A DNA stretch of 42,964 bases from Anaerolineaceae bacterium (GTDB lineage Bacteria > Chloroflexota > Anaerolineae > Anaerolineales > Anaerolineaceae): NCBI GenBank assembly GCA_002702705.1, contig PABH01000048.1, forward strand, positions 1 through 42,964, read 5' to 3'. Positions 1-42,964 of this stretch are shown one piece after another. A model generated the notes under the pieces. It was not told the DNA's origin. It made no database searches and worked only from the letters and a program-made list of their open reading frames with translations. The stretch's first letter is position 1; the number at the start of each line of letters is the position of its first letter. The position numbers and the translations under genes are program-made.

Positions 1-1551
1 AGCTTTGGCAGCAGCCTGCGCTTGATCCTGAGCACCGCTGGCGACACCTTCGATGGTGCGGGTCATCTGCTCAACGGAGGAAGCGGTTTGGGCAACGGAC
101 TGGGACTGCTGGGTAGTACCGCTGGCGACCTGTTGGATGGTGGCAGCGATTTGAGAGGTCGCCTGACCGGCTTGATTGGAAACGACAGCCAATTGATTGG
201 AAGAAGTTCCCAGGTTTTCGGAGGCATTGGCTAAGGCACCAATTTGTTCACGTAATTTGGCGATCATCTGGACGAAGGCGTTACCGAAGACGTCATTTTT
301 TGATTTGGGGGTGACGGTCACTGTCAGGTTGCCTTCCGCTATATGGCTGGCAGTTTCCGCCATTTTTTCAAAATAATTTTCGGTATCAACAATACTATTT
401 CCTAATAATCCAAGTTCATCTTTACGATTTAAAATTTTTCTTACAACTTTAATGTCAGTTTCTCGACTAATTTCACCTTTTCTTAATTTGTCCATTCCTC
501 GGGCCATAATTTTAATGGGTTTTGAAATGGAGTTACTTAGTAAAAATGTGATTACAACAGCCAAAAGCAAAATACCCAGACTAACCAAAATGATCATCAT
601 CACGGATTGTTGTGCAGCGTTGGAAACATCGGTGTAATCCACGTTCATATTAATTGACCAGGGAGTGGTTGTTCTCCCGATCTTAATTGGTGCAAACACA
701 GCCAACCGTCCTTCGTCATCTTCCATAATCAATTGACCGGTACGGATATAATCATAATCTTCCAGCCAATCGGTGTGATAGGTTTGCATATGTTCACCGA
801 CCTGATCCGGAGAACCTTTCACGGCGGCTAATTTGGCTTCATTGGTGATGATCATGATTCTTGCGTTTTTGGCAATCGAATCGAAATTTTCAATTAATTC
901 CTGTATAAAACTTAATTCGTAATCGACACCAACCACTCCGACAAAATTACCGTCTACCAGAATGGGCACCATCAAGGAAGTTAACAATACATCTTTCCCA
1001 TCAATCGGATAAAGATAAGGTTCAAGAACAACTTCATGTTTAAATAATTTGGGTTTTGTGTAGTAGTCAGAAGTATCATAATCCAGTAAAGGTTCAAGCA
1101 CAATTTCATCTCCGCTGCGATACCAGTAGGGGATAAATCGACCCGTATCATCGTGGCCAGCCGTGTTGGCATATTGGCTGTCTTTGTTATCAAACGCATT
1201 GGGTTCCCAACCGGTGGAAACACCTAGTATGTCGGGGTTATCTACCATGACCTGGTATAACATTTGATTAACGATTTCCCGATCAAGCGGTTTTCCGGAT
1301 TGTTTCATTCCCGTGAACGTATTGGCCAGGGCTCTCGCTACTGCAAAGCTGGCATTCAGGTGATTTGATATTTCTTCGCTGTTGAGCTGCGCCTCAGATT
1401 TTACGGCAGTTTGTGTATTTTCTATGATCGTATTTTGAATGGATAACGCTGCAATAATGGTTATAGTGACTACAGTAACCAGCACAATACCGACGGTGGT
1501 TAAAACAAGTTGGCCACGGATGGACTTAAAGCTGAAATTTAATTTTTTCAT
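1..1551 (-). CDS. Methyl-accepting chemotaxis protein, dCache type (3' end beyond the window)
   Basis: Reading the minus strand from the ATG at 1549-1551 gives 517 open codons that run off the window edge with no stop, so the C-terminal signalling tip is missing. The N-terminus has a transmembrane segment at about residues 13-36. A large extracellular region follows with the dCache hallmarks GVSTGWEPNAFDNKD and, downstream, GVVGVDYEL. A second membrane segment lies at about 317-340, then a HAMP region, then heptad-rich receptor sequence with the typical SNQAGQATSQIAA and SSVEQMTRTIEGVASG stretches. By family knowledge it senses small extracellular ligands and controls CheA/CheW. The ligand cannot be read from sequence, although dCache domains of this form often bind amino acids or organic acids. 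No chemotaxis partner gene is visible. The family assignment is secure; the ligand is unknown. Confidence 0.93.
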   Translation of the reverse strand, partial: MKKLNFSFKSIRGQLVLTTVGIVLVTVVTITIIAALSIQNTIIENTQTAVKSEAQLNSEEISNHLNASFAVARALANTFTGMKQSGKPLDREIVNQMLYQVMVDNPDILGVSTGWEPNAFDNKDSQYANTAGHDDTGRFIPYWYRSGDEIVLEPLLDYDTSDYYTKPKLFKHEVVLEPYLYPIDGKDVLLTSLMVPILVDGNFVGVVGVDYELSFIQELIENFDSIAKNARIMIITNEAKLAAVKGSPDQVGEHMQTYHTDWLEDYDYIRTGQLIMEDDEGRLAVFAPIKIGRTTTPWSINMNVDYTDVSNAAQQSVMMIILVSLGILLLAVVITFLLSNSISKPIKIMARGMDKLRKGEISRETDIKVVRKILNRKDELGLLGNSIVDTENYFEKMAETASHIAEGNLTVTVTPKSKNDVFGNAFVQMIAKLREQIGALANASENLGTSSNQLAVVSNQAGQATSQIAATIQQVASGTTQQSQSVAQTASSVEQMTRTIEGVASGAQDQAQAAAKA

Positions 1552-1889
1552 GAAGGATAAGCCTTTCAAAACAGAGAAATACCCCTTGAAAAGAAAAATA
1601 TAGATGATGATTTAACCTTACTGTTTAATAGAAAAATTGTGCATAAAGAATCTGTAAATTATGCCAAAATTTTATGTCCGGTGTTTGTTTGATAGAGCGG
1701 GAAGTAAGATTTCACGATCATCGAAAATTTTTTTATGACGATAAATCCCAAGTGAAAGGATACAAAGTCACTCCATTTGATGCCAAATGCCCACCAAAAT
1801 ATGGAAAAATGACCAATGAAAGTCCTTATTGCTCAAGGTATAATAGTTTTATTGTGTAATCCGTATTAACAGCAGGAGAAGAGAGCTGC
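1552..1889. other. Divergent intergenic region between chemoreceptor and mutase genes
   Basis: No convincing gene is present. A TATAAT hexamer at 1839-1844 is a reasonable -10 for the plus-strand mutase-subunit gene at 1890, but no good -35 lies 16-18 bases upstream of it. AGGAGA just before 1890 is the ribosome binding site. No hairpin or repeat was seen. Confidence 0.4.
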
Positions 1890-2297
1890 ATGGAACGAAA
1901 AATTCGAGTTTTAATTGCCAAACCCGGCCTGGACGGGCATGACCGCGGTGCCAAGTTAATTGCACGTGCTTTAAGAGATGCCGGAATGGAAGTAATTTAT
2001 ACCGGTTTACGGCAGACACCTCAGATGATTGCGGAAGCTGCCTTACAAGAAGATGTGGATGTGATTGGTTTGTCCATCCTTTCCGGGGCGCATATGGGGT
2101 TGGTTCCCCGTATCATGGAAGAACTTCGAAAAAACAAGATGGAGGACGTATCCGTCTTTGTTGGGGGGATCATTCCGGAAGAAGACGTACCGGCATTATT
2201 AGAAATGGGGGTAACGGCTGTTTACGGGCCAGGCACGGCTACTCAGTTTATTTCAGATGAAATCCGCCGAATTGTATTGGCATCTGAAGAGGAATAA
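1890..2297 (+). CDS. Cobalamin-binding subunit of methylmalonyl-CoA mutase (C-terminal-type domain)
   Basis: This 135-residue protein is a free-standing B12-binding Rossmann domain of the acyl-CoA mutase family. The DxHxxG cobalamin motif is present as D15-G-H17-D-R-G20 near the N-terminus. The supporting SILSGAH and FVGGIIP segments follow in the expected order. The length matches small subunits of split mutases, which pair with a separate catalytic TIM-barrel subunit to interconvert methylmalonyl-CoA and succinyl-CoA or related acyl-CoAs. AGGAGA precedes the ATG. The next gene, a MeaB chaperone, starts 5 bases downstream, which supports co-transcription and a mutase role. The catalytic large subunit is not in the window, so the exact substrate (methylmalonyl-, ethylmalonyl- or isobutyryl-CoA) is open. 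Confidence 0.93.
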
Positions 2298-2302
2298 TTT
2301 TT

Positions 2303-3343
2303 TTGAAGAATCAAATTGATGTAAACGCGGTTTTGGCGGGGGATCGACGCGCTTTAGCCAGATTCTTAACTGCGATAGAAAATGAAACAGCATCCGGTAG
2401 ACAAACACTGGATGCTGTATTTAAACGTACGGGGCAGGCGCATATCATTGGCGTGACCGGTTCACCTGGTGCTGGAAAATCGTCTCTCGTGAATCAACTG
2501 GTTAAATATTTCAGGCAGGCCGATCCTTCAAAAAAAATAGCAATTATCGCAGTGGACCCATCCAGTCCGTTTACTGGCGGCGCCCTGTTGGGAGACCGGG
2601 TGCGTATGCGGGACCTTTCCGGGGATGAGGGTATTTTTATTCGTTCGATGGCAACCCGCGGCGCATTGGGTGGTTTGGCCCGCACAACATCTGCAATGGC
2701 AGAGGCTTTGGATGCGGCTGGATTTGAGATGATTTTTATTGAAACGGTTGGGGCTGGACAATCTGAAGTCGATATCGTGCGATTGGCGCACACCACCATT
2801 GTTGTTGAGGCTCCGGGAATGGGGGATGATATTCAGGCCAGTAAAGCCGGGATTTTGGAAATTGCGGATATTTTGGTCGTTAATAAAGCTGACCAGCCTA
2901 TGGCGGAGAATGCCGTCAGAACATTAAAAGCAATGTTGGAATTAGGTCATCCGATAGTTCAGTCCGCAGCTGAGCGACTGCATCACCGTGCGCTTGCTTT
3001 TGAGGCGGTTGAGGTAACATCCGATATCCATCAAAATTCAGAAGCGGAATCCTGGCAGGTTCCGGTGTTAACCACAATTTCTACCGAGGGGGTTGGTATT
3101 CAGGAAACGGCTGAAAAGATTTTAGAACATGGTGTTGCCTTAAAACAACGTGGGGAATGGAAAAAAAGAGAGGCTGCCCGCTTGCAGGAAGCGTTACATG
3201 ATCTTTTGATCCAAACTTTTTTGGAAAAATGGCAGCGTGAAAGCAGTTCGGATTTTGTACAGGCGGTGATAAGGGATATGTTAAATCGAGTCCATTCGCC
3301 GCATCAGGCTTTACAAATTTTAATTAAGGGTCAAAATAAATAA
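2303..3343 (+). CDS. meaB: MeaB/ArgK-family GTPase, chaperone of B12-dependent acyl-CoA mutase
   Basis: A 346-residue G3E GTPase. The P-loop GSPGAGKS lies at residues 53-60, a DPSSPF segment and GALLGDRVRM follow, and the base-recognition motif is VNKAD. These are the landmarks of MeaB, which gates cobalamin loading of, and protects, methylmalonyl-CoA mutase using GTP. The start is TTG at 2303, preceded by AGAGGA within the end of the upstream gene. The length and the N-terminal LAGDRRALARFLT match the family, so the TTG is accepted. It sits directly behind the B12-binding subunit, as in many mutase operons. The older name LAO/AO transport ATPase (ArgK) is a historic misannotation. High confidence in family; the partner mutase catalytic subunit must be encoded elsewhere. 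Confidence 0.95.
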   Translation: MKNQIDVNAVLAGDRRALARFLTAIENETASGRQTLDAVFKRTGQAHIIGVTGSPGAGKSSLVNQLVKYFRQADPSKKIAIIAVDPSSPFTGGALLGDRVRMRDLSGDEGIFIRSMATRGALGGLARTTSAMAEALDAAGFEMIFIETVGAGQSEVDIVRLAHTTIVVEAPGMGDDIQASKAGILEIADILVVNKADQPMAENAVRTLKAMLELGHPIVQSAAERLHHRALAFEAVEVTSDIHQNSEAESWQVPVLTTISTEGVGIQETAEKILEHGVALKQRGEWKKREAARLQEALHDLLIQTFLEKWQRESSSDFVQAVIRDMLNRVHSPHQALQILIKGQNK

Positions 3344-3476
3344 TAACGTATTTATCTATTTTTATTTGCTTGAATCCTTGTAATTTATTAATGCTAACGC
3401 GCTTGATCTTAATCGACCAAGGGGGTGCACCAAGAACAAAAAAATTTTCTCATGGTTTTCCCGCATTTCTAAAACC

Positions 3477-3505
3477 TTGTGCAATTATCCTTTAAATTGT
3501 AAATT
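3477..3505 (+). promoter_or_regulatory. Candidate promoter for the exonuclease/nucleotidyltransferase-like pair
   Basis: TTGTGC (3477-3482) and TAAATT (3500-3505) are separated by 17 bases. This places the start of transcription about 30 bases before the TTG start at 3543. Both boxes deviate from consensus, so this is a moderate call. The rest of 3344-3542 shows no other structure. Confidence 0.4.
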
Positions 3506-3542
3506 CAACTTTATCCTATGAATTAGAAAAAAGAGGTTCCCA

Positions 3543-4109
3543 TTGTCCGCTCATCAAATTTCATCCCGCCCTGATTTTTTTATTGTGATTGACGTTGAAA
3601 CGTCAGGACCAAACCCAACAAATTATGCCATGTTGTCAATTGGGGCATGTACCATGACCAATCCACGCCAAACCTTTTATGTTGAACTTAAACCGGAACA
3701 ACAGAATTTTACAGCCGAAGCTATGAAAATTAGTGATTTGTCGTTGGAAAGGTTAAAAAAAGAAGGAGAAGAGCCAAAAGACGCCATGCTGGCTTTTGAA
3801 AAATGGCTGTTGGAGGTTGTTCCACCAAACCATAGGGCTGTTTTCACCGCCTTTAATGCCCCATTTGATTGGATGTTTGTGGCCGATTATTTTTTCCGCT
3901 ATCTCAATCGGAATCCATTTGGGCATAAGGCATTGGACATTAAAGCATGGTATATGGGGTTTAAGAATACAAGCTGGGAAGATACTTCCTTTAAAGCAAT
4001 CGTCGAAGCCGAAGGTTTTCCGTCAAAACTATCTCATCACGCTTTGGATGATGCCATTCAAACCGCGAATCTGTTTCAATTTTTATTAGATCAAAACAGG
4101 AGAAATTAA
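3543..4109 (+). CDS. DEDDh 3'-5' exonuclease (DnaQ/RNase T-like superfamily)
   Basis: A 188-residue protein with the whole DEDDh active site. Exo I is VIDVETSG with D17 and E19, Exo II is FNAPFDWMF with D109, and Exo III is HHALDDA with H165 and D170. By family knowledge these residues bind two metal ions and remove nucleotides from 3' ends of DNA or RNA. The protein is a bare exonuclease domain with no polymerase or helicase attached, so RNase T, oligoribonuclease-like and proofreading roles are all possible. Translation starts at TTG 3543, with an AGAGG-like site before it; no in-frame ATG fits the conserved N-terminus. Only one base separates its stop from the next ATG, so it is translationally coupled to the 436-residue protein that follows. 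Confidence 0.85.
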   Translation: MSAHQISSRPDFFIVIDVETSGPNPTNYAMLSIGACTMTNPRQTFYVELKPEQQNFTAEAMKISDLSLERLKKEGEEPKDAMLAFEKWLLEVVPPNHRAVFTAFNAPFDWMFVADYFFRYLNRNPFGHKALDIKAWYMGFKNTSWEDTSFKAIVEAEGFPSKLSHHALDDAIQTANLFQFLLDQNRRN

Positions 4110-4110
4110 T

Positions 4111-5421
4111 ATGTCAAGCGCAAAAAACGACGATCTGCAAAGAATTATTGAATCTGCCCAAAGGATGGGTGTGGAGATGGATGAAGCAGATGCCCTCTCG
4201 TGGTTATCTGCGATAACGGCTCAAAACCAATCTGATATTCAGTTGGATGAGCGGACGGGTATTTTCGGACATACGATCACCTTGTTGGATTTTGATGATT
4301 CTGACCTGGCGCATTTCCGGCAGGTTGGTAAGTTGGTGGAGTTTGATGATATTCCTGGCAAGGTGGAAACCGCCCTGGCGCTTTCCGGTTCGGCAGCACA
4401 GTCCAAAATCCAGACCTATCCCGGTGATGCGGATTTTTTTGAACGGGTTAATATTATCGCGGATACCAAGGAAGAAGCCTGTGTTATTCTCAGCGAAATT
4501 TTAAGGAAAAAAGCGCTCGATACGATCAAAGGGGACACCTATCAATTAATTGAGGTGAAGTTTGGTTCGTATCCGTTTAATATTGTGACCAATGGTAAAT
4601 TACAACATCAGGGTAACCCAATCGCCTGGTATCCAGAACAGATTCAAGCTGGCAAAATACTTGGAAAAAACGAAAAAGGCGAAGATTGTGAAATAACCTG
4701 GGAAGATGTTTCTCATGACCCGGGGTGGTGCAAATTAGATTGGGTGGTAGCCGATCCCGTGCGGAAAAAATTGGTAAATGCCAGTAATATGTTGGACGTC
4801 AGTTGGGAAGGACCGGATGGGAAAATTGTCCCTTTGGATGGTTATCTTGATTCTTATTTCCAAGAGGTTTATCTGGATGGAGAATCGATCCACTTATTCA
4901 GCAAATTGGTGAAACATGTTTCCGGTGACGCGCTGGATCATTATGTTGAACAACTGGAAAAGGAAGTAAAAAAATACGTTACCAAGGACCCCAATTTTGG
5001 CAAAGCAGCCAAACGGCTTTACAATATTTTCCGACTGACCGGAAGGTATTCGGATGCGGCTTTCTTGCGGGAATTGTTTGATGAGCCAACTACCATTCTT
5101 TATCAGGTAGGCGCATTGATTCGTACGATTGATGAAAGTTTTCAACCGGGTTCCAAAATTGATCGTTCCACTATCCTCAGCCAGGCCGACCAACTGATTT
5201 TGGGTGTCACGATGGCATTGGAAGGGGTTAAGGAAATTGAAATTGTGGAGATGTTACTCAATTTCCGCAATTTACTGGCTGAAGATATCAACCGCGGAGA
5301 ACTATCTTCGCAAGCTAACGCAGTACGGGCGGAGTTGGTTAATATCGTTAACAATTTCTTTTACGAGAAACTGACCGGTGTTGATTCGATTAAAACCTAT
5401 TTAGACGAGCTTCAAAATTAA
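4111..5421 (+). CDS. Unrecognised 436-residue protein with a nucleotidyltransferase-like signature
   Basis: I do not recognise a named family. The visible signal is SGS (residues 92-94), eleven residues, then DADF (106-109), i.e. G-S-x(11)-D-x-D. This matches the general nucleotidyltransferase (pol beta superfamily) pattern hG[GS]x(9-13)Dh[DE]h. A candidate third acidic residue lies in the hydrophobic strand KLDWVVAD (D210) or in LIEVKFG (E148). The C-terminal half (about 245-436) is helical, as in substrate-binding domains of such enzymes. No signal peptide or membrane segment is seen, so it is cytoplasmic. It starts one base after the exonuclease gene, with AGGAGA upstream of the ATG. The coupling suggests nucleic-acid end processing. 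This is inference from one motif and could be wrong. Confidence 0.55.
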   Translation: MSSAKNDDLQRIIESAQRMGVEMDEADALSWLSAITAQNQSDIQLDERTGIFGHTITLLDFDDSDLAHFRQVGKLVEFDDIPGKVETALALSGSAAQSKIQTYPGDADFFERVNIIADTKEEACVILSEILRKKALDTIKGDTYQLIEVKFGSYPFNIVTNGKLQHQGNPIAWYPEQIQAGKILGKNEKGEDCEITWEDVSHDPGWCKLDWVVADPVRKKLVNASNMLDVSWEGPDGKIVPLDGYLDSYFQEVYLDGESIHLFSKLVKHVSGDALDHYVEQLEKEVKKYVTKDPNFGKAAKRLYNIFRLTGRYSDAAFLRELFDEPTTILYQVGALIRTIDESFQPGSKIDRSTILSQADQLILGVTMALEGVKEIEIVEMLLNFRNLLAEDINRGELSSQANAVRAELVNIVNNFFYEKLTGVDSIKTYLDELQN

Positions 5422-5936
5422 AAAGGATTGATGCCGTCAGCTTCCTTTGTGATTGAATAAACGGGACAACCGTTTTTCGCTAACCCCATAAACTGCATAC
5501 CCAGATTTTCCATGATACGGATTGAAGCATGGTTTTCTGGGTCTGCGCTTCCATGGATGCTAACCAGATTCATTTCTGTAAAGGCATACTTTAATAGTGC
5601 TGTGGCTGCTTCCGTGGCATAGCCTTTTCCCCAAAATTTGGCTTTTAATAAATAAAACAATGCTGGGTCAGTTTTTTCCTGATCTAAATGGTCCAACCCA
5701 CACCAACCAATAAACTCATTGGTATCCTTGATGATGATTGATAGACACAAATGAAAAATTTTTCCAGGTAAGTTTTTTTCATGATTGGCTTGCATCCACA
5801 GGATTTTTTGTTCGGCTTCATTTAGGGAAATAGGCTCTGCATCTAATTTCCAGCTGGAAGCTACATGTTCCCTATCTGCCAGGGTCACTGTTCGAAGGAT
5901 TAAGCGCTTTGTTTGGATCAAAATATTGGTTTTCAT
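5418..5936 (-). CDS. GNAT family N-acetyltransferase (RimJ/RimL-like)
   Basis: A 172-residue acetyltransferase. The N-terminal TKRLILRTVTLAD is the usual opening of the RimJ/RimL-like branch. A central FIGWCGLDHL strand and WGKGYATEAATALLKYAF, the acetyl-CoA pyrophosphate-binding segment, follow. ENHASIRIMENLGMQFMG is the conserved C-terminal block. It should transfer an acetyl group from acetyl-CoA to an amine, perhaps a protein N-terminus or small molecule; the substrate is not predictable. It is convergent with the preceding gene, and the two stop codons interlock in the four bases TTAA at 5418-5421. No strong ribosome binding site precedes the ATG. Confidence 0.88.
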   Translation of the reverse strand: MKTNILIQTKRLILRTVTLADREHVASSWKLDAEPISLNEAEQKILWMQANHEKNLPGKIFHLCLSIIIKDTNEFIGWCGLDHLDQEKTDPALFYLLKAKFWGKGYATEAATALLKYAFTEMNLVSIHGSADPENHASIRIMENLGMQFMGLAKNGCPVYSITKEADGINPF

Positions 5937-6063
5937 AATGAGTCTCTACAAGATTTTACCTGAATTTCGAGTATCTTCTATTTCGAAAAACAATAGCCGG
6001 TAAAGTTTTTGTTTTAAAAGCGTCCAAACCATAAGCGAAGTCATCAAATTCGTGCCGATTTTT

Positions 6064-6240
6064 CCGCGTTAGAAATCAGTTAACCTTGGTGGAAAAAGAG
6101 CAAAAACCGAGATACCCTGACGAATAGTTGTTTATCCTTGCATTCCGATCAAAAATCTTCCCAGGCTTAAGTTGCTTTAAAAGGTGCATTTTATCAAATG
6201 TTCTCGGTTTTAAGTGGCTTATCGACCTCGAGATTTTTGG
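6064..6240. repeat. Copy 1 of a two-copy ~170 bp imperfect direct repeat
   Basis: This segment matches 6323-6480 along its length: shared blocks include TTACCTTGGT-type sequence, AAAAACCGAGAT, CCGATC/AGATC near the middle, CCCAGG, CTTTAAA and CTCGGTTTT. Each copy carries AAAACCGAGA near its left end and TCTCGGTTTT near its right end, an inverted pair that could close a ~100-nt loop. A spacer of about 80 bases separates the copies. No open reading frame is preserved between them, so the element looks non-coding. It may be a small non-autonomous mobile element or a structured repeat. Confidence 0.65.
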
Positions 6241-6322
6241 ATATAGGATCCTCGTTAGGTGTGTGGTATTCGGTTAACAGGTAAGATTATTTGCAAAGAT
6301 ATTAGCTCGAGGTCTGCCCTTT

Positions 6323-6480
6323 CCGTCTCGGAAAGCAGTTACCTTGGTTGAAAAAGAACAAAAACCGAGATTTATCCTGGTATTCAGATCGAAAATTACC
6401 CCAGGATTAATTACTTTAAAGGGTATAGTTCACTAAAAAATCTCGGTTTTGAGTATCTACAAGACCAAGAGATTTTGGTA
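6323..6480. repeat. Copy 2 of the ~170 bp imperfect direct repeat
   Basis: The second, slightly shorter copy ends two bases before the stop codon of the Fe-S protein gene (minus strand), so it forms that gene's 3' flank. It retains the AAAACCGAGAT / ATCTCGGTTTT inverted pair more perfectly than copy 1. Divergence by scattered substitutions and small indels suggests an old duplication or two independent insertions of one repeat family. Confidence 0.65.
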
Positions 6481-6482
6481 AG

Positions 6483-7442
6483 TTATGCCGGAATCTTAGC
6501 CAATTGTTTCTTCTTTATCGTATCATAATCTGCATAACTAAAAGGACAATACTTAATACATAGTGAGCAGCCATTATCGTTGGAAAAAGGCATCGCGCAT
6601 CTGGTGTGATCAATGAAGATCGGGTCACCATCGGCATGAGTTTTAGTTTCTATATAGATGGCATCTGCCGGGCATTTCTTAACACATACATTACAGTTTT
6701 GACAAAAATCTCTGACCCACTGGTGCGGATTTTCTTCTGCAAAGGGCAGATTTTCGATATCGGTGAAGACGGTAGCCAGTCGGATACGAGGACCGTTCTT
6801 TTTTGTGATGAGAAGTCCATTCTTGCCAGAGTAACCCAAACCGGCATCGATCGCAACCGGAATATAGTTTACATCACCGCCGATGGCAGGCCCGGCCAAG
6901 GCATTGTAACCTCGTTCTCGAAGAAAATCAGATATCTTGTTCACGATCACGCCTAATTGATGATAGGTACGGAATATCTCAATAAACGATGGTATAGCGG
7001 GTGCTTGTTTTATTTTTTCACGATCCATTTCCATTGTAAACACAATCGCGTGTGGGAAAAGCAGCTTAAATCCATTAAAAATATAACGGGGATTAACTTT
7101 CGTGTAACCGATGTCGGTCACCCCTAAAGTGTGGGCGTAGGTTTCCAATGCTTGCAGTGTCTCTGCATCCATATTGGTTTTTCCGGCATACGGGTTTTGG
7201 CGAATGCTCTTTGCACTTTTTGCCATTTCTTTAACAGCGGCTACCATATACTTACCTATATAGCGGCTTTGACGAACCCTCGCCATAACATTTCCATAAT
7301 CGAACGCAACCAAAGGGACGATACGAGGATTTCGTGCTTGTGGATGACTGGGAATTGGGTGATCCTGTTCGCGCAGATAACTTTCAAATGTAAGGGGTTT
7401 GGGAGGTCTTTTGAACCGTTCCGATAAAAGAATTTTTTTCAT
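6483..7442 (-). CDS. Double [4Fe-4S] reductase, QueG / reductive dehalogenase-like
   Basis: A 319-residue cytoplasmic protein. The middle region has GPAIGGDVNYIPVAIDAGLG followed by YSGKNGLLITKKNGPRIRLA, the fold seen in epoxyqueuosine reductases and in the catalytic core of reductive dehalogenases. The C-terminus holds two ferredoxin-type clusters: C247, C250, C253 and C257, then C282, C292, C295 and C299. It lacks a Tat signal peptide and so is not a classical respiratory RdhA. QueG-type enzymes use cobalamin, but B12 binding cannot be read directly here. A strong AAAGGAAAGGG site precedes the ATG. It is divergent from a TetR gene with overlapping promoters, suggesting TetR control. Substrate unknown. 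Confidence 0.82.
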   Translation of the reverse strand: MKKILLSERFKRPPKPLTFESYLREQDHPIPSHPQARNPRIVPLVAFDYGNVMARVRQSRYIGKYMVAAVKEMAKSAKSIRQNPYAGKTNMDAETLQALETYAHTLGVTDIGYTKVNPRYIFNGFKLLFPHAIVFTMEMDREKIKQAPAIPSFIEIFRTYHQLGVIVNKISDFLRERGYNALAGPAIGGDVNYIPVAIDAGLGYSGKNGLLITKKNGPRIRLATVFTDIENLPFAEENPHQWVRDFCQNCNVCVKKCPADAIYIETKTHADGDPIFIDHTRCAMPFSNDNGCSLCIKYCPFSYADYDTIKKKQLAKIPA

Positions 7443-7568
7443 GGGTCCCTTTCCTTTTATTTAATCCTCTATAATCACGCCTGATCGCACTTCCGTTATT
7501 TGTTGAGAAAATTTTTGTGATAATTGACATGATTTGACTATATTCTTCTTGGTGTTAGTTTTATTAGT

Positions 7569-7580
7569 AAGTAAACACTT
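7569..7580. promoter_or_regulatory. Candidate TetR operator in the divergent promoter region
   Basis: AAGT-aaac-ACTT is a short inverted repeat, extending imperfectly to GTAAGT/ACTTGC. It lies immediately downstream of the minus-strand -10 (7586-7591) and 24 bases upstream of the plus-strand -35. This is a usual position for a TetR operator, but the sequence is short and binding is inferred. Confidence 0.35.
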
Positions 7581-7585
7581 GCAAT

Positions 7586-7614
7586 AATTTATCACGTTTT
7601 TTATTGAAAGTCAA
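7586..7614 (-). promoter_or_regulatory. Promoter of the Fe-S reductase gene
   Basis: On the minus strand TTGACT (7609-7614) and TAAATT (7586-7591) are spaced 17 bases apart. It overlaps the -35 of the opposing TetR promoter by one base, so RNA polymerase can occupy only one of the two at a time. The leader would be about 135 bases long. Confidence 0.5.
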
Positions 7615-7633
7615 TACTAACATATGGTAAAAT
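7604..7633 (+). promoter_or_regulatory. Promoter of the TetR-family gene
   Basis: TTGAAA (7604-7609) and TAAAAT (7628-7633) are separated by 18 bases. Transcription would begin near 7640. This rules out the in-frame ATG at 7624 as the start of the regulator and supports the ATG at 7669. Confidence 0.55.
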
Positions 7634-7668
7634 CAAATAATCGAAAGCGTTTGTTTTGGGAGGTAATT

Positions 7669-8241
7669 ATGCCAAAAATCCTTGACGATGAACAAATTTA
7701 CCGCGCCGTGATACAGATAGTTTCTGAGCGTGGTTATTCCGGGGCGACAACCAAACAGATGGCTGATGCGGCAGAAATTAGTGAAGTTACTCTTTTTCGG
7801 AAGTATGGCTCCAAACAACAATTGGTGAAACAAGCCATTTCTTCGATCATCCATCAAGCCGATCTGGCATCTGCCGCCCAGTATACTGGAGATGTCCACG
7901 CTGATTTGCTGCGGGTGGTTCAAGCTTACCAAACTTCCGCCGTAAAACACGGCGATTTTATTACCTCACTTTTTTCGCAGATGTCCCAACATCCCGAATT
8001 AATAAACTCCGTTGAAGAACCGATGCATGTGTTTTTAGCCATCGGGGAGTTGATAACACGTTACCAAAAGGATGGTGTTTTGAAACCAGAGCCACCTTTA
8101 CATACGGTTGGGGTTTTGCTGGGGCCAGTCATGTACGCCGCCATGCTGGTTAAGTTAGTTCCAAACAATCAACTTCCCCCTTTTGATTTAAAAAATCACG
8201 TAACCTGTTTTTTAGAAGGGCATCGTAAGAGTCGGGATTGA
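7669..8241 (+). CDS. TetR/AcrR family transcriptional regulator
   Basis: A 190-residue repressor-type protein. The N-terminal helix-turn-helix is typical: IYRAVIQIVSERGYSGATTK, then MADAAEISEVTLFRKYGSKQ. The remainder is a variable all-helical ligand-binding and dimerisation domain of ordinary length. The start at 7669 is chosen over the in-frame ATG at 7624 because GGGAGG lies five bases before it and the predicted -10 lies downstream of 7624. It is divergent from the Fe-S reductase and 55 bases upstream of the hydrolase gene in the same direction, so both are likely targets. The inducer cannot be predicted, but the neighbourhood suggests a hydrophobic or electrophilic small molecule. Confidence 0.9.
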   Translation: MPKILDDEQIYRAVIQIVSERGYSGATTKQMADAAEISEVTLFRKYGSKQQLVKQAISSIIHQADLASAAQYTGDVHADLLRVVQAYQTSAVKHGDFITSLFSQMSQHPELINSVEEPMHVFLAIGELITRYQKDGVLKPEPPLHTVGVLLGPVMYAAMLVKLVPNNQLPPFDLKNHVTCFLEGHRKSRD

Positions 8242-8296
8242 TGACAAATTGATATAAACCCTTTTATTCGATTGGTTTGTTGTGTACACTCATCCT

Positions 8297-9154
8297 ATGA
8301 ACGCACCATATAAAGAACGCTTCATCTCTACCAACGGGATCAAATTACACACCATTGTAACCGGACCGGAAGATGGACCGGTGGTAATTCTGTTACACGG
8401 TTTTCCATCCTTTTGGTTATCGTGGCGGTATCAGATTCCGGTCTTGGCTGAGGCCGGATACCGGGTGATTGTACCGGATCAGCGCGGGTACAACCTGAGT
8501 GATAAGGATGGCCCGTATGATATCGATACACTGGTGGATGATGTATTTGGTTTGATCCAGTGGAGCGGGCAGGAGCCAGTTTATTTAGTGGGGCATGATT
8601 GGGGTGCCGCTGTGGCCTGGATGGTGGCTGCCAAACACCCTGAATTGATTCAAAAGCTGGTAATCTTAAACGTACCGCATCCGGTGGTGATGACACGGGC
8701 ATTAAAAGGGAAAAACTTCAGCCAGATTTTAAAATCGTGGTATATCCTCTTTTTCCAAATCCCCAAACTGCCGGAATGGTTATTAAGTATGGGAAATTAC
8801 CAAAACTTAAAACGGATGATGCGCAGCAGTGCCAATGAGGGTACTTTTTCTGATGAGGATTTGCAGCAGCTGGTACAGGCCTGGTCGCAGCCGGGTGCAC
8901 TTTCTGCCATGATCGGCTGGTATCGAGCCTTGATGCGACGGGTGCGGTCCGGCGCTGATTTTGATATCCGTATCGAACCGCCGACCTTGATCTTGTGGGG
9001 GGAGTTGGACATCGCTCTGGATTTTGCCGGTGCGAAGGAAAGCTTAAATTGGACAGACGACGGGCGCCTGGTTTCTTATCCTCAGGCCAGCCATTGGGTG
9101 CAGGAAGATTTGCCGGATGAAGTGAATCAGGAGCTGCTGGGGTTTTTAGCCTGA
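8297..9154 (+). CDS. Alpha/beta hydrolase, soluble epoxide hydrolase-like
   Basis: A 285-residue hydrolase of the epoxide hydrolase/haloalkane dehalogenase branch. The oxyanion motif is H34-G-F-P. The nucleophile is D101 in VGHDWGAA; an aspartate rather than a serine excludes ordinary esterases. The acid is probably D238 in LWGELD, and the base is H266 in ASHWVQED. Cap tyrosines Y149 and Y209 sit where epoxide hydrolases place their ring-opening pair, favouring epoxide over halide substrates. The ATG at 8297 is used; an in-frame GTG at 8282 would add five residues, and neither has a clear ribosome binding site. It follows the TetR gene by 55 bases and may be co-transcribed, suggesting a regulated detoxification unit. 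Confidence 0.88.
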   Translation: MNAPYKERFISTNGIKLHTIVTGPEDGPVVILLHGFPSFWLSWRYQIPVLAEAGYRVIVPDQRGYNLSDKDGPYDIDTLVDDVFGLIQWSGQEPVYLVGHDWGAAVAWMVAAKHPELIQKLVILNVPHPVVMTRALKGKNFSQILKSWYILFFQIPKLPEWLLSMGNYQNLKRMMRSSANEGTFSDEDLQQLVQAWSQPGALSAMIGWYRALMRRVRSGADFDIRIEPPTLILWGELDIALDFAGAKESLNWTDDGRLVSYPQASHWVQEDLPDEVNQELLGFLA

Positions 9155-9180
9155 AATTTTTATAACCCGTTCAGGTTTTT
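9150..9180 (+). terminator. Possible intrinsic terminator after the hydrolase gene
   Basis: CCTGAA (9150-9155) pairs with TTCAGG (9170-9175), with a T5 run directly after. The stem is only six base pairs and overlaps the stop codon, so it is a weak terminator. The remaining 9181-9288 shows no other feature. Confidence 0.45.
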
Positions 9181-9288
9181 CATAATAAAAAGTTGGCAAC
9201 GTTCCCTGCTCAAATGTAGTGGGGATTTTTTTAATAAAGATATTAAACCTCAGTTTTAATGGTGGGGGAGAAAGTAAAAAATTGGGTC

Positions 9289-9317
9289 TTGCAATTAAAA
9301 TAAATTCACTGTAAAAT
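9289..9317 (+). promoter_or_regulatory. Promoter of the lacI-malEFG-amylase operon
   Basis: TTGCAA (9289-9294) and TAAAAT (9312-9317) are separated by exactly 17 bases. Transcription should begin near 9324, within the palindrome. It is the only good promoter seen upstream of the sugar-uptake genes; the 51-base gap between lacI and malE carries none. Confidence 0.7.
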
Positions 9318-9334
9318 ACTAAAAGCTTTTAGTA
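9317..9334. promoter_or_regulatory. Operator of the LacI-family regulator (18 bp perfect palindrome)
   Basis: TACTAAAAGCTTTTAGTA is a perfect palindrome with a central AGCT-type dyad. It overlaps the last base of the -10 and covers the predicted transcription start. It sits 17 bases upstream of the lacI ATG. LacI-family proteins bind such even-spaced palindromes, so autorepression relieved by a malto-oligosaccharide is the likely logic. A partial half-site (AAAAGGTTTTAG) follows at about 9335-9346. Confidence 0.7.
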
Positions 9335-9350
9335 AAAGGTTTTAGAAAAA

Positions 9351-10373
9351 ATGACAAAACAAAGAATTACCATCAGTGATGTTGCGAAAAAAGCCGGCGT
9401 ATCCCCTACGGCAGTTTCATTTGCCTTTAATAAACCGGAGCAGCTGGGAAAAGAAACCTTAGAACGGATTTTTGAAGCTGCCCGTGAACTGGGGTATGCA
9501 GCCAATCCGTATGCCAGAGCTTTACATTCCGGATCCATTGGTTCTTTAGGTGTTTTGGTTCCACAGTCGATTTCTTCAATTTTCAGCAACCCATTTTTTG
9601 CAGCTTTTTTGCAAGGGATGGGTGTCATGTGTGATGAAAAAGGAATCGGTTTATTAACCCTGGCTGTACAGGATAATAATTTAGAAGCCGCCATTGCAAA
9701 AGCACCGGTGGATGGGTTTGTATTGGTTGGCTTAAATGAAGACCATGAAGAAGTGGCACCTCTGATAAAAAGAAATATCCCCACTGTGATTGTGGATGGA
9801 GACGGCAGCCAATTTTCTACGGTGAATGTGGATGATGAAGGTGGTGCTTACCAGGCTGCCAAATATTTATTAGATCAGGGGCATCGTGATATCCGTATTC
9901 TGACTTTTGAAACTCCCTATAATCACCTGGAATATGTTTATTTTGGTGTTGGCGGCCGTCGTTTACGCGGTTATCAGCGTGCCTTCCAAGAGGCCGGATT
10001 GGATTGGAATGATGAATATCTGGTGCCAACCATTGCTTCTATTGAGGGTGGGCAGGATAGTTTTATGCAGCTGATGGCGCAAAAACGACAGCCCAGTGCT
10101 GTTCTTGCTGTGAGTGATGCCATGGCGATTGGGGTAGTATTGGCTGCAAAACAAGCCAATCTGCGCATTCCACAAGATTTAGCAGTCATTGGTTTTGATG
10201 ATATTCCTTTGGCTGAATTGATGTCACCTGCTTTAAGCACGGTGAACCAGCCGGTAACGGAAAAAGGTCGTTTGGCAGCGGATTTGTTAATATCCGCATT
10301 AGAAGAAGGGCAGCATAAGGCGCAGCATTTTATGCTGCCAACCACATTGATTTTGCGAGATACTACCCGATAA
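9351..10373 (+). CDS. LacI/GalR family regulator of the maltose-type operon
   Basis: A 340-residue protein of normal LacI length. The N-terminal DNA-binding unit reads ITISDVAKKAGVSPTAVSFA, then FNKPEQLGKETLERIFEAA with the hinge ELGYAANPYARAL. The rest is the periplasmic-binding-protein-like effector domain, including SDAMAIGVVLAAKQ, then IPQDLAVIGFDDIP near the C-terminus. It is first in the operon, behind a promoter overlapped by an 18 bp palindrome, so it probably represses itself and the downstream malEFG and GH13 genes. The inducer is inferred from the neighbours to be a maltose-like sugar. Confidence 0.92.
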   Translation: MTKQRITISDVAKKAGVSPTAVSFAFNKPEQLGKETLERIFEAARELGYAANPYARALHSGSIGSLGVLVPQSISSIFSNPFFAAFLQGMGVMCDEKGIGLLTLAVQDNNLEAAIAKAPVDGFVLVGLNEDHEEVAPLIKRNIPTVIVDGDGSQFSTVNVDDEGGAYQAAKYLLDQGHRDIRILTFETPYNHLEYVYFGVGGRRLRGYQRAFQEAGLDWNDEYLVPTIASIEGGQDSFMQLMAQKRQPSAVLAVSDAMAIGVVLAAKQANLRIPQDLAVIGFDDIPLAELMSPALSTVNQPVTEKGRLAADLLISALEEGQHKAQHFMLPTTLILRDTTR

Positions 10374-10424
10374 CCAGAGCAATTGGGTAGTTTTTCAGCA
10401 ACGAAAGAAGAAGGAGTTAAACTG

Positions 10425-11735
10425 ATGTCGAAGAAATTTTCTGTATTGTTAGGAGTGGTGTTAATCCTCTCATTTGTGTTGGCGGCTTGCCAGCCGGCAC
10501 CGGCTGCAGAACCTGTTTCTGTAGAGGAACCTGTGGCTGAATCACCAACCGAAGTTGTTGTTGAAGAACCAACTACAGAACCGACAACTGTTCCCGCAGA
10601 GGAAACAGTGGAAGAAGAACTGCCGGTATTGGTGATTTGGTCAGACGAAGCCCGTGCCCCAGTGTTAGAAAAATTGGGTGCAGCCTTTGCCGAAGAGTAT
10701 GGTGTTACCATACAAGTTCAGCAGATGGGTTTTGGCGATGTGCGTGATCAATTAAAAGTAGCTGGCCCTGCCGGTGAAGGCCCTGATATTTTGGTGGGTG
10801 CACATGATTGGTTGGGTGAGTTGACAATTAATGGTCTGCTTTCTCCAGTGGATTTAGAAGATAAAGCCGACCTGTTTTTACCCGCGGCTGTAGATGCTTT
10901 TATGTACGATGGCGTATTGTACGGTTTACCGTACGTAACCGAAAATGTGGCCTTTCTTCGTAATCCGGAATTGGTGCCCGATGCTCCACAAACGTGGTCG
11001 GAAGTAGCTCAAATTGCTGCTGATCTGGAAGCCAGCGGTGTTGTAAAACAAGGTTATATCCGTCAGGATGGGGACCCGTATCATTTCTACCCGATATTGA
11101 CCGCTTTTGATGGTTATATCTTTAATGTAAATGAAAACGGTTACGATCCGACGGATGTGGGCATAGACAGCGAAGGTGGTTTGGCAGCTGGTAAGTGGTT
11201 AGAAGACATGGTCACAAATGGCCACGTGGTCGCTGCTGTGGATTATGAAATTATGCACACCATGTTTGAGCAGGGTGAAGCAGCTATGATGATCACCGGG
11301 CCTTGGGCTTTGGATCGTATTCGCCAATCCGGAATTCCTTATGCAATTAGTGAAATTCCTTCCGAAACAGGTGTTGGGCGTCCATTCTTAGGCGTGCAAG
11401 GATTTATGATCTCTGCTTTTAGTGAGAATAAACTGTTAGCGCAAACCTTCTTAAATGAATATGTTGCTACCGAAGAAACAATGCTTGAGATATTTGCGGC
11501 CGATCCCCGTGCCTCTGCATTTATTCCGGTACGTGATGCCATTGAAGATGAAGATATTGCCGCCTTTGGCAAAGCTGGTGAAGTTGGCATGGCCATGCCA
11601 GCCATCCCGGAAATGTCCGCAGTTTGGACAGCCTTTGGAGATGCAATTAATATCGTCATGCAAGGCCAACAACCCGGCCAAGAAGCATTTGAAAATGCTG
11701 CCGCCCAAATTCGTTCCGCTATTGAAGGAAATTAG
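10425..11735 (+). CDS. malE: Maltose/malto-oligosaccharide-type ABC transporter substrate-binding lipoprotein
   Basis: A 436-residue extracytoplasmic binding protein of family 1. It starts at the ATG 10425, behind AAGGAG. The signal peptide ends in a lipobox, FVLAAC, so the mature protein is lipid-anchored at the cysteine near residue 21. A 40-50-residue Pro/Glu/Thr linker follows before the folded domain, which opens with [31 protein letters not shown] and the tail segment [15 protein letters not shown] are typical of MalE-like proteins. It delivers alpha-glucan oligosaccharides to MalFG. Sugar specificity is inferred from the GH13 enzyme in the operon rather than from contact residues. Confidence 0.93.
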
Positions 11736-11736
11736 G

Positions 11737-13305
11737 GTGAAATACCAACAATCTACCGGGGAGCTTGTCTCCCCGGTATTTCGAAATTTACGATCCTACC
11801 TGGGAACATTGGTTGGATTAAGTCTGTTAGATGGGTTCGCGTTATGGTTTATTTACAACCTGCTGGCAGATGGGGTTTGGTTTTTAGGTATCGCGGTATT
11901 TCTGGTCACACTGGGGATTAATATCATCTTCTTAAGAAAAGACCTGTATCCCTTACGCTGGATTTCTCCCGGTTTGGCATTAATTTTATTATTGGCATTT
12001 TATCCGATTTTATTTTCTGTTTACAGTGCATTTACGAATTATAGTGATGGCCATCTGCTGACCAAAGAGCAAAGTATCAACCGCATCACGCAAGACTATT
12101 ATCTGCCTGAAGATACGGAAACTTTTTCATGGGAATTGTATCGTTCAGAAAATGGAAATTTTGCTTTGTTATTGACGGGTGAAAATGGAGATCGTTACTG
12201 GGCAAAACCGGATCAACCGTTAGAAGCACTGCCTGGTCAGGAATCTCCTGAAACCTATGATGGTTTTGTTCGTGTTTCCAGGGCAGAATCGATAAAATAC
12301 CTGACCGAGATTGAATCGATCGCTTTTGGTGTTGGTGAGGAGGGCGTGCGCGTAAAGAGTTTAAGCAGCGCGGCGCAGTTACAAAAACGATTTGTTTATA
12401 ACGCGGATATTGATGCCATCATAGATCAAAAACAAGAAATCGTTTATTACGCGGATGGGGATCTGGGAAGTTTTCTGAGTGTTACCGGAACAGAATTATT
12501 TCCCGGTTATCAGGTTGCGGTGGGATTGGATAATTTCACTCGGTTAATCAAAAGTCCCGCCTTAAGCGGCCCCTTTTTACAAGTATTTTTGTGGACAATA
12601 GTTTTTGCGTTTATTTCGGTGGTATCTACCTTTATGTTAGGGTTGTTTCTGGCATTGGTTTTAGATAGTCCGGGTATTCCTCTGCCGAAAGTGATCCGTT
12701 CACTTCTGATTTTACCTTATGCCGTGCCCGGTGTGATCTTGATATTAATTTGGCGTGGTTTATTAAACCCGCATTTGGGTGTGGTAAACCTGACCTTAAT
12801 GCAGTGGTTTGGATGGGCACCAGCCTGGTTTTCAGATCCTTTTTGGACCAAAATGGGCATCCTCCTGGTGAATTTATATCTGGGTTACCCGTATATGATG
12901 CTAATTTGCAGTGGCGCCTTAAAAGCCATCCCGCAGGATGTTTACGAGGCAGCTGAAGTGGATGGGGCCAATATTTTCCAAAAGTTCTTTAATATCACCC
13001 TGCCCTATTTATTAATTTCTGTGGGGCCGTTGTTGGTATCTTCGTTTTCCTTTAATTTTAATAATTTTAATGTTATCTACCTGTTTAATGAGGGTGGCCC
13101 CCCCATTCCAAATACACCTACCCCGGCCGGGCATTCCGACATTTTAATCAGCTATACCTATCGTCTGGCCTTTGCTGGAGAACGCGGGGCGGATTATGGA
13201 TATGCTGCGGCGATCGCCTTTGTAATCTTTATCATCCTTTCATTGATTACCCTCTTTAATTTCCGGTTCACCCGCATGTGGGAGGAGGTTTCCGAAAATG
13301 TTTAA
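11737..13305 (+). CDS. malF: Maltose-type ABC transporter permease MalF
   Basis: A 522-residue inner-membrane permease. Translation starts at GTG 11737, one base after the malE stop, with GAAGGA about eight bases upstream. Three membrane segments lie at about 26-44, 47-66 and 76-98. A large non-membrane loop of roughly 185 residues follows (to about 285), equivalent to the MalF P2 loop that contacts the binding protein. The C-terminal permease core has the EAA loop VYEAAEVDGANIFQKFFNI near residue 400, which docks the ATPase. The 3' end overlaps the malG start by eight bases. No MalK-type ATPase is encoded nearby, so a shared ATPase elsewhere is likely. Confidence 0.94.
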   Translation: MKYQQSTGELVSPVFRNLRSYLGTLVGLSLLDGFALWFIYNLLADGVWFLGIAVFLVTLGINIIFLRKDLYPLRWISPGLALILLLAFYPILFSVYSAFTNYSDGHLLTKEQSINRITQDYYLPEDTETFSWELYRSENGNFALLLTGENGDRYWAKPDQPLEALPGQESPETYDGFVRVSRAESIKYLTEIESIAFGVGEEGVRVKSLSSAAQLQKRFVYNADIDAIIDQKQEIVYYADGDLGSFLSVTGTELFPGYQVAVGLDNFTRLIKSPALSGPFLQVFLWTIVFAFISVVSTFMLGLFLALVLDSPGIPLPKVIRSLLILPYAVPGVILILIWRGLLNPHLGVVNLTLMQWFGWAPAWFSDPFWTKMGILLVNLYLGYPYMMLICSGALKAIPQDVYEAAEVDGANIFQKFFNITLPYLLISVGPLLVSSFSFNFNNFNVIYLFNEGGPPIPNTPTPAGHSDILISYTYRLAFAGERGADYGYAAAIAFVIFIILSLITLFNFRFTRMWEEVSENV

Positions 13306-14182
13306 ACAAAATGCTTTTTCAAATTCTCCTCTGTTAAAAAAACGGCTTTTGTTGTGGTTACGATTTGTTATTATTTTGATTGCTGTTCTTTTTGCATTAT
13401 TCCCGGTCATTTGGATCATTTCGGCAGCATTTAATGCTAGCGGAACGTTGGCGACCCAAAAATTAATTCCGAATCAGATTTCTTTAGCCAATTTTCAAAA
13501 AATGGTCAATGATCCTCTGCACCCGTTTATCAGGTGGACCTGGAATTCAATCAAGGTTTCCATCATTACCTCCGTGTTATCAGTAGCCATAACGACCTTC
13601 AGTGCGTATGCCTTTTCCCGTTTTCGTTTTCGATTACGCAGAAGTTTGTTGATGTCAATTTTGCTGGTGCAGGTCTTTCCCCCGGTGTTAGCGATGATTG
13701 CCGTCTTTTTACTGGTTCAACAGATTGGTATGTATTTGCCCGGATTTGGTTTAAATACCCACGGCGGATTAATTTTAATTTACCTGGGCGGCCAAATGGG
13801 CATCAATGTATGGTTAATGAAAGGCTTTTTTGATTCCATTCCCAGAGATATTGATGAATCGGCGATGGTTGACGGTGCTACCTATTGGGAGTCGTTTTGG
13901 TATTTGATCTTTCCCTTAGTGCGTCCCATGCTGGTCGTGGTTGGTATTTTGGTTTTTGTAGGCACATTTGGTGATTTTGTTCTGGCACGGGTGATTTTAC
14001 AAGATACCCAAAAATTCACTTTAATGGTTGGTTTATACATGTTTATTTCAGACCGCTTTTCGCAAAATTGGGGTGTATTTGCTGCGGGTTCCTTGTTAGG
14101 ATCACTGCCGATCGTTGTTTTATACCTTTCATTACAAGATCAGATTGTGAGCGGCCTGACAAAAGGGGCAGTAAAAGGATAA
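13298..14182 (+). CDS. malG: Maltose-type ABC transporter permease MalG
   Basis: A 294-residue permease partner of MalF. The N-terminal membrane anchor LWLRFVIILIAVLFALFPVI is followed by NSIKVSIITSVLSVAITTFS and about six membrane segments in total. The EAA loop reads DIDESAMVDGATYWESFWYL. The C-terminal FAAGSLLGSLPIVVLYLSLQ is conserved in MalG. The ATG at 13298 lies within the last codons of malF (ATGTTTAA), indicating translational coupling and a 1:1 ratio of the two permeases. It forms the translocation pore for oligosaccharides bound by the lipoprotein. Confidence 0.94.
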   Translation: MFKQNAFSNSPLLKKRLLLWLRFVIILIAVLFALFPVIWIISAAFNASGTLATQKLIPNQISLANFQKMVNDPLHPFIRWTWNSIKVSIITSVLSVAITTFSAYAFSRFRFRLRRSLLMSILLVQVFPPVLAMIAVFLLVQQIGMYLPGFGLNTHGGLILIYLGGQMGINVWLMKGFFDSIPRDIDESAMVDGATYWESFWYLIFPLVRPMLVVVGILVFVGTFGDFVLARVILQDTQKFTLMVGLYMFISDRFSQNWGVFAAGSLLGSLPIVVLYLSLQDQIVSGLTKGAVKG

Positions 14183-14191
14183 ATCGGTTTT

Positions 14192-15967
14192 ATGACAGAA
14201 AAAAAATATGCTGACCGGATTTTTGGTGTGCAGCATTTACCACAAGAACGACAAAAAAAAGCAGCCTGGGCAGCGCAGGGTATTAAACACCGTTCCATGC
14301 GGGAAATCAAATCGGATTTATCTGGGTACCAACTTCAGTTAAAGGTAACAACACAGTTTGATATTCCGGTAAATGAGGTTTGCTGTTGGGTTAAAACAGA
14401 AAATGATCTGTTTCCTGTTTGTGCCGATTTGATTAATGTGGAATGGTCGGAACTTAACTGGCAATATGTCCAGCATTGGACTGTTACGCTGTCAATCGCA
14501 GAAAATATTAAAACGGTTAACTACTGGTTGGCAGCGAAAGATCCGCAGCAAAAACAGTGGATTTTTGCGGATAATCAGGCTTCCAGCCGGATGGAGGCGA
14601 CTTGTTTTGCGTTGGTTTTACCCGAACCAGTTGTTCCGGATTGGGCTAAACAAGCAATAATTTATCAGGTATTTGTGGATCGTTTTTCCCCCGGAAAAAA
14701 TAAAGTCTGGAAACAAACCAGTGATGTGTTTGGTTTATGCGGTGGTACTCTAAACGGTGTGTTGGACCACCTGGATTATATTCAAGGGTTGGGTTGCAAC
14801 ACGATTTGGTTATCTCCGATTTTTGTCAGTGATTCCCACCACGGGTACAATGCCAAAGATTTATTTAAAATCGAGCCGCGGTTTGGAACATTGTCAGATT
14901 TTCAAAATTTGGTTAATTCCATGCATCAACGGGGTATGTATCTTTTGCTTGATTTTGTCGCAAACCATTGGTCAGATCAACACCCCAGTTTTTTGGAAGC
15001 GCAGTCTTGTAAAAAAAGTGAATTTTATGATTGGTACAAATGGAACTGTTGGCCGTCCGATTATGAGTGTTATTTTGGCGTGCCAGATTTACCGGAATTA
15101 AATTTACAGCACGGCCCGGCCCGACAGCACGTATTGCAGGCGGCTGCTTATTGGCTTCAACAAGGGGCCGATGGGTTTCGTTTGGATCATGCTGCCGGTC
15201 CTCCGTTGGACTTTTGGGCTGATTTTTATCAGGTTTGTTATGAAACCAAACCGGAATGTTGGTTGTTTGGGGAATATCCGGCGTCCGCTACAGATCAATT
15301 TGCTTTAACTCAGGTTTTACATCCCCCGTTGGATTTTTTGTTAAATCGAGCAATTCGTGAGACTTTTGGGTTAGAAACCTGGTCGATGGGGCAATTTGTT
15401 TCCTTTTTATCGGACCATTTGCACTATTTTTCCAATCATTACGGGCCTGTGTTTTTGGATAATCATGACATGAACCGCTTTTTATTCGTGTGTGGAAACC
15501 GGGTGGAACGCCTTAAGCAAGCGGCTTTTCTTTTGTTTACCCTGCCGCATCCTCCCATTTTATATTACGGTACAGAGATTGGAATGTCACAACCTGCTCC
15601 TGTGCATGCCAGGCCTCAGGATTTTGGTACATTTGAAATGGCACGGTTCCCCATGGTTTGGGATCAGACAACGCATGATTTACAGTTGTTTTTTAAACAG
15701 TTATTTTCATTAAGAGACCGTTGGAAAATGTTGTGGGGAGGAAACCGCCAGTTTGAGATTGTTGATTCCGAACACGGGTTTCTTTTACAAAAAATCTCCA
15801 AAGGTGCAGATACGGTTTGGTTGGCCGTAAATCGTGCTGACACCACACAAATTATAACTAACAAACAGTTCCCTAGTCACCATATACCAAATGAATATTG
15901 GGGCGATGCCGTTTTAACAGACGATGGGTGGCTTTTACACCCAGGCGGGATTGCTTTTTGGTTTTAG
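14192..15967 (+). CDS. Cytoplasmic GH13 alpha-glucanase (cyclomaltodextrinase/neopullulanase-like)
   Basis: A 591-residue glycoside hydrolase family 13 enzyme with all four signature regions: DFVANH (254-259), GFRLDHAAG with nucleophile D332, FGEYP with acid/base E361, and FLDNHDMNRF with D426 as transition-state stabiliser. An N-terminal domain of about 150 residues precedes the barrel (IIYQVFVDRFSPG near 160), as in cyclomaltodextrinases and neopullulanases. No signal peptide is present, so it acts on imported malto-oligosaccharides inside the cell. It starts 9 bases after malG and closes the operon; a strong hairpin lies just downstream. The exact specificity (maltogenic, cyclodextrin or pullulan) is not resolvable by eye. 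Confidence 0.92.
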   Translation: MTEKKYADRIFGVQHLPQERQKKAAWAAQGIKHRSMREIKSDLSGYQLQLKVTTQFDIPVNEVCCWVKTENDLFPVCADLINVEWSELNWQYVQHWTVTLSIAENIKTVNYWLAAKDPQQKQWIFADNQASSRMEATCFALVLPEPVVPDWAKQAIIYQVFVDRFSPGKNKVWKQTSDVFGLCGGTLNGVLDHLDYIQGLGCNTIWLSPIFVSDSHHGYNAKDLFKIEPRFGTLSDFQNLVNSMHQRGMYLLLDFVANHWSDQHPSFLEAQSCKKSEFYDWYKWNCWPSDYECYFGVPDLPELNLQHGPARQHVLQAAAYWLQQGADGFRLDHAAGPPLDFWADFYQVCYETKPECWLFGEYPASATDQFALTQVLHPPLDFLLNRAIRETFGLETWSMGQFVSFLSDHLHYFSNHYGPVFLDNHDMNRFLFVCGNRVERLKQAAFLLFTLPHPPILYYGTEIGMSQPAPVHARPQDFGTFEMARFPMVWDQTTHDLQLFFKQLFSLRDRWKMLWGGNRQFEIVDSEHGFLLQKISKGADTVWLAVNRADTTQIITNKQFPSHHIPNEYWGDAVLTDDGWLLHPGGIAFWF

Positions 15968-15994
15968 GTATACCCAGGTATACATCTGTTCCTC

Positions 15995-16027
15995 GGGCTG
16001 GTATAGACGGTAAAACTATACCAGCCC
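15995..16027. terminator. Strong hairpin ending the maltose operon
   Basis: GGGCTGGTATAG (15995-16006) and CTATACCAGCCC (16016-16027) form a perfect 12 bp stem with a 9-base loop. It starts 27 bases after the GH13 stop. The following bases are T-rich only after a short gap, so it may act as terminator, 3'-end stabiliser, or both. Two GGTATAC motifs sit between the stop codon and the hairpin. Confidence 0.7.
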
Positions 16028-16082
16028 TTAATGATTAAGATTTTATCGTGGTCCTTAATGGTTGGATTTTGATTGGTTTTTG

Positions 16083-16658
16083 TTGGGCACGTGGTTATCA
16101 AATCGCTGTGAGATTAAAGCTCATTTTGCAAAAAAACGATTTGGCCTACCAGACATGCCCAACCTACTGTGTTATATGTTGGGCACGTGGTTATCAAATC
16201 GCCGTGAAATTAAAGCTCATTTTGCAAGAAATCGATTTGGTCTACCAGACATGCCCAACCTACTGTGTTATATGTTGGGCACGTGGTTATCAAATCGCCG
16301 TGAAATTAAGCCTCATTTTGCAAGAAATCGATCTGGCATTCCGGACTTGCCCAACCTACTGTGATTTTTGTTGGGCACGTGGTTATCAAATCGCTGTGAG
16401 ATTAAAGCTCATTTTGCAAAAAAACGATTTGGCCTACCGGACATGCCCAACCTACTGTGATTTTTGTTGGGCACGTGATTATCAAATCGACGTGAAATTA
16501 AAGCTCATTTTGCAAAAAAACGATCTGGCATTCCGGACTTGCCCAACCTACTGTGTTATATGTTGGGCACGTGGTTATCAAATCGCCGTGAGATTAAGCC
16601 TCATATTGCAAGAAATCGATCTGGCCTACCGGACATACCCAACCGACCGATTATTCGC
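16083..16658. repeat. Six tandem 96 bp palindromic repeats between convergent genes
   Basis: Units begin at 16083, 16179, 16275, 16371, 16467 and 16563, always exactly 96 bases apart. Each unit opens with GTTGGGCACGTGGTTATCAA (one substitution in unit 5) and carries TGCCCAAC about 74 bases after its first base. Inner arms CAAATCG and CGATTTG also pair, so each unit can fold into a large imperfect stem-loop. Substitutions occur in mosaic combinations among units, suggesting recombination or gene conversion. Unit 6 decays at its right edge and runs into the gltB stop codon at 16651-16653. The whole array is therefore the shared 3' flank of the GH13 gene (+) and gltB (-). Because 96 is a multiple of three, a long frame stays open across it; I regard that as accidental. 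Confidence 0.93.
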
Positions 16659-19600
16659 CCATATCCTCAAAGACCATGTCTTCTTCACTGATATCTTCCA
16701 AAGAAAGGGCGACCACTTTTAGAAAGCTGGCTTGGATGGTCTTTTCGTCTGTCATTAAGCGGATGTGGTCTGCGGTTTCGTATTGGTAGGTTTGTTCGAG
16801 GACATCAATGTATTCATTTAACAATTCAACGATAGCTCGGATATCTTTTTTGTTGACCGGCAGCACCTTAACCTGGGCACCAATCGCAATTCGTTTTTGG
16901 AGCGCATTTTCATCAAAACCCATTTCCGGGGTTAATTTTTGATACACAACCCCACCCGTCATGCCGGAAAATGCATACGGTCCGGGGTCGCCCAGAATAA
17001 CAACCCGCCCGGCGGTCATGTATTCGCAGGCGAACCCTTTCAGGTTGGCGTGGGTGGCGGTGCGTAATTTTTCTTCGTTGATCGGTTCGGTGATTTCACC
17101 ACCCAAAACGACATCCGCACCGGAGAGGCGGATACAGGCGCGTGAATCGGCGTTACCCTGAATGATGAGGGTGCCGTCCTGCGCACCATAGGCGAAACTT
17201 TTACCCACGGAACCATCAATGCGGACCCCTTCGTGATTAACACCTTTCATGACGGCTACCCGTCCCCCGCAGGCTCCTTTGGCCGTGCCGTCCTGCGCGC
17301 CACCTTCAATAATAATATCCAGCGGTTCGGCCAGCCAGGCTGAAAAACCATTGCCTGCGATGGAGGATGGTCCAAAGCGTAAATGTAGCCGGTTGAGGCG
17401 ATCCCGAATGGCAGGGGTGCGGGCCAATGCACCGACGATGTGTGATCCAAGTGCACGGTCAATCGCCATGACGGCATCCTGATAGGTGATCTCTTTTTCA
17501 TCATCCTGGGTGATGGTTTCGGTGATGATTTCACTTAACAAACGGGTCAGGTTGTTGCGTGGGCGTACCAACAGGCGGCCGATGCCGGGTTCCAGTTCCG
17601 GACGGGGCCGCAGCGGAACCGCTTCAAACATGGCACTTAAGTCTACCTGATCATGGGCTGAAATTTGTTCAAGTAGGTCACCCCGACCAACCAGGTCCTG
17701 TAAACGCTGGGCACCCAAGCGAGCGGAAATCTGGCGCAGCTCTTCCGCCATTCCGGTGAACAAGCGTTTTAATTGTTCCACCGCTTCTTCATAAATCTGC
17801 GGTGTGAATACCTTTACTCCGTTTTCCAGTGCTTCTTCCTTGCTGGTAAGCTGGGTGGTGATGCCGACCAGACAGGTCCCTTCTTCACATTTACGGCAGA
17901 TGGTACAACCGATGGCAACCATGGGCATGGTGCCGAAACCAACCCGGTTTGCCCCCAACAGGATCATCTTAACCACATCTTCACCCATTTTCATGCCGCC
18001 ATCACACCAAATTTCAACCTTATGGCGTAAACCAGCTTCTACCAGAGCACGGTGAGCCTGGATCACACCAACTTCTGCCGGCAGACCGACAAATTCAAGG
18101 GCGTGTTTGCGGGCCGCTCCGGTGCCGCCATCATAACCACTCAGGCTGATGATATCTGCGCCTGCTTTGGCGATACCAACTGCGATCACGCCAATGCCAG
18201 GCACAACCGGGCACTTAACGGAAATTTTGGCCTGGGGATTAACTACTTTCAGTTCTTCAATTAACTGGGCCAGGTCCTCGATGGAGTATAGATCGTGGTT
18301 GTTGGATGGTGATAAGAGGGAAACCCCAGGTGTGGTACGGCGCGCTTCGGCAACTTTGACGGATACTTTATAACCAGGCAGCATACCACCTTCACCCGGT
18401 TTCGCACCCTGTCCGATTTTAATTTCCAACACGGCGGCGGAATTAAGAAACTCGGCGTTTACACCGAACCGTCCTGAGGCGACCTGCTGACCACGATTTT
18501 TGGTGTATTTATTTAGGATAGAAGAAAGTTCTCCACCTTCACCGTTGATACAGATCATATTTAATTGGGCTGCCGCTTCCGCATATGCCCGGAAGGAAGC
18601 TTCACCCTGAGAACCAAAAGACATGGCGCTAATCAGGAAAGGCAGGTCGTGGTCTTCGATGCTTAAATCAACCTGACTGGGCATGACGGTACCATGTACA
18701 TTTTTAAAACCGATCACATGGCGCAGTGCCACCGGTAAATCCGTTTTTAGTTTTTCAAAGGTATCCAAAAACTGGTCATAACTGCTCTGCGATTTGGCAA
18801 ATAAACCAATTTGTTTCCATAATTTGGGGTAAAAATGATCCACCCGGTCCATTTTATTACCGGGGGCCTGCGCTTGTATTTCAGAACAGCGTTGGACTGA
18901 TTCCTGATTTAAGCGTTCCCAGGTGATACCCGCGTTTTCCGCACCAAAATAATTGGGTGTTCGTAAAACCGCCGCAACTTGCGGTGAGAGTCCAATCGAG
19001 CTGCACACCCGCCCATAACCACGTAGTTCATGGCAGCCCATTGTGGAGATCACTTTTTCCAGCCCGGCTTTCAGGCTGTAAAGAATGAGTTCTTGTGCTT
19101 GCAGCGGTGTGAGATCTTTCTTTTTGGAAGATTGGAGAATGGTGGCTGCAAATAATGCATAAGGAGCCACGGCATCCACGCCCAAACCGGATAACAACAC
19201 AATATCGTGTAAGTTACGAACAGCGGCGGAACGGATCACCAAACCAACCCGGCGGCGCAGGTTTGACCTTTTGGCCTTGGCTCGTTGGCGCAGGGCTTCA
19301 TCAATGCTGGAAACTGCCAGCATGGGGTCAAGCCATCCCAAGCCGTCTTTGTGGGTTAAATAATCATCCAGGATCAAACACTGTGTACCTTTTTCAACGG
19401 CTTCCACGGCCTGATTACCCAACCGGGTTAATGCTGTTTGCACATCTTCATCCGGCAGGGTGCCCAATACCACCCAGGTTGTGTATCCCTGAAATGTTTC
19501 CAATACATTTTCCAGGGTGTAGGTGCCGAATGAATCAGCCAGTTCTTGTAATTGGTCTGCTTCTCCCAGTGCGGGGTGCCCACCCAGGAGGATGGGGATT

Positions 19601-21336
19601 TTTAAGGTGAGCATAATGTCGTTGGGATCGGGGGCTTGACCAATGGTCATGGTGGCGCCTAATAAACTGCTGGTGGAAAAAACTTCCACTTCCCGGCCGC
19701 GGTCTATGGCCGGATTGGTGACAACGGCGACCGTTTCTTTAAAGAAATCCGCAATATTAACCCGGTGGCGTGCTAAAACAGCCAGCGGGCCATCATAACC
19801 CAAAGAACCGGTGTGTTTTCCAACCAATTGGTCAGATAGATCTTTTAAATGTTCCTGGTTCCAACCATTGGCGGCTAAAAAATAGGAAGCTGAAGCGGAC
19901 TCAGTGCTCAGTTCAGTCCAGGGATTTACAAATGCTGATCTTTCCGGTTCTTTTTCCGGCGGGGGATTTGTTTGTAAAAGAGAAATGGGTACTTCACTGA
20001 CAGCCTGCCTGACGTGAACGGGGTTGGTACTGCGCTGTTGATAGTTGCGATCAATGGCAGTCCAATATTGGCGGGCCAACTGCGGCGCCTCCCGCTGGAA
20101 TGCGCGTTTTAAAACGTGCTGACGGATGGCGGATTGATCTAAAATTTCCGCCAGGCTGCCGCGTTGAACGTGGATGGCCATTTTTTCACCCGGGCCCAAT
20201 GCCCGAGGTTCGTTGATCATCACTTCCAACGGGATGGCTCCCCGTTCCGAACTGAATACATACTCTTTTTCTGTTTCAACATACCATAATGGGCGCAGCC
20301 CCACCGCATCGACACTGGCCACGATCTGATTTTCATAACGCGCCAGAATGGCAGCCGGTCCCTGGGCGTACGGGCCAAAGGATTGGCGCAGGCGGGTATA
20401 GACGGCACGCTGCTCAGGCGGGAATTGTTCCAGTTCGTAGGGCACAGGTGGAAAAACGGTTTCCATTGCTTCGATCAAGTCGAGATCATAATCCGCAAGC
20501 ATGGTGTGCACGGTGCGGTCGAGATCTTGCGAATCCGACCCATCCGGCGGTAGTTTGACACCGACCTGCTCCGCCTCTAACCGTAAACGCATAATGGTAT
20601 TGATCTCACCGTTATGGCCGAGCACCGAAAACGGTTGGGCACGTTCAAAATTTGAAATGGTGTTGGTGGAATAGCGGGCATGACATAAAACGACGGAGGT
20701 ATCAAAATTACGATCCTGCAGATCATTGTAATAACGGGTCAGGGTTTCCACCGAACCGCGCACCTTGTAAATGACGGTGTACCGGCTGAGGGATACAAAA
20801 TGCAGCGGCAGTTCAGTTTCGAGTGAGGTTTGTAAACCGAGCAGTCGTTTATCCAGATCCGGCAGCTCGCTGTAGCCTGCAATTTGCCAAAAATTCGGTG
20901 GATTCAGCCGGGCGTTTCCACCCAACACTTCACGCCGGGTCCGTCCGGGCTGCTGGTACACAATATTAACACCGGCTTTTTCAAAAGCAGCCTGCAGTTG
21001 ATCTTGCAGTTGGGAGGTATCTTGATCCGCCGGGATAAAGAGGTGTCCTACCCAAAAACCGGGCATGGTCGCCAGCGATGAGCGCAAGCCGGCCTGGCTG
21101 AGAAAACGAGCCCATAAGCGGCGGGGAATATCGGTTTGTACACCAGCACCATCACCTTCACCGTTAACAAAACCGGTGCGGTGTCCCATGGTTGTCAGCG
21201 CAGCCAAAGAACGTTTTAACGTTCCAAATGTGCTTTGTCCATGTTTTCGAGCAGATAAATAGATGGCACAGGCGTCATGTTCCGGGCCGTATGGGGCATG
21301 GGATTGTAAGTCACTGCGGATAGGTTGAATAGACAT
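16651..21336 (-). CDS. gltB: Glutamate synthase (GOGAT) large subunit
   Basis: A full-length 1561-residue glutamate synthase, producing glutamate from glutamine-derived ammonia and 2-oxoglutarate. The class II amidotransferase nucleophile is probably C23 in EHDACAIY, implying a 22-residue propeptide, shorter than in proteobacterial GltB and with CAI instead of the usual CGV. The FMN-barrel signature SLSGYDGGTGAARKHALEF lies near residue 1070. The [3Fe-4S] cysteines are C1144, C1150 and C1155 with the family spacing C-x5-C-x4-C. The C-terminal GXGXG helix includes GGAQDGTAKGACGGRVAV. No gltD small subunit is adjacent, so the electron donor may be ferredoxin or a GltD encoded elsewhere. Its stop codon abuts the tandem repeat array. 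Confidence 0.96.
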   Translation of the reverse strand: MSIQPIRSDLQSHAPYGPEHDACAIYLSARKHGQSTFGTLKRSLAALTTMGHRTGFVNGEGDGAGVQTDIPRRLWARFLSQAGLRSSLATMPGFWVGHLFIPADQDTSQLQDQLQAAFEKAGVNIVYQQPGRTRREVLGGNARLNPPNFWQIAGYSELPDLDKRLLGLQTSLETELPLHFVSLSRYTVIYKVRGSVETLTRYYNDLQDRNFDTSVVLCHARYSTNTISNFERAQPFSVLGHNGEINTIMRLRLEAEQVGVKLPPDGSDSQDLDRTVHTMLADYDLDLIEAMETVFPPVPYELEQFPPEQRAVYTRLRQSFGPYAQGPAAILARYENQIVASVDAVGLRPLWYVETEKEYVFSSERGAIPLEVMINEPRALGPGEKMAIHVQRGSLAEILDQSAIRQHVLKRAFQREAPQLARQYWTAIDRNYQQRSTNPVHVRQAVSEVPISLLQTNPPPEKEPERSAFVNPWTELSTESASASYFLAANGWNQEHLKDLSDQLVGKHTGSLGYDGPLAVLARHRVNIADFFKETVAVVTNPAIDRGREVEVFSTSSLLGATMTIGQAPDPNDIMLTLKIPILLGGHPALGEADQLQELADSFGTYTLENVLETFQGYTTWVVLGTLPDEDVQTALTRLGNQAVEAVEKGTQCLILDDYLTHKDGLGWLDPMLAVSSIDEALRQRAKAKRSNLRRRVGLVIRSAAVRNLHDIVLLSGLGVDAVAPYALFAATILQSSKKKDLTPLQAQELILYSLKAGLEKVISTMGCHELRGYGRVCSSIGLSPQVAAVLRTPNYFGAENAGITWERLNQESVQRCSEIQAQAPGNKMDRVDHFYPKLWKQIGLFAKSQSSYDQFLDTFEKLKTDLPVALRHVIGFKNVHGTVMPSQVDLSIEDHDLPFLISAMSFGSQGEASFRAYAEAAAQLNMICINGEGGELSSILNKYTKNRGQQVASGRFGVNAEFLNSAAVLEIKIGQGAKPGEGGMLPGYKVSVKVAEARRTTPGVSLLSPSNNHDLYSIEDLAQLIEELKVVNPQAKISVKCPVVPGIGVIAVGIAKAGADIISLSGYDGGTGAARKHALEFVGLPAEVGVIQAHRALVEAGLRHKVEIWCDGGMKMGEDVVKMILLGANRVGFGTMPMVAIGCTICRKCEEGTCLVGITTQLTSKEEALENGVKVFTPQIYEEAVEQLKRLFTGMAEELRQISARLGAQRLQDLVGRGDLLEQISAHDQVDLSAMFEAVPLRPRPELEPGIGRLLVRPRNNLTRLLSEIITETITQDDEKEITYQDAVMAIDRALGSHIVGALARTPAIRDRLNRLHLRFGPSSIAGNGFSAWLAEPLDIIIEGGAQDGTAKGACGGRVAVMKGVNHEGVRIDGSVGKSFAYGAQDGTLIIQGNADSRACIRLSGADVVLGGEITEPINEEKLRTATHANLKGFACEYMTAGRVVILGDPGPYAFSGMTGGVVYQKLTPEMGFDENALQKRIAIGAQVKVLPVNKKDIRAIVELLNEYIDVLEQTYQYETADHIRLMTDEKTIQASFLKVVALSLEDISEEDMVFEDMGE

Positions 21337-21464
21337 AAATACTCCAATAAAGGCTTTACGTGATTAAAAACAATATAAAATTCAACAGCAGCAAACAAAC
21401 AATTTTAGGAAAAAGTTACCGGACATTCAATCGCCGGGACTGAATCAGCAGGTGTTAAGGTAAA

Positions 21465-21493
21465 AGTATACCGAAAACGAGTTGTTAATACAA
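21465..21493 (-). promoter_or_regulatory. Promoter of gltB
   Basis: On the minus strand TTGTAT (21488-21493) and TATACT (21465-21470) are spaced 17 bases. The leader before the gltB ATG would be about 120 bases, with no obvious riboswitch-like fold. Confidence 0.5.
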
Positions 21494-21632
21494 GTAGGCT
21501 TTTTTACATTTCTCTGCGTGGAATATTGCTCTGAAGGAAAAACATCCATATCTGCTGCCTGATATTCTGTTTGTATTTCTAAGTTCATTTTGATGAAGAA
21601 ACTGTTTTGTAATAATTTCGTTTGTTAAATAT

Positions 21633-21662
21633 TTGAAAATAGAATCAAATTGTGTGTATAAT
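21633..21662 (+). promoter_or_regulatory. Promoter of the tail-module protein gene
   Basis: TTGAAA (21633-21638) and TATAAT (21657-21662) are separated by 18 bases. The start would be about 40 bases upstream of the ATG at 21709, which has GGGAGA before it. This shows the gene has its own promoter. The rest of the 21337-21708 divergent intergenic region holds only this and the gltB promoter. Confidence 0.65.
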
Positions 21663-21708
21663 TAGTCAATAAAAACACCCTTTTCATCATCCAAACAGGG
21701 AGAAATTT

Positions 21709-22221
21709 ATGGATAAAGTTGGGCAAAATCAACCACCGATATCGCTGGTAATCAATGGTGAAATCTGGATTCAAGTGAATAATTTCCAAGATTCAAGAGA
21801 ATATGACCGTCATTTTATGACCAAACGTTTGGAAAATGGCCATGAAGTGTTTATTTTTGGTAATGGAAAAAATGGCAGCCGCCCGGGAGATCGTTTTGCC
21901 CTTTCTCTCAAACAAACAAAATCCGATCCTGAACTGAACGGCCAGCTTGGTAATATGAACCTGAATTCCAACCCATCGGAAAAACTAAAAGGGATTTATC
22001 GTGCTGTAATTATGAACAATGAAGACCCGGAAGAGAATCTTCGTTTACACGTGAAAATTGATGCTATTCCGGAAATGGGTTTGTTGTGGGCTTCACCCAT
22101 TTTGCCCTCAAAAGATAAAAATCTGGTTATTCCCTCGGTAGGCGATATTGTGTGGATCAGCTTTAAAGAAGGAGATCCACAACAGCCGCTATGGTTGGGT
22201 AAAATCAACGACGAAGTTTAA
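21709..22221 (+). CDS. Stand-alone protein built from contractile-tail baseplate-like modules (gp5-type OB fold)
   Basis: This 170-residue protein has two parts. The C-terminal half has YRAVIMNNEDPEENLRLHVK, then LLWASPILP, VGDIVWISF and GDPQQPLWLGKI. This is the spaced pattern of the OB-fold domain of phage gp5/VgrG-type baseplate and spike proteins. The N-terminal part, INGEIWIQVNNFQDS followed by EVFIFGNGKNGSRPGDRF, resembles the NG-x-W-xEV...FGDGxxGxRP module found in baseplate assembly proteins of contractile injection systems. No other tail, sheath or lysis gene is near, and there is no signal peptide. It has its own promoter and is convergent with the MFS gene, sharing TTAA at 22218-22221. 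It could be a domesticated tail part or an adaptor for an injection system encoded elsewhere. The module assignments rest on pattern similarity only. Confidence 0.6.
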   Translation: MDKVGQNQPPISLVINGEIWIQVNNFQDSREYDRHFMTKRLENGHEVFIFGNGKNGSRPGDRFALSLKQTKSDPELNGQLGNMNLNSNPSEKLKGIYRAVIMNNEDPEENLRLHVKIDAIPEMGLLWASPILPSKDKNLVIPSVGDIVWISFKEGDPQQPLWLGKINDEV

Positions 22222-23450
22222 TTTTCACCAACTTCATTGGTTTTTCCCACCAATAATATTAATACGGGGGAGAGCATTAATGCGGAAGTAAATAAGCCTA
22301 ACTGGGTTGAGAATTGGTTCGCGATGACACCAACCAATGGTCCACCGCCGATTTGTCCGACCGCGTCTACCAGACTGCTCATTGATAAAACGGTTGCCCT
22401 TGCGCTGGAATCCAAACGTCTGTTTACCCATGAGATGTATAAGGGATAAATCATATCTCGAATGACGCTGATCAACAGCAGTAGTATAAAAGCAAAAATC
22501 AACTTTTTTGAACCTGCGAACAAAAGAATAAAACTGATCAGCAGCGCACTTAATATCGTCAGACTTAATTTGAGCTGGTAGGTTCGGATTGTTTTCCCTA
22601 GCCATTTCCGTAAAATACCTGTGGTAAAAAATGTAACAACCATAGAAGCCGCACTTAAGCCGCCAACCCAACCAACCATGACAGCCTGTCCTTGCTGTGG
22701 TAAATTAAAACGATCCAAAACATGCGGCACCCACAAGCGGTCTAATCCTTCAGAATAAAAGCCATAAAAGAAGCCGATCAATAATATTTTTAATAAAACC
22801 GGACGAATCTTTAACATGTTAATGCCGGTTTTTAATGTATTCCCCATTGATTTCCATGAACTGCGTTCTGATTGGGGAACCGGTGAAAATCCTGTCTCCG
22901 GCATACGCAGAATTAAATAAATACCCAATACCCAAAACAAGACTGAACCCAAAATCATGGGTGTTTTTAAAGAACCAACTGCAGATAAAAATACACTTAA
23001 TCCAATTGCGATTAATGACCCGATTTGTTCAAGTTGTGTGGCATGCAAAAATGCGGGGGCAGCTTGTTCTTCCCCAATTTCATCTGTGATCCAGGCTTGT
23101 AATGCACCGCTTGTAAAGGTGTATCCGATACCCCATAAAACTTGTGCGAGTAGAATCAAGATAAAAACCGGGAACACTGCTTGGACCAAAAAACCAAGGC
23201 CTATCAAAAACACACCGATAATGATTGATAATCGCCTTGATATTGTGTCCGCAACCACGCCGGTGGGCACTTCAAATAAAAAAATGGCTGATTCGAGGAT
23301 TGTGCCGACCAGCACCATCTGTAAAGGATTCAAACCCACAACCGTTACAAAATAAACCATATTTACCGTAAAGACCAATGTCATAAAGGCCCGGGTGCAG
23401 ATACTGTAAACGATAAATAGGCGATAAGGATCCCCTTTTTGATCAAACAT
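22218..23450 (-). CDS. Major facilitator superfamily transporter
   Basis: A 410-residue membrane protein with about twelve hydrophobic segments. The N-terminal half carries FEVPTGVVADTISRRLSI, the MFS loop 2-3 motif (G-x3-D-x2-S/G-R-R). This version, with EVPTG, is common in MFS proteins of unassigned efflux or uptake function. The ATG at 23450 follows AAGGATT. It is the last gene of a minus-strand run with DUF92, the PH-like protein and the aminotransferase. Substrate unknown. The stop interlocks with that of the convergent upstream gene in TTAA. Confidence 0.88.
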   Translation of the reverse strand: MFDQKGDPYRLFIVYSICTRAFMTLVFTVNMVYFVTVVGLNPLQMVLVGTILESAIFLFEVPTGVVADTISRRLSIIIGVFLIGLGFLVQAVFPVFILILLAQVLWGIGYTFTSGALQAWITDEIGEEQAAPAFLHATQLEQIGSLIAIGLSVFLSAVGSLKTPMILGSVLFWVLGIYLILRMPETGFSPVPQSERSSWKSMGNTLKTGINMLKIRPVLLKILLIGFFYGFYSEGLDRLWVPHVLDRFNLPQQGQAVMVGWVGGLSAASMVVTFFTTGILRKWLGKTIRTYQLKLSLTILSALLISFILLFAGSKKLIFAFILLLLISVIRDMIYPLYISWVNRRLDSSARATVLSMSSLVDAVGQIGGGPLVGVIANQFSTQLGLFTSALMLSPVLILLVGKTNEVGEN

Positions 23451-23486
23451 AAAGAATCCTTAAAAAAGAATGGAAATGGAAGTGAT

Positions 23487-24314
23487 TCATATTAAAACAG
23501 AGATTACCATTACCAATGCACCGGTAACTGCACATAAAATATTAACCCAATCATTATCCATCCAGATCCACCCACGGATCTTTTTTGTTTTTGTACCACA
23601 GCTGTGCAGGGGAGAACGTTCGGTTTCTTTTTTGCATTTTGGGCAGTAATACATGGATTGAATGGTAGCCCCTATCAGGGAATCCACTAGACTACCAAAA
23701 ACTCCAGCCAACGTAATGGCGACCAATGGCAGCCAGGGTAACGCTTGCATGGGGTTTGGAATTTCTTTTGGCCAGGTTAAAACTGCCAACAAGGCAATTA
23801 AGAACGCACCAATCGCGCCGGCCAATGTACCCCAAAGGGTTATTCCACCGGATGTACCTCGTTCGACGGGTTTTCCGGAGAGTATGGAACGTGGAATCTG
23901 GCGGCTCAATACCCCCAATTCCGTACCCCAGGTATCTGCGTTAACAGCTGCGAATGCCCCAGCAAAAGCCAACCAGGGCCAGGTCGCTTGTGGAAATATG
24001 ATGTGAAATAACACAAAAAAACCAGCAACACCACCATTCGCAAAAACTTGACCTGCATCCCGGTTCGACCCCTTCGAAAATTTTTCACTTAAATCTTGTT
24101 TCCGTTTTTTTAGGAGTTTGGATAATCCGCTGGATGTAATAAAAAACCCTAATAAAACAACTGCCCAAGACCACCCGCCAAAACCGAAAACAACCAGACC
24201 CAGAACGGAAGCAGCGAGTGCTCCGCTGCGGTTTAAGACCCCAACCCGGTAGGATAATCCGGAAATTCCGATTGCGAACAATAATCCCAAGCCTACTTGT
24301 TGCCATGAAACCAT
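23487..24314 (-). CDS. DUF92 family integral membrane protein (VTE5/VTE6-related)
   Basis: A 275-residue protein with several membrane segments. Conserved DUF92 blocks are visible in order: SNRDAGQVFANGG, ADTWGTELG, GTSGGITLWG and GSLVDSLIGATIQ. A four-cysteine set follows, YCPKCKKETERSPLHSCGTK, which may bind a metal. Plant and cyanobacterial relatives phosphorylate phytol or phytyl phosphate in the membrane. The bacterial role is unproven; an isoprenoid- or polyprenol-phosphate kinase is a fair guess. AAAGGAAA precedes the ATG. It sits between the PH-like membrane protein and the MFS transporter on the same strand. Confidence 0.85.
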   Translation of the reverse strand: MVSWQQVGLGLLFAIGISGLSYRVGVLNRSGALAASVLGLVVFGFGGWSWAVVLLGFFITSSGLSKLLKKRKQDLSEKFSKGSNRDAGQVFANGGVAGFFVLFHIIFPQATWPWLAFAGAFAAVNADTWGTELGVLSRQIPRSILSGKPVERGTSGGITLWGTLAGAIGAFLIALLAVLTWPKEIPNPMQALPWLPLVAITLAGVFGSLVDSLIGATIQSMYYCPKCKKETERSPLHSCGTKTKKIRGWIWMDNDWVNILCAVTGALVMVISVLI

Positions 24315-24329
24315 ATTGTTTTTCCTTTA

Positions 24330-25247
24330 TTATCCGGCAGCAGAAAATAAAAACACTGCGATGATCAGCAAGATGGAAGTCAGGCTGCCCCCAATCCACA
24401 GTAAATAGGCAACTAAATTTTCATCCAACCGCCGAAAAAAATACATTCCAAGACTTAGATCCATTACAAGAATAAACGTATTAATGACCGGCAAGAGCAG
24501 CATCTGTTCGGCTCGGATCAATTCACCAGGCAGGCCTTGTGTTGTATAACCCAATGGAAGCAGGGTATGGTTAGCGATAACAAAACCAGTGATGATCCAC
24601 AACAAAAAGGTCAAAACCAGACTGGTTAACAAAAGGATTCTCGCAAAGCCATCCGACCAAACAGATTGTAAAAAAGCAATTGGTTTGGCGGAGCGCGAAA
24701 CCAATGGAGAAAGACTGCCCATTTCCAGCGTGCGTTGAAAGCTGGTTTCAAAATAACGTACATCCAACGGGGAGATGGCATATACCTTGTCAGGTGTGGT
24801 AATTAATATCAAGGAATCCGGATCAGACGCAATGAATTCTACATCTCCTAAACCCTGCACATGCCGGCTGCCCAAGATTGCACCAGGCCAATGGATAACC
24901 GGAAGCGGAACCAAAAAACCGGATTCTTGTGCCGGACGGACCCACTCTACCGAAGTGACAGGAATATCTTCTGAGCGTAAGCCCCAACGAATTTTTAGTC
25001 CATCCCGTTCTAAAATATAACGGGCATTTAATAAGGCAAAACCACGATACAAAATCCAGGGTAAAAGAGCGAGGGTGATGAGGGCCACCAGTATTAATAA
25101 TACAAATAAATTTCCCTGCACCCATAACACACCTGAAATGATACTGCCAGCTGCAATCAGTAATAAGATAACCACGGCAATGCCGTGATATATCAACCCT
25201 TTTTTACGGACAGGCTCAAAAATTTGTTGTGGTTCCTCGAGAGTCAT
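24330..25247 (-). CDS. Membrane protein with a bacterial PH-like domain
   Basis: A 305-residue protein. Two membrane segments lie at about 18-40 and 45-70. A beta-rich soluble section follows (about 72-170: RYILERDGLKIRWGLRSEDI, SVEWVRP, IASDPDSLILITTPDKVYAI, the last six-strand part ending ISPLDVRYFETSF). This is the shape of bacterial PH domains of the bPH type. Further membrane segments are near 198-225, 245-265 and 280-303. No enzyme motif is visible. The ATG at 25247 follows the aminotransferase stop by one base (TAATATG), so it is translationally coupled. Function unknown. Confidence 0.65.
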   Translation of the reverse strand: MTLEEPQQIFEPVRKKGLIYHGIAVVILLLIAAGSIISGVLWVQGNLFVLLILVALITLALLPWILYRGFALLNARYILERDGLKIRWGLRSEDIPVTSVEWVRPAQESGFLVPLPVIHWPGAILGSRHVQGLGDVEFIASDPDSLILITTPDKVYAISPLDVRYFETSFQRTLEMGSLSPLVSRSAKPIAFLQSVWSDGFARILLLTSLVLTFLLWIITGFVIANHTLLPLGYTTQGLPGELIRAEQMLLLPVINTFILVMDLSLGMYFFRRLDENLVAYLLWIGGSLTSILLIIAVFLFSAAG

Positions 25248-25248
25248 A

Positions 25249-26442
25249 TTATAAATCTGCGATTACCTGCCGGATGGCATCAGTTACCTGTCCTACTTGG
25301 CTTTCCGTCATGACGCTGGAGAATGGCAAGGCCATTCCGCGCGCACCCAAATCTTCCGTGATCGGGAAATCACCCGGCGCATAACCAAATTGATTAACCA
25401 TATAGGGTTGTAAGTGAATGGGGACAAAATAAGGCCGAACGGGTACGCCAAGATCAGCCAGGCTGGCTGCAAATTGTTCACGATTGATGTGAGGGGCTGT
25501 GCGTACAACGTACACAAACCAGCTGTGACGGCTAGTTTCCGGTGCGATATGCAGCAGTTCCAGTTCTTTCAGGTCTTTTAATCGTTCCTGGTACCAGGCT
25601 GCTACCTGATCCCGTTTTTCCATCATTTCATTTAAACGTTCTAACTGCACCAAACCCATTGCGGCGCTCATTTCATCCAACCGGTAGTTATATCCCATAA
25701 AGGTATGTGATAACCAGGTGTCACCAGGAGCACGGCCTTGATTTCTTAAGGCTCGCATCATATCAGCCGCTTTTTTATCATTGGTGATAATCATCGCCCC
25801 TTCACCGGTTGTGATTTGTTTGTTGGGATAAAAGGCAAAGATACCGCAATCACCCAGGGTGCCCGCTTTTTTTCCTTTATATTCCGCGCCCAATGCTTCA
25901 CAAGAATCTTCAATAACTTTTAAGTTGTATTGTTTGGCGACTTGATTAATCGCATCCATATCGGCTGGCTGACCAAATACATCCACCGCTAAAATCGCCT
26001 TTAACGGTCCTGGATTTTCCGCACCTTTTTTGGGCAGCCAACGTTTCGCGGCTTCTCCACCAGCGGTTAAATCTGCCGCAGCCTGTTTTAACAGAACAGG
26101 GTCGATATTTCCGGTTTTTGGATCAACATCCACAAAAATGGGGATACCTTTTTCAAATAAAATGGCATTGGTGGATGCCACGAAGGAAAAGGGGGTGGTT
26201 AACACCAAATCATTTTCCCCGATATCAAACGCACGAACAATTAAGTGTAAACCGGAGGTTCCCGCGTTTACCCCAAGTGCCTCACTGCGGCCGCTGAAGG
26301 CTGAAAAAGCTGCTTCAAATTCGTTGATTTTAGGCCCAATACTTAACATGGGTGTGTTTAACACATCCAAAACCGCCTGACGCTCTTTATCCGTCAGATC
26401 AGGGGACGACATAGGGATCATGGTTTTTGGTTTATTTTTCAT
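25249..26442 (-). CDS. DegT/DnrJ/EryC1/StrS family PLP-dependent sugar aminotransferase
   Basis: A 397-residue aminotransferase. The PLP lysine is K208 in FYPNKQITTGEGAMI, and the cofactor aspartate is D179 in VIEDSCEALGAEY. The substrate-binding VNAGTSGLHLIVRAF and the C-terminal GYAPGDFPITEDLGARGMAL fit the family. It converts a nucleotide-activated keto-sugar to an amino sugar, usually for surface polysaccharide or glycoprotein. An insertion-like stretch at about 120-150 is longer than in typical members. A NeuD-like sugar acyltransferase is encoded 3 kb upstream on the same strand and may act in the same pathway. The ATG has no strong ribosome binding site. Confidence 0.92.
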   Translation of the reverse strand: MKNKPKTMIPMSSPDLTDKERQAVLDVLNTPMLSIGPKINEFEAAFSAFSGRSEALGVNAGTSGLHLIVRAFDIGENDLVLTTPFSFVASTNAILFEKGIPIFVDVDPKTGNIDPVLLKQAAADLTAGGEAAKRWLPKKGAENPGPLKAILAVDVFGQPADMDAINQVAKQYNLKVIEDSCEALGAEYKGKKAGTLGDCGIFAFYPNKQITTGEGAMIITNDKKAADMMRALRNQGRAPGDTWLSHTFMGYNYRLDEMSAAMGLVQLERLNEMMEKRDQVAAWYQERLKDLKELELLHIAPETSRHSWFVYVVRTAPHINREQFAASLADLGVPVRPYFVPIHLQPYMVNQFGYAPGDFPITEDLGARGMALPFSSVMTESQVGQVTDAIRQVIADL

Positions 26443-26525
26443 AAATTTGATTTTAACACGACTTTGTTTTTAAGGTTCTCTCGTTAGCGAATGTTAATTT
26501 GTTTGGGATTATGAATAAACTTCAA

Positions 26526-26579
26526 CCTCCGGGTGGGTGATGTGTTGGCAGGGGGGCTTGGCTGATTACCACCCGGAGG
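26526..26579. repeat. GC-rich palindromic repeat, copy 1 of 5
   Basis: CCTCCGGGTGG pairs with CCACCCGGAGG across a 32-base loop. The 24 bases before it (starting TTTGGGATTATGAATAAA) recur before copy 2, so the repeat unit is larger than the hairpin. The array lies between the aminotransferase start and the stop of the lipoprotein gene at 26990, both on the minus strand. Confidence 0.85.
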
Positions 26580-26617
26580 GGTAGTGTTGTTTGGGATTAT
26601 GAATAAACTTCAATCTA

Positions 26618-26668
26618 AGGGGCGGTAATGGGTTGACAGGGGAAACTTGGGTGATTACCACCCGGAGG
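26618..26668. repeat. GC-rich palindromic repeat, copy 2 of 5 (left arm degenerate)
   Basis: The right arm ATTACCACCCGGAGG is intact, but the left arm has drifted to GGGGCGGTAAT and pairs only partly (GGCGGTAAT with ATTACCACC, one mismatch). The TTTGGGATTATGAATAAA flank is shared with copy 1. Confidence 0.7.
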
Positions 26669-26701
26669 GGGAGTTGAAATTCAACAGATAAATAAAAATA
26701 A

Positions 26702-26758
26702 CCCTCCGGGTGGGTGATGTGTTGGCAGGACTGCTTGGGTTATCACCACCCGGAGGGG
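26702..26758. repeat. GC-rich palindromic repeat, copy 3 of 5
   Basis: CCCTCCGGGTGG pairs with CCACCCGGAGGG, with GTGAT/ATCAC partly extending the stem. The A-rich flank AGATAAATAAAAATAA is shared with copy 4. Confidence 0.85.
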
Positions 26759-26790
26759 AAGTTAAAATTCAAGAGATAAATAAAAATAAA

Positions 26791-26845
26791 CCTCCGGGTG
26801 GGTGATTTGTTGACAGAGGTGCCTGCCTTATCACCCACCCGGAGG
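26791..26845. repeat. GC-rich palindromic repeat, copy 4 of 5 (perfect 16 bp stem)
   Basis: CCTCCGGGTGGGTGAT (26791-26806) and ATCACCCACCCGGAGG (26830-26845) are perfectly complementary around a 23-base loop. This is the best-preserved member and gives the family consensus. Confidence 0.88.
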
Positions 26846-26879
26846 GTAGATTTAAAACAGCAAGATTTTTAATTTCTAT

Positions 26880-26933
26880 CCTCCCGGTGGTGAGAAACCA
26901 ACCAACTAAGGTTGAAATCACCCCACCGGGAGG
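26880..26933. repeat. GC-rich palindromic repeat, copy 5 of 5 (variant)
   Basis: CCTCCCGGTGG (26880-26890) pairs perfectly with CCACCGGGAGG (26923-26933). Both arms carry the same compensating change relative to the other copies (CCCGG for CCGGG), which keeps the stem intact. It is nearest the lipoprotein stop and could act as its terminator, though no long T-run follows. Confidence 0.85.
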
Positions 26934-26989
26934 TATCGTATCTAAAGATCAAGTTAGTTTAATTAACAACCCGAACTCCCTGGAGGGGG

Positions 26990-28171
26990 TTAGAAATCTT
27001 CCGTGGTTAAGACAACCGTACTGCCGCTGCCTTCGCCTGGTGTAATAATGACGTTTAAGGGCTGTCCATCTTTGGTGAAAGTGTACATGAACATGCCACC
27101 CAACTCACTATCTTCGGTAAGTTCATACCCGGCAGCTGCCAGTTCTTGACGATAAAAATCTGCAACTACATCGGGAGCATCACTTGAATTAAACGTCATC
27201 ATTGGACCAAATTGGGAAACATCGGATGCGCTCGGTGGAACGGGCAGGCTGCCCAAACCTTCTGCTTCGGCCTGAACGCAGACATCCGGTAAGGTGATTT
27301 CATTCACCTGGTTTACATCCAAGAGGTCAAATTCCCAGTGCATTTTGCCGTTCACGGTTGTATTATTGCCAAACAAACCTGCTTCACCTTCACCTTCTCC
27401 AACGAAGCGCACAATAAAACCACCGTTTTGGGCAATCCAAATATCACCGGATTCTGTCATCATCGTCGTTCCATCCATGGCTACATTTTTAAGACGATAG
27501 TGATCGGTTTTGATCCCATTAACGGTTTCACCCCGTTGGATCAAGTCACCGCTTTCAATGCCGTCAAAAATTTCGTCCGGGGACAGCATTTCAAAACTAT
27601 CCATTTCATCACCCATACTGCTGCCTGTCATGGCAAAACATGGTGTATCCATTCCCATCTCATTGTTGGGATCTAGCATGTAAAATGAATCGCCGATGGT
27701 GTAAATTTCAAAACTTTGGGGTGTACCCGTACTGGCACCTTCCTGCTGCATCACCATGTGGTAAGCATCCTGCGCTTTATTTGCTTCCTGGTTCATGGTC
27801 ATGGATTCTTTTACGGGATTTCCGTTTTCATCCTGGCCATCAACGGTCACGACAATCCGGGTGCGATAACTTTCCAAACCGGCATAACTGGATTCCAAAT
27901 CACCAAAGGTTTGGTCTGCTTCAGCAGGGGGCAGGGCTTCATCACCGCCCTGAAGTTGGTCTCCACCTTCTTCCAATAAATCACCCACGGTTTGGGTTAA
28001 TTGTGGTATTTGTTCAGCAACGGCGGTTGCAATACCATCCGGGTTCAAATCATTTAAACCAACTGGCAGACGGTCTCTGATACTGTTCAATGCGCCGCAG
28101 GAACAGGCTACACTGGTGATAACCAAAATGCCAATAAATATTAATATCTTTCTATGTCGATTTTGTTTCAT
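26990..28171 (-). CDS. Secreted lipoprotein, LolA/LppX-like fold
   Basis: A 393-residue protein. The N-terminal signal ILIFIGILVITSVACSCG has a lipobox-like VAC, so it is probably lipid-anchored. A linker with EEGGDQLQGGDEALPPAEAD precedes the folded part. The segment at about 90-310 alternates strands, with SYAGLESYRTRIVVTVDGQD, SFYMLDPNNEM and IKTDHYRLKNVAMDG. This resembles lipoprotein-carrier-like proteins that read out small hydrophobic molecules. A second small domain near the C-terminus (FNSSDAPDVVADFYRQELAA, then GYELTEDSELGGMFMYTFTK) is common in Chloroflexota secreted proteins. GAGGAG precedes the ATG. Function unknown; it lies 104 bases downstream of the CPBP gene. Confidence 0.7.
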   Translation of the reverse strand: MKQNRHRKILIFIGILVITSVACSCGALNSIRDRLPVGLNDLNPDGIATAVAEQIPQLTQTVGDLLEEGGDQLQGGDEALPPAEADQTFGDLESSYAGLESYRTRIVVTVDGQDENGNPVKESMTMNQEANKAQDAYHMVMQQEGASTGTPQSFEIYTIGDSFYMLDPNNEMGMDTPCFAMTGSSMGDEMDSFEMLSPDEIFDGIESGDLIQRGETVNGIKTDHYRLKNVAMDGTTMMTESGDIWIAQNGGFIVRFVGEGEGEAGLFGNNTTVNGKMHWEFDLLDVNQVNEITLPDVCVQAEAEGLGSLPVPPSASDVSQFGPMMTFNSSDAPDVVADFYRQELAAAGYELTEDSELGGMFMYTFTKDGQPLNVIITPGEGSGSTVVLTTEDF

Positions 28172-28275
28172 GTTAAAAAACTCCTCTTCTGATTACACGG
28201 CTTACAAATATTAACTTCATCTTTATTTTATAACATAATCGAATCGATATCGAAAATTTTTATCACGGGCGGAAC

Positions 28276-29028
28276 TTATATCATCATCAACCAGGCAGAA
28301 AGTGCGCGGTAGATTGCCGGAGCAAAAACATGACGGGTTTTTAACATCATCCAGCCTACTAACAAAGCTCTTAATATCAATAAAATCAAAATATACACAG
28401 CGCCATTCGCAAAATCCAATTTTGGTAATACACCGGGAAGCTGCCATAAAACAAAAAGCCCAGCGGTAACAAGCCAGGCAGTGGTTGGATTCCATAAACT
28501 GGAAAAACGCATCTGGAGATAACCTCGAAAAACGGTTTCTTCCGATATGGATGTGATAAGTAAAAGAAGGAAGGCCATCCATAATGAAGAATCAACCCCA
28601 TCTAAAATGACAAATAATTTACCCTGTAAAAATACGGTTAAAAACATGACCGCAATCCCGAACTGAACGGATATTCGTCCCAATAGGGGGTGCCAGCCGG
28701 TGCTTTTTAAAGGCTGACCTCGCCGCCACAATAAAATTAATACCAATACACCTGCGGCTGCGGCTTGAATGGTTCGTACCACAAAGGGAGATAATTCCGG
28801 CGGGATCCATGTTTGGGAAGGTATTACACGGTTTCCAAAAAGATGGACCAAACCCGAAAATACGATGAGAACCGTTGCCAAACTCAGGCTGATTTTTCCT
28901 TCCCGTTGGGGATATTTAAAACCAACCGGGGGCACTGCTTTAATTCTGGGGCTAATCCCAATTAACATCGTTAAACCCAGCACTCCGATCAGTTCGGTTA
29001 TGTTTGCAATAAAGACTTGAACGCTCAA
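28276..29028 (-). CDS. CPBP-family membrane protein with degenerate active site
   Basis: A 250-residue polytopic membrane protein. The CPBP (Abi) motif 1 EExxxR is present as SEETVFRGYLQ with E163, E164 and R168. Motif 2, normally FxxxH, is F192-V-L-W-Q196. Motif 3, normally HxxxN, is R241-A-L-S-A245 within APAIYRAL. Two metal-ligand-type histidines are thus replaced, so intramembrane glutamic endopeptidase activity is doubtful. It may be a non-catalytic member. Translation starts at TTG 29028, with GGAG six bases before it, 12 bases after the bactofilin stop. Confidence 0.8.
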   Translation of the reverse strand: MSVQVFIANITELIGVLGLTMLIGISPRIKAVPPVGFKYPQREGKISLSLATVLIVFSGLVHLFGNRVIPSQTWIPPELSPFVVRTIQAAAAGVLVLILLWRRGQPLKSTGWHPLLGRISVQFGIAVMFLTVFLQGKLFVILDGVDSSLWMAFLLLLITSISEETVFRGYLQMRFSSLWNPTTAWLVTAGLFVLWQLPGVLPKLDFANGAVYILILLILRALLVGWMMLKTRHVFAPAIYRALSAWLMMI

Positions 29029-29040
29029 AATTTTCTCCGT

Positions 29041-29487
29041 TTATTCACTTTCTGGTGGGGTGGAGGGAGGGTTTTCTTCCACAGAGGCTGGTTTACTTTT
29101 TTCCTCATCATCCAATTCAACTTTTTCTTCCATGCGAACCTGTCCGCGTAAAAAAGCACCTTCTTCTGTTGCAAAAGCAACCGTCGTCACATCTCCCCAA
29201 ACCCGGCCAGTGCTGCGAATTTCCAATTTTTCTGCCCGGATATTTCCTCTTACTGCGCCAGCAACAATGACGGTGTTGGCTTGTACTTCTTCACAAGTTA
29301 AACGACCAGTTTCCCCAATGACCAATAAACCGCGTACAGTCACTTCCCCTTCAAAAGCACCTTCAATTCGTACCCCACCGCTGCCGCGTAAATTCCCTTT
29401 CCAAACAATTCCTGGCCCTAAAACAGAAGTAACCCGTTCCACTGGTTTTACCTGGGGTTGTGTATCCTGTGATGTTTTCCGAAACAT
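29041..29487 (-). CDS. Bactofilin (polymer-forming cytoskeletal protein)
   Basis: A 148-residue bactofilin. The central beta-helix core is VLGPGIVWKGNLRGSGGVRI, then EGAFEGEVTVRGLLVIGETG and RGNIRAEKLEIRSTGRVWGD. Short, disordered, charged N- and C-terminal tails flank it. Bactofilins self-assemble into nucleotide-free filaments that position envelope enzymes. The start is placed at ATG 29487, where AAGGAG lies nine bases upstream inside the end of the acyltransferase gene; an in-frame ATG at 29514 would overlap that gene and has no such site. It lies in a row of envelope and sugar genes, which fits a role in cell shape or surface assembly. Confidence 0.92.
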   Translation of the reverse strand: MFRKTSQDTQPQVKPVERVTSVLGPGIVWKGNLRGSGGVRIEGAFEGEVTVRGLLVIGETGRLTCEEVQANTVIVAGAVRGNIRAEKLEIRSTGRVWGDVTTVAFATEEGAFLRGQVRMEEKVELDDEEKSKPASVEENPPSTPPESE

Positions 29488-29491
29488 ATTT

Positions 29492-30175
29492 TTAAATCTC
29501 CTTTTTATCCACATTCACTATTCGGGAAAGTTGGGGTTTTGGCCAGATTGTACCCGCCCGTACGATGGTATCATCCGGTACATCTTTTTTTACGGTTGCC
29601 CCATTCCCAATGCGCACATTTGCGCCAATTTTTAAATTCAAATTAACAGTAGCCCCCATGCCTACCTGTGTGAAATCACCAAAAACCACATTCCCGGCAA
29701 TTAATGCTCCCGGAGAAAAATTGGTACAGATACCGGCCTGAACATCGTGGGATAGTACGGCGCCAGCATTGATCACGGAGCCAAAACCTACTTTTACTTG
29801 GGTTCCGATATAAGTCTGCGCCAACACTTGAACACCAGCATCCAAAAATGCACTTTTTTCAACAAAGGCGGTAGGATGCACCACGGTAGGAAAATCAAAC
29901 CCAATCTTTTGTAAGGATTCAAAAACGGCCCAACGGGCAGAAGGATTCCCAATGCCACCGACTCCATTCACAGCCAGACAAATACCTTTTTGATACAATG
30001 TGGTTAAAACGGCTTGCCCCCCTAAAACAGGTACCCCTAACAACTCAGTTTCAGGTGGGATATGGTCATCTACAATTCCTACCAGATCGTAAGAACCCAT
30101 TGCTTGCACTAATTCTATGAGCGTACGGCCATGCCCGCCGCCGCCAAAAATGATCATTTTATTGTTTTTCTTCAT
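29492..30175 (-). CDS. NeuD/PglD-type sugar O- or N-acyltransferase (left-handed beta helix)
   Basis: A 227-residue acyltransferase. The N-terminal MIIFGGGGHGRTLIELVQ is the nucleotide-sugar binding Rossmann-like part of the NeuD/PglD family. The C-terminal part is a hexapeptide repeat helix (GAVLSHDVQAGICTNFSPGA, then VGMGATVNLNLKIGANVRIG). HDVQAG contains the histidine expected as catalytic base. It likely acetylates an amino sugar made by an aminotransferase such as the DegT protein at 25249-26442, giving a diacetamido sugar for surface glycans. The ATG has an AAGGC site. It ends four bases before the bactofilin start. Confidence 0.9.
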   Translation of the reverse strand: MKKNNKMIIFGGGGHGRTLIELVQAMGSYDLVGIVDDHIPPETELLGVPVLGGQAVLTTLYQKGICLAVNGVGGIGNPSARWAVFESLQKIGFDFPTVVHPTAFVEKSAFLDAGVQVLAQTYIGTQVKVGFGSVINAGAVLSHDVQAGICTNFSPGALIAGNVVFGDFTQVGMGATVNLNLKIGANVRIGNGATVKKDVPDDTIVRAGTIWPKPQLSRIVNVDKKEI

Positions 30176-30187
30176 ACGGTTGCCTTT

Positions 30188-30994
30188 TTATTTGGCGAAA
30201 TTCAATTCATGAAAAACAGAAAACTCTCCCTGGGATTGATAAGTCTGGATCACTAACCAGGCGATTTCTTGTATCGCTTGTATGGTTTCCTCATCCAACA
30301 GTATTATTGTATCAGGTTGATCAAATCCAATCGATAGTTTAACGGGGTGATTTATCGCGGATTTTCCCGTGAAGACGGAATAAAAAACAACACCATTTAA
30401 ATAAACACCAGCAGCGTTCGGGTGGACGAGGTCGGTTTCTAACAAATTGATTTGAGGATTTCTTTCAGAAAGAAGCCGCCAAACATCCCCCAAAGGCACG
30501 ATGGTCACATTTTGGGCCCAGGCCAATTCTAAAACCTGATCCACCATGTTTTGATAGACTTCCTCATCCTGGTAAAGCTGCCGCCAGGGATAATAAATGA
30601 CTATATCCAGATTTTGGGATTCAAAATAATTGATCCAATCAGCCCCATAGGTTTGGAAAAGCGCTTCCTCGGTTACCTGTCCCACCGAAAAAGCCTGTAA
30701 GACCACCAAATCTACCGGATGTTCAGAAATCCATTTCTTAACTTGGGTTGGCATGTTTCCTGATGCTAAGGTGTAGGTAGAATCCGACAGTATTTGCATG
30801 TTGATGGGAGCTTCTTTCAGACCACCTTCTGATAACATGATAGCGGTTTGCATATCCAAACGACTGGTGTTCAGGCTGTCATCTCCAATCCAAAGCATGT
30901 GAAAAACGGGGGCAGCTTCAGGGGTGGTTTGTTTCGACTGACAGCCGGAAACAAACCACAATAAAAACAAAAAAACAAACAGCTTTTTTGTCAT
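30188..30994 (-). CDS. SGNH/GDSL-like hydrolase lipoprotein
   Basis: A 268-residue lipoprotein with the lipobox FVSGC after a short signal. The SGNH block I is LWIGDDSLNTS, a GDS variant. Block V is DLVHPNAAGVYL with D-x-x-H, supplying a possible catalytic Asp/His. The intermediate blocks are less clear. By family knowledge it would be an extracytoplasmic esterase or deacylase, possibly of surface polysaccharide, which fits the neighbouring acyltransferase. Its ATG overlaps the upstream glycosylase stop as ATGA (30991-30994). The order of genes suggests one operon. Confidence 0.7.
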   Translation of the reverse strand: MTKKLFVFLFLLWFVSGCQSKQTTPEAAPVFHMLWIGDDSLNTSRLDMQTAIMLSEGGLKEAPINMQILSDSTYTLASGNMPTQVKKWISEHPVDLVVLQAFSVGQVTEEALFQTYGADWINYFESQNLDIVIYYPWRQLYQDEEVYQNMVDQVLELAWAQNVTIVPLGDVWRLLSERNPQINLLETDLVHPNAAGVYLNGVVFYSVFTGKSAINHPVKLSIGFDQPDTIILLDEETIQAIQEIAWLVIQTYQSQGEFSVFHELNFAK

Positions 30995-31611
30995 CCTGGT
31001 TTATATTGAAGGCGTTCGGTTAATTGATCTTCGGTAATCCAGAACCGCCAGGGGATTGTGCGCCATGGTAATGGTGTGTTTTGGATTCCGATACGCGGGC
31101 CGGTGTGGATCATATTGTTTGGGAACCTCAGGCCGTTTTCGATCCATAAAAAGTCTTCCGAATGGGTCAGGTTCGCGCCATTTTGATCTTTGTTGACGGC
31201 AAATGATCGGGTTAATTTCGCTGGGCCATTGGTCCAATTCTTTTCCGCAATCCCCTCCCTTAATTCCGCAATTAATGATTTTCCTTCGATTGGGAAAACA
31301 GCTCTTAACAAGACGGCTGCTGCATATCCTTCCGGACCGGTGACTGCATTTAAACACCAATGCATGCCATACGTAAAATAAACATAGGCTCTGCCGGGTG
31401 GGCCAAACATAACCGCATTTCGCTGGGTTTTACCGGAGCGCGCATGGCAAGCCAAATCCTGGTCGCCGTCATACGCTTCGGTTTCGCAAATCCAGCCGCT
31501 GATTCGTTTCTTATTTACAAGCCGTACCAGTTTTTTACCCAACAAATCCGGTGCGACTTCCAGCACAGGGCGGTTATAAAAAGAAACTGGCAAAATATGA
31601 TTTGGCTCCAT
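30991..31611 (-). CDS. DNA-3-methyladenine glycosylase, AAG/MPG family
   Basis: A 206-residue base-excision glycosylase. The family's active-site segment CETEAYDGDQDLACHARSG carries E45, Y47 and H56, which match the catalytic Glu, the intercalating-site Tyr and the His of the human enzyme. MFGPPGRAYVYFTYGMHW is the next conserved block. The C-terminal GPRIGI and PWRFWI are typical. It removes alkylated or deaminated purines such as 3-methyladenine and hypoxanthine from DNA. It is the first gene of a minus-strand unit whose other members concern the envelope, so the grouping is probably positional, not functional. Confidence 0.95.
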   Translation of the reverse strand: MEPNHILPVSFYNRPVLEVAPDLLGKKLVRLVNKKRISGWICETEAYDGDQDLACHARSGKTQRNAVMFGPPGRAYVYFTYGMHWCLNAVTGPEGYAAAVLLRAVFPIEGKSLIAELREGIAEKNWTNGPAKLTRSFAVNKDQNGANLTHSEDFLWIENGLRFPNNMIHTGPRIGIQNTPLPWRTIPWRFWITEDQLTERLQYKPG

Positions 31612-31779
31612 GCTTAAATTTTACCTTTTTCCTGCCAACTCGTAAAATGGGTATGTTAACCTGGTCGTGGTTAATCGTAACGTAGCATTGTAAGAAAAAC
31701 GTCTTTGAATACCCTTTCTATTTGTAAAACTGTGTGATTTTATACAACCCAACCGGCAAAATCCACCATACTTCCGACC

Positions 31780-31794
31780 ATCTTATGATAAGAT
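31780..31794. promoter_or_regulatory. Perfect odd palindrome upstream of the thiolase gene
   Basis: ATCTTAT-G-ATAAGAT is a perfect dyad with 7-base arms, 39 bases before the thiolase ATG. It contains TATGAT, a possible -10, so a regulator bound there could block transcription. No good -35 is visible, and the regulator is unknown. Confidence 0.4.
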
Positions 31795-31833
31795 CATTTA
31801 AATTGGTAAATGCCCTCATTCCTGGAGGAAAAA

Positions 31834-33054
31834 ATGCAAGAAGTGGTGATTATTGATGCCCTGCGGACCCCAATTGGGGCAATGGGCGGCAGTTTATCCG
31901 GTGTTCGTCCGGATGATTTGGTTGCCGATTTGATTAAAACACTGGTAAATCGGAATTCAGTTCCGGCTGCTGATATCGAAGAAGTGTATTTAGGCTGTGC
32001 CAACCAGGCTGGCGAGGATAACCGTAATATTGCGCGCATGGCAACCTTGTTAGCGGGTTTGCCGGTTGAAACCGCAGCTGTGACGTTTAACCGATTGTGT
32101 GCCTCCGGGTTAACTGCGGTAAATATGGCAGCTCGTGCCATTCGTTGTGGGGAAGGTGACGTGTTCATTGCGGGGGGCGTGGAGAGTATGTCCAGGGCTC
32201 CTTACAGCCTGCCCAAAGCGGATAAAGCCTTTCCCTACGGGAATTTAACAGCTTATGATACGGCGATTGGCTGGCGTTATCCGAACCCTTTGATGGAAAA
32301 AACCTATGGTACCGACCCGATGGGTATTACCGCGGAAAATCTGGCTGAGTTATATCATATCAGCCGGGAAGAACAGGATCAGTTTGCCTTTCGCAGCAAC
32401 CAGCTGGCGGTGCAGGCGATTGACAATCACTTGTTTGATGAGGAAATCATGCCAGTTTCTTTACCGCAAAAAAAAGGCGACCCAATTATTTTTGACACGG
32501 ATGAGCGCCCACGTCGGGATACGACCCTTGAAAAATTAGCCTCCTTGAGACCCGCTTTCCGAAAAGACGGCAGCGTAACAGCGGGTAATTCTTCCGGAAT
32601 CAACGATGGTGCCGCAGGATTGCTGATCATGAGTGCGGAAAAAGCCAAACAACTGGGGCTGCGTCCAATGGCTCGATTGATTACCAGTGCTGCGGTTGGT
32701 GTTCCACCTCGCATCATGGGAATCGGTCCGGCTCCCGCAACCAGGAAAGCGCTTCAACGCGCAGGGTTAACCCTGGCAGATATTGGTCTGATTGAAATTA
32801 ACGAAGCTTTTGCAGCCCAAAGTTTGGCTGTTTTTAAAGAGTTGGAATTAAACCCTGATATTGTGAATGTGAATGGCGGCGCGATTGCGTTAGGCCACCC
32901 GTTAGGGTGTTCCGGGGCACGCATTCTGACCACGCTTTTATATGAAATGCGCCGCAGAGCGCCACAAATGAAGAAACCTTTTTATGGGTTGTCATCCTTA
33001 TGTGTAGGTGTTGGGCAGGGCGAAGCAACCATCATTGAATGGATCGGTGCATGA
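31834..33054 (+). CDS. Acetyl-CoA acetyltransferase / 3-ketoacyl-CoA thiolase
   Basis: A 406-residue thiolase with the full catalytic set. The nucleophile is C89 in [11 protein letters not shown], the base is H355 in [11 protein letters not shown], and the second cysteine is C390 in [22 protein letters not shown] is also present. It condenses or cleaves 3-ketoacyl-CoA using CoA; the sequence alone does not settle chain length, and degradative (FadA/PcaF-like) or AtoB-like roles are both possible. The start at 31834 is chosen because GGAGGA lies four bases upstream; an in-frame ATG at 31810 lacks a site. Its stop overlaps the next ATG as ATGA. Confidence 0.94.
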
Positions 33055-34052
33055 AAGTATTGGTTACCGGTTCAACTGGTTTTATCGGTGGGGCACTTTG
33101 TAAAGCACTTGTGCAGCGTGGGTATGATGTACGAGCTTTTCACCGCGAAAGCAGCGACCTTACCTTATTAAAAGGTTTACCGGTTGAACATGCCATTGGT
33201 GATTTAACCCGTCCAGCCAGTTTACAGGAAGCCATGTTAGATATTGAGATTGTTTTTCACACAGCGGCCATGTTGGGTACTCCCAAACAATTTAATCGCA
33301 TGTACACGGTGACGGTGGAAGGTACACAAACCATTTTGGAGGCGGCTCAACAGGCAGGGGTTAAACGATTTATCCACACCAGCTCCGTCGCGGCATTGGG
33401 CATACCGCGGAAACCTAGTGAGCAAATTCACCCCAGTGATGCGCCGTGGATGGATGAGAATCATACCTGGAATTACCGTCCGGATTATTGGCCCTATGGA
33501 TATAGTAAATATCTGGCAGAATTGGAAGTCCAAAAAGCGGTTTTTGCCGGCCTGGATGCCGTCATCGTTAATCCTTCTTATGTGATTGGAGCGGGGGATG
33601 TTTATCGAAAGACCAGTTCCCTGATTGTGCAGATGGCGAAATCAAAAATTCCGCTTGTGCCCAGCGGTGGGTTAAATGTGGTTCATATTGATGATGTGGT
33701 GGAGGGGCATCTGTCGGCGATGACACATGGAAAAACAGGGGAACGGTATATCTTGGGTGGAGAAAACCTGACCCTGATGCACTTGATCCATAAAATTGCT
33801 CAGGTAATTGAGGTGCCAAGCCCTTCCATTTTGTTTCCTGGCAAGTTAGCGCGTCGTTTTGCGGTTCCGATCAACTGGTTGAATCCACTGTTGGATTTAC
33901 CAATTTCAATTGACCTTTTACGCCTGGCTGGGTATGGTTTTTATTATCACACCCAAAAAGCACAGGAACAGTTAATCTTAAACCCCCCTCGCCGTACGGA
34001 AGATGCCATTCAATCAGCCTATGAATGGTTCAAAGAAAACGGCAGCCTGTAA
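33051..34052 (+). CDS. NAD(P)-dependent epimerase/dehydratase family protein (extended SDR)
   Basis: A 333-residue extended short-chain dehydrogenase. The N-terminal nucleotide motif is TGSTGFIGG (G7, G10, G13), and the catalytic pair is Y149 and K153 in YGYSKYLAE. HTSSVAALG supplies the active-site Ser/Thr. The sequence resembles the dihydroflavonol reductase/3-beta-HSD-like branch, which reduces keto groups of bulky lipids or isoprenoids. The ATG overlaps the thiolase stop (ATGA, 33051-33054); an upstream in-frame ATG at 33039 would extend it by four residues and is less likely. Coupling with a thiolase suggests a lipid or acyl-CoA derived substrate. Confidence 0.88.
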   Translation: MKVLVTGSTGFIGGALCKALVQRGYDVRAFHRESSDLTLLKGLPVEHAIGDLTRPASLQEAMLDIEIVFHTAAMLGTPKQFNRMYTVTVEGTQTILEAAQQAGVKRFIHTSSVAALGIPRKPSEQIHPSDAPWMDENHTWNYRPDYWPYGYSKYLAELEVQKAVFAGLDAVIVNPSYVIGAGDVYRKTSSLIVQMAKSKIPLVPSGGLNVVHIDDVVEGHLSAMTHGKTGERYILGGENLTLMHLIHKIAQVIEVPSPSILFPGKLARRFAVPINWLNPLLDLPISIDLLRLAGYGFYYHTQKAQEQLILNPPRRTEDAIQSAYEWFKENGSL

Positions 34053-34123
34053 ATTATCTTGAATCCTCAGTTGCAGATAAATTTGTTCATTGTTTAGGGA
34101 GGTAAAAAACAAATAAAAAATTA

Positions 34124-34151
34124 TTAGATTGTGGCATGAAACTGTTATAAT
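34124..34151 (+). promoter_or_regulatory. Candidate extended -10 promoter upstream of the solute-binding gene
   Basis: TGT-TATAAT (34143-34151) is an extended -10. The -35 region at 34124-34129 is only TTAGAT. Transcription would start near 34158 and give a leader of about 115 bases. The rest of 34053-34273 is A/T-rich without a hairpin. Confidence 0.5.
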
Positions 34152-34273
34152 CACTTTATTAAACTTCTCGTATCTATATTATCAATAAACTTTCCCGGTA
34201 ATTTAATTAATCTTTTAACGCATAATATCAGAGATCATTGATTTAACAGTGATCTAAGACGAGGGTAATAACA

Positions 34274-35161
34274 ATGTCAGATAAGCAGCCAATGGATAAA
34301 AAGTTAACCCTTATTATTGTTTTATGGCTTGGGTTGATATTGCTTTTAAATGGCTGCCAGGGAAAGTCATCCCCAATTAAAGAAAACCAGTTACGGGATG
34401 CAGCTTTGCGAAATACAACGGAGCACGGTGTAGATAAACAAACGTTAATTCAGCAAAATGGTGTGCTAGTTGTGGGTACAGCAATTACAAATCCTTTTGA
34501 ATTTTATGATCCGGAAGGTGATCTGGTTGGGTTGGATATTGATATAGCCAATTTTATAGCACAGGAATTGGGGGTTGACGTTCAATTTGTTGAAATGTCG
34601 TTTGCTAATCTTATTCCAGCATTACAGGAAAATAAAGTGGATATGACCATCGCGGCAATGTATATCACGCCAGAAAGAGAAGATCTGGTTGATTTTTCAA
34701 ATCCATACATTGAAACGGGATTGGTGATGGTGATCCAGCCGGAGATGAAAACAACGATAAAAAGTGTTGAAGATCTGAAAGGTAAGCGGGTGGGTGTAAA
34801 AATAGGATCAACTGGTGCAAATTATGCACAAGAGCTTGTTTCACAGGGAACTCCGCTTCAGGTTACAGAATATAAAGATACATTCACATCACTATTGGAT
34901 TTAGAGGTAAATCGTGTTGATGTGGTGTTTAATGATTATCTTAATACATTGACCTATATTAAAGATTCTCAATCCCAACTGAGTATTGTTATGGATGAAA
35001 AGGCAGAGGTCATCTATCTTTCAAAAGTTGGTTTGGGAATTGGGGTTCCTGAAGGAAACCAAGAGTTTTTGAAATTTATCAATGAAACATTAAGAAAAAT
35101 GAAGCAAACAGGGGATTTCCAAAAGAGTTACGAGACTTGGTTAATGCCCAATGGGGATTAA
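34274..35161 (+). CDS. Family 3 solute-binding lipoprotein (amino-acid type)
   Basis: A 295-residue binding protein with signal peptide and lipobox LLLNGC. The family 3 landmarks are visible: LVVGTAITNPFEFYDPEG, GLDIDIANFIAQELG, MTIAAMYITPEREDLVDFS and the two-lobe hinge GKRVGVKIGST. Such proteins usually bind polar amino acids. GAGGG precedes the ATG. There is no permease or ATPase gene beside it; the next gene, 44 bases on, is a membrane diguanylate cyclase. That pairing suggests a sensory rather than transport role. The ligand is not predictable. Confidence 0.9.
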   Translation: MSDKQPMDKKLTLIIVLWLGLILLLNGCQGKSSPIKENQLRDAALRNTTEHGVDKQTLIQQNGVLVVGTAITNPFEFYDPEGDLVGLDIDIANFIAQELGVDVQFVEMSFANLIPALQENKVDMTIAAMYITPEREDLVDFSNPYIETGLVMVIQPEMKTTIKSVEDLKGKRVGVKIGSTGANYAQELVSQGTPLQVTEYKDTFTSLLDLEVNRVDVVFNDYLNTLTYIKDSQSQLSIVMDEKAEVIYLSKVGLGIGVPEGNQEFLKFINETLRKMKQTGDFQKSYETWLMPNGD

Positions 35162-35205
35162 TTAATCAACAATAAATAAGGAATTGCGAAAAATTATATC
35201 GGAAC

Positions 35206-37500
35206 ATGCTTACCAAAATCTTTAAAAATTTAAATTTATCCACAAAATTATTTCTTGCAAATTCTCTCCTGATCTTACTCCTATCAGGTTTCTTAACATT
35301 AAGTTTGTATTGGCAGATTCGCAGTTCTCAACAAAAAATAATCCAAGAGCGTCTGATGGATATTTTAACCTTTTCCGTACCTTTAATTGATGGAGATTAC
35401 CATTCCCTTATCAAAGAACCGCAAGATGAAACCAGCTCTTTTTACCGGGTGATTTCTTTACGTTTAGACTCTATTCAAGAAACCAGCAATATTATTGAAC
35501 AAATTTACACTTTGCGGCAGGACAAGGATGGTAAGATTGTTTATATTGTTGATGGGTCTGGGGAAAATCATTTTGAGGTTGGTGCGGAATATATCCATAC
35601 GAGCACTTTATTAATGAATGGGCTTTCTTTTATCAAAAGTCCAGTTGTCGAAGATAAGATTTACACTGATCAATTTGGCACATTTCTGACGGGATACGCG
35701 CCAATTTACGATCAGTTTAGAAATTTGGATGGCGTGTTGGGTATTGATATTAATGTGAATAGTATCATCTCATCAGAAAAACGGGCGCGAAGATTAGCCT
35801 TTTTATCATTTTTTGTCACCATTCCCTTCAGTTTGTTGTTGGCTGCCTGGTTTTCGAAAAAAATAACTGCCCCGATGAAAGATTTGGTGGAGGGGGCTAC
35901 CCGAGTAGCGAACGGACAATTTATTGAGCGGGTGCCGATTCACAGCCATGATGAATTAGGTATCCTGGCTTACACCTTTAACCACATGACCAGTAAGTTA
36001 CAACAAACCATGCAAGGTTTAACCCTGGAAATCAATAAACAAGCCCAGGCTCATAAACTGCAAGATATTGTTTTTCGAATTTCACAGGCGGCTGTATCTT
36101 CCAGCAACCTAGATGAACTTTATCAAACCATTCATAAGCTGCTGGGTGAGTTGATTTCTGTGGAGAATTTTTATATCGCCTTGCATGATTCGGTCAATGA
36201 TAATTTGTTGTTTCCATATTATATTGACGAGTTTGATGAACCCGTCTCTCCTGTAGAGTTGGGGCGCGGGTTAACAGAATATATTTTGCGGACTGGCAAA
36301 CCTTTGTTAGTAACCAAACCGGTTTATCAAGAACTTATTAAACAGGGAGCTGTTGAAATTGTCGGCACACCAGCTTATGAATGGTTGGGTGTTCCGTTGA
36401 AATTAAATAATCAAATTATTGGTGTAATGGCAACCCAAAGTTATTCAGAAGAAGTCCATTTTACACAGGAAAATGTGGATCTATTTGAGTTTGTTTCTTC
36501 TCAAATTGCTCAAACCATTGAGCGCAAAAGATCAGAGAAAGAACTTGTCGTAAGCAGAGAACGTTACTACCGTTTGTTTGAAGAATCCCCAATTTCTTTA
36601 TGGGAAGAAGACCTCTCGAAAATTAAACAGACGTTAGATCGTTATAAGGAAGAAGGTGTGATCGATTTCAGAGAATTCTTTATCAACCGTCCTGAGGTCC
36701 TGGTCGAATGTGCTAAAAATATCAAAGTTCTGGATGTGAATAAAGCAACCGTTGATCTGGTCAAGGCTAAAAATAAAGAGGATGTAATTAATAATTTTCT
36801 CACCACGTTTTTGGATAGTTCTTACGAATATTTTCTTGAAGAGATGGTGCTGCTGTCTGAGGGAAAAACCGACTTTAACTTAGACGGTGTTAAAAAAACA
36901 TTTGACGGAAAACAGATTGATGTCAGTATGAAATGGTCAGTCCTTTCGGAAAGCCATTCTGATTTATCAAAAGTGATTATTTCAATGATCGATATTACAG
37001 AACGCCGTAAGTCCGAATCAAAATTAACCTATCTCAGCACACATGATGCACTGACAGGGCTTTATAACCGTTCATTTTTTAACGAAGAAATGGCACGTTT
37101 AGAAAACGAAGAACTTTACCCGATCAGTATTATTATTGCTGATGTGGATGATTTAAAAAAGACCAATGATTATTTTGGTCATGCGGTAGGTGATGTTTTA
37201 CTATACCGTACTGCCCAGGCATTAATGTCCAGTTTTCGGGTAGAGGATGTGGTGGCTCGGATTGGGGGAGATGAGTTTGCGGTATTACTGCCAAGAACGA
37301 GCGAAGTCACAGCTCAAAATGCGATTTACCGCTTTAAGGAAATTATTCAGGGGTTAAATTCAAACTCCAATGACATACCCATCCGACTTTCGATTGGCGT
37401 GAGCACCATTCAACCCAATGGTTCCCTTAAGAAAGGCTTCATCCTGGCTGACGAAAATATGTATCTGGATAAACAAAATAAACCGTCATGGTCGCCATAA
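35206..37500 (+). CDS. Membrane sensor diguanylate cyclase (sensor-HAMP-GAF-PAS-GGDEF)
   Basis: A 764-residue signalling protein. Membrane segments lie at about 14-36 and 197-215, with an extracytoplasmic sensor of about 160 residues between. HAMP spans about 216-268, GAF about 285-440, PAS about 452-600 and GGDEF about 601-760. The active-site motif GGDEF is intact at 687-691, and an RxxD inhibitory site (RVED, 678-681) lies five residues upstream, so it should make cyclic di-GMP and be product-inhibited. No EAL domain is present. It directly follows a binding-protein gene and may be its sensor partner. No strong ribosome binding site was found before the ATG. Confidence 0.92.
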   Translation: MLTKIFKNLNLSTKLFLANSLLILLLSGFLTLSLYWQIRSSQQKIIQERLMDILTFSVPLIDGDYHSLIKEPQDETSSFYRVISLRLDSIQETSNIIEQIYTLRQDKDGKIVYIVDGSGENHFEVGAEYIHTSTLLMNGLSFIKSPVVEDKIYTDQFGTFLTGYAPIYDQFRNLDGVLGIDINVNSIISSEKRARRLAFLSFFVTIPFSLLLAAWFSKKITAPMKDLVEGATRVANGQFIERVPIHSHDELGILAYTFNHMTSKLQQTMQGLTLEINKQAQAHKLQDIVFRISQAAVSSSNLDELYQTIHKLLGELISVENFYIALHDSVNDNLLFPYYIDEFDEPVSPVELGRGLTEYILRTGKPLLVTKPVYQELIKQGAVEIVGTPAYEWLGVPLKLNNQIIGVMATQSYSEEVHFTQENVDLFEFVSSQIAQTIERKRSEKELVVSRERYYRLFEESPISLWEEDLSKIKQTLDRYKEEGVIDFREFFINRPEVLVECAKNIKVLDVNKATVDLVKAKNKEDVINNFLTTFLDSSYEYFLEEMVLLSEGKTDFNLDGVKKTFDGKQIDVSMKWSVLSESHSDLSKVIISMIDITERRKSESKLTYLSTHDALTGLYNRSFFNEEMARLENEELYPISIIIADVDDLKKTNDYFGHAVGDVLLYRTAQALMSSFRVEDVVARIGGDEFAVLLPRTSEVTAQNAIYRFKEIIQGLNSNSNDIPIRLSIGVSTIQPNGSLKKGFILADENMYLDKQNKPSWSP

Positions 37501-37658
37501 TCTCTTAATTCACTTGTCAATTAGATAAAAGAAGATCGTGGGTGTCCATTATGACAATAGACACTTCCAATATGGCTTTAAGAATCGCATAATACAATAG
37601 AAAAGAAAGTCTACTGTTCTTGTCCGAGTTATCGGAAAAGGCTTGGTAAGGAGGTTGT

Positions 37659-37901
37659 ATGCCCCCCAAGGGACGAATCGAAGTAAAAGAGTTTTATTGT
37701 AAAGGGTGTGAGTTATGTGTAGAGGCTTGCCCCCAAGGTGTTTTGGCATTGGCACCAGATCGAATCAATGCAAAAGGTTATCATCCTGCCGAATTGATTG
37801 AAAAAGGGTGCACAGGTTGTGGCGTGTGCACAGTGGTTTGCCCCGAAGCAGCAATTGTTGTTTTTCGGGAAGTAAAAAATAAACCGCAAGCCGGCGCGTA
37901 G
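37659..37901 (+). CDS. 2-oxoacid:ferredoxin oxidoreductase, 2x[4Fe-4S] delta subunit
   Basis: An 80-residue ferredoxin-like subunit. Two clusters are visible as [13 protein letters not shown] and [12 protein letters not shown]. It passes electrons from the TPP-bound substrate to an external ferredoxin. A strong AGGAGG precedes the ATG. It is first of four genes (delta, alpha, beta, gamma) with short gaps, the usual arrangement for KOR/VOR enzymes. Confidence 0.94.
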
Positions 37902-37911
37902 GAGGCAGAAA

Positions 37912-39024
37912 ATGGCAAAAGAATTATTAAAAGGAAATATTGCAATCGCTGAAGCTGCTGTTCGTGCTGGCGTAAATGCCTATTTTGGCTATCCCATTAC
38001 CCCACAAACTGAATTGTTGGAATGGATGGCTGTACGCATGCCGGAATTGGGCCGTGCTTTTGTGCAGGCAGAGAGTGAATTAGGCGCAATCAATATGGTA
38101 TACGGCGCCGCCTGTACCGGTGCTCGCGTATTAAGTTCATCTTCGAGTCCTGGTGTCAGTTTGATGTTGGAAGGTATTTCCTATATCGCAGGAACTGAAG
38201 TGCCAGTGGTGATGGTAGACGTGATGCGTGGTGGTCCTGGATTGGGTAATATCGCTCCAGCCCAAGCGGATTATAACCAGATTGTACATGGCGGCGGACA
38301 CGGTGATTACCATCCGATTGTTTTAGCACCCGCAAATATTCAAGAAGCGATTGATTTAACGTATAGTGCTTTTGATTTGGCAGAAAAATATCGTTCTATT
38401 GTGATCATTTTGGCAGATGGTTCTTTAGGCCAAATGATGGAACCTGCGGAATTACCTCCCATGAAACCCGTGATTATGCGCCAACCCGAGTGGGCGACTT
38501 ATGGCGCAGAAGGGCGGGAGCGGCGTTTTCTCAGTTCCATATATTTAGATCCACCGGAAGAAGAAGAAGCAAATTTCCGCTTTGAACGCCGTTGGCAGGA
38601 AATTAAGGCCAATGAAGTTCAGTTTAAAGAATATTTCATGGAAGATGCCAAATATGCCGTAGTCGCTTTTGGTACATCCGGGCGAATTGCACTTTCTGCG
38701 GTTCGTAATGCCCGTGCCAAAGGTATTCCGGTTGGTTTATTCCGCCCTGTTTCTCTGGCTCCCTTCCCGGAAAAAGAACTGGCAGCAATGGCTGAAAAAA
38801 TGGAAAGTTTGCTGGTGGTTGAAATGAACGCCGGACAGATGTTGGATGATGTGATGAACATCACAGCCAGGCGGACACCGATTAATTTTTACGGTAGGAT
38901 GGGCGGTGTTGTTCCAATGCCGGAAGAAATTGAAGCGGAAATTGAAGAACTGACCAAGGGAAATATATCGAATGAAACCCACCCGCGTGATCGTTGGCTG
39001 GCACACATGGGAAAAATGAATTAG
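37912..39024 (+). CDS. 2-oxoacid:ferredoxin oxidoreductase alpha subunit (VorB/KorA-like)
   Basis: A 370-residue subunit. The N-terminal [20 protein letters not shown] and [13 protein letters not shown] are the conserved opening of the pyrimidine-binding domain. [13 protein letters not shown] and [14 protein letters not shown] follow. The C-terminal domain carries [20 protein letters not shown]. The family oxidatively decarboxylates 2-oxoglutarate, pyruvate or branched-chain 2-oxoacids to acyl-CoA with ferredoxin; the VorB-like sequence favours branched-chain acids or 2-oxoglutarate. GGAGG precedes the ATG, 11 bases after the ferredoxin stop. Confidence 0.94.
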
Positions 39025-39037
39025 GAGAATATGGATT

Positions 39038-39814
39038 ATGTCTGAATATACAGTAGAAGAACAAGTTGTTTACGACCGTCCCGATTCCCTGTCCAGTATA
39101 CAGAATCACTATTGTCCCGGCTGTACCCATGGCACGGCGCACCGCCTGGTGGCTGAGGTGATTGACGAAATGAATGAAAAAAGCAACACGATTGGTGTTG
39201 CTTCGGTAGGTTGTTCGGTATTTGCTTATAATTATTTTGATTTCGACTTTGTGCAGGCCCCGCACGGCAGAGCGCCAGCAATGGCAACTGGTGTCAAACG
39301 GGTCTTGCCCAACCGAATTGTAATGACGTATCAAGGGGATGGCGATCTGGCATCCATCGGCATGGGTGAAATTGTTGCTGCGGCAGCCCGAGGTGAAAAT
39401 ATTACCGTTATTTTTGTTAATAATGCGAACTATGGTATGACGGGCGGTCAGATGGCCCCGACCACACTGCCAGGGCAGCGCACATCCTCTTCGCCGACGG
39501 GTAGAGATGTGGAAACGAACGGCTTTCCGATTCGTACAGCGGAAATGTTGGCGACCCTGGATGGGGCAGGTTATGTGGTTCGCCGCAGTTTGCACGACCC
39601 AAAACATGTGCGGCAAGCCAAAAAAGCAATCCGCCTGGCCTTTGAAACGCAGCGTCAGGGACTTGGCTTTTCGATGGTTGAATTGCTTTCTATTTGTCCC
39701 ACCAATTGGGGTAAAACCCCGCTGCAGGCATTACACTGGTTGGAAGAGAATATGATCCCATATTATCCTTTAGGGGATTATAAAGTTCACCCGGCTTTGT
39801 CACAAAAAATTTAA
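39038..39814 (+). CDS. 2-oxoacid:ferredoxin oxidoreductase beta subunit (TPP-binding)
   Basis: A 258-residue subunit that holds thiamine diphosphate. The Mg/TPP motif begins [10 protein letters not shown] and continues to [17 protein letters not shown]. An N-terminal HYCPGCTHG gives two cysteines near the cofactor. Short length and order match KorB/VorA. It follows the alpha subunit by 13 bases with AGGAG. Confidence 0.95.
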
Positions 39815-39826
39815 AACGGAGGTACC

Positions 39827-40372
39827 ATGCAAAAAGAAATTATTATCGCTGGATTTGGCGGCCAGGGTGTTTTGTTTTCTGGACAGTTATTAGCTTATGC
39901 TGCTATGGATCAGGATTTGCACGTTACCTGGATTCCTTCTTATGGGCCGGAAATGCGCGGCGGCACCGCCAATTGTACCGTGGTGATTTCAGACCAAGAG
40001 ATTGGTTCCCCGATGGTCAGCCGACCCTCCGCAGTGATTGCTATGAATCGCCCTTCTTTGGATAAGTATGAAAGTGAAGTTAAAGACAATGGGGTGCTGG
40101 TTGTTAATAAGTCCATGATAGACCGTGAAATAAATCGCAGCGGGATTCGTGTGGTTTTAGTACCTGGTAATGAAATTGCTGAGGAACTGGGAGACCGTCG
40201 TATGACCAATATGGTATTAATTGGTGCTTTATTGGCTAATTTGGACGTACTTCCCATTTCTGCACTTGAAAAGGCTTTAAAAGAACATTTACCGGAGCGG
40301 CATCACAAATTATTGCCTCTGAACTTAGAGGCAATCAAGCGCGGTGCAGCGTATATTACGGAAACCGTATAA
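39827..40372 (+). CDS. 2-oxoacid:ferredoxin oxidoreductase gamma subunit
   Basis: A 181-residue subunit. The N-terminal IIIAGFGGQGVLFSGQLLAY and YGPEMRGGTANCTVVISD are the conserved CoA-site region of the gamma subunit. It completes the four-subunit enzyme. GGAGG precedes the ATG. A bidirectional hairpin terminator lies about 80 bases downstream. Confidence 0.95.
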   Translation: MQKEIIIAGFGGQGVLFSGQLLAYAAMDQDLHVTWIPSYGPEMRGGTANCTVVISDQEIGSPMVSRPSAVIAMNRPSLDKYESEVKDNGVLVVNKSMIDREINRSGIRVVLVPGNEIAEELGDRRMTNMVLIGALLANLDVLPISALEKALKEHLPERHHKLLPLNLEAIKRGAAYITETV

Positions 40373-40450
40373 GGGAGTTTTTTTGGCTGATTGGTTCCGC
40401 CTAAAATCTGAAAAAACCCTACATTCCAAAGTCAAATTACTTTAATAAAA

Positions 40451-40496
40451 AAATACAGAGGAATTGAAAAATACTATTTTTTCTTCCTCTGTATTT
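40451..40496. terminator. Bidirectional terminator hairpin between convergent operons
   Basis: AAATACAGAGGAA (40451-40463) and TTCCTCTGTATTT (40484-40496) form a perfect 13 bp stem with a 20-base loop. A-rich sequence precedes it, and T-rich sequence follows, so it can terminate the oxidoreductase operon (+) and the VanW gene (-). Confidence 0.75.
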
Positions 40497-40527
40497 CTGA
40501 TTTTCTGTGTGGATCTAAATAATTTTC

Positions 40528-42396
40528 TTAATCTTCGCTGTCAGAATTCGGTAATTCGGTTCCGGGGCCGTATTCGTAAACCGCCTGCCAGGGGCGATAA
40601 TGGGTGAAGAAGGTATCTGAGAATAAAGTTTCACCATCACGCAGCACGGTGCGGTTTACAGTGACATCTGCACCTTCCGCAGCCCAATCCACCTGTTTGA
40701 TCGTGCCTTCCGAAAGATCTTCATTTTCAATGTATTTTGGTTCAGGTGGTTCTACGGTGTTGTATGGCCCCGTTGTTGTCCATTCAACTGTACGTCCATC
40801 GGATGTGGAATAAAATTTCCAGACAATACTGGAATAGGTGGGATTTACATAGGTCTCCATCAAAATCCAGTTATCCGTATCGTTTGTGAACTTTAAATCT
40901 ACAATTGGAATATAAACCGTGGCATCCAATCCGGCCAGACTTGCATCCCGGATATTACCGGCTATTTTTTCATAATATGATACCCGGTAAGCATGGGAGT
41001 GTCTTTCTACGATTGGAAAACCTGCAAAAAATGCAGCTCGGAAGAGGGTTGTGCTAACCTGGCATACACCGCCGCCAACGCCTTCGATTGTCCGGCCGCC
41101 GGCAATGATCAATGCTTCCGCATACCCATTATCCAGGGTGATGTCATCCATTACTTCTGCCATCGAGAAGGTACTGTTGGGTGGAATCAACACCCCATGG
41201 AATTCCGCGGCGGCTACGCTGATATTTTGAACACGGTCTCGACTCGAACCATAAAAATAAGAAGTTTCCTGGTGAATTAATTCCGTAATGCCCAAATCTG
41301 CACCGGTTGTATCGTCATTGATTTCTGGTTTATTCACTTCAAATACCAAAGGTACCTGATGGGTTCCATCGTTAACGATTTTTTGTTGAATCGCATCAAT
41401 GGTTCCTTCAATATCTAAACTGCGCCCAATAATGGCGTTTCGCATAATATCCAGTTGTCCGGTTTCATCATTAAAAGTAAAGGCCGCATCTTTCGCTGCA
41501 ATATGCAAATCCGGGGCGAGAGAGGTCAAAAAAGCGCGCAGGGTTTCGGATTCCAACCCGATTCGGAATTGGCTGCCGTTTTCGTCCTGAATCCGTTCGA
41601 TGTTTAACATGGGTGCTAGGCTGGCTGCATCAAACTGCCAGGGACCAGCGGTCGCTTCACCATCTGCATTTTCGACTACCAGTGTCAAAGGTTCGCTGAG
41701 AATTTGTTTGGCTAGCGCTGCCTGTTCACCTGGATCTAAAATGAATGGGGGAGTCTCTTCCACCAAAATGTCAATAACACCATCTTGCATGGTGGGTACC
41801 AACGCTGCGACTTGTTTAATGGTGTCGTTCAGTAAAACTGTTCTTCCAATTTGACCAGGTTGGACATTTACTTCTGTTCCCTTAATAGTTAAATCTGCTT
41901 CGATAACTGGTTTATTAATTTGAGTCGCAATTTGTTGAAGTTGGGCGTAAGCGATTCGTTCGTCGAACACGAATACGGGGGTAATATTCCGTCCATTTCG
42001 CCAGCTGTTCCATTGCGTATCCAACCTGCTGAAGAGATTCCCTCTTCTGCCGACTTCAAGTGCTTTTTCGGTACTGGTTTCAGGATCAAGGAAAAGACCC
42101 ATTTGTCCAGGTGTAACCAACCAGGTTTGTTCTCCATCACTTAATACGATGCGGCCCGTGGAGGGATAAGTGATCTTTTCATTTAGGATCGAAACCGCTG
42201 CCTGTGGTGAGAGACCACTGACATCCACACCTGCCACGGAAACACCAGGCATGATACGGCCTGCAAACCAAATTTGAATCCCAATGATAAAAACAATCAG
42301 AATGCCAATACCGGTGATACAACCGGCAAAAATGGCAAGTAAGATGGTTTCCAGGGTTGATAAATTGTGTTTATTTGATGCCGTTAATGTGCTCAT
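40528..42396 (-). CDS. VanW family protein with peptidoglycan-binding-4 repeats
   Basis: A 622-residue membrane-anchored envelope protein. One N-terminal membrane segment lies at about 22-46. It is followed by two peptidoglycan-binding-4 type units (the first opens MPGVSVAGVDVSGLSPQAAV). The VanW domain has GGRTIEGVGGGVCQVSTTLF, then RHSHAYRVSYYE. A C-terminal beta-rich tail (about 560-600) resembles a G5-type region. VanW proteins accompany glycopeptide resistance in some bacteria but are widespread in Gram-positives and Chloroflexota with unknown function. The ATG at 42394-42396 sits inside a perfect inverted repeat that could mask the ribosome binding site AGGTAG. Confidence 0.92.
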   Translation of the reverse strand: MSTLTASNKHNLSTLETILLAIFAGCITGIGILIVFIIGIQIWFAGRIMPGVSVAGVDVSGLSPQAAVSILNEKITYPSTGRIVLSDGEQTWLVTPGQMGLFLDPETSTEKALEVGRRGNLFSRLDTQWNSWRNGRNITPVFVFDERIAYAQLQQIATQINKPVIEADLTIKGTEVNVQPGQIGRTVLLNDTIKQVAALVPTMQDGVIDILVEETPPFILDPGEQAALAKQILSEPLTLVVENADGEATAGPWQFDAASLAPMLNIERIQDENGSQFRIGLESETLRAFLTSLAPDLHIAAKDAAFTFNDETGQLDIMRNAIIGRSLDIEGTIDAIQQKIVNDGTHQVPLVFEVNKPEINDDTTGADLGITELIHQETSYFYGSSRDRVQNISVAAAEFHGVLIPPNSTFSMAEVMDDITLDNGYAEALIIAGGRTIEGVGGGVCQVSTTLFRAAFFAGFPIVERHSHAYRVSYYEKIAGNIRDASLAGLDATVYIPIVDLKFTNDTDNWILMETYVNPTYSSIVWKFYSTSDGRTVEWTTTGPYNTVEPPEPKYIENEDLSEGTIKQVDWAAEGADVTVNRTVLRDGETLFSDTFFTHYRPWQAVYEYGPGTELPNSDSED

Positions 42397-42509
42397 AGAC
42401 TACCTATTAAAAAGTTTTGTTGCAATTAAGACGCCAAAACCGATCATTTTGTTCCTTAATTATGATTGTTCTTTATTTTAGTCTACTTTTATGGAATAGG
42501 TAGTCTATG
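42394..42509. promoter_or_regulatory. 15 bp perfect inverted repeat spanning the VanW start codon
   Basis: CATAGACTACCTATT (42394-42408) and AATAGGTAGTCTATG (42495-42509) are perfect complements, 86 bases apart. The first arm contains the VanW start codon and its AGGTAG ribosome site (minus strand). If transcription starts upstream of 42509, the leader can fold so that the start codon is buried. If it starts inside the loop, only one arm is transcribed and the pair would act as DNA sites instead. No clear promoter was found in either place. Confidence 0.55.
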
Positions 42510-42624
42510 CAGAACCCTCACGAACAAGAAGCTCTGTTAAACCTACTTTTCAGGAATATATCAGTGTGGGGATAAGCCTTTTTTGCGGTTTATTTACCAA
42601 TTAATTTTCATTTTTTAGAATCCC

Positions 42625-42652
42625 TTGACTCTATTTAATAAGGGAGTATAAT
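42625..42652 (+). promoter_or_regulatory. Upstream tandem promoter (P1) of a probable rRNA operon
   Basis: TTGACT (42625-42630) and TATAAT (42647-42652) are separated by 16 bases: a near-consensus promoter. It lies 166 bases upstream of a second consensus promoter in the same direction. Between them, GCTGTG/CACAGC and CCGGT/ACCGG can form small hairpins at 42660-42701. Confidence 0.7.
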
Positions 42653-42817
42653 TCTGCTCGCTGTGGAAAACAAATACGAAATCACAGCCCGGTCTCACCG
42701 GAAACGGTAGATCGTTTACAATCAAATTTGCTTTCTGAATGAAATTGTGTGAGGAAAGTTCGCCAAATTAAACTGGTGTTGGTTCGAAAAAAAACAAACA
42801 TCGGTTTTTTTATGCCC

Positions 42818-42846
42818 TTGACAAGATCAAGTGCGACGAGTAGAAT
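42818..42846 (+). promoter_or_regulatory. Downstream tandem promoter (P2) of a probable rRNA operon
   Basis: TTGACA (42818-42823) is a perfect -35, followed 17 bases later by TAGAAT (42841-42846). It is the strongest promoter in the window. It drives the leader that runs to the window end. Confidence 0.75.
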
Positions 42847-42874
42847 CACGCAGCCTTCGGAAACAAAGGCGGAA

Positions 42875-42883
42875 CCTTAACAA
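42875..42883 (+). promoter_or_regulatory. boxA-like antitermination site in the rRNA leader
   Basis: CCTTAACAA resembles the core of boxA (CTTTAACAA), the NusB/NusE site of ribosomal RNA leaders. It lies about 30 bases after the expected P2 transcription start. One mismatch keeps this a moderate call. Confidence 0.4.
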
Positions 42884-42954
42884 CTGAAGAGTGATAAGAA
42901 GACGAAAGAAGACAAACCTGTCAATTTCTACACACTGCAATAGAAAAACCGAAA

Positions 42955-42964
42955 CATCTATGAA
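42955..42964 (+). rRNA. Possible first bases of 16S rRNA (truncated at the window edge)
   Basis: The last bases, ending TATGAA, resemble the 5' end of bacterial 16S rRNA, where TGAA precedes GAGTTTGAT. The diagnostic sequence would lie just outside the window, so this is an inference from tandem promoters, the boxA-like leader and the final bases. Confidence 0.35.

Follow-up and report, generated by a model that had tools for sequence, protein, structure and literature searches.

Template-independent transfer of single nucleotides is common in the nucleotidyltransferase superfamily, to which the CCA-adding enzymes and poly(A) polymerases (PF01743), themselves template-independent, belong. Among its viral members are the Mg662-type nucleotidyltransferases of Megaviridae, with the solved structures 4xul, 4ams and 4amq, the first of which contains GTP according to its title. 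The virophage V21 family comprises Sputnik V21 and Zamilon ORF7, with V21-like proteins also in Orpheovirus and Fadolivirus. Zamilon ORF7 (442 aa) is given as a V21 homologue in a passage of PMC3991649, and HHpred/Phyre2 linked V21 to a putative transferase of Mimivirus, as stated in a passage of PMC5786535. According to a figure legend of PMC10120064, viral sequences inserted into the genomes of protists include genes labelled nucleotidyl transferase, which may be of the V21 type. Across such passages, these viral proteins are called hypothetical, transcription-factor-like or putative transferases, and no exonuclease partner of V21 appears in them. Our literature searches found no paper on Mg662 activity, the Mg662 protein being a table row in one paper, and none on a Megavirus nucleotidyltransferase with L544; neither V21 nor Zamilon was found treated jointly with the terms virophage and nucleotidyltransferase.

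Among nucleases, the closest described protein is Cap18, the model exonuclease from an Escherichia coli CBASS operon, whose role in CBASS is not established according to a passage of PMC9122588. Cap18 degrades ssDNA or ssRNA according to a section of a review (PMC10419184), and a Cap18-like protein is reported from Borgs, outside CBASS (excerpt of PMC11208441). Here we describe a bacterial locus in which relatives of both groups, the viral one by predicted structure, are neighbours. A search for papers joining Anaerolineae, nucleotidyltransferase, exonuclease and operon returned none, and novelty in print is judged from such searches alone.

The exonuclease gene and its neighbour

The window, i.e., the whole stretch of 42,964 nucleotides analysed from an Anaerolineaceae bacterium (order Anaerolineales; contig PABH01000048.1), contains two genes that are separated by one base. 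EXO begins with TTG at 3543 and stops at 4107-4109 (188 aa); NT begins with ATG at 4111 and stops at 5419-5421 (436 aa). Both frames, the one-base gap and the GS-x11-DxD motif at NT residues 93-108 were found as the first-pass annotation had described them (Table 1). As the AGGAG before NT sits inside the end of EXO, translational coupling from EXO to NT is plausible.

Table 1. Positions of the EXO and NT genes and of their main features, counted from the first nucleotide of the window
Feature	Positions	Strand	Basis
Ribosome-binding-like AGAGG, six bases 5' of EXO TTG	3532..3536	+	direct reading
EXO, Cap18-like DEDDh 3'-5' exonuclease, bare domain	3543..4109	+	Pfam RNase_T, PDB 7t2s, PADLOC PDLC00753
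DEDDh residues D17 and E19 of EXO	3591..3599	+	69/69 EXO sequences
DEDDh residue D109 of EXO	3867..3869	+	69/69 EXO sequences
DEDDh residues H165 and D170 of EXO	4035..4052	+	67/69; remaining two rows gapped there
AGGAG within final EXO codons, eight bases 5' of NT ATG	4098..4102	+	direct reading
NT, predicted nucleotidyltransferase-fold protein, undescribed family	4111..5421	+	AlphaFold2 models, fold searches; profile-negative
G93-S94 of NT motif	4387..4392	+	114/114 homologues
D106-x-D108 of NT, presumed metal-binding acids	4426..4434	+	114/114; begins predicted strand 106-116
D210 of NT, presumed third acid	4738..4740	+	113/114; predicted strand 207-215
All-helical C-terminal region of NT, about residues 257-435	4879..5415	+	DSSP of model; within 4xul-aligned 59-436

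EXO matched Pfam RNase_T (7.1e-13) and the PADLOC model PDLC00753 (1.1e-63). Among PDB chains, the best match was Cap18 (7t2s) at 3.4e-42, with the runner-up chain at 2.7e-5. EXO residues 10-181 align with Cap18 residues 5-176, the DEDDh set of EXO is intact, and D170 of EXO corresponds to D165 of Cap18, provided that the alignment is ungapped. By sequence, EXO is Cap18-like with a complete DEDDh set; it differs from Cap18 in being partnered by NT and in showing no sign of CBASS here, as no CBASS-like gene was seen among the 107 nearest neighbours scanned.

The exact GS-x11-DxD pattern occurred in one of the 42 stop-to-stop frames of at least 150 codons in the window, a frame that must be NT, while a looser G[ST]-x8-14-DxD occurred in four of them, including NT; the motif by itself is thus modest evidence only. 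Conservation settled the question. In a set of 114 homologues, 108 of them different, G93, S94, D106 and D108 are invariant, so that hG[ST] followed by DxD/E, the superfamily pattern, is present throughout. K208-L209-D210 lies where the first-pass annotation had sought a third acid, on what is predicted to be a later core strand, and D210 is replaced (by G) only at locus L125. Mean column identity in the NT alignment (A5) was 66%.

Sequence searches and predicted fold of NT

Profile libraries did not recognize NT. Pfam, NCBIfam and PHROG gave nothing at E <= 5, nor did any PADLOC model match at that threshold; accordingly, the CD-NTase profile (PADLOC, Pfam, NCBIfam), the PF01743 head domain (Pfam) and the MNT-HEPN / AbiE family profile (Pfam, PADLOC) were all unmatched. 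PF01743 was also not among the 25 of 27 families listed for 35 NT members (E <= 1). Against PDB sequences, the single protein gave adenylosuccinate synthetase as its best match (E 0.016) and two NT profiles (A3 and A5) gave E 0.6 or worse, all of which was taken as noise; hmmsearch with the same two profiles listed no Mg662 chain at E <= 10. No relatives were found in plasmids or phages (E <= 1) or in IMG/VR. A 103-codon frame (L150) among 13 IMG/VR contigs with a degenerate PGDID-type pattern scored 8.2 bits (E 0.00079 in a 13-sequence search) and passed the inclusion line; it is not counted as a relative because the match depends on the searched motif and the frame is short.

Two AlphaFold2 models of NT, built from different first sequences, were of middling confidence (pTM 0.61 and 0.56). 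For each of them, Foldseek against the PDB returned only three matches at E <= 0.001, the identical set of 4xul, 4ams and 4amq, all Megaviridae nucleotidyltransferases with prob 1.00. VIA gave Z 18.4, 18.0 and 15.8 over 302, 300 and 289 residues for the first model, with the next, unrelated rows at 8.8; for the second model, the values were 17.1, 16.8 and 15.2 versus 7.6 for the next. The predicted likeness runs over about 300 residues (Z 18.4 with 302 aligned) and includes both the core and the helical C-terminal region, as in Mg662 and V21. NT differs from the Mg662-type proteins in its low identity to them (8-12%), its bacterial host, and the 30-60 N-terminal residues that lie outside the aligned range. 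The next nucleotidyltransferases, which rank below helical bundles and are all template-independent, were poly(A) polymerase (Z 6.8), Tut1 (6.7) and cGAS (6.5), although Z under 8 is in the range that the tool calls uninformative and margins under 1 are ties. The GS loop (residues 94-105) has pLDDT below 50, which leaves the active-site geometry unclear in the model.

Among viral models in BFVD, 15 matched NT at E <= 0.001, with the Sputnik-V21/Zamilon type represented. The best of these matches, at E 2.3e-14, TM 0.56 and 16% identity, was to a Zamilon protein of 442 residues, which we equate with Zamilon ORF7 by its length and virus name. At the level of sequence, no match to V21 was obtained. 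Taken together, the invariant motif, the two models that pick the same three structures and the viral matches point to a protein of the nucleotidyltransferase fold whose active-site signature is complete. Resting on predicted structure, the assignment of NT to this fold, as an undescribed bacterial family, is well supported. The structure prediction that the first-pass annotation had proposed as a check therefore came out in its favor, with a pol-beta-like fold predicted and the top matches all solved nucleotidyltransferases, and so did the conservation of the catalytic residues. Its statement that it could not place the protein in a known family holds for the profile libraries but not for structure, which puts NT beside the Mg662/4amq-type and the virophage V21-type proteins.

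Pairing of EXO and NT across the order

A survey of neighbourhoods, also suggested at first pass, revealed frequent pairing. In 63 of 80 NT loci, EXO precedes NT and is transcribed in the same direction. Among 301 genomes of the order, NT is present in 86 and a close EXO in 61, of which 59 also carry NT. In 57 of these 59 genomes both genes are on one contig, and in 54 of the 57 EXO is directly upstream, on the same strand and within 300 bases. Within the order, the genomes that combine a close EXO with NT are spread over seven families (f1, f5, f8, f9, f12, f13 and f14). The EXO and NT distance matrices are correlated (r 0.75, 66 pairs; 999 permutations reach at most 0.16), a comparison that, like the Fisher test, ignores shared descent. 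The pairing of EXO and NT in Anaerolineae is well supported, and since the two are so often side by side, they probably work together. NT can persist without its partner, as 27 of the 86 NT genomes have no close EXO. Long open frames at L100-L103 (895-1188 codons) were considered as fusions and rejected: they are read as open high-GC frames, whose extra residues look non-coding by eye.

Genomic neighbourhood

Nearest neighbours were chosen with a crude composition-based frame picker, which gave 119 (62 upstream and 57 downstream), and 107 of them were scanned after dropping those longer than 700 aa or containing X. At E <= 1e-15, PADLOC labelled five proteins each as RT_UG29 and RTasDnaG-like and two as desaturase. 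Five of the 107 matched DnaG primase, probably the same five. No CBASS effector was seen among the 25 of 102 Pfam families listed or in the PADLOC matches for these neighbours. The nearest neighbours thus give no support to a defence island, and the suggestion of a defence unit, made at first pass, was not borne out by them.

Genes in the 8-kb flanks were clustered, and clusters represented by a frame that overlaps NT or EXO out of phase were set aside. Among the 40 largest clusters listed, the top ones were an ABC-transporter-like frame and a 2'-5' RNA ligase/2H phosphoesterase gene (PF13563), at 11 loci each, followed by DUF1232 and a DUF4864-like protein at 10 loci each and others at no more than 8. 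In the NT tree, the loci with the 2H gene (11 of 80) coincide exactly with a single clade; the gene would fit the 3'-end reading given below, but its presence may be inherited synteny, and we give it little weight.

Possible functions of the pair

The reading that we favor, tentatively and at somewhat under an even chance, is that EXO and NT form a two-gene unit that edits 3' ends, with RNA as the likelier substrate. EXO would remove nucleotides from single-stranded 3' ends and so trim damaged, mis-tailed or over-long ends, while NT would transfer nucleotides without a template, its additions restoring or marking 3' ends. Our data show the two genes, the conservation of their catalytic residues, the predicted fold of NT and the pattern of pairing; that the enzymes are active and act together, that the acceptor is a 3' end and that it belongs to RNA is inferred. 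The analogy with RNase T and CCA addition drawn at first pass is weakened, because PF01743 proteins occur in 296 of the 301 genomes, including all 174 high-quality ones, and twice in NT's own genome. NT as a replacement for a lost CCA-adding enzyme was rejected on the same counts. NT differs from the CCA-adding enzymes and poly(A) polymerases in having no Pfam match and in residing in a genome that retains two PF01743 proteins of its own. As we read it, the pair would be an accessory unit for 3'-end trimming and adding, probably acting on RNA.

Were DNA 3' ends the substrate, EXO would trim ssDNA and NT would add deoxynucleotides untemplated, as an accessory to repair or end joining. We consider this unlikely. 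Cap18 is said to degrade ssDNA besides ssRNA, structures of DNA polymerase mu and TdT match the second NT model at Z 6.1-6.5, the DnaG primase matches noted above are DNA-linked, and at locus L125 a frame that we take to be MutS ends only a few bases ahead of NT; however, DNA-linked neighbours are a small minority, and the remote nucleotidyltransferase rows are led by poly(A)/TUT-type enzymes and cGAS, by margins that are ties. Less likely again is that NT makes a CBASS-like nucleotide second messenger, with EXO as a Cap18-type ancillary nuclease. The locus resembles CBASS in that a nucleotidyltransferase fold, shared by CD-NTases and cGAS, adjoins a nuclease whose best solved relative stems from a CBASS operon. 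Yet the fold match to CD-NTases is only about Z 6, far below the Z 18 to Mg662, and NT matches no CD-NTase profile. No effector was seen among the neighbour families listed, the PADLOC matches of the neighbours (E <= 1e-15) were confined to DnaG-like DRT models and a desaturase label, and NT itself had no PADLOC match. Beyond NT and EXO, no gene recurs in more than 11 of the 80 loci (40 largest clusters listed), and the Borg protein places a Cap18-like nuclease outside CBASS.

Lower still we rate the possibility that NT places a nucleotide on tRNA or protein, in the manner of MNT, AbiEii or MenT, with EXO as the counter-activity. Such single-nucleotide transfer is common in the superfamily, and Foldseek gives weak matches to AadA-type enzymes (E 0.09-0.15). 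NT is larger, however, and its helical C-terminal region matches that of Mg662; its mean column identity of 66% was judged unusual for a toxin, and the commonest 25 of 102 neighbour families, which were listed, include neither HEPN nor antitoxin families. The least likely explanation, in our estimate, is that EXO and NT are mere neighbours, i.e., independent accessory enzymes kept together by chance or joint transfer. The 27 of 86 NT genomes that lack a close EXO would agree with this, as would family f44, in which the loci with both genes (L104 and L109) have them divergently transcribed; the 59 of 61 close-EXO genomes that carry NT, mostly within 300 bases and across seven families, argue against it.

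For the 3'-end editing unit, a wider proposition can be formulated, which we hold to be doubtful though not far-fetched: that an exonuclease resembling Cap18 and a polymerase that needs no template constitute one bacterial 3'-end editing machine, with the polymerase as the cellular branch of V21/Mg662. If true, it would provide a function for the viral V21/Mg662 proteins, whose origin might then be bacterial. Although none of Pfam, NCBIfam, PHROGs and PADLOC has a profile for NT, the protein occurs in 86 of the 301 genomes, and its clear structural relatives found here are viral proteins only. A bacterial relative with its linked nuclease occurs in cultured species such as Bellilinea caldifistulae, which makes the function of the fold family directly testable. 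The pairing is also an example of a Cap18-type exonuclease that has a stable partner other than a CBASS system.

Evolution of NT

As a yardstick of divergence, GltB was of no use, being found in only two of ten genomes. Within the genus, identity to the window's copy is 57-65% for MeaB and 60-67% for NT; outside it (G014, G032 and G037), the values are 53-55% and 59-62%, respectively. This contrast would agree with horizontal transfer as well as with a tighter constraint on NT, and mis-binned MAG contigs are possible. In the NT tree, families are mixed, with sequences titled Actinomycetota, Armatimonadetes and WS1 nested inside.

Arrangement of the gene pair

The genes encoding EXO, a 188-aa Cap18-like DEDDh exonuclease, and NT, a 436-aa protein with a predicted nucleotidyltransferase fold, are intact and on the same strand, one base apart as the first-pass annotation had described. 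The window that holds them is one whole contig of 42,964 bases, and its genome has its kin in the Chloroflexota. The Shine-Dalgarno-like sequence of NT, read from the window, falls within the 3' end of EXO. Genes for a B12-binding protein and MeaB lie upstream of the pair, and those for a GNAT acetyltransferase and a 4Fe-4S protein lie downstream on the opposite strand.

Features of the EXO-NT contig
Feature	Position	Strand	Description
EXO	3543-4109	+	Intact; Shine-Dalgarno-like sequence before start (read from sequence)
NT	4111-5421	+	Intact; 1 base after EXO; own Shine-Dalgarno-like sequence
Tandem repeat	16081-16644		96-base unit, ~6 copies, 89% matches; inverted ends GTTGGGCA...TGCCCAAC
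ORF, 224 aa	16048-16722		Spans the 16081-16644 repeat; probably a repeat artefact
Tandem repeat	26646-26846		88-base unit, 2.3 copies; inverted arms CCACCCGGAGG/CCTCCGGGTGG

Predicted structure of NT and matching viral proteins

NT could not be placed in a known family on first reading, and searches of Pfam, NCBIfam, PHROGs and PADLOC likewise returned no match. When 35 diverse NT members were compared with Pfam at E <= 1, 27 families were recovered; among the 25 listed, the best E value was 0.0056 and none was matched by more than two members. The fold guessed from its motif, that of a nucleotidyltransferase, is supported by predicted structures. AlphaFold2 models of the window NT (model 1; 52 rows, pLDDT 75.7, pTM 0.61) and of a Bellilinea NT (model 2; 80 rows, pLDDT 76.3, pTM 0.56) have in common, in window numbering, strand 85-91, the GS helix, strand 106-116, which opens with DxD, helix 120-137, strand 144-153 and strand 207-215, which carries D210, followed by a helical C-terminal region. 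In model 1, pLDDT is below 50 at residues 15-23, 31-60, 94-105 (the GS loop) and 248-251.

Foldseek against the PDB (E <= 0.001) gave the same three matches for each model, 4amq, 4ams and 4xul, all of the Megaviridae nucleotidyltransferase type, Mg662. With VIA-align, the top three Z scores of model 1 were 18.4, 18.0 and 15.8, the next being 8.8 (helical bundle, channel), and remote nucleotidyltransferases followed (poly(A) polymerase, 6.8; Tut1, 6.7; cGAS, 6.5; CdnG, 6.1); model 2 gave the same pattern (17.1, 16.8, 15.2, then 7.6). Among viral models, Foldseek returned 15 matches at E <= 0.001, with probability 1.00 throughout, led by a 442-residue Zamilon protein (2.3e-14) and including mavirus, Qinghai Lake and Yellowstone Lake virophages as well as the giant viruses Pithovirus ('Nucleotidyl transferase'), Klosneuvirus, Tupanvirus and Fadolivirus ('V21 virophage-like protein'). 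A passage of PMC3991649 gives ORF7 (442 aa) as the Zamilon homologue of Sputnik virophage V21, and a passage of PMC8490762 repeats a transcription-factor suggestion for V21. According to passages of PMC5786535, HHpred and Phyre2 tied V21 to a putative Mimivirus transferase; the literature thus connects viral proteins of the kinds that our structure search grouped. What is new is a structural link, predicted by the models, between NT and the V21 and Mg662 proteins; sequence profiles of NT picked up no Mg662 chain (hmmsearch, E <= 10).

Conservation of the NT active site

Residue conservation was compared in 114 NT sequences (113 loci and the window; 108 distinct). The motif residues singled out by the first-pass annotation, G93, S94, D106 and D108, are invariant in 114/114, together with Q97, R112, D229 and D243, and its candidate third acid, D210 on predicted strand 207-215, is kept in 113. 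The sole exception, L125:6297-7622 (genome G477), is the most divergent row of the alignment (39% identity). It has G in place of D210 and Y in place of K208, and perhaps represents a changed or inactive branch; it starts a few bases past a frame that we take to be MutS-like. In part of f44, a family within the order's genomes, PGD is replaced by PAD (G105 is A in 7/114 sequences) with DxD intact.

Identity of EXO

EXO matched Pfam RNase_T (7.1e-13) and the PADLOC exonuclease model PDLC00753 (1.1e-63). Its closest solved relative in a PDB sequence search was 7t2s (3.4e-42), with the next chain at only 2.7e-5; passages of PMC11208441 and PMC12345164 identify 7t2s as E. coli Cap18. In passages of PMC9122588, the name Cap18 is given to a CBASS-operon exonuclease that had yet to be characterised and in which the catalytic mutation D165N left phage protection unaffected, and a passage of the review PMC10419184 has it degrading ssDNA or ssRNA. 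D17, E19 and D109 of EXO are kept in 69/69 EXO sequences, and H165 and D170 in 67/69, the remaining two rows being gapped at these positions. A protein related to EXO (34% identity, E 6e-20) is also encoded by an uncultured phage, in a record of 462 kb (LR756500.1:158899-159396); NT was not found in the phage collection that includes this record.

Distribution and linkage

Counting the window's own genome each time, NT is present in 10/41 relatives, 86/301 genomes of the order and 23/400 genomes drawn from the phylum (one of the 23 being a fragment). Of the 199 relatives found by a GTDB scan, 80 were kept as loci; most are titled Chloroflexi/Chloroflexota or groups inside it, and other titles include those of L040 (WS1), L051 and L080 (Armatimonadetes), L064 (Acidimicrobiia) and L081 (Actinomycetota). 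No NT relatives were found in plasmids, phages or IMG/VR.

A neighbourhood survey bore out the exonuclease pairing seen in the window: EXO lies upstream of NT on the same strand in 63/80 loci (two, L047 and L054, by short partial matches), and of the 17 others at least L051 has no contig room for it. EXO matches at E <= 1e-25 in the 301 genomes of the order had a bimodal score, being close (>= 225 bits) in 61 genomes and distant (99-130 bits) in 8. NT occurs in 59 of the 61 close-EXO genomes (Fisher p 8e-39 over 301 genomes, kinship ignored); both genes share a contig in 57, and in 54 of these EXO is directly upstream, on the same strand and within 300 bases. Close EXO is absent from 27 of the 86 NT genomes, a state commoner than EXO without NT (2 genomes). 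On the NT tree, EXO presence requires at least 17 parsimony changes, as against 33 for shuffled labels, with a few labels unsure, and 9 changes are forced by well-supported branches. EXO and NT distances are correlated (r 0.75 over 66 pairs; none of 999 permutations exceeded 0.16). Based on occurrence, adjacency and the 27 EXO-less genomes, the pair is spread widely through the order, frequently retained as a unit and in some genomes broken up. In EXO-less genomes, NT adjoins genes presumed, from their sequence, to be ribosomal S20, ThrS, MurJ, MutS or aldehyde dehydrogenase.

In genome G524, which lacks close EXO, a divergent DEDDh exonuclease (L126:5507-6070, 28% identity to EXO) is convergent with NT at ~145 bases and is a possible replacement. 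In one MAG, 58% complete, an open frame of 318 codons (G600:C267:10566-11489) matches EXO profile positions 2-149 and NT 266-434 with an overlap of 27 bases, as a chimera or internal deletion would.

Proposed function

Given a predicted template-independent polymerase fold, a 3' exonuclease, intact sites and genetic linkage, the simplest reading is that NT and EXO would jointly edit 3' ends; the end-editing pair suggested by the first-pass annotation is plausible. RNA is weakly favoured as the substrate, since poly(A) and uridylyl transferases rank narrowly first among the nucleotidyltransferases in the remote structural matches and a 2H phosphoesterase (PF13563) is an occasional partner, downstream of NT in one clade (11/80 loci); the substrate may instead be DNA. 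A messenger role for NT is weakened by the absence of a recurring effector among the flanking clusters and neighbour families listed. Apart from NT and EXO, no gene was common to more than 11 of the 80 loci (flanks, 40 largest clusters, pair-overlapping frames excluded), and the 107 nearest neighbours were mixed, with DnaG (5), 2H (5), MFS (4), glycosyltransferase (4), YdcZ (4) and sigma-70 (3) among the 25 of 102 families listed. PADLOC at E <= 1e-15 found nothing in these 107 except DnaG-like DRT models and a desaturase label. These functional steps we infer; the results are the predicted fold, the conserved residues and the genetic linkage.

At L050:9314-10383, the genes after NT encode a YdcZ-type exporter and a protein of the 2'-5' RNA ligase type. 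In the window, the larger tandem repeat adjoins a glutamate-synthase-like gene of 1561 aa.
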